Positions 1 through 42,055 of a stretch of DNA of 42,055 bases are shown here, in pieces (position 1 is the stretch's first letter; every line of letters starts with the position of its first letter). The notes under the pieces were generated by a model, which saw only the letters and a program-made list of their open reading frames with translations, did no database searches and was not told the DNA's origin. The stretch is from an uncultured Mycoplasmataceae bacterium (lineage in GTDB: Bacteria > Bacillota_I > Bacilli_A > Mycoplasmatales > Hepatoplasmataceae), in contig CAMZOE010000015.1 in assembly GCA_947330515.1 (NCBI GenBank), positions 1 through 42,055 of the forward strand. Reading direction: 5' to 3'. Made by a program: the position numbers and the translations under genes.

Positions 1-35
1 TAAGAAACAAACCAAAAAGAAAATAAGGAGAAATT

Positions 36-1868
36 ATGAATGATGATTTTTTAAATGAAGATATCATGAATGGTGCTAAAATCGCCATTGTTGGTGTCGG
101 AGGTGGAGGAAACAACGCCGTAAATAAGATGGTAGAAGATGATATGAAGGGGTTAACCTTTATTATTGCTAATACAGATATTCAAGTGCTTAAAACTTCA
201 CCAATTGAAAAACGTATAGTTTTAGGGAAAGATTTAACTAAAGGTCTTGGTGCTGGTGCAAATCCAGATATTGGAGAAAAATCAGCAAACGATTCAATTG
301 AAGAAATTAGAAAAGCTGTTGAAGGATACGATTTAGTTTTTGTTGCTGCAGGAATGGGTGGTGGAACTGGAACAGGTGCTGCTCCTATTATTGCTAAAGT
401 TGCCAAAGATACAGGTGCATTAGTAGTTGGAATAGTAACTACACCATTCGTTTTCGAAGGAAAAAGAAGAATGCAAAATGCTGTTATTGGTTTAGAAGAA
501 TTCAAAAAAAATGTTGATTCAATCATTATCATTTCAAATGATCGTTTAAAAATGGAGTTAGGAACAATTCCTTTAATGGAATCATTTCAATATTCAGATG
601 CAATTTTAAAACAAGCGGTTCGTACAATTACTGATTTAATTAATTCACACTCATTAATTAATTTAGATTTTGCTGACGTTAGAACTGTAATTGAACAACA
701 AGGACTTGCTCTAATTGGAGTAGGACGTTCAAGTAGTGAAGATAAAGCTAAAGAAGCAGCACTTGCTGCAATTAATTCACCAATTTTAGAATCTTCTATT
801 GAAGGTGCTAAAAATGCTATTGTTAATATTGCCGGTTCTTCAACTGGACTTTCAATTGAACAAGCAAATACAGCAATTGAAACAATTAAAGAAAATGCCG
901 GAGATGGATTAGATATTATTTTTGGAGTTACTATTAATGATGCACTTGAAGAAGAAATTGTTGTTTCAGTAATTGCTACTGGACTATCAGTTACTAAATC
1001 AGAACGTATTAAAATTGCTAGAATTAATTCTGAAAATGGAAAAGAAGTTTCAAAATATAGAAAAGTAACAAGACAATTAAATGAAGTACGTATGTACGAT
1101 GAAGTTACTGAAGAGTTTGAAGCAATAAGAGACGAAAAAACAAAAAGTATTGCAGAAAAACAAACTAAAAAACTTGAACAATTAAAGCAACAAGCAGCTA
1201 ATCAAAAAAATGCTGATAAAGAAAAAAAATCTTACGATCCAGCAAATATTGATTCATACAAAGTAAATATGAATGATTCACAAAAAAACAAAGAACAATC
1301 AACTAGTGAAGTAGTTCATCAAGATAAAGCTGCAAACTCATTAGAGAATCAAAAAACTAGTTATGTTGATTTAGCACAAAAACATAATGAACCGGTTCAA
1401 GGACAAGGTCAATCATATCAAAATCCTCAACAACCAGTTCAAGGACAAGGTCAATCATATCAAAATCCTCAACAACCAGTTCAAGGACAAGGTCAATCAT
1501 ATCAAAATCCTCAACAACCAGTTCAAGGACAATATCAACAACAACCAGTTCAAGGACAAGGTCAATCATATCAAAATCCTCAACAACCAGTTCAAGGACA
1601 ATATCAACAACAACCAGTTCAAGGACAATATCAACAACAACCAGTTCAAGGACAATATCAACAACAACCAGTTCAAGGACAATATCAACAACCAGTTCAA
1701 GGACAAGATCAACAACTAGTTCAAGAGCAATATCAAAAACCGGTTCAAGAAGAATCTAAAAATTTTGGAAATAATGATGATGATTATATTGAAGATTCCT
1801 TTACTAATGAGAGATTATTAGAGTTTGATTTATTCGATGATGATACAAAAGAATTTGAGGTATTTTAA
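36..1868 (+). CDS. ftsZ: Cell division protein FtsZ with long Gln-rich repeat tail
   Basis: Tubulin-like GTPase that polymerises into the cytokinetic ring at midcell. The N-terminal glycine-rich nucleotide site GVGGGGNNAV is near residue 22, and the tubulin/FtsZ signature GGGTGTG is near residues 108-114. The globular core runs to about residue 330. It is followed by a charged Lys/Gln/Glu-rich linker and, at about residues 453-568, a tandem array of PVQGQ-containing units. A short acidic C-terminal end (NERLLEFDLFDDD) may be the conserved partner-binding tail. At 610 aa it is far longer than the usual 320-400 aa, and all of the excess lies in the linker. The ATG follows an AAGGAG ribosome-binding site. 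sepF starts one base after the stop, so the two are probably cotranscribed. The core assignment is certain; the role of the repeats is unknown. Confidence 0.97.
   Translation: MNDDFLNEDIMNGAKIAIVGVGGGGNNAVNKMVEDDMKGLTFIIANTDIQVLKTSPIEKRIVLGKDLTKGLGAGANPDIGEKSANDSIEEIRKAVEGYDLVFVAAGMGGGTGTGAAPIIAKVAKDTGALVVGIVTTPFVFEGKRRMQNAVIGLEEFKKNVDSIIIISNDRLKMELGTIPLMESFQYSDAILKQAVRTITDLINSHSLINLDFADVRTVIEQQGLALIGVGRSSSEDKAKEAALAAINSPILESSIEGAKNAIVNIAGSSTGLSIEQANTAIETIKENAGDGLDIIFGVTINDALEEEIVVSVIATGLSVTKSERIKIARINSENGKEVSKYRKVTRQLNEVRMYDEVTEEFEAIRDEKTKSIAEKQTKKLEQLKQQAANQKNADKEKKSYDPANIDSYKVNMNDSQKNKEQSTSEVVHQDKAANSLENQKTSYVDLAQKHNEPVQGQGQSYQNPQQPVQGQGQSYQNPQQPVQGQGQSYQNPQQPVQGQYQQQPVQGQGQSYQNPQQPVQGQYQQQPVQGQYQQQPVQGQYQQQPVQGQYQQPVQGQDQQLVQEQYQKPVQEESKNFGNNDDDYIEDSFTNERLLEFDLFDDDTKEFEVF
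1392..1745 (+). repeat. In-frame tandem repeats coding the FtsZ Q-rich tail
   Basis: The array has four 42-bp units (coding PVQGQGQSYQNPQQ) and four 27-bp units (coding PVQGQYQQQ). They are followed by three degenerate 24-bp units and a partial one. The order is 42,42,42,27,42,27,27,27,24,24,24. All unit lengths are multiples of three, so copy-number changes would keep the frame. Units are nearly identical at the DNA level, which suggests recent slippage or recombination. The repeats also create spurious open frames on both strands. Confidence 0.95.
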
Positions 1869-1869
1869 T

Positions 1870-2472
1870 ATGGCATTTTGAACAAATTTTAAAAGAAAAA
1901 TGAAAAACTTTTTCACTGTTCCAGAAGAAACAAATGAAAATAGAAATAAACCTTTAATGATTGAAGGTGAAGAAGTAACTAAGGTTTCTGATTTAAAAGT
2001 AACAGCCCCAGCCATAGTTGAAGAGGTTAAACCTATGGAAGCTAAACAACCTGTAAATGAATCAGAAAAAACTTATGTAAAAGAAGTTGTTGCTAAAAGT
2101 AAACCAATAGATGAAGTTAATGAAGATATGATGACTAGTGAGCAAGAAGTCGAATCTGAAAAAGATAAACTTACAAAACAACGTGCGATCTTAATTAAAC
2201 CACGTTATTCTAAAGAAGCAAAAATTATTGCCCAAAGACTTATGGAAAATAATATTGTTATCCTTAATCTTGAAGAAGTTTCTCCTACAGATTTTGAAAG
2301 AATTCGTGATTTTGTTTCTGGAACTTTATTTTCTCTAAAAGGTGATTATCGTAAAGTAAGTAAAAATGTTGCAGTTTTATTACCATCTCAAAAAGTTGAT
2401 GAAGATTATTTAGTTTTAGTTCTTAAAAAAGTTCATCAATTAATTGAAAAAAATAGAAATCAACAACAATAA
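1870..2472 (+). CDS. sepF: SepF-like cell division protein
   Basis: SepF is a cytoplasmic protein that binds the FtsZ C-terminal tail and, in Firmicutes, tethers the ring to the membrane in parallel with FtsA. The C-terminal half (about residues 105-190) has the SepF fold pattern: QRAILIKPRYSKEAKIIAQ, a helix ending in VILNLEEV, then DFERIRDFVSG and a VAVLLP strand. The N-terminal 100 residues are acidic and poorly conserved. The chosen start is ATG 1870, one base after ftsZ. The third codon after it is UGA (Trp), so starting at 1900 would lose MAFWTNFKRK, a short amphipathic basic segment like the membrane-binding N-terminus of known SepF proteins. It is 200 aa. Position directly after ftsZ supports the call. 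Confidence 0.85.
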
Positions 2473-2501
2473 ATCCACTAAATATTGTAGAATATTAATA
2501 T

Positions 2502-5162
2502 ATGAATTTTAAGAAAACATTATTAATGCCATCTACATCTTTTGAAATGAGAGGTAACTTAACTTCAAAAGATTCAAAATTTATTAAGAAAGCCATTGAA
2601 AATAATTTATTTGAAAAAGTAAATGCCAAAAACAATGGTCTTTTCATTTTACATGATGGCCCTCCGTATGCTAATGGAAACATTCATGCTGGACATGCAC
2701 TGAATAAAATATTAAAAGATATTTTTATTCGCCATAATGCCCTAAATGGGTTAAAGGTTGAATGAAAATTTGGATGAGATACTCATGGACTTCCTATTGA
2801 AAACGCTTTACAAAAATTAGGAAAAGTTACTAAAGAAACTGAAAAAGCAGATGCACTAAAATTATTTAGAAATTATGCTTTAAAACAACAACAAAATCAA
2901 CTTAAACAATTTCAAAAACTTGCTTTATTTACAAATTACGAAGATAAATATTTAACTTTAGAAAACAATTATATTGCTAAAGAACTTGAAGTTTTTTATC
3001 AAATGTATGATAAAAATTTAATTTATCGTGATTTAAAACCTGTTTATTGATCATGATCTTCTCAAACAGCACTTGCAGAAGCTGAAATTGAGTATAAGGA
3101 CATTACATCAAATTCTATTTTTGTAGAATTTAAAATTAGTGATAACTTAATTGCATTAATTTGAACTACAACTCCTTGAACTTTATTAGCGAATGTCGGT
3201 ATTGCTTTTGGGAAAAAAATAACTTATTCTATTTATAAATTTAATAATAAAACATATCTTCTCGCTGATGAATTAGTTAGTTCTGTTGAAAAAGCAAAAG
3301 GAATTAAATTTACTTTTGTTGAATCATTTAATGTTGAGAGTATTATTGGTCAAGACGCTATTAATCCTTTAACTTTAGAAAAATCTAAAATTGTTTATGG
3401 ACATCATGTTACTGTTGAGAGTGGAACAGGAATTGTTCATATTGCTGGTGGACATGGAGAGGATGACTTTTTAATCACTAAAGAGTTTGATTTACCATTA
3501 AAAGTTGCATTAAAAGAAGACGGAACAATTAAAGTTGAAGGAAAATATTTTGGAAAATTTTATCAAGATATTGAAAAAGAAATTATTTCTGATTTAGAAA
3601 CAGAAGGAACTTTATTTCATTTTCAAGAATTTGAACATTCTTATCCACATGATTGAAGAACAAAAAAACCTTTGGTTTTTCTTGCAACCAAACAATGATT
3701 TGTTTCTCTCAAAACAATCAATGATGATTTAATTAATTCTGCACAAAATACAGAATGAGAACCTTCATGAGGAAAAGCTAGAATTACTAAAATGCTTCAA
3801 GATCGTAAGGAATGATGTATTTCAAGACAACGTTCATGAGGAGTACCTATTCCTATGGTTTTTGATGAACAAGGAAATCCATTTGATGATAAAAGAATTC
3901 GTCAAATAGTTTTAAAAAATATTAAGGAATTTGGTATTGTTTGATGACATAATATTTCTGTTGAAGAGTTGCTTGAAGAAGCAGGAATAAAAGGAAAAAC
4001 TAATTATCGTAAAGAAACTGATATTCTTGATGTTTGATTTGATTCTGGATCTTCAAATTATGTACTTTATGGTGATAAAAAAATTGATTTAATTTTAGAA
4101 GGTGGAGATCAATATCGTGGATGATTCAATTCTTCTTTAATTATTGGAACAATCACTCGTCATGAAAGTCCTTTTAAAAAAGTTTTCTCTCATGGTTTTG
4201 TTATTGACGGTAATGGTCAAAAAATGTCAAAATCTCTTGGAAACGTTGTTGATCCTTTGGAAATTGTTTCTAAGCATGGAGTTGATATTCTTCGTCTATG
4301 AGTAGTTAGAAGTGATTACAAAGATAATTTAAAAATTTCTGATGAAATCATTGAGCAAACTATTAATGATTATAAAAAAATTAGAAATACTATGCGTTTT
4401 ATTTTAGGAAACATTGGTAGTGATGAAAAACTTCTTGAAAAAACAAAAAAAGCTTCACTAAATGAAATTGATAAAATCATTTTAAGTAATTTAAATCAGT
4501 TTTATCAAAATTCTTTAGAAAACTATTCAAAAGGAAATTTTAACGCAATTATTAAAGAGTTTCTTTATGATGTAGCAAATGGTTATATAGCTTTCTATTT
4601 AGACTATGCTAAGGATATCCTTTATACTTATGAAAGCGATAATCCACAAAGATTAGGTATTATTAGAACACTAAAAGAAATCATTAATGTTTTCTTTTAT
4701 GTTCTCGCTCCTTTTATTCCAATTACTATTGAAGAAGCGTATAGAAATATTGGTAAAGAAGAATCTGTTTTTTTAGAAAACTTTTCTTTTGAACATTTAT
4801 CTATTTATAATCTTCTTGAACTTGGAGAAAATTTTTTCCAAATTAAAAATAAATTTACTAAGATTTTTGAGAACTATCGTCAAGAACAAGATATTAAAAA
4901 AACTTTAGAAGTTGTTTTAGAAATTAAGGTTCCTAAAAACTTTTTAATTTTATCAGAAGAACTTCTAAAACAAGCACTAATGGTAGCAAAAGTTACCCTT
5001 ATTGAAACAGATGAAGTTAAAGATATAATGATTTCTATTTCACAAGATAAAAAATTAAAAAAATGTGATAGATGTTGAAAATTCTTTTCTGAAGAAGAAT
5101 TTCATCAAGAAAAAAATGTATGTCAACGTTGTTATGAAGTTATTAACAAGTTGAAAGAATAA
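2502..5162 (+). CDS. ileS: Isoleucyl-tRNA synthetase
   Basis: Class I aminoacyl-tRNA synthetase charging tRNA-Ile. The HIGH-type motif HAGH is at residues 62-65 and KMSKS is at residues 574-578. A CP1 editing domain lies between them. The C-terminus carries two Cys pairs (CDRC and CQRC) of the zinc-binding tail. It is 886 aa, normal for the bacterial type. More than ten in-frame TGA codons fall at Trp positions, strong evidence for the UGA-Trp code. The start ATG has no clear Shine-Dalgarno sequence; a small AATATT/AATATT inverted repeat lies just upstream. The gene lies 29 bp after sepF and ends in a hairpin terminator. Confidence 0.97.
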
Positions 5163-5178
5163 ACAAATTTATTATTAT

Positions 5179-5209
5179 AAAAAAGTAAGATATAATTCTT
5201 GCTTTTTTT
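5179..5209 (+). terminator. Rho-independent terminator after ileS
   Basis: Stem AAAAAAGTAAGA (5179-5190) pairs with TCTTGCTTTTTT (5197-5208) across a 6-nt loop, with one T-G pair, and runs into a T tract. It lies 17 bp after the ileS stop. Confidence 0.8.
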
Positions 5210-5231
5210 ATTTTAATTTTTATAAAAAAAA

Positions 5232-5254
5232 CTAAAATTTGAATAAAATTTTAG
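5232..5254. repeat. Inverted repeat upstream of holA
   Basis: Perfect 9-bp arms CTAAAATTT (5232-5240) and AAATTTTAG (5246-5254) around a 5-nt loop. It is not followed by a T run, so it is less likely a terminator. It lies just upstream of the holA -10 box and could be an operator, or chance in AT-rich DNA. Confidence 0.4.
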
Positions 5255-5276
5255 AATTAACTTTATCTCTCTAAGA

Positions 5277-5282
5277 TATAAT
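5277..5282 (+). promoter_or_regulatory. -10 box TATAAT for a leaderless holA transcript
   Basis: Consensus TATAAT ends only 6 nt before the holA ATG at 5289, so transcription would be expected to begin at or next to the start codon. No convincing -35 is seen; TTAACT at 5257 is spaced too closely. Confidence 0.55.
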
Positions 5283-5288
5283 TTATTT

Positions 5289-6209
5289 ATGTTAATAATA
5301 ATGAATAATAAAAATTCTTTTTTAAATAAACTTAAAATTAAAGAATTAATTGAAAAAAATAAACTTACTAAAGTGGAGAAATATTCTTTTTCTTACGAAG
5401 AAGAATTTTTTCCTTTTCTTAATATAGCATTATCTAGAACTTTTACTAAGGAAAAGAAAATTATTTTTCTTAAATTAGAGGAAAAGGATGAAGATAAAAA
5501 AAAATGATCAACTTTTAAAGCAAATATTTCTTTATTTAATTCTTCTCAAAATCTAATCATTGTGATTACTACTGATAAAATTATTGATACATTAAAAGAT
5601 AATTATCGTATTGAAAATATTTATCTTTTTGATGAATTTAGTAATAGAGAATTAAATAAAACAGTAAAAAGTATTTTAAAAGAAAATAAGATAGAAGAAG
5701 AAAAAAATCTTGTTAAAAGATTAATTACATTTAATGATATGAATATGATTGAAAATGAAATTAAGAAAATTAAACTTATTCCTAAAAACTCATCTTTTAC
5801 TTATAAAGATATTCTTTTTGTTCCTGAAAAAAATAAACAGTTTAATTTTTTTCATAATTTCTTTTTTATGAAAACAAGCAACTTTGCTTATTTTTTAGAA
5901 GAAACAATGAAAAAAGAAACTATTTATGTACAACTAGATTATTTCATTAAGAATCTTAATAAAATTATTTTATATTATTCTTGAAAAAACTATTTTATTA
6001 AAATTAATAAAAAAAGCGATTTTAGTGCAAATAAATTATATAAAGAGTTTGAAAATATTTTAGGATATTATTCTATCAAAGAAATTATGAAAATTCATTT
6101 ATTTTTTGTAAACTTAAGAGAAATTTTTTTAAAAAATAGAACTCAAGATATTGAAAAATTGGTAATTCAAAAAATTATTTTGCTATCAATAAACGTAAAT
6201 AAAATTTAA
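5289..6209 (+). CDS. holA: Probable DNA polymerase III delta subunit
   Basis: Delta subunit of the clamp loader, which opens the sliding clamp. The call rests on three points: the N-terminal pattern MLIIMNNKNSFLNKLKIKELI, resembling the start of delta proteins; the AAA+-like order of strand motifs (IIFLKLEE, LIIVITT, IYLFDEF) followed by an all-helical C-terminus; and position back-to-back with rpsT, a common holA neighbourhood in Gram-positive lineages. It is 306 aa, within the usual 300-340. Delta subunits diverge strongly and lack a functional Walker A, as here. TGA codons at 5505 and 5985 are Trp. The start is leaderless, with no Shine-Dalgarno. Identity is likely but not certain. Confidence 0.65.
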
Positions 6210-6213
6210 TAAA

Positions 6214-6245
6214 AAAACCCACTCAGATAATTTAGGGTGGGTTTT
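6214..6245. terminator. Bidirectional terminator between holA and rpsT
   Basis: Nine-bp stem AAAACCCAC (6214-6222) / GTGGGTTTT (6237-6245) with a 14-nt loop. A-rich sequence on one side and T-rich on the other serve both convergent genes. Confidence 0.8.
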
Positions 6246-6297
6246 AAAAATTATGATAAAAAAATACATTAATGATTAAATGCATTTATATATTTCT

Positions 6298-6543
6298 TTA
6301 GTTTGTGTTTGATGCAAGAGGAGTTTGTAATTTAGATTTCATTCTTGAAGCTTTATTTTTTTTATAAACACCTTTTGAAACAGCTTTATCAATTAAACTT
6401 AATGCACTATTGATATCTTCTTCATTATTAGAAGCATTAGCTTTTTTAACAGCAGTTTTAATTTCTGATTTGTAAGCTTTATTTCTAGCATTTCTTTTAA
6501 TATCTTGTCTATTGCTTTTTTCGTTTGATTTTATATTTGCCAT
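6298..6543 (-). CDS. rpsT: 30S ribosomal protein S20
   Basis: Small-subunit protein that binds the 5' domain of 16S rRNA. It is 81 aa, very basic and all-helical, with the conserved N-terminal pattern MANIKSNEKSNRQ...RNKAYKSE and a C-terminal Asn/Lys-rich helix (KAVSKGVYKKNKASRMKSKL). On the minus strand the ATG follows AAGGAAG at good spacing. It is one of only two minus-strand genes here and is monocistronic, convergent with holA. Confidence 0.96.
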   Translation of the reverse strand: MANIKSNEKSNRQDIKRNARNKAYKSEIKTAVKKANASNNEEDINSALSLIDKAVSKGVYKKNKASRMKSKLQTPLASNTN

Positions 6544-6622
6544 ATGATCTTCCTTTCAAAATTATTTTTTAAATCAATTAATTAATATTTACAATCTAAT
6601 TGCTAATTGTATTATCTAAAAA

Positions 6623-6631
6623 ATTATAACA
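6623..6631 (-). promoter_or_regulatory. Extended -10 promoter of rpsT
   Basis: On the minus strand the sequence reads TGTTATAAT, a consensus TATAAT with the extended TGn element, about 80 bp upstream of the rpsT start. No clear -35, which is normal for extended -10 promoters. Confidence 0.6.
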
Positions 6632-6909
6632 AACTTAATGGTAATTTATATTTTCTTTTCATTTTTAAGACAATAAAAAATGCATAATTCTATAAGTAAT
6701 CAAACTCACAAAATTATGCGACCATATTCGTTTAGTTTTTACTAAGACTAGTTTAAAAAAATTTAGAAAAACATATTGTAGTACTATTTAAAAATAAATC
6801 ATCTATTAAAAAAATTGTTTAAAATAATTTATTTTTTATTTGATTATCGAATTTTACTAAATTTGATAATTTAAACTAGTGTTGCAATTTGACAAAATAA
6901 ATACAAATC

Positions 6910-6974
6910 ACAACTACTACAAAGAGATTTGTTAAAAAACTACTAAATTTATTTTTATCATTTTACAACTACTA
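6910..6974 (+). repeat. Three direct repeats of AACTACTA
   Basis: The core AACTACTA occurs three times in 65 bp (6912-6919, 6938-6945, 6967-6974). Two copies are extended to ACAACTACTA (6910-6919, 6965-6974). They end just before the TATAAT at 6981. Spacings are 26 and 29 bp. Repeats with C and G bases in such AT-rich DNA are less likely to be chance. Confidence 0.55.
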
Positions 6975-6980
6975 AAATTA

Positions 6981-6986
6981 TATAAT
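6981..6986 (+). promoter_or_regulatory. Probable -10 box for the DUF2779 gene
   Basis: Perfect TATAAT 28 bp before the ATG at 7015. The -35 region is poor (TTTACA at 6962 is too close). Confidence 0.45.
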
Positions 6987-7014
6987 AAAAATAAAAAAAG
7001 TAAAAGAAATTCCT

Positions 7015-8817
7015 ATGAACAAAAAACTAAAATTAACTAAGCAAGCATTTAAAAATTATTTTGAAAGTCAAACCAGCGTTTGACTTTTACAAAATGATAA
7101 TTTTATAAAAGAAATGAAAAGATTTCCTATTTTAAAAAAATTAAATCCTTATCGATCAAAACAATTAATTAATCCAAAAGAAATTAAGAATACAGATATT
7201 CCTAGCACCATTTTGGACGGTAATGAAGTATCTGATTTATCAAAAGTATTCTTTAGAAAAAAATATTCTGATTTTAAAGAATATGATTTTTCTACAGTAT
7301 GAGATTTAAGTGATGGTAAATTAATTGCTGAAATAAAAAGAATTATTTTAGAAGAAGATAATTTTTTTATTTTTGAAGCACCTTTTATTTATAAAGATTT
7401 TACTTTAAGAACAGATATTATTATTAAATCTAATGGAATTATTAAAGTTATTGAAGTGAAAGCGGTAACTGAAGCATTAAAAGAACATATGTATGACTTA
7501 TCTTATCAACATTTTATTTTAAGTAAACTTTTTGATTTAAATCATTTTCATTTTCGCTTAATGCATTTAAATAATGCTTTTAATTACAATCAAAAACTTT
7601 CAATTGAAGAACAAGTTCTTGAACTTTTATCAATTTCTGATTCATATTATAATTCAAGACCAACAAGAGATGAATTTGGAGATATAAAAAGTAAATCTAA
7701 ACCTTTACTTGAAAATATTCTTAAATTAGAACATGATAATGATTTTGATTTAATTTTCGATAAAATTATTGAAATTCAATCAAGAGATGATAAACCAAAA
7801 GAAGATATTGATAAAAAATTAAATATTTTTCATACAAACGAATATCTTCCATATTATTATGAAGAGGCAGGAATTATAGAAGATAACTCATTATTTAATT
7901 ATCGTGGTGATTCTGGATTCTCAATTTCAAAAAAAACCAATTTATTTTATGAACATAAGTATAGATTAATTGAAGAGGTTCCTGATGAATTTTTAGTTTC
8001 TTCTAAAATTGATCCTAAAGAAATTGTTAATAAACGAAATAATGATCGTAAATTATATTTAAGAAACAATAAATTATTAAGGTTAATACAAAAAGATGCA
8101 ACAATAGATCAAAGTGAACATATAGAAATAGAAAAAATTAAAGAACACTTATCACTTTATAAATTACCTATCTATATGTTTGATTTTGAAGCAGTTAATT
8201 TTGCTGTTCCTAAAATAAATAATGCTTCTCCTTATGAACAAGTTCCTTATCAATATTCTATTCATGTTATTCATTCTTTAGATGAACTTGATTACTTAGA
8301 TGAAAAAACTTTTACTCATCGTGAGTATTTAGCTCAAGATCAAGAAAATTTTTACGAAGATCTTTTTGTTAATTTAGTAAAAGATTTAACTGAATTTGGT
8401 TTTGGTACTTATGTTGCCTATAATAAAGCTTTTGAACAAATGGTAATTAAAAAAGCATTAGATGGTAAAAAGATGCTTTCTGAAGAAGTTAAAACTAAAT
8501 TAGAAAAAATTAATAATAGTATAATTGATTTAATGGTTCCTTTTAAAGAAATGTACTATTATCATCCAAATTTAAAAGGAAAATATTCTATCAAAGGAGT
8601 TACCAAATTATTCACTAACTTAAATTATCAAGATTTAGATGAAATTGTGCGTAAAGGTGATCAATCTTCCGCTCAATGTAAATATTGATTAAGTGAAAAA
8701 AACGAAACATCAAGAAAAAGATGAAATGAAATTAGACCTAATATGTTGGAATATTGTAAATATGACACTTTATCAATGGTAGGTATTTTTCAAGAATTAA
8801 TAAAAAAAGTAAAGTAG
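7015..8817 (+). CDS. DUF2779 protein: PD-(D/E)XK nuclease fused to a DEDD-type exonuclease domain
   Basis: 600-aa protein with two nuclease-like modules. The N-terminal part has a RecB/Cas4-like core, with E121 in FEAPF, D134 in LRTD and the E147-V-K149 motif, the arrangement of PD-(D/E)XK catalytic residues. The C-terminal part has the RNase H-like DEDD pattern of DUF2779: D390-F-E392 in YMFDFEAV; YNKAFE around N470-E474, with Asn where DEDD enzymes usually have Asp; the LKGKYSIKGV segment; and YCKYDT with D584. These are family features; the actual substrate is unknown. The ATG at 7015 is chosen because the frame is open from there through TGA-Trp codons. No strong Shine-Dalgarno. It lies 9 bp before fmt. 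Confidence 0.75.
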
Positions 8818-8826
8818 AAGAAAAGC

Positions 8827-9792
8827 ATGAAAAAAATTAGAATCGCATTCTTAGGAAATTCAGATATTTCCATTAATGCCTTAAAAACATTATTAAATGA
8901 AAAAATTGAAATAAAAGTTGTTATTACTAATAAAGATAAAGCAATAGGAAGAAGTCATTCAACTCTTCTTCCAACTCCAGTTGCTACTTTTGCTGAAGCA
9001 AATAATTTATCTCTTTTTAAAACTAATTCAATTAATCAAGATATTAAACTAGTACAAAAATACGAAGTGGATTACATTATTACCTGTTCATTCGGACAAA
9101 TGTTAAGTGAGAAAGTATTGCAATGAGCGAAAATTAAGCCAATTAATATTCATACATCATTATTGCCAAAAGGAAGAGGTGGTGCACCAATTCATTGAGC
9201 AATCATTAATGGAGAAAAAGAAACAGGATATTCAATTATGGAAATGATCGATGAAATGGATGCTGGTGATATTTTTTCTCAAGAAAAAATTTTAATTAAT
9301 GAAAATGATACATTAGATATTTTGTATGAAAAATTAGGAAAACTAATTGAAGATACTTTTTTAGAAGATTTTTTTACAAGCGTAGTTATAAATCCTCAAC
9401 CAATTAAACAAGATCAAACTAAAGTGATTAAGTGATTAAATATTAAAAAAGATGATCGTTTTATTTTATGAAATGATTCTGCAATTAATATTTTAAATTT
9501 AATTAGAGGATTAAATTCAAAACCACTAGCATATACTATTTTTGAAGATAAGGAAATTAAAATAATTAAAGCAAAATTATACGATAATTCTTTTCCACTT
9601 GATAAAAGAATATATAATCCAGGAACAATTATCTCATTGCAAGATGAATATATTGTTGTACAAACTAAAGTAGGAGTTTTAATGATTGAAGAATTTATTA
9701 TTCCTGGAAAAAAACCCACAACATTTAAAGCATTTAAAAACGGAAACAAGAATTTTTTTAAACCTTTAATGAAGTTTAAAATAGAAAGATAG
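8827..9792 (+). CDS. fmt: Methionyl-tRNA formyltransferase
   Basis: Transfers a formyl group from 10-formyl-tetrahydrofolate to initiator Met-tRNA. The N-terminal Rossmann-like domain starts with [11 protein letters not shown]. The substrate loop PTPVATFA and the signature [18 protein letters not shown] are followed by the catalytic D in MDAGDIF. The C-terminal OB-like tRNA-binding domain reaches residue 321, the normal length. Several UGA-Trp codons. It precedes lepA by 8 bp, giving a translation-gene pair. Confidence 0.95.
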
Positions 9793-9800
9793 AGAAGAAA

Positions 9801-11600
9801 ATGAAGAAAATCAAAAATTTTTCCATTATTGCACATATAGATCATGGAAAATCAACTTTAGCAGATCGTATTTTGGATACATGTCAAGCAGTAAGTGAGC
9901 GAGATAAACAAGAACAAATTTTAGATTCTATGGAGTTAGAACGTGAACGTGGAATTACTATTAAATTAAATTCTGTTCGTTTAAATTATCAAGACCCTAG
10001 AACAAAAGAAGATTATATCTTAAATTTAATTGATACACCAGGTCATGTTGATTTTACTTATGAGGTTTCAAGATCACTTGCTTCTTCAGAAGCAGCTCTT
10101 TTAGTAGTTGATTCTACACAAGGTGTTCAACCACAAACAATTGCTAATATGTATTTAGCCTTAGAAAATAATTTAGAAATTATTCCGGTAATCAATAAAA
10201 TTGATATGCAAAATGCTAACATTGAAAAAACTAAAGAGGATATTGAAAAGACTTTAGGAATAGATGCAAGTGAAGCAATTCTTGTGAGTGCTAAAAAAGG
10301 TTTAAATATTGATAAATTATTTGATGCAATTATTGATCGAGTTCCTAATGCAGAGGTAAAGGATGATTTACCTCTTAAAGCATTAGTATTTGATTCTTAT
10401 TATGATACTTATAGGGGAATTGTTTTATTTGTTCGAGTTGTTGAAGGGGTTCTTAAAAAAAATGATCGTTTAAAATTTGTTCAAAAACCAGATTCTAAAT
10501 TTGATATCATTGATCTTGGATTTTCTGTTCCTCAAGAACAAACTACAAATGAGATTACTTCTGGAGAAGTTGGTTGAATTGTAATTAACAATCGTGATAT
10601 TAAATCCACTTTAGTAGGTGGAACAATTACTCATATTAATAATGACATCGAACCATTAAAAGGTTATAAACAACTTAAACCAATGGTTTTTTCAGGATTT
10701 TATCCTATTGATGCTTCAAAATATCAACTTTTAGAAGAAGCTTTAGAAAAAATTTCTCTTTCTGATTCTTCGCTTTCTTATGAAAAAGAAACATCACAAG
10801 CTTTAGGTCATGGATTTAGAGTTGGATTTCTTGGATTACTACATTTAGAAATTATTCAAGAAAGAATTGAAAGAGAATTTAATATTGGGTTAATTGCTAC
10901 TGCGCCATCGGTAATTTATCGTTTAACGTTAACAAATAAAACTGTTAAATATGTTCAAAATCCAGCAGATTTTCCAGATAAAACTTTTATTCATACAATT
11001 GAAGAACCATACGTTCGCCTTTCACTTTTTTCTCCACAAGAATATGTAGGGAAATTAATGGAACTAATTCATGAAAAAAGAGGAAGATATATTAAATTAG
11101 AAACAGTTTCAGAAACAATGAATGCTTTAATTTATGAAATGCCTTTAAATGAAATGGTTTTTAATTTTTTTAATTCTGTTAAATCAATTTCTAAAGGGTA
11201 TGCTTCTTTCGATTATGAATTAATTGATTATAAAGTTGGAGATTTAGTGAAGATGGAAATTCTTATTCATAACGAAAAAGTTGATGCTTTTTCATTAATC
11301 GTTGATCGTTCTCATGCATATTTTATGGGAAGAAATTTAGTATCAAAATTAAAAGATTTAATTCCTAGACAAAATTTTGAAATTCCTATTCAAGCTGCAC
11401 TTGGAGGGAAAATTTTAGCAAGAGAAACTGTAAAAGCATATCGTAAAGATGTAACTGCTAAACTTTATGGTGGAGACGTTTCTAGAAAGAAAAAACTTTT
11501 ACAAAAACAAAAACGTGGAAAGAAAAAAATGAAAATGATTGGGTCTGTGGAAATTCCTCAAGAAGCTTTCATTAAAGCATTAAAAACAAATGACAATTAG
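9801..11600 (+). CDS. lepA: Elongation factor 4 (LepA), ribosomal back-translocase GTPase
   Basis: Ribosome-associated translational GTPase. G motifs are in order: HIDHGKST (residues about 10-17), RGITIK, DTPGH, NKID and SAK. The C-terminal part has the LepA-specific domain after the EF-G-like domain V, ending in a basic stretch ([18 protein letters not shown]). It is 599 aa, typical. One UGA-Trp at about 10575. The last 11 bases overlap the start of the next gene, implying translational coupling. Confidence 0.97.
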
Positions 11601-12279
11601 TAAAAATAATCATGAAAGAGAATTTATTAATAAAAATTCTATTTTTTATCAACATGAAAAAAGAAGATTATTAAGTTTGATTTTTATTTTTTTATTTCTT
11701 TCAATACTAACTTTCGGTGCTTTCTTTTTCTTTTTTAAAGTTAAAGAATTTAAATTTATATTTTATTTACCATTTTTAATTTTAGGATTCTTTTTCTTTA
11801 TTTTAAATATTAAAAATATATTTTTAATATTTTCACTTTTCAAGAAAAAGTATGATGAAGCAACAAAAACCTTTGATTTATCTATATATTATCGATGAGT
11901 TAAAAAAAACCAATTGTTTTCAATTTATTTATGAATTTATGTTTTCTTCTTTATGTTAATTTCTCTTGCTTATAATATTTATTTTTCTCTTAATAAAGTA
12001 GAAAGTCATATTCAAACAAATGTTATTGTTAGTTTACTTTTAATTTTTATAATTTCTGTTTTTGCTTTCTTTATTTTTAAAAGAAATCTTTCAAGGGATA
12101 TTGTTCAGGGAAAATTATTTTTTGGAAGTAAGATTTTTCGTATAGAAGTAGAAATTGTTAAAAAGTTAGCAATAAAAGAACTTATTAATTTTTTCTTGAC
12201 TATTTTATATTGCTTAACTATTGTTCCTATAATAATAACAATGTTTTCAACTAAAGCTAAAAAGAAATTATATGTTTAA
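11590..12279 (+). CDS. Multi-pass membrane protein of unknown function
   Basis: 229 aa, very Phe/Ile/Leu-rich. About five hydrophobic segments can be seen, near residues 28-50, 56-74, 108-133, 143-162 and 200-220. A short charged N-terminus and basic loops suggest an integral cytoplasmic-membrane protein. TGA codons at 11896 and 11932 are Trp. The start overlaps lepA by 11 bp, so it is expressed with fmt-lepA. I recognise no family motif. The gene ends before the inverted repeat that precedes clpB. Confidence 0.7.
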
Positions 12280-12302
12280 AAAAATGTTATAAAATAATTT
12301 TT

Positions 12303-12343
12303 ATGTCATATTGTCAAATAATTTGTCAATATGACATTTTTTG
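12303..12343. promoter_or_regulatory. Inverted repeat before clpB: terminator and/or HrcA-type operator
   Basis: Perfect 11-bp arms ATGTCATATTG (12303-12313) and CAATATGACAT (12327-12337), followed by a T run to 12343, so it can terminate the upstream operon. Its centre also fits 9-bp arm, 9-bp spacer, 9-bp arm (CATATTGTC, AAATAATTT, GTCAATATG) with one mismatched pair. That is the geometry of the HrcA operator CIRCE, although the bases differ from the canonical TTAGCACTC. It overlaps the predicted -35 of clpB, as an operator should. hrcA lies directly downstream of clpB. Confidence 0.6.
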
Positions 12344-12350
12344 TTATAAT
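12323..12350 (+). promoter_or_regulatory. clpB promoter
   Basis: TTGTCA (12323-12328), 16-bp spacer and TATAAT (12345-12350), with an extended -10 TG at 12342. The -35 lies inside the inverted repeat. The start codon at 12391 has a GGAGG site at 12382. Confidence 0.7.
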
Positions 12351-12390
12351 TACCATATCAATAAACAAATTGAAAAAAATTGGAGGAAAA

Positions 12391-14532
12391 ATGTTTGATT
12401 TAAATAATATGTTTAAAGATCCAAAAAAAGATCCTGATTTATTAAAGAAGTATGGAAGGAACTTAACTGAACTTGCTTTAAAAGGTAAACTTGATCCTGT
12501 AATTGGAAGAGAAGAAGAAATTAGAAGAATCATTAGAGTGCTTTCAAGAAGGACTAAAAATAATCCTGTTCTTGTTGGTGATCCTGGTGTTGGTAAAACT
12601 GCTATCATCGAAGGGTTAGCCTTTAAAATTGTTAAAGGAGATGTTCCGGAGATTTTAAAAGATAAAGAGATTTATGAATTGAATGTTTCACAATTAATTT
12701 CTGGTGCTAAATTTCAAGGAGAGTTCGAAGAAAGAATTAATGCTGTTATTAGTAAGTTAAAAGAATCTAATGGTCAAATAATTCTTTTCATTGATGAGAT
12801 TCATACTTTAGTAGGTACGGGGAAAAATGCTGATTCCACAATGGATGCAGCTAATATTTTTAAACCTATTTTAGCTCGTGGTGAAATAAGAATGCTTGGA
12901 GCTACAACAATGATTGAATACCGAAAATACATTGAAAAAGATCCTGCTTTAGAAAGAAGAATGCAAAAGATTGATGTTCCTGAACCAACAGTTGTCGATA
13001 CTATTTCTATTTTAAGAGGATTAAAATCTAGATATGAATCTTTTCATGGAGTAAGAATTCATGATAATGCAATTACGTCTGCTGCCAATCTTTCTAACCG
13101 TTATATTCAAGATCGTTTTTTACCTGATAAAGCAATTGATTTAATTGATGAAGCATGTTCATTAATTAGAACAGAGTTAGAATCAATTCCAGAAGAATTA
13201 GAACTTAATCAAAAAAAATTAACTCAACTACAAATTGAATTAAAATCATTAAAAAAAGAAACAGATCAAAAATCAAAAACAAGATTATTTGAACTTAAAG
13301 CTTTAATTCAAGAACTTGAACCAATTATTAAAAAACAAGAAACTATTTGAAAAAAAGAACTTAAAAAAATCAATCAACTTAAAAAATTAAAAGATAAACG
13401 CAATAAATTAGAAGCGGAATTAATTGATGCAGAACAAAATAATTTAGAATTAGCTGCTAAAATTACTTATTCTATTCTTCCTGAAATTGATGAAGAAATC
13501 AATCTTTTAAAAAAAGATACTGATAAAACATCAATTTTACAAGAAGAAGTTAATGAGGATACTATTGCTTTAATTGTTTCTCGTTGAACTGGTGTTCCTA
13601 TTAAGAATTTAGTTGAAAGCGAAAGAAAAAAATTAAGTAATCTAGAAACAGAACTTAAAAAAACAATTAAGGGTCAAGATTATGCTGTTAGTGTTGTTTC
13701 AAATGTTATTAAGAAATCAAGAATTGGAATCAATGATCCAGATAAACCTATTGGTACTTTTCTTTTCTTAGGACCAACAGGAGTAGGAAAAACAGAACTA
13801 TCAAAAACTCTTTCTAGAGCAATGTTCGATACAGAAAAAGCATTATTAAGATTTGATATGTCAGAATTTATTGAAAAACAATCAATTTCTAAACTAATTG
13901 GTTCTCCACCTGGTTATATTGGTTATGATGAAGGTGGAAGATTAACTGATGCTATTAGAAGACATCCATATTCAATTATTCTTTTTGATGAAATTGAAAA
14001 AGCTCATCCAGACATTTTTAATATTTTATTACAAATTATGGATGATGGAATGTTAACTGATTCTAAAGGAATAGAAGTTAATTTTAAAAATACAATTATT
14101 ATTATGACTTCAAATTTACTTTCAAGTAAAATTAATGAATCTAAAGTAAAATTAAGTGAAAACGAATTAATTAAAGAACTATCTACAGTTTTTAGACCAG
14201 AATTTATTAATCGAATTGATGAAATTGTTCCTTTCAATAATTTAAAACAAAAAGCAATTAAAGAAATAACAATGAATGAAATCGCTTTTTTACAAAAGCG
14301 ATTGTTTGAAAAAAACTTTTTCTTTAGTTTTGATGATTTAGTTACTGAAAATGTTGTTGAAAACGGTTATGATGTTATTTTTGGGGCCAGACCAATAAAA
14401 AGATATATTGCAAAACACCTTGAAAATTTAATTTCAAATAAGATTATTCTTGGTGAAGTTGAACCAATGAAAAATTACAAAGTAATGGTGAAAAATGAAG
14501 AATTTATTATTGTCGAAAATCGTTTAAATTAA
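12391..14532 (+). CDS. clpB: ATP-dependent disaggregase ClpB, lacking the N domain
   Basis: Hsp100 AAA+ unfoldase that extracts polypeptides from aggregates together with DnaK. First Walker A GDPGVGKT is at residues 63-70 and the Walker B region [13 protein letters not shown] near 132. A coiled-coil middle domain follows (about residues 270-410). The second Walker [10 protein letters not shown] is at 461-469 and the Walker [13 protein letters not shown] near 531. It is 713 aa against about 860 for full ClpB: it starts a few residues before the first AAA+ module and lacks the N-terminal substrate domain, as other mollicute ClpB proteins do. The start ATG 12391 follows GGAGG; an in-frame ATG at 12331 lies upstream of the promoter and is rejected. 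hrcA follows 3 bp later. Confidence 0.96.
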
Positions 14533-14535
14533 ATA

Positions 14536-15567
14536 ATGATTACCAAAAGACAAAAAAAAGTTTTATTTGCTTTAATTGAAGAATTTAATAAAACTAGTAA
14601 ACCTGTTTCTTCAAATTTCTTAGCATCAAAAATAGAATTATCACCTTCGATGTTAAGGTATGAGTTAAGAACACTTGAAGAAATGGAATACATTAAAAAA
14701 AACAATTATTCTTCAGGGAGATCACCAACCAATAAAGCATATGTTCTTTTCATTAATAATTTTGAAGTAGATCAAATTAATATTAAAGATATTGAAACAG
14801 ATGAAAAATTAGCTAAAGTTTTTTCTCAAATTGAAGCATTATTTCAAATGAGAGAAAAAAGAATTGATGATGTCTTAAGTGAAAGTTTAAATCTTGTTAC
14901 TTCGATTACTAAAACTATTATTTGAAAAGAACCACAATATAATAATGTCACTGTTCAAGATTTATCATTTTATATTATCGAAGATAAAGAAGAAATTAAT
15001 GTTATTTTTATTTTTTCTAATGGTGAAATAAGAAATCAAATTTTACCATTTAATGCTGATTTAAAAGAAGATCTATTAAAGTCTCTATCACTGTATCGAA
15101 AAAAAATAAAAGGTGAATCAATTGCTGAATTAGAAACTAAATTAACAGCAATTACTAATAATATCGATGAGACTTTTAAGGTTGCAGAAAATCTTTTGTT
15201 TTCTTTAACAAAAAATATTTTAACTAACATTGCAACGAAACCAAAAGTAGAGAATTTAAATTCTTTAGTAAATAGTTTTGTTGATTCTTCTGAAAATACT
15301 TTTATGCTTCAAAATTTAATTCATTTATTACAAACAAAATCAATTTGAGAAATAATTGATGAAAGCAAACAAATAAATTCAAAAAACCATTTATCTTTTT
15401 TTTTAGAGTTTAAGGATGAAAAATTTGTTGATAATTCTCTAATTAAAAAGGAATTCAACGTTAATGGAAAATCAAATACATTTTTTATTCTTGGAGCTAA
15501 AAATCAAAATTACAAAGTGCTACTTAAGATTTTATATTTTATTGAAAAAAAACTTAGCGAAACATAA
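14536..15567 (+). CDS. hrcA: Heat-inducible transcription repressor HrcA
   Basis: Represses chaperone operons by binding CIRCE operators, and is itself folded by chaperones so that stress relieves repression. The N-terminal winged helix-turn-helix covers residues about 1-70 (KPVSSNFLASKIELSPSMLRYELRTLEEMEYI) and the wing SSGRSPTNKAY. The C-terminal GAF-like and dimerisation parts run to residue 343, the normal length. It begins 3 bp after clpB without a visible Shine-Dalgarno, so it is probably coupled to clpB. It is likely autoregulated through the clpB operator. UGA-Trp at 14923 and 15346. Confidence 0.93.
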
Positions 15568-15577
15568 AAATATGTTT
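15560..15577 (+). terminator. Hairpin overlapping the hrcA stop
   Basis: AAACATA (15560-15566), AAAA loop, TATGTTT (15571-15577). It overlaps the stop codon and is followed by AT-rich rather than pure T sequence, so termination is probably partial. Confidence 0.45.
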
Positions 15578-15594
15578 AATTATATATATAATTA
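15577..15594. promoter_or_regulatory. 18-bp perfect palindrome containing a TATAAT, upstream of grpE1
   Basis: TAATTATAT / ATATAATTA is a perfect 18-bp palindrome and includes TATAAT at 15587-15592. It lies 92 bp before the grpE start in the likely promoter region. No canonical CIRCE is present here. AT-only palindromes are common in this DNA, so the call is weak. Confidence 0.35.
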
Positions 15595-15685
15595 CAATAT
15601 ATAGTGTGTTAGTTTGGAAATACTAGAAAAATATAAAAAAAGATTAAATTATTAATTATACTTAAAAAGTACTGAAAGGGTAATT

Positions 15686-16984
15686 ATGGCTGAAAAAACA
15701 AAACATGATTATAAGAAAAAACTTGATTACAAGAAAAAATTTGATTATGTTTCAAAACTTTCAAGAGATGAAATCATTGAAAGTTATAAAGATTTATTGT
15801 TATATGCTTCAAATATAGAAAAACTTCTTGAACAAGGAAATTTTGAAATAAAAGAACAAACAGAAATTAAACAACATAATGATGGGATTTTTATTAATAA
15901 TAGAAAATTAAAAAAAATCAAAGATTCATTAACAACTAGAAATGAATTGTTAAAAACATCAAAAGCAGAAATTGTTAAACTAAGAAATAAAATTAGTGCT
16001 TTAAAATTTGAAAATCAAAATTTAAGGAAAACAAACAAAAAACTTTCAGAAAACAATGATAATTATTCTCATTTATTCGAAAAAATTAAATTGATGGAAA
16101 AAAATGAAAATAAGAAAAAACAAAAAGAAATGTTTTCTGAAATGATTAATAATGATCTAAAAAAAGAAAATATTTCGTTAAAAGAGGAAGTGTTTAAACT
16201 TGGATTAGAAAAAAATGAGCTAAAAACTAAAAAAGATGAGTTAGAAACTAAAAAAATTGAGTTAGAAACTAAAAAAAATACTTTAGAAGAAGAAAAAAAA
16301 CTTTTAGAAGAAGACAAAAATCTTTTAGTTAAAGAAAAAAATACTTTAGAAACAACATATAAAACTAAAATAAAACTTTTAAATGAAAAAGTTTTAGAAT
16401 CTAAAAAGGAACATGAACATGTTCAAGTTAATTCTGATGATATGGCAATTATTAAAGAATTAACAAAAATCTTACAGGCTTCAATGTTTGACGAAGACTT
16501 AATTAAACGTTTACAAAAAGCAATTAAGATTGAATCAAATTACAAACAAAAAGTTCAAGAACTTGAAAAAGAATTGAATGATTATCAAAAAAACAGAGAA
16601 TCAATTCAAAAAAACCCTGCTGATACAACAAGTGAAGAAGTTGTTAGCAAAGAATTTATTTCATTCTTGAAAAATATACTACCGAAAGTTGATTTATTTA
16701 GAAGATCAATTCTTTCTGGAAAAGATAGTCAAGAAGAGGTAGTAAAAAATTGAGTGCGAGGTTTCGAAATGGTTTATAATCAAATGAGAGAAACTATTTT
16801 AGCATCAAAAATTGAAATTATAGAACCTAACTATGGAGATAAATTTGATCACCGTCTTCATGAAACTATTGTTTTAGGTGAAACCGATGATTTAAATAAA
16901 GATGAAATCATTGAATTACAAGAAAGTGGTTTTAGATATAAAAATATCTTATTATCACCAGCCAAAGTTAAAGTTCAAAAATAA
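15686..16984 (+). CDS. grpE: GrpE nucleotide exchange factor with long coiled-coil extension (GrpE1)
   Basis: Nucleotide exchange factor for DnaK. The C-terminal 110 residues carry the GrpE signature: the helix ISFLKNILPKVDLFRRSI, then WVRGFEMVYNQM, then EPNYGDKFDHRLHETIVL and RYKNILLSPAKVKV. TGA at 16751 is Trp and joins the two parts into 432 aa, over twice the usual 190-200. The extra N-terminal 300 residues are highly charged Lys/Glu/Asn-rich helix, with seven consecutive exact heptads at residues 178-226. The ATG follows GAAAGGG. dnaK follows after 18 bp, giving grpE-dnaK-dnaJ. Confidence 0.92.
16217..16363 (+). repeat. Seven 21-bp repeats coding exact heptads in GrpE1
   Basis: Consecutive units ELKTKKD, ELETKKI, ELETKKN, TLEEEKK, LLEEDKN, LLVKEKN and TLETTYK. 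Leu at position 2 and charged residues elsewhere predict a continuous parallel coiled coil. Units 1-3 are nearly identical at the DNA level, so the array probably grew by tandem duplication. Confidence 0.85.
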
Positions 16985-18829
<1,845 letters not shown>

Positions 18830-18834
18830 TAAGT

Positions 18835-19998
18835 ATGGCAAAAAAAGATTATTACGAAGTATTGGGAGTGCCAAAAACTGCAACTCCACAAGAAATTAAA
18901 AAAGCATATCGAAAATTAGCGATGAAGTATCATCCTGATGTAAATAAAGAAAAAAGTGCTGAAGAACTTTTTAAAGAAGTTAATGAAGCTTATGAAACTT
19001 TATCTGATGAAGAAAAAAGAGGAATTTATGATCGTTTTGGTCATGAAGGAGTTTCAAATATGAACCAAGGTGGTGGCTTTAATCAAGGTGGCTTCTCTTT
19101 TGAAGACCTAAAAAACTTTAATTTTGGTGGCTTTGGTAATATCTTTGAAGATCTATTTGGTGGCGGAGGTGCTCCAGGAGGAGGCTTTGGTGGCCAAGGT
19201 AACTTCAGAAGCAATCCTAATCAACCACAACGTGGAAAAGATATTTTTCTAGAAAAAAAAATAACCTTTGAAGAAGCATATAAAGGGTTTGAATATGTTG
19301 AAACAATTAATATTTCTAAAAGATGTTCAGTCTGTGAAGGAAAAGGATATGAAAACGAAAAAGATGTTCATATTTGTGAAGAATGTAGCGGAACAGGAAA
19401 AACTATTTCAATTCAAAACTCTTTATTTGGTAAAGTTCAAGTTCAAAAAACATGTAAAAAATGTAATGGTTCTGGAAAAATAATCAAAACAGCATGTTCA
19501 CAATGTCGAGGAAAAAAATTAGAAGTAAATAAAACTTCTTTAAATATCAAGGTTCCTGCAGGGATTATTGATCAATCTGAAATTCGTTTTCCTAAAAAAG
19601 CTCATGATGGAATTAATAATGGTCCATCCGGTGATATTTATGTTAGAATTTTAGTAAAAAATCATCGTTACTTTAAGCGTATTAAAAATGATTTATATAT
19701 AAAATATCCATTACCTTTAATTAAGTTAATTATCGGTGGTAAGTTTTCTTTACCATTATTTGGAAGTATTATTGAATTTAATATTCCTGAATTATCAACC
19801 CCTGATACTGTTATTAGAATTAAAAATAAAGGTTTTAAAGTTATTAATCGTGAAGTTCGTGGAGATTTATATATTGAATTAAAAGGTGAATTACCGAAAA
19901 AAATTTCTTCATCAACGAAAAAGAAATTAAATGATCTTGTTAAAGATTTAGATACTAAAAGCGATGTTGATTTTATTAAAAAAGTAAGCAAAGCTTAA
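18835..19998 (+). CDS. dnaJ: Chaperone DnaJ (type I)
   Basis: Hsp40 that delivers substrates to DnaK and stimulates its ATPase. The J domain has HPD near residue 33 (KYHPDVNKE). A Gly/Phe-rich region covers about residues 80-125. Four zinc-finger repeats CxxCxGxG follow ([32 protein letters not shown]), then the C-terminal beta domains. It is 387 aa. No Shine-Dalgarno; it lies 5 bp after dnaK and is probably translationally coupled. It is the only J protein in the window, although there are two DnaKs. Confidence 0.97.
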
Positions 19999-20017
19999 CA
20001 AAAGAAGGAGTCAAAGA

Positions 20018-21589
20018 GTGAACAATTTTTCAACAGTAGAAAATTACTTTCAATTATCAAATTGGCAATCATGAGTTGCTCTCATCTTTGTAATTCTTTC
20101 TATAATTATCTTAACTATATTTAAGGCAAAAAAAGCACCTGAAAAAAAAGTGCTTTTTGTTGCTTTTTTAATTGGTATATTTGGTGGGGTAATTTTTGCC
20201 TTTCTTTCATCAAACCAAGCAATTTCATCAGAAGTGGATGTTGTTTCTGAATGGGAAAGTGACGTCGCACTTTGATTAAATTTAATTGGTACAATTTTTA
20301 TTTTTCTTCTTTCCTTTATGATTCCTTTACTTATTTTTACTACTATAATAAAAATATTTTCAAGTTTTAATAAAGGAAAAAAACAATCATTAAAGAAAAA
20401 TTTTCTTTCTTTATTTCAAATTTTTCTTTCTAGTATCTTTGTAATTTTATTAGCAATAGGTTTTTTCTTTGCTTTTGGAAAAGATATTAAATATAATGAT
20501 TTATTTACAGAGAAAACTAAAATTTTTGCTGATCAATTGTATCTTGTTTCTCATTTTCTTTTCTCACCAATAATATTACTTGCTTCTATAAGTATTGCTT
20601 TTGTTTTTGTTATTGTCATGAAAACTATGAAACAAAATAATGTTGATGATGTTAAAGAAATAGAAAGATTTTTAAATAACTTCAATTTCTTTATTCTTGA
20701 AGCAATAAAAGTTATTTTAAAACTAGTTCCTTTTGTTATTGCTACATCAATTCCAATTTTATTTTTAAAAAGTTTTGCATTTTCATATATTGATGCTTTA
20801 CTTTCAATAGCGTTAATTTTATTTGGATTCGCAATTTTAATGTTTTTTCATTATTTTTTCTTGTTTATTTTTAATTATAAAAAACATTCATTTAAAGACA
20901 ATTTAAAAAAACAAAAAGAAATTTTTCTTTTTGGATTATCTAATGATGATATAGAAAAAGAATTTTTATTGTTAAATGAGACAGAAAAAGAAAAGAATTC
21001 ATTTTTTGCTAAAATTTATTCCGGAACAACAGTTACTTCACTATATATACCAATTTCTATGTTATTAATAACAACTAATAATTCTTCATTAGTTATGGGG
21101 GTAAATTTTTATTTAACTTTAGTTTTAGTAGTTTTAATTATTTCTATAGGAATTTGAGAAACAAATTCTAAATCTATACTAGCAAGTGATGTTTTATTAC
21201 AAAGTGTTAGTTTATCTTCTACCTTTTTTCTTTCTTTATTCTTACCATTGACTTTTATTTTCAAACCAATTGAAAAAATGATTAATGTTAATTCTATTTT
21301 ACTTTCAACAACAATGATTGAAAAAATAGATAACTTAAGAATTAAAAAAAGTAAAAAAAAGCAAGTAACTCCTTTACTATTAACAGAAAATACTCTTGAA
21401 GAAACAAATAGTAACATTACAGAAATAGATATTTATGAAACAAAATCTTATAATAAAGACAAATTATTTGATGATTTAAAAGTAAATGAAGTAATAAATA
21501 TTTTAGAAGAAAATATTGAAGATTATGAAGAAATAGAATTTGATTTAGATGATATTAACGATTCAGATTATGATGGAAATGTTTGATAA
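20018..21589 (+). CDS. Probable SLC1-type (dicarboxylate/amino acid:cation symporter) membrane protein
   Basis: 523 aa starting at a GTG with a good AAGGAG site; the frame has no ATG until residue 101, which would lose two membrane segments. About eight hydrophobic segments are seen. The stretch LIGTIFIFLLSFMIPLLIFTT resembles the SLC1 third/fourth helix pattern (LRLIKMIVPLVF), and KIYSGTTVTSLYIPISML resembles the Ser/Thr-rich region before helix 7. Canonical substrate-site motifs are not clear, so this is a tentative family call. The last 100 residues are hydrophilic and very acidic (EEIEFDLDDIND). The final codon before TAA is UGA, read as Trp. It follows dnaJ by 19 bp, so it may be part of the heat-shock operon. 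Confidence 0.5.
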
Positions 21590-21620
21590 TTTATTTATAA
21601 ATACTTATTAAAGTTATTAA

Positions 21621-21642
21621 ATTTTAATTTATTAATTAAAAT
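21621..21642 (+). terminator. AT-only hairpin after the transporter gene
   Basis: ATTTTAATT (21621-21629), loop TATT, AATTAAAAT (21634-21642): perfect 9-bp stem, no T run. Possible weak terminator before the deoC promoter. Confidence 0.35.
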
Positions 21643-21670
21643 AATTAGATTATTTATTTTAATTTAGTAA

Positions 21671-21676
21671 TATAAT
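21671..21676 (+). promoter_or_regulatory. -10 box upstream of deoC
   Basis: Perfect TATAAT 28 bp before the deoC ATG, with AAGGAG at 21691 as ribosome-binding site. The -35 is weak. Confidence 0.5.
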
Positions 21677-21704
21677 CATAAAGATTAAATAAGGAGCAAA
21701 ATTA

Positions 21705-22382
21705 ATGAAAAAACTAAACATTAATCATATGATTGATCATACTAATTTAAAACAAGATGTTATTTCAAAAGATATTGATCGATTGATGGCAGAAGCTGAC
21801 GAATATGGTTTTCATTCAATTTGTATTAGTCCTGTTTGGGTTCTATATGCAAAAAAAAGAATGGAAGAAAAAAAATATAATTTTAAAATTTGTACAGTTA
21901 TAGGATTTTCTTTAGGACAAAATACAACTGATACAAAAGCATTCGAAGCGAAAAAAGCTATTGAAGATGGTGCAGATGAACTTGACTTTGTAGCAAACGT
22001 ATCTTTTATTAAAGAAAAAAATATTGATGCCTTAGAAAATGAATTACGTTTAATTCGTTCAATTACTAGAGGATATAATATTAAATTAATTATTGAGACT
22101 TCTTTACTTACAAATCAAGAAAAAATTTTAATTACAGATTTAATTGTAAAAAGTGATTTTGATTTTGTTAAAACAGCAACAGGACTTGCCAAAGGTGGTG
22201 CTACTGTTGAAGATATTAAATTATTACATGATATTGTTGGTGATGATTTTGGTATTAAAGCATCGGGCGGAATTAAAACCTATAATCAAGCATTAGAACT
22301 TGTTAATGCAGGTGCTACAAGAATTGGTACTTCCAATGGAATTGCCATTGCTAAAGGTAAAAAAGGCAAAGAAAATTATTAA
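21705..22382 (+). CDS. deoC: Deoxyribose-phosphate aldolase
   Basis: Cleaves 2-deoxyribose-5-phosphate to glyceraldehyde-3-phosphate and acetaldehyde, feeding nucleoside sugars into glycolysis. Class I aldolase TIM barrel. The Schiff-base Lys is K156 in FVKTATG and the second essential Lys is K185 in GIKASGGIK. The start region NHMIDHTNLK is typical. It is 225 aa, normal for the shorter bacterial form. It stands alone between a TATAAT with AAGGAG and a terminator; no other deo genes are adjacent. Confidence 0.95.
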   Translation: MKKLNINHMIDHTNLKQDVISKDIDRLMAEADEYGFHSICISPVWVLYAKKRMEEKKYNFKICTVIGFSLGQNTTDTKAFEAKKAIEDGADELDFVANVSFIKEKNIDALENELRLIRSITRGYNIKLIIETSLLTNQEKILITDLIVKSDFDFVKTATGLAKGGATVEDIKLLHDIVGDDFGIKASGGIKTYNQALELVNAGATRIGTSNGIAIAKGKKGKENY

Positions 22383-22414
22383 TTTTTAAATAATTTCTTT
22401 TATTAAATGAAAAT

Positions 22415-22438
22415 AAAACTCGAAAGAGTTTTTTTTTA
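22415..22438 (+). terminator. Rho-independent terminator after deoC
   Basis: AAAACTC (22415-22421), GAAA tetraloop, GAGTTTT (22426-22432), then T run. A classic stable hairpin with a GNRA loop. Confidence 0.85.
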
Positions 22439-22466
22439 TAAAAAAACATTTACTAAAAATCTCAAA

Positions 22467-22496
22467 AACCTTTAAAATAATAGTAAAGGTTGTTTT
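22467..22496 (+). terminator. Second hairpin between deoC and ldh
   Basis: AACCTTTA (22467-22474) pairs with TAAAGGTT (22484-22491), 9-nt loop, followed by GTTTTT. It could be a second terminator, or a leader element of ldh. Confidence 0.5.
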
Positions 22497-22570
22497 TATA
22501 AAATATACTATTTTAAATATTTTATAAAACAAAAAAATAATACTATATAGAAAGTTAAAAAGTTAAAGTT

Positions 22571-23527
22571 ATGAAAAAAACTACAAATAAAGTTGTCCTG
22601 ATAGGGGCAGGAGCTGTTGGAACATCTTTTCTTTATTCGGCAATGAATCAAGGAATTGCTCAAGAATTTGGAATTATTGATATCAACAAAGAAGGAGCAA
22701 TTGGAAATGAACTTGATTTAGAAGATTCATTTTCAACAATAGATCCTTCTATTAATAATGTTAAAGCAGGAGGTTATGAATTAGTTTCTGACGCTGATGT
22801 TTTAGTAATTACAGCAGGAAGACCACAAAAACCAGGTGAAACAAGAATTGACATGGTTAAAGACAATGCAATCATTATGAAAAATATTGCTTTAGAAGTT
22901 GTTAAAAATGGTTTTAAAGGAGTTACAATTATTGCTTCTAATCCTGTTGATATTATGACCAGTGTTTACCAAGAAGTTACCGGTTATGAAGCAACTAAAG
23001 TAATTTCTTCAGGAACATCATTAGACACTGCAAGATTATTAATTGAATTATCAAAAAGACTTAATATTGAACCTAAAAGTATTCAAGCATATGTTCTAGG
23101 AGAACATGGAGATTCATCCGTTTCTACTTTTGCACATGCAAAAATTGGTGGAGTAGATGCTCAATCATTTTTTGAAGCTGCTGGAATTGATGAAGCAAAA
23201 CAAGCTGAAATTCATGAAGTTGTGTGAAAAAAAGCATATGAAATTATTAATCGTAAACGTGCTACTTTTTATGGTATTGGAGCAAGTCTTGCAAATATTA
23301 CAAGAGCAATCTTAAATGATCAAAATACTATTATTGCAGTTGGAGCTAAATTAACTGGACAATATGGATTAGAAGGTATTTATTTTGGTACACCTTGTGT
23401 TATCAATAGTAAAGGAATTGCTAAAATTTTAGAATATCCAGTTTCTGATAATGAAAAAAAAGCTCTTGATGATTCTTCAATGGCAATTAAAGCTGCAGTT
23501 AAAACTGCTTTAGAAGCAATTAATTAA
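22571..23527 (+). CDS. ldh: L-lactate dehydrogenase
   Basis: Reduces pyruvate to L-lactate with NADH, regenerating NAD+ for glycolysis, so the organism probably ferments sugars. The Rossmann motif GAGAVGTS is at residues 12-19. The active-site loop RPQKPGETR has Gln (Q86) at the position that separates LDH from malate dehydrogenase (Arg there). The catalytic His is H179 in LGEHGDSS. It is 318 aa. Poor Shine-Dalgarno; a possible -10 TACTAT lies at 22541, giving a leader of only about 20 nt. Confidence 0.96.
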
Positions 23528-23582
23528 ATCTTATATTATACAAATAAATAAAAAATATAGAAAAGGAGTATTCTAATAAGAA

Positions 23583-26549
23583 ATGAAACAAAATAAAAAT
23601 AAAAAGCTTTTTGCCAAAATTTTTCAAAATTCTTTCTTTGTTATTATTGGTCTTGTTTTATTAGTTGGTTCAGGATTTGGATTATATAAATATCACAATA
23701 TTGATTCTTTCAAAAAAGGAGAAATGTTTTCAACAACTGCAGAGTTAGAAATCGATGTTACCAATAAACCAAAAGACGTTTCTTTATCAAAAATTGCTAA
23801 TAATTTCATGGATGAACTTGAATGATTTGGATATTCAAATAGTGATGTTTCAATTGTGGATAGCAATACTTTAAAAGTAACTTACATTCCTAATTATGTT
23901 AATTCAACTGCTTTTAATAGTGAAAATGTTGATAGTGATTTTGTTAAATATTCTAATGGTTCTTTAGCTGCTAATAATAAAGAATTATTATCTTTATACA
24001 CTTCTTTATTTTTCTCAGGTAATGTAGAATTTAGAGCGGCAACTGAAGAAAATCTTTTTTCAATTAATCCAGAAACGAGACAAATTGAATTTAATGAACC
24101 AACTCCACCACCGGAACCTAGTTCATTAATAAAACAAACTTCAACTTCTTCTTCAAATAATTTTGATGAATTTGATATTAAAACTTGAACACAAGTTGAT
24201 AATATTGATTCAATGTTGGATTTAAATACTGAAGTAACAGATAGTCCAAAATTAATTGAAAAAGCAAAAGTTGAATATAAAAATGGTAATAGTTATATTA
24301 AATTAACACCAACTGCAAAAGCATTACCAGTTATGCGTGAAGCAGCAACTTTTTTAAAAAACGCTTACAATAAGGATACTAATCCTCAAGGTAATCTTTT
24401 TGAAGTATGAATTGGTTATGATACCTTAAATTCTCTTGTTCAAAAAGCAACTGGGGAAACTATTCCAGAAGGTCAAACTTTACAATATGCTTTTACTGAT
24501 TCAAATGGAAAACAATCTAAAACAATAAGACCAATTGCTAAACCATTTTTATTAACATATAATGTTGTTAAAAGTGAAATCGCTCCAAGAGATGAAACAA
24601 TTTCTCTTTCAGATCCTCAAGGAAAACAACATGCACAAATGGTTGTTAACCGAATTAATAATGCAGGAACAAATTTCGATTTCAAACTTAAAGGAATTAA
24701 ATACAATCAAAATAAATTATCACCAATCATTATTAAAATAATCATGATTATCTTTATTATTATTATAATTTTAGTTATTTTTACTTTTGGTTGATGATTT
24801 GGTTTAATGGGAATGACAGTTGCTTCAGGAAATGCAGTTGTAATGATGACAATGTTATCATTAGCTTTTATTTCTGGAGTACAACTAGGAATTATGTTTG
24901 TTTTAGGATTATTCATTGTTGAAATATTTTCAATATTATTAACTTGATATTCTCTTAAAGTAATAAAAGAAAATTTAATTGATGGTCTTTCATGAAAGAA
25001 TCAATATAAAAAATTCTTTAAAAGTCAATCAAAAACATTTTTCTTATTAGTGGTATTTGTTTTACCAACATTAATCTTTATCTTAATTACTTATGAATTT
25101 ATTCGTTTAAATTTAGTATTAATGATTTTAACTTTTTATATTGCTTTTGCTTTAATTTTAGTTTTATCATTCTTGAGTTTAAGTGTTATTATAATAAGTA
25201 CTTCAAAAAAATCATTAAAAGAAGGAATTTCTAATGAAAAATGAAATTTAACTCTTGGAAGAGCAAATGTTACTTCTAATCAACATCGTTTTTCAAAATG
25301 AAGTGATTTTGGTTTTGCTGATAAAGTAAATGCTAAAAAAGCAAACAAAAAAGGAATACTATCATTTTCAATAATAATTGTTCTTGGAATTATAGCTTCT
25401 ATTATTTTAAGTAGTATTGGATTTGGTGGCTTTAATACTTCTTTACAAAACAATAATGATTTTCAATATGATATTGTTAGAGTCTTACAAGAAGAAACTA
25501 ATGGAAAAGAATATTACTATAATAGTCTTGATGGTTGAGTAAATGGATATAAAGATCCAATTAATTACAACGACAATATGGAATTGTTAAGAAAAGATGA
25601 ATCAAAAATTAAAAAACTTTTCAAAAAATATATTTCAGTAAAAACAATTAATGAAAATTTTGGAACTACTTTTTATACAAATGAAAAAGTTTTTCCAGAT
25701 CCAGAAACTATTGATTTTCCATATGACCCTTCTTTAGAAACTGTTTATAAATATGGTTATTCTTTATTTTCAAACAAACATCTTAGTGATGAAGAAGTTA
25801 TCGCTATTAATGATGCTTTAAGTAATATTGGTGGACAGGTTAATACTGTTAAAGGAATGATGAATTATCATTACGAATTACAAACAAATCGTTCTTCAAT
25901 AACTGATGGTATTGCTTCTACAGAAACAATTACATCTGTGCTACCATCTGATTCAATAAAAAAAGTATTTTTAACAATTTTATTAATTTTAATTATCTTT
26001 TTCTTCTTTAATTTATTTGTTAATAAATGATCAGGTGCTACAGCAATGATGAATTCTTTCGTTCTAGAAAGTCTTTTAGGGATTATGATTTTACCATTAT
26101 TATTTGTTCCAATAACAACAACAATTATTTTTGTAATTCCAATAATGTTAACAATTTCTTTAGCGTTAAAATTTTTACCAATTAATAAGTTCTTGAAAGA
26201 ATTCCCATTTCATGAAGATGATAATTATAGTGATAGTTTTATTGAGAATGAAATTGATAAAGTTTTCAAAAAACAAAGAAAAACTTTATTTTCAATTTTC
26301 ATTGTAACAATAGCAACTTCTTTATTACTACTTCTTTTCTTTAAAATTTATGCTTTATCAATTTTTGTTTTTGTAGTTACATTTACATTAGTAATGATTT
26401 ATAATCAATTATTTATCTTACCAACTAAATTTAAAGAATTAGAAATTGGTAGAAGAAACCATGAGAAAAAAGTATTTGCAAAATATTATGAAGAATCATT
26501 AGATAGTGAATATCTTGATGAAGAATATATTAAAGGAATAAATTATTAA
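23583..26549 (+). CDS. secDF: Fused protein translocase subunit SecDF
   Basis: Membrane component that helps preprotein export through SecYEG using the ion gradient. 988 aa. There is a membrane anchor at residues about 16-36, then a large outside domain. A first group of hydrophobic helices is encoded at about 24720-25210 (SecD-type), another helix at about 25350 with a second outside domain, and a final helix group from about 25965 (SecF-type). This SecD-then-SecF order marks a fused SecDF. Overall conservation is low, as in mollicutes. Many UGA-Trp codons. AAGGAG at 23563 lies 14 nt before the ATG, unusually far; an in-frame stop at 23577 excludes an earlier start. The stop overlaps the hisS ATG (TAATG). 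Confidence 0.82.
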
Positions 26550-27751
26550 TGATAAACAAACCAAAAGGAACTAGAGATTTCTTTGGTAGTGATGCATTTA
26601 AATTTGAATATCTTTACAGTGTGTTAAAAAATTATTCGAATAAATATGGATTTACCAAAATAATCTTTCCAACATTTGAACAAAAAGAACTATTCGTTCG
26701 TTCTACTGGAGAAGAAAGCGATATAGTTCAAAAAGAAATCTATGAATTTAAAGATAAATCTAATCGAGTTTTAGCGTTAAGACCTGAAGGGACTGCTTCT
26801 ACAATAAGACTTGTTTTAGAAAATAGACTAATTCATCGTAATGAAAATCAAAAATATTATTATTTTGCTCCAATGTATCGTTACGAAAGACCACAACAAG
26901 GAAGACAAAGAGAATTTTATCAATACGGTGTTGAAGTCTTTAATGATGATAGTATCTTTACTGAATTAGAGTTACTTTCGTTTTTATCTTCTTTTTTTAG
27001 TCGTGTGAAAATAAAACATATTTTAAAAATTAATACTCTTGGAAATAAAGAATCTAGAGGGATGTATATTAATGCCTTGAGAGATTATTTAATTCCTTTT
27101 GAAAAAGAATTAAGTGAAGATTCTCAAAGACGTTTACATTCAAATGTTTTAAGAATTTTAGATTCCAAATCATATCGTGATCAAGAGATTTTAGAAGAAG
27201 CTCCGGTTTTATGAGATTTTCTCAGTAATAAAGAAAAACTTCGCTTCGAAACATTATTAGATTTATTAGATAAAAATAATATTCGTTATGAAATTGATCA
27301 AAAATTAGTAAGAGGACTAGATTATTATAATGATTTAGTATTTGAATTTGTTTCTTATGAAACTAAATTAACTTTAGCTGGTGGCGGAAGATATGATACT
27401 TTAATTCAACAATTTAATTCAAAATTAGCAGTAAACTCTATTGGATTTGCCATGGGGATTGAACGCATTTTAGAACATTTTGATTTTCAAAACAAATTAA
27501 AAGATAATTATTTTTATCTTGGAACAACAAACAAAGAAAATGACGAACAATTATTTATTGTAGCCTCAAAATTACGAGTAAAAGGTTATAATTTAAAAGT
27601 AAATTATGTTAATACAAAATATAGTTCTTTAGAAGCAAGTGCAATAAAAGAAAACTTTTTAACAATGCTTATTTTAGAGGATAATAATGTATTAAAAATG
27701 ATTGAATTATCTAGTGGTAAAACCCATGAGATAAGTATCAATAAATTTTAG
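26549..27751 (+). CDS. hisS: Histidyl-tRNA synthetase
   Basis: Class II synthetase charging tRNA-His. Motif 1 region near residue 40; motif 2 YRYERPQQGRQREFYQYG near 111; histidine-binding RGLDYYNDLVFEF near 252; GGGRYD near 276; motif 3 GFAMGIERIL near 298. 400 aa, typical of compact bacterial forms. The ATG shares one base with the secDF stop, indicating translational coupling. One internal UGA-Trp at 27212. Confidence 0.97.
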
Positions 27752-27764
27752 AAGGAGCTTAGTA

Positions 27765-28175
27765 ATGAGCGAAACAAAAGAAAAAAAACAACAAATAGGG
27801 AAAAATACTATCATTGGAAAAAGTGCTTTACTAATCACTGCAAGAGGGCAAAAAGAAGTTGCTGCTCAAGTTTTTAATTACGATTCTTTAAGAGAAGTAA
27901 GATTGGATATGGAAAACAAAGAAATTAAAATTCTTATGAATTATGATCAATCATATTATAGAGTTTTTCAAGTTCAAGCTGATGAAACTAATGAAAAAGC
28001 AGTTGAAGAAGCAAATCAAAAATTATTTAAATTTTATAATGATTTACTATATGCTGCAATGAAACTTACAAAAGAAGAAGTTGAAAATTTAAACAAACAA
28101 ATTGAAAAACAACGTAAAGAACATCTTGAAAAAGTTGAAGCTGATAAAAAAGCAGTAGAACCAAAAGTACAATAA
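27765..28175 (+). CDS. Conserved-looking small protein, unknown function
   Basis: 136 aa, hydrophilic, no membrane segment. The first 80 residues look globular, with strands (KSALLITARGQKEVAAQVF, REVRLDMENKEIKILMNY). The C-terminal 55 residues are a charged helix of coiled-coil type (KEEVENLNKQIEKQRKEHLEKVEA). The ATG follows AGGAG at good spacing, 13 bp after hisS, so it is very likely translated. I recognise no family. It separates hisS from aspS, which are often adjacent in Gram-positive relatives. Confidence 0.7.
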   Translation: MSETKEKKQQIGKNTIIGKSALLITARGQKEVAAQVFNYDSLREVRLDMENKEIKILMNYDQSYYRVFQVQADETNEKAVEEANQKLFKFYNDLLYAAMKLTKEEVENLNKQIEKQRKEHLEKVEADKKAVEPKVQ

Positions 28176-28203
28176 ATCATAAAAATAGTTATGGAGTAAT
28201 TGA

Positions 28204-28275
28204 ATGTTAGTTAATAATTTTCTTTTACTCTTTTTCTTTAAAAAAATAAAGAGGATAAAATGAAAAAAATATTAA
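28204..28275 (+). CDS. Possible 23-aa hydrophobic leader peptide before the DJ-1 gene
   Basis: Tiny open frame ATG 28204 to TAA 28273, with GGAG about 8 nt upstream. It would code MLVNNFLLLFFFKKIKRIKWKK plus Tyr: a short hydrophobic stretch followed by a basic end. It overlaps the start of the next gene in another frame. It could be a translated leader coupling to that gene, or chance. Confidence 0.25.
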
Positions 28276-28823
28276 TTTTAGTTTTTAATCAAATGGAAGA
28301 TATAGAATTTGTTTCTTTTTATGATACCATTCAAAGATACGGTTATGAAGTTATGCTTTATAATGTAAGTGAAACGCCATTAGTTACAACAAAATATGGT
28401 TTAAAACTTGAGAAAGCAAATTTTGAAACAGTATTAAATTTTTCAGACTTTGATGCACTTTATCTTCCTGGTGGTCCAGGGATAGAAGCAATTATGGATA
28501 ATACAAAAGTAAAAGAAATATTATTGGTGTTTCAAAGCCTTAATAAAATTATTATTTCTATTTGTGCAGCACCAAAAGTTTTAGCTCAATATGGGCTTTT
28601 AAAAAACAAAAAAGTAATTGCTTTTAATGATCAAGAAATTTATGATTTTTTGGAAAAAAAAGGAGCAATTGTAGTTGATAGAAATTGTGACAGTGAAAAT
28701 GATAGTTGCTATCTTGTAAAAGATGGTAATATCATTACTGGATTAAACTATGAAATTACAATTAAACTTGCTAAATATACTGCAAAAATAATTGAAGAAG
28801 AAAAGGAAAAAGATGAGACTTAA
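28260..28823 (+). CDS. DJ-1/PfpI family protein
   Basis: 187 aa with the DJ-1/ThiJ/PfpI fold: strand KKILILVFNQMEDIEF carrying the conserved acid, the LPGGPG loop near residue 72, and the nucleophile-elbow Cys C102 in SICAAPKVLA. Members include glyoxalase/deglycase-like and stress proteins; the exact activity cannot be told from sequence. The TG-containing start follows AGAGGA. The C-terminal end overlaps aspS by 11 bp, so it is expressed with the synthetase genes. Confidence 0.85.
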   Translation: MKKILILVFNQMEDIEFVSFYDTIQRYGYEVMLYNVSETPLVTTKYGLKLEKANFETVLNFSDFDALYLPGGPGIEAIMDNTKVKEILLVFQSLNKIIISICAAPKVLAQYGLLKNKKVIAFNDQEIYDFLEKKGAIVVDRNCDSENDSCYLVKDGNIITGLNYEITIKLAKYTAKIIEEEKEKDET

Positions 28824-30495
28824 AAATATAGATGATAGTTACATTGATTCATCTGTTACTTTACACGGTTGAATTAAGAAAATAAGGAAATTAGGCGAGC
28901 TAATTTTTATTGATATTAGAGAACAAACAGAAATTTTTCAATTAAGAATAGAACAAACAAATTCTTCTTTATTTGAACTTGTTTCAACACTTAAAAATCA
29001 ATTCTTAATTGAAGTAGAAGGAGTTGTTAAAAAAAGAAAAGAAATTAATTCAGAAATTAATAATGGTCATTTAGAACTTTTTGTTTCTGAGATTAAAGTT
29101 ATCTCTTCTTCGAATTCTCTTCCTTTTATTATTGAAGATAAAACTGATGCTTTAGAACAAAAAAGAATGCAATATCGTTATCTTGATCTACGAAGACCAA
29201 CAAATTTTAAGATGCTTAAATTTAGATCTGATGTTTATCGCTTTTTTAGAAATTATTTAGATTCTCAAGCTTTTATTGAAGTTGAAACACCTGCCATTAA
29301 TGTTCCAACTATTGGAGGTTCAAAAGAATTATTAGTTAATTCAACTAATTTTGAAGATAGCAATTATACTCTTTCACAATCTCCACAAGTTTATAAACAA
29401 TTATTAATGATTTCGGGAGTTGATAAATATTTCCAAATTGCTAAATGTTTTAGAGATGAAAAAGCTCGTTCTGATCGACAAATGGAATTTACTCAATTAG
29501 ATATAGAGATGTCTTTTACAACTGAAGATGAAGTAAAATCACTTGTTGAAGGAATGCTTCAAAAATTATTTACGGAATTATTGTCTTTTGAATTGCCTAC
29601 TATTTTTCCTAAAATTGAATATAAAGATGCAATTTTAAAATATGGTAGTGATAAACCAGATACAAGATTTGATTATTTAATTGAAGAGGTAAAAAAAGAA
29701 AAACTCTTAGAACAATCTTCAAATCCATTTCTGAAAAAATTCGCTAATCAATTTCTTTTTTCTTTAAAACTTCCTATCGTTTTATCAACTTCAAAATTAA
29801 AAAAATATGTGGAAAAAGCAAAAAGTGAAAATGAATTACTTTTTTGAGTTAAAAAAGAAAAAGGAACAATATCTTCATCGTTAAAACCACTAGAAGAAAC
29901 TTTTATAAATTCTTTAGAGATTAATGATAACGAAATTATTTTCTTCAATTTTAAAGCTACAAAAGAACCAATGTTTCTTGGTAGATTAAGAGTTGAATTA
30001 GCAAAAGAGTTTGATCTTATTTCTTCTAAAGAAAGATTTAATTTTCTTTGAGTGGAACATTTTCCAATGTTCACAATTGAAGATAATGTAATTGGTGCTT
30101 CTCATCATCCTTTTACTGCTCCTTTAGATGAAAATTTCTTTAATGAAAAAAATATTGAAGAAATTAAAAAATACGATTCTAAAAGCTATGATTTAGTTTT
30201 AAATGGTAATGAAATTGGAGGTGGTTCAATTAGAATTAATAATCCAAAAAATCAACGTTTTATTTTTGAAAAACTTGGTTTTAGTGATAAAGAGATTAAT
30301 TATTATATTGGTTGATTTTTGGAAGCACTTTCCTACGGAACACCACCTCATGGTGGGATAGCAATTGGTATTGATCGTTTACTTGCAATTATGTTAAACA
30401 AAGAAACTATTAGAGAGGTTATTGCTTTTCCTAAAACATCAAAAGCAACTGATGAACTAACGAAAGGTCCATATAAAAAAAATGACAAAATTTAA
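28813..30495 (+). CDS. aspS: Aspartyl-tRNA synthetase
   Basis: Class II synthetase charging tRNA-Asp. The N-terminal OB-fold anticodon domain ([20 protein letters not shown]) is followed by RYLDLRRP, motif 1 ([10 protein letters not shown]), the [10 protein letters not shown] loop, motif 2 ([18 protein letters not shown]), the bacterial insertion domain and motif 3 ([13 protein letters not shown]). 560 aa, normal. Its start overlaps the DJ-1 gene by 11 bp and its end overlaps the patatin gene by 14 bp, a tight operon. Confidence 0.97.
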
Positions 30496-31480
30496 CAATA
30501 GTGACAAAAAAAAACTTAGAATTCTTTCAATTGATGGAGGAGGAGCAAAAGCATATTTTACTGCTTATGCAATTAAAAAATTAAAAGAAGAATTTGATAT
30601 CGATCTTTTTGATTATTTTGATTTATTTGTAGGTAATTCTTCTGGATCTGTTTTAATTTCAATGATTTTATTTGATATTCATCCTAACACTATTTATTAT
30701 CAATTTGATGCAGAAGGAGAACGTATGTTTGAAAAAGAAACCTTTTTAACAACGATTAATTCTCCATTGTTTGCTAAATATTCTAACCGTGTTTTAAAAG
30801 AACAATTAAATAAACTTTTTGGGAATATTACTTTAAAAGATCTTTATGAAAAATTTAATAAATCTTTTTTAATTACTGCAACAAATTTTAATGAAGGTAA
30901 ACCAGTAATTTTTGGTTCACCAAATATTGAAGGATTAAATCCTCGTTACCAAAGATATCTTCTTAAAGAAGCAATTATTTCTTCTTCTGCTGCTCCGTTT
31001 TTTTTCTCTCCCTTTATGGAAGAATTAACAGAAGATTGAATTATTGATGGTGGGGTTTGGTCAAACAACCCGTCTTTAGTAGGACTAATGTTTGCAACTA
31101 GTCATTTCAAAAAAAATTATGATGAAATTGAAATGCTTTCTTTTGGACAATCATTTGTTGAAGATGCAAACTTTAAACCTGCAAAACGTTCTCATGTTTT
31201 ACGTAATTTTCAATCTAATGAATTTTCAATTTTATATTCTGCTTCAATGCTTTCGCAAATGAATTTTTACAGTCTTTTCACTGTTAAAACTCTTGGTGAA
31301 CGATATTTTAGATATTCACCAGAAAAAGAAATTAAAGATGTTAGACTTGATGAAATTAATCCTGACTTTAAAGAATATGCACATGAATATTATGAAAAAA
31401 ATAAAAAAGCATTAGTTGCCTTTATTACTGAAGGTAAAAATCAAAAATATGATAAAAACTCAGAAAAAAGATATAATTAA
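30482..31480 (+). CDS. Patatin-like phospholipase
   Basis: Lipid acyl hydrolase of the patatin/cPLA2 type, with a Ser-Asp dyad. Oxyanion-hole motif DGGGAKAYF near residue 19; nucleophile S53 in GNSSGS (GxSxG form); catalytic Asp D189 in [10 protein letters not shown]. 332 aa, no signal peptide, so probably cytoplasmic; it may act on host or own phospholipids. The start lies inside the end of aspS (14-bp overlap). The membrane-anchored gene that follows starts 3 bp after its stop. Confidence 0.88.
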
Positions 31481-31483
31481 TTT

Positions 31484-32245
31484 ATGAATTTACTAATACA
31501 ATCTATGCCAAATTGAGCAAATTTTTTGCTTTTGTGAATTTTATTTTTATCAATTATGTTTTTTGCTATATGAGCATATTTATTTTCAAGGTGAAATACT
31601 TTAGGACCTAAATTTAAAAAAAAACTTAATCGTGAAGGTAAACATAAAAAAGAAGAAAAATTAGATAAACAATTGGATAAAATAGAATCTAAATTAAGTG
31701 AGGGAGAAAATTCACTAACAAATAGTAATCAAGAAAATGATGATTCTCTTTCTGCTCAAGAATTGTTAGAATTACAAGCTCAAAAAGAAAAAATTCTTAA
31801 AAAACAAGAAGTTGCTGAAAGACTTGCTGAAGAAGAAAGAATTGAAAAAGAGAAAGAACAAGAAATTAAAAAACAATTAAAATCAACTAAAACTAATAAA
31901 AACAAAAATAAAAAGAAAAATAAAAAGAAAAATTATTCAAAAACAGAAAAAACATTTTCTAAAGAAGAAATGAAAGATGATTCACTAAAAGTTATTTCTA
32001 CAATAGAAAAGAAAGAAAAAAGTGAAAATAAAAATTCTTCAAAAGTAGAAAAAACATTTTCTAAAGAAGAAATGAAAGATGATTCACTAAAAGTTATTTC
32101 TACAATAGAAAAGAAAGAAGAAAACAAAACTTTTAAAAGTGATTCTCAAAAAGAAATAATTTTAAAAAAACATGAAAATCTTCTTAATATTTTAAATGTT
32201 GAAACATTTTTAAAAAACAAGAAAAATAATAAAAAACATGAATAA
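31484..32245 (+). CDS. Membrane-anchored Lys/Glu-rich protein, unknown function
   Basis: 253 aa. The N-terminus is Trp-rich only if UGA is read as Trp (start at 31484, not 31673) and forms one hydrophobic segment at about residues 7-30 (LLLWILFLSIMFFAIWAYLF). It is followed by a highly charged Lys/Glu helix, a run of Asn/Lys (residues about 135-150), and two exact copies of a 34-residue unit. The basic flank after the helix suggests a cytoplasmic body. It is probably cotranscribed with the patatin gene 3 bp upstream, and could tether or organise a partner at the membrane; this is inference. Confidence 0.7.
31945..32119 (+). repeat. Direct repeat with perfect 73-bp identity, 102-bp period
   Basis: Two copies at about 31945-32017 and 32047-32119 code EKTFSKEEMKDDSLKVISTI plus flanking residues. 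The period is 34 codons. Perfect DNA identity indicates a recent in-frame duplication. Confidence 0.85.
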
Positions 32246-32325
32246 TAAATAGAAAATTAAAACTATTTTAGTTTTTTATTTATTTTCATTTTATACTAAA
32301 ATATTAGTAAGGGACATTGTAACTC

Positions 32326-32342
32326 TATAATTTTTGTATAAT
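32326..32342 (+). promoter_or_regulatory. Two overlapping -10 boxes upstream of grpE2
   Basis: TATAAT at 32326-32331 and again at 32337-32342, 27-38 bp before the grpE2 ATG. AAAGGAC precedes the start. No clear -35. The second chaperone pair therefore seems to start its own transcript. Confidence 0.5.
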
Positions 32343-32368
32343 CATAAAATTATTTAAAAGGACAAAAA

Positions 32369-33910
32369 ATGGATAAAAAGAATACAAAAGAAAAAATTCT
32401 TTCTGCACTGATTAAAACAGAAAGTTATTTGAAAAGTGTTGTACCAAAAGAAACAAAAAATGAGTATTATAGTAGCGATGAAGAAAATGATGAAATTCAA
32501 GAATTTGAAAAAACTCAAAAATCTGAAAATAATAGTTACAAAGAAACTGATTTTAAAGAAACATATAACGAAGAAGAATATGAAACTGAATCTAATTATG
32601 AAGAAGCTAATTATGAAGAATATAATTATGAAGAAGAATATAGTGAACTTGAAAATACTATAGAAGAAAATTTTTTAAGTGAAGAAGATGAAAATTATTT
32701 AAAAGAATATGATTTAATGGAAAAAACAACTGATAGTGAAGTAAAGATTGAAATTGAAGATTTACAATCATGAGAAAAGAGTGGAGAAGGAGAGACAATC
32801 ATTAAAAAAGAAAATAAAAAACCGATTTCTTTAAATAACATAGTTATTAAAGATAATCCAAAAAAACAAAAAAATCATTCTAAGAGAACAAATATTGAAG
32901 ATGAATTAATTATTGATAAAAATTTACAATCAAAAACAAAAAATGTTGAAACGGAGACTTCTGAAAAAAGAAATCCTTCAGTAAATTCAATAAAAATTAA
33001 AGAAAAATCTTCAACAAAAGATATTGAAAGTTCAAATGAACAAAAACCTAAAATTAAAATAGTTGATTCACCAAGTCGTAAAACAAAAGAAAAATCTCAT
33101 AATGGAGTTAAAAACGAAAACTTTAACAAATCAAAATTAGATGAAAAAAATCAAACAAAATCTAATCAAGAAATAGATTCTTCTCCAGAATTTACTGTTG
33201 AATTTAAACAAATGGTAGATTCAAAAACAGAAAATGTAAATTTAAATAATGATCTAATAGAAAAACAAAGTCAACAAGAAGAAGCCCAAAAAGTTAAAGA
33301 AAATTATGAAAAAGATATCAAAAATATTGATATTACTTTTTTAACTCATAATCAATTTGTTACAACAGTTAAAAACGTTTCTAAATTAGAAGATAAAATT
33401 TATTTAATGGGAAAAAGAATTAGATTTTTAACTACTGTTTCTGAAAAAGCTGCCGAAGAAAATAAAATTTTAAAACAAAAATCACTTTCGTTACTTTCAA
33501 ATTATGAAAACGATAAAAAACGTTTATCTGAAGAAAATGAAAAATTTAAACAAACTGCTGTTAAAAAAGTAATGAGTGATATGATTGGAACTATTGATAT
33601 TTTTGAAATTGCTTTAAAATCTAAAACAACAGATCCTGCAATGGAACAATGAATTACTGGTTTTAGAATGATTTATAATAACATTTTTAATGTTCTAGAA
33701 GCAAATGGAGTTAAAAAAATTGAAATTAAACCTGGAGATGATCCTGATTATAATCTTCATCAAACAATAGAATTAGTTGATAGCGATGACATTCCTAAAG
33801 GAAAAATTGTTGATATTAGACAACCGGGTTATTTATTTAATGGTAAACTTCTTCGTGTTGCCTCTGTAACTGTTTCAAATGGTCCTAAAAAAGACAAAGA
33901 AGAAAGTTAA
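32369..33910 (+). CDS. Second GrpE-type exchange factor with giant low-complexity N-terminus (GrpE2)
   Basis: 513 aa. The GrpE part is C-terminal (about residues 360-505): long helix NYENDKKRLSEENEKFKQ, MSDMIGTIDIFEIAL, the Trp-containing segment WITGFRMIYNNIFNVLEANG, the GrpE-type turn DPDYNLHQTIEL (HQ-T in place of HEA), and GYLFNGKLLRVASVTVS. TGA at 32774 and 33651 are Trp. The first 300 residues are low-complexity: an acidic Tyr/Glu/Asn block (residues about 60-110, YNEEEYETESNYEEANYEE) and then Lys/Ser/Asn-rich sequence without a fold. It ends 181 bp before dnaK2. Its partner is inferred to be DnaK2. Confidence 0.85.
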
Positions 33911-33923
33911 TAAAACTATTTAA

Positions 33924-33960
33924 ATTATTACTTGATTAATCAAGCAATAATAGTATTTTT
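33924..33960 (+). terminator. Hairpin between grpE2 and dnaK2
   Basis: The core CTTGATTAATCAAG (33931-33944) is a perfect 14-bp palindrome, extended by ATTATT / AATAAT with one mismatched position, followed by TAGTATTTTT. It ends the grpE2 transcript or attenuates it. A further 9-bp inverted pair TAGTATTTT / AAAATACTA (33951-33959, 33978-33986) overlaps its end. Confidence 0.6.
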
Positions 33961-34004
33961 GAAGTAAATGTATAATTAAAATACTAATTAATCTAATGGT
34001 TATA

Positions 34005-34021
34005 GTATAATTTAGTTATAC
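34005..34021 (+). promoter_or_regulatory. dnaK2 -10 region inside a small inverted repeat
   Basis: TATAAT at 34006-34011 lies within GTATAA-TTTAG-TTATAC (34005-34021). It is about 80 bp before the dnaK2 ATG, which has AAAGGAG at good spacing. dnaK2 thus appears to have its own promoter. Confidence 0.45.
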
Positions 34022-34070
34022 ATTTTTTATATAATGAATTTTGTTTATTACACTTGTTGTAAACATTTAA

Positions 34071-36566
<2,496 letters not shown>

Positions 36567-36603
36567 TTTTTCTTTTTTACATGAGAGAGGATTATATAAA
36601 TAA

Positions 36604-36843
36604 ATGGATTCATGAGAAATAGTGGGGATAATATTTATAATATTAACACCAATAGCAGGATTTTTAGGATTTTATATCACTAAAAAATTAATTGAAAAAC
36701 AATTGAGGGACAATCCTCCAATTAGCGAAGATCAAATACGTACAATGTTTTTAGCAATGGGAAGAAAACCATCAGAAAAACAAATAAAAACTGTTATGAA
36801 TTCAATGAGAAATCCTTCACACAAAAACAAGAAAAAAAAATAG
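36604..36843 (+). CDS. YneF-like (UPF0154) membrane protein
   Basis: 79 aa. An N-terminal membrane helix (residues about 5-22, IVGIIFIILTPIAGFLGFYI) is followed by a short basic helix and the UPF0154 signature: NPPISEDQIRTMFLAMGRKPSEKQIKTVMNSM. The family has no known biochemical function. The start at 36604 includes MDSW with UGA as Trp; starting at 36622 would clip the helix. It lies 37 bp after dnaK2 and ends in a strong hairpin. Confidence 0.88.
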
Positions 36844-36844
36844 T

Positions 36845-36871
36845 AAAATGCACCATTTATGGTGCATTTTT
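36845..36871 (+). terminator. Rho-independent terminator after the YneF-like gene
   Basis: AAAATGCACCAT (36845-36856) pairs with ATGGTGCATTTT (36859-36870), then T. Stable, GC-containing stem, 4 bp after the stop. It closes the dnaK2-yneF unit. Confidence 0.88.
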
Positions 36872-36912
36872 GTTATTATTATATTTAATAAAGGAAACTA
36901 AGGAGGAAAAAA

Positions 36913-37665
36913 ATGAAAAGAAAATTTGGGAAAGTAAATTTTAAAATATTTCTTTTTTTACTTTCTACATTAATAACATTAACGTGAATTATTGTGTATG
37001 CTTTTTTTCATGAACCATTTCAACCATTGATTTTATATTTTACTTACCAATCAAATTTTATTTTATGAATTTATTATTCATTATGAATGGTTGGTTATTT
37101 GAATTTTAGATTTTTCAGTCGACGTAAGTTTTTAAGGATAATGGATAATTATCGATGAAGTATTTTTATTGGTTCAACAATATCTTTAACTTCATTTATA
37201 GTAACGTTTTTTCTTGGTCCTTTTTACCCTATTTATTATTTTTTCCATTTTTTTAAAACGTTATCGTTTAATTCAAATGATATTTTTGGTTATCATATAA
37301 CTTTTTATGATTATTACCATGCCTGAAATGTTTTTGCAATGCATTTTCTTTTACCATGATTAGTTATTTATGATCTTTGAACGGAAACTTATGATGAAGA
37401 TAAAATTAATAAAAGTGCATTTTTTAATGGAATTATTTATTTTGCAGCATATCTAATTTTTGTGGAAATTAATGGCGCTATTAACCATGTTTATCCATAC
37501 CCAGTTTTAGATAAAAGCGCTTTCTATAATGAAAATCTTGGATTATTTTTTGCTATTGTTTCTCTAACAATAGTATCTATAACTTATCTTTTTTTAGATT
37601 ATGCTTGATATAAAAATTTAATTCAAAAAAATGGAGGTTATTTATTTAATGACACAAAATATTAA
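36913..37665 (+). CDS. DUF1600/Pr6Pr-like six-helix membrane protein
   Basis: 250 aa, missed when UGA is read as stop, since nine TGA codons occur and code Trp. About six hydrophobic segments. The motif YFTYQSNFILWIYYSL near residue 42 resembles the FTxQSN motif of DUF1600/Pr6Pr integral membrane proteins. A later segment with NVFAMHFLLPWLVIYDLW also fits that family (H...P...D). Function unknown. ATG 36913 follows AGGAGG. The end overlaps xseA by 17 bp. Confidence 0.7.
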
Positions 37666-39067
37666 ACCAAAAATTCATACTGTTAGTGAGATAAATGCTT
37701 CAATAGCAAGAATTTTTGAAGATGAACCACTTTTTAGTAATGTTTATGTAAAAGGAGAAATAGGAAATTTTTCTCGTTCTAAAAGTGGACATGTTTATTT
37801 TAATTTAAAAGATGAAAAGGCAATTATTTCAGTAAATGTTTGAAAATTTACCATTGAAAAACTTGATCCAAATTTATTTGATTATTTTAAAGAAGGAGCA
37901 AAAGTTATAGTTTATGGAAAAATAAATGTTTACGAAAAAGGAGGGACATATAATTTAATTGCTAATGATATTAAGTTTTATGGCGAGGGAGAATTAGCGC
38001 TTCAGTTTTTAAAAATTAAGAAAGAATTAGCAAATATTGGTTTATTTTCTCAAGAACATAAACAGCCAATTAAGCGATTTAATTATAATGTTGGAGTGAT
38101 CACTGCTAAAACCGGTGCAGTAATCAAAGATATTATTTCTACAATTAAAAGAAGATTTCCTAATGTTAGTTTACGAATATATAATTCAATTATGCAAGGG
38201 AAAGATGCAGAGAATGACATTATTACTAATTTAAAATTAGCAGATAAAAATAATCATGATGTAATTATTATTGCTAGAGGTGGTGGATCATTAGAAGATT
38301 TATGAGTTTTTAATTCAAAACAGTTAGCAATAGAAGTTTTTAATGCAAAAACACCAATAATTTCTGCTATTGGTCATGAGACTGATACAACAATTATTGA
38401 TTATGTTTCTGATGTAAGAGCTCCTACACCAACTGCTGCAGCAGAACTAATTAATCCACATATTAATGATGTGAAAAATGAAGTTTTTCGCTTACAAAAA
38501 ACTTTTACTAAAGATATTAATAATTTTATTGGAAAAATAAAGTATGAATTAATGGTGTATGACAAAACTCTTTCACAAGTTCCAACTACACTTAATAAAG
38601 TTAAAACAAGACTATCTTTTTTAGAAAAACAATTTCTAAATATTTCAAACAATTTTATTAAAATAAATAGAAGTAAAATTGTTAATTTAACTAATAGACT
38701 CAATAAAGCAATTTCTTTAAAAATTGAAGAACAGAAGATTTTTCTTTTGGAACAAAAACATTTGTTTTTAAAATATATAAGAAACATTTTCAATGAAAAA
38801 CAAAATATCATTAAAACTTTAGATTCTAGTCTTTCTCAAAAAGTAAAAAATTATTTAAAGCAAACTAAACACGAATTAGTTTTATATGAACAACATTTAA
38901 ACTTATTAAATCCGGAAGCTATTTTTAAAAAAGGATTTTTTTATTTAAAACAGGAAAAACAATTAATCAAAAATCTAAAAGAAGTAAAATTAGATCAAAC
39001 ACTTGTTATTCATAGTAATGAACTAAAAGTGGAAACAAAAGTACTTAAAATTAGTAAAAATAAATAA
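37649..39067 (+). CDS. xseA: Exodeoxyribonuclease VII large subunit
   Basis: Catalytic subunit of exonuclease VII, which degrades single-stranded DNA in repair. The N-terminal OB-fold ([27 protein letters not shown]) is followed by the catalytic domain with [28 protein letters not shown] and [29 protein letters not shown]. The C-terminal half is a long coiled-coil stalk for XseB. 472 aa. Start ATG 37649 is preferred to the in-frame ATG 37631, because the latter's own bases form the GGAGG ribosome site. xseB follows by 17 bp. Confidence 0.95.
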
Positions 39068-39084
39068 CAAAAAGGATAAAATAA

Positions 39085-39303
39085 ATGGCAACAAAAAAAC
39101 CAACAATTAAATTTGAAGAATCATTAAAAAAAATTGAAATTTTAATTAATGAGATTGAACAAGGAAAAATTAGTATTGATGAAGTGGTAGAAAAATTTGA
39201 AATGGGGAAAAATCTTTTAGATCAATTAACTTCAAAACTTGATGAAATTGAAAAAAAAGTTTTAGCAATTGATGAAAAAACATCAACAACAAAAGTGGAT
39301 TAA
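39085..39303 (+). CDS. xseB: Exodeoxyribonuclease VII small subunit
   Basis: 72-aa helical hairpin protein binding the XseA stalk. Typical pattern: KFEESLKKIEILINEIEQGKISIDEVVEKFEMGKNLLDQL followed by a helix with EKKVL. Directly after xseA. Its 3' end overlaps the next reading frame by 32 bp. Confidence 0.93.
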   Translation: MATKKPTIKFEESLKKIEILINEIEQGKISIDEVVEKFEMGKNLLDQLTSKLDEIEKKVLAIDEKTSTTKVD

Positions 39304-39712
39304 AATAACTTATTTACCAAAGAATTCTTTTTTTAATAATAATGAAATATGAAATTTACTAAGTAATTTGTATAATTTAAGTGATACTAATAAAGTTTTG
39401 AAAACTTTTCCTCAAGAAGAGTTAATTAAAATATCAACTAATGAAAAAACCTTATGATTTAGCTTAGAAAAATTTTTTACCAATATATTTACTTATAATA
39501 CAAATTTTTTATTTTTTGAATTTTTAAAAGCATATGCTAAATATTTTTCTCAAGAAAAAAAAGATTATGAGGAAGAGTGAAAACTTACTCAATTATATTG
39601 AAAATTTATTGATGCAATTAAAAAAGATGATTTAAATTTCAATAAATATTTGTTATTAATTAATAAATATTTATTTGAAACCCAAAAAGGTTTTAAAGTT
39701 AAAACTAACTAA
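39272..39712 (+). CDS. Hypothetical 146-aa protein overlapping xseB
   Basis: An open frame of 147 codons from ATG 39272 to TAA 39710, visible only with UGA as Trp (four UGA, one UGG). It starts in another frame inside the end of xseB (32-bp overlap) and ends 32 bp before parE, filling an otherwise empty 440-bp gap. The product is Phe/Tyr/Trp/Lys-rich and soluble-looking, helical in its second half (LYWKFIDAIKKDDLNFNKYL). I recognise no family. Composition is like its neighbours and the frame stays open over a length unlikely for chance in this AT-rich DNA. Confidence 0.7.
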
Positions 39713-39744
39713 TAGTAAATTTAAAAATAGAAAGAAATGATAAA

Positions 39745-41664
39745 ATGACTAAAAAATATAATGCTTCTTCTATAGAGGTAATTGAGAACCTTGAAGCTGT
39801 AAGAAAAAGACCGGGAATGTATATTGGTGATACAGATTTTCGTGGTTTTCATCATTTATTTACAGAAATAATCGATAATTCTATTGACGAATATTTAGCA
39901 GGATTTTGTGACACAATTAACATTACTTTAAAAACTGATAACTCTATTATTATTGAAGATAATGGTCGTGGAATTCCTGTTGATATTCATCCAAAAACTA
40001 AAAAACCAGCTGTTGAAACAATTCTTACTGTTCTTCATGCTGGTGGTAAATTTGGTGGAGAAAATTCTGGTTATAGAATTTCTGGTGGATTACATGGAGT
40101 TGGTTCTAGTGTAGTTAATGCACTTTCTTCCTTCATGAATGTTACTATTTTTAGAGATGGATATGAATATAGTATTAAATTTGCTAATGGTGGTAAAGTA
40201 GTTCAAAAACTTAAAAAAAACAAAAAATCTAATAAACATGGAACTATTATTCACTTTAAACCAGATTTAGATTTTTTTACTATTAGTGAATTTTCACCAG
40301 AATTCTTAATTAATAAAATTCAAGAACTTGCTTTTTTAAATAAAAACTTAGTTCTTACTTATTTTAATGAATCTGACGATGAAAAAACAACTTTTACCTA
40401 TCCTGAAGGACTTATTGATTATGTTGATTTTTTAGCAAAAGCAGAAACTGGAAAAAATCTTTCAAAAACATTTTTTATTTCTTCCGAAGATAAAGAGATT
40501 TCAATTGATGTTGCTTTAAGATATCTTACTTCCAATAGAGAGATACTTAAATCTTTTGTTAACAATATTAATACCCCTGATGGTGGTTCTCATGAGAGAG
40601 CCTTTAAAGTAGCACTAGTTAGAGCAATTAATGATTATGCTAATTCATATAATTTAAAAGAAAAAGGACTTGATTTAGAATATAGTGATCTTAAAGAAGG
40701 AATAGTAGTTGTAATTTCAGTTTATATTATTGAAAAACATCTTCAGTTTGAAGGGCAAACTAAATCAAAACTTTCATCTAAATTTGTTCAAAAGTTTGTT
40801 GAAAAAATTGTTTATAATTCTTTAATTAAAGTCTTTTCTGAAAATCATGATGATGTAAAAATAGTAATCGAAAAAGCATATATTGCCAAAAAAGCAAGAG
40901 AAGCAGCAAGAAAAGCTAGAGAAGTAAGTCGAGAACTTTCAAAATCAAACCAAAAATCTTTTGTAGGTAAGCTAGTTCCTGCTCAATCAAAAAATAAAAA
41001 ACAAAATGAAATCTTTTTAGTTGAAGGAGATTCTGCTGGTGGGAGTGCTAAACTTGCAAGAGAAAGAAAACATCAAGCAATTCTACCTTTAAAAGGAAAG
41101 ATTGTTAATATAGAAAAAGCGAAATTAAAAGAAATCGTTTCTAACGATGAATTATTAGCAATTATTACTTCAATTGGTGCAGGTTTTGGAAATAATTTTG
41201 ATATTTCTAAAAGTAATTATGGAAAAATAATTATTATGACCGATGCTGATACCGATGGAGCACATATTCAAACTTTACTTTTAACTTTTTTCTTTAGATA
41301 TATGAAACCATTAATAGATCAAGGTATGGTTTATATTGCTTTACCACCACTTTATAAAGTAACAAAAAAAGGTCAAAAAAAAGATATAGTTTATTTTTGA
41401 AGTGATGAAGAATTAGCTATCTATAAAGAAACGGTGTCAAATATTGAAGTTCAACGTTATAAAGGTCTTGGTGAAATGAATTATCAACAGCTTTGGGACA
41501 CTACAATGAATCCTGAAGTAAGAAAGTTAATTAGAGTTACAATTGAAGATTTTGAAGAAGCTAATAAAATTATCGAAACCTTAATGGGACAAGATGCTGG
41601 AATTAGAAAAAAATGAATTAATGAAAACATTAAGTTTGAAATAGAAGATAATTTTGAAATTTAG
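39745..41664 (+). CDS. parE: DNA topoisomerase IV subunit B
   Basis: ATPase subunit of the type II topoisomerase that unlinks replicated chromosomes. The GHKL ATPase domain has [21 protein letters not shown] and [15 protein letters not shown]. The Toprim domain has [19 protein letters not shown] and [26 protein letters not shown] and the NYGKII context fit ParE rather than GyrB (DVDGAHIR). The C-terminal [10 protein letters not shown] motif is present. 639 aa, including a tail after UGA-Trp at 41617. parC would be expected next but the IS element follows instead. Confidence 0.92.
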
Positions 41665-41682
41665 AAAAAAAAGAAGAAAGAA

Positions 41683-42055
41683 TCTTGTAAACTGCCATAG
41701 TAAAAGTGGACAATCAAAATATTTTAAAATATCTGATTTCTGTACTCTACAGGAGTCAGATATTTTAAGTTAATTTGAAATCTTTTATTATTATAATCTT
41801 TAATTGCAAAATTAATTTGTTTTTTCATTTCTTTGAATGAAGAATTAAAATAATCTTTTAAATATTCTTGTTTTAAAATAGAAAAGAAATATTCAATCGG
41901 ACGGTTGTCTAGTGAATTTCCTTTTCTACTCATAGATTGAATAAAATTTAATTTTCCTTTAATTTTTTTCATTTGAAATGAATTATATTGAATACCATGA
42001 TCTGAATGGAAAATTGTTTTTTTAAACTATTATTTAATTTTTTTGCAGAATTATT
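41683..42055 (-). mobile_element. IS3-family-like insertion element, right part beyond the window
   Basis: Minus-strand transposase 3' end with the likely element terminus just after parE, near TGTAAACTGCCATAGTAAAAG (about 41685). The boundary is a guess, as the other end and any target duplication lie outside the window. Confidence 0.6.
41724..42055 (-). pseudogene. IS3-type DDE transposase, 3' part, apparently frameshifted
   Basis: C-terminal integrase core: the second catalytic Asp is in HSDHGIQYNS, and the glutamate motif appears as SLDNRPIEYFFSILKQE, followed by YNNKRFQINLKYLTPVEYRNQIF, the usual end. The frame read leftwards from the window edge (ending NNSLKK) and the frame coding HSDHG differ by one base, at a run of seven A's (about 42018-42026). 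The HSDHG frame meets a stop just upstream. So the gene has an indel, a sequencing error, or a slip site. Only the 3' third is visible. Confidence 0.75.

Follow-up and report, generated by a model that had tools for sequence, protein, structure and literature searches.

An in-frame minisatellite array in the C-terminal linker of FtsZ from a Hepatoplasmataceae bacterium

How an essential division gene comes to carry a tandem DNA array, and whether such an array alters what the encoded FtsZ does, are the questions raised by the first gene on contig C15 of an uncultured Hepatoplasmataceae bacterium. Members of this family are gut Mollicutes of crustaceans, and among the genomes analysed the genus of the source organism is represented by a single draft (832,759 bp in 85 contigs, 84% complete). 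The window analysed here is the whole stretch of 42,055 nucleotides of contig C15, in which TGA is read as Trp; from its start the gene order is ftsZ, then sepF, then ileS. The features on which the analysis turns are the following.

36 to 1868, forward strand: ftsZ, 610 aa, complete under code 4, with the GTPase core (residues 13-317) intact
989 to 1391, forward strand: proximal linker, approximately residues 319-452, K/E-rich by composition
1392 to 1751, forward strand: in-frame tandem array, PVQGQ(GQSYQNPQQ / YQQQ / YQQ), 11 full units and a 12-bp partial unit
1752 to 1865, forward strand: acidic, aromatic C-terminal tail, net charge -11 by composition, compared among 29 tails
1870 to 2472, forward strand: sepF, 200 aa, with the SepF domain PF04472 at residues 108-173

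The gene at 36-1868 encodes the standard cell-division FtsZ of its Hepatoplasmataceae source. Its product matches Pfam PF00091 (Tubulin) and PF12327 (FtsZ_C) above the Pfam cut-offs and scores 373.9 bits against the TIGR00065 equivalog (cut-off 295.2), which bears out the assignment to FtsZ made in the first-pass annotation. The GTPase signature GGGTGTG (residues 108-114) and the T7 loop N-x-D-x-x-D (NLDFAD, residues 209-214) are both conserved in the FtsZ alignment, and 53 distinct solved-structure sequences, nearly all of them FtsZ, are matched by the protein. An AlphaFold model built on a 13-sequence alignment is confident in the core (pLDDT mostly 70-97) and predicts a helix at residues 356-396 (pLDDT about 77-80 at its centre), the rest of the proximal linker being mostly below 50; the array has a pLDDT of about 40 without secondary structure, and segments 320-365 and 397-610 lie almost wholly below 50. 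The region following the core measures 293 aa, which puts this linker above the 150 disordered residues beyond the core that define a long one. No second FtsZ was found in the source genome (draft, 84% complete).

Unit decomposition in the complete ftsZ gene confirmed the claim that the array is in frame and lies between the GTPase core and the C-terminal tail. The span of 1392-1868 first assigned to it was too long, the array itself ending at 1751 and 1752-1865 being the acidic tail. Near-identical units of 42, 27 and 24 bp had been described, and these are indeed present in four, four and three copies, nearly all identical in DNA, in the order 42, 42, 42, 27, 42, 27, 27, 27, 24, 24, 24 bp, followed by the 12-bp partial unit. 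At the protein level this corresponds to three copies of PVQGQGQSYQNPQQ, PVQGQYQQQ, another PVQGQGQSYQNPQQ, three copies of PVQGQYQQQ, and then PVQGQYQQ, PVQGQDQQ, LVQEQYQK and a partial PVQE. The Gln/Pro/Gly character also holds, with 56 Q, 15 P and 14 G in 120 residues; Q and N together reach 43 per 80 residues, and ten tyrosines are spaced 9-16 residues apart. The copies are near-identical at synonymous positions as well, the changes clustering at the 3' end apart from a single CCA-to-CCG difference at the 5' end, and the longest exact repeat inside the array is 96 bp. The Tandem Repeats Finder (TRF) score is 318. When the codons of the array were shuffled 1000 times, the score had a median of 73 and never exceeded 201, and 1000 such shuffles of the whole of ftsZ gave at most 108. 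With head-to-tail, near-identical tandem units of 10-60 bp beyond chance expectation, the array is a minisatellite. A search of the genome for the unit as a possible donor returned only the copies in ftsZ, no such array was found in the viral contigs searched, and a literature search on tandem repeats in ftsZ returned nothing relevant. An overlapping open frame in the +1 frame (1387-1719) and one on the minus strand (1371-1715) were rejected as by-products of the repetitive coding stretch.

Comparison with related genomes addressed how common such a linker is. The region after the core measures 64-145 aa in 28 relatives from the family and the order, compared with 293 aa in the source FtsZ, and none of these 28 carries such an array. 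A survey of open frames across the order was used solely for picking further candidates, because its lengths suggest that TGA was taken for a stop codon in some genomes; the FtsZ frame of genome G028, for example, measures 432 in the survey and 577 under code 4. The candidates inspected for their long open frames (G163, G137, G042 and G028) carry no array in FtsZ, and their longest tails after the core, of 197 and 227 aa, are acidic and equally free of it. Among the matches listed, G163 has the only other FtsZ whose open frame measures about 600 aa, and was rejected as a parallel case: much of its length is N-terminal read-through, with a tail of 197 aa and no array. Every relative examined lacks the array, so a clear homologue shared by all of them is not seen, and within the examined part of the order such an array is exceptional in FtsZ. 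Two further observations concern FtsZ copies elsewhere in the order. One of several FtsZ copies in genome G105 (L161, G105:C4) carries, within the open frame and before the core, a K/T-rich stretch resembling KKTTTKKT, and a second, divergent FtsZ paralog, 29-40% identical to the source FtsZ and with short or different tails, is present in Hepatoplasma and in two of the three genomes of genus g5 (L112, 424-1491; L118, 8064-9134; L134, 8429-9658; L135, 2010-3122).

The picture is different when the array is set against its own genome. In 369 kb sampled from the source genome there are 23 tandem arrays with a TRF score of at least 150, several of them short-unit arrays in disordered protein ends, such as NQENL/NQENM in 21 copies, ETYIDSYDE in three, and the repeats that close the second DnaK. 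Sampled parts of G002, G004 and G009 contain 0-2.5 such arrays per 100 kb and that of G003 contains 7.0, mainly long-unit repeat proteins. Arrays of short units are thus a common feature of disordered protein ends in the source genome, and the one in ftsZ is an instance of this genome-wide tendency; the suggestion that it is unusual in an essential cytoskeletal gene stands for FtsZ and is weakened by the genome as a whole. Likewise, the unit lengths are multiples of three, as had been pointed out, yet any coding array that survives has this property: the period is divisible by three in all 40 coding arrays with a score of at least 80 in the same 369 kb (and in 14 of 37 noncoding arrays with a score of at least 50). 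Two paralogous membrane proteins, 51% identical, have unlike arrays at the same, N-terminal, end (L102, 979-2379; L156, 2283-3461), showing fast array turnover. MutS was not found in the source genome (draft, 84% complete), but because mismatch repair acts on small loops we do not invoke its absence for changes of 24-42 bp units. Other features of this genome were also recorded. It encodes three DnaK paralogs (window 15686-20000 and 32369-36566; G000:C43:20570-22066), where most relatives in the family have a single full-length copy; two grpE-dnaK pairs lie in the window, and the second DnaK (824 aa) ends in TolA-like KAEEAKA repeats. A transposase fragment with an integrase core (rve_2/rve_3) lies at the contig end (window 41724-41972, reverse strand), and a CRISPR array at L141 (6539-7583) repeats a sequence of about 36 bp (GTCTGAATCTATTAACATTTGTGACTGAAATGAAAC) 16 times, once every 66 bp. 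Assemblies from the foregut of Rimicaris shrimp measure 0.48-0.83 Mb, with 36-bp CRISPR repeats in one MAG (PMC9636832).

What the lengthened linker connects to has to be considered at both of its ends. The source FtsZ lacks the terminal D-x-P-x-F-L-R peptide, a usual and not a defining feature of FtsZ, and ends in ERLLEFDLFDDDTKEFEVF. Among the family relatives examined the canonical end peptide is kept in G001 alone (DDDLPFFLR), and G001 is also the sole relative with FtsA over the cut-off, in three tandem matches (L081, L083, L084; G001:C13). FtsA over the cut-off was not found in the rest of the family, whose members likewise lack the canonical FtsZ end peptide, nor was FtsA found in the source genome (draft, 84% complete). 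The sepF gene adjoins ftsZ in the source genome and lies closely downstream of it in the relatives. SepF open frames in the family are mostly 100-118 aa long; that of the source genome has 200 aa, with an N-terminal segment exceeding that of most family members by about 90 aa. G001 combines a long SepF of 259 aa with a short FtsZ linker and FtsA.

The explanation that we favour, and regard as likely, is that a minisatellite expanded in this lineage alone, within a disordered linker that tolerates it, and that FtsZ is still tethered to SepF. Slippage or unequal recombination would recently have duplicated a unit of 24-42 bp in frame and so lengthened the disordered C-terminal linker. We infer the recent origin from the near-identity of the units, synonymous sites included, and the degenerate units at the 3' end are what recent duplication is expected to leave. 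The array is a Q-rich, tyrosine-spaced and nearly uncharged insert of about 120 residues, lying between the predicted charged helix segment and the acidic tail; it would be tolerated because the sequence of the linker is little constrained, and its unit lengths would be multiples of three because changes that break the frame of an essential gene are removed. The non-canonical tail most likely still binds the SepF encoded by the next gene, which would anchor the filaments to the membrane without FtsA, in a scheme running from core filament to long spacer, acidic and aromatic tail, SepF and membrane. The array itself is probably a passive flexible spacer. A simple chain estimate (0.6 nm multiplied by the square root of N) has one 14-residue unit moving the mean span from 10.2 to 10.5 nm, and since this is only about 2%, single copy changes should be nearly neutral. 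Against a wholly passive role, a tail of 290 aa is not automatically neutral given the limits reported for linker length, which suggests that some adaptation is likely, and the long N-terminal segment of SepF could mean co-adaptation. The even spacing of the tyrosines could have been selected or could be a simple consequence of duplication.

This last point bears on the possibility that the array is a functional sticker-and-spacer domain, whose Q/N-richness and regular tyrosines drive condensation or bundling of FtsZ. The composition (up to 43 Q+N per 80 residues, ten tyrosines 9-16 residues apart) would suit such a domain, and the FtsZ of A. tumefaciens, with a linker of about 240 aa, condenses and forms fewer foci when the linker is truncated (PMC13170164). 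Tandem duplication alone, however, yields regular spacing, unrelated proteins of the same genome have gained similar arrays of very different composition, and the array is not conserved in relatives, so that we consider this role unlikely. The array may alternatively be real with a copy number that is an artefact of short-read assembly, as a fragmented draft of 85 contigs and an exact internal repeat of 96 bp, beyond the span of a small assembly k-mer, might lead one to suspect; this we judge quite unlikely, because the frame is intact, the unit is found at one place only, and the variants are irregularly ordered (a 27-bp unit among 42-bp units) where simple collapse would tend toward uniform units.

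Two other proposals give the length itself a purpose. The FtsZ and SepF halves of the membrane tether could have been lengthened jointly, for instance for division with SepF only or for an unusual cell shape, in keeping with the extra disordered-looking sequence in both proteins of a genome in which FtsA was not found. It is very improbable that they were, since the other family members without FtsA keep a short FtsZ linker and a short SepF, and in G001, where FtsA is present, the long SepF goes with a short FtsZ linker, so that the lengths do not track. Near-identical units in perfect frame are also the condition for frequent in-frame changes in copy number, and the array could be a contingency locus whose copy number changes from cell to cell or strain to strain and thereby tunes how far the filament lies from the membrane; given the small shift in mean span per unit (10.2 to 10.5 nm by the chain estimate) and the conservation of frame as a general property of coding arrays in this genome, we find this very unlikely. 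There is similarly little to be expected of the broader proposition that a minisatellite-born, length-variable, Q-rich and tyrosine-spaced domain drives condensation or sets ring spacing, with a division parameter evolving by copy number, and we hold it to be very unlikely.

A lineage-specific expansion in a tolerant linker can be set beside what is known of FtsZ linkers, for which flexibility, charge and length are important and the sequence has little effect; E. coli is viable with linkers of 43-95 aa and division of B. subtilis is disturbed by linkers of more than 100 aa (PMC9939409). Long natural linkers are found in Caulobacter (>170 aa) and Agrobacterium (~240 aa), the latter promoting condensates, and the source FtsZ resembles these Alphaproteobacteria in its very long disordered segment from core to end (PMC13170164). 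It differs from them in that its length comes partly from a near-perfect DNA tandem array, in the missing canonical end peptide, and in belonging to a mollicute whose relatives have short linkers. With Ca. Hepatoplasma and Ca. Tyloplasma (G003, G004, G005) it shares the family, the ftsZ-sepF order, the failure to find FtsA and a similar non-canonical acidic/hydrophobic tail (e.g., DIFSGLSLLDDE in those relatives), whereas their region after the core measures 71-72 aa without repeats and the Hepatoplasma genomes add a second FtsZ without the usual tail. As in the coding minisatellites of Mollicutes and the giant repeat ORFs of Hepatoplasmataceae, in-frame repeats expand independently per lineage; unlike those giant ORFs (units of 11-195 aa, possible host-interaction proteins), the array described here lies in a conserved division gene (PMC10928387).

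Long disordered FtsZ tails are already known, and it is the array that was found in the FtsZ of none of the relatives examined. Division is affected by how long the FtsZ linker is, and model bacteria tolerate a limited range of lengths. A linker that a minisatellite has extended, in a family whose other members have short ones, is a natural experiment on the linker tolerance of the division ring. The array also illustrates how essential proteins come by longer disordered tails in genomes that readily undergo tandem duplication.
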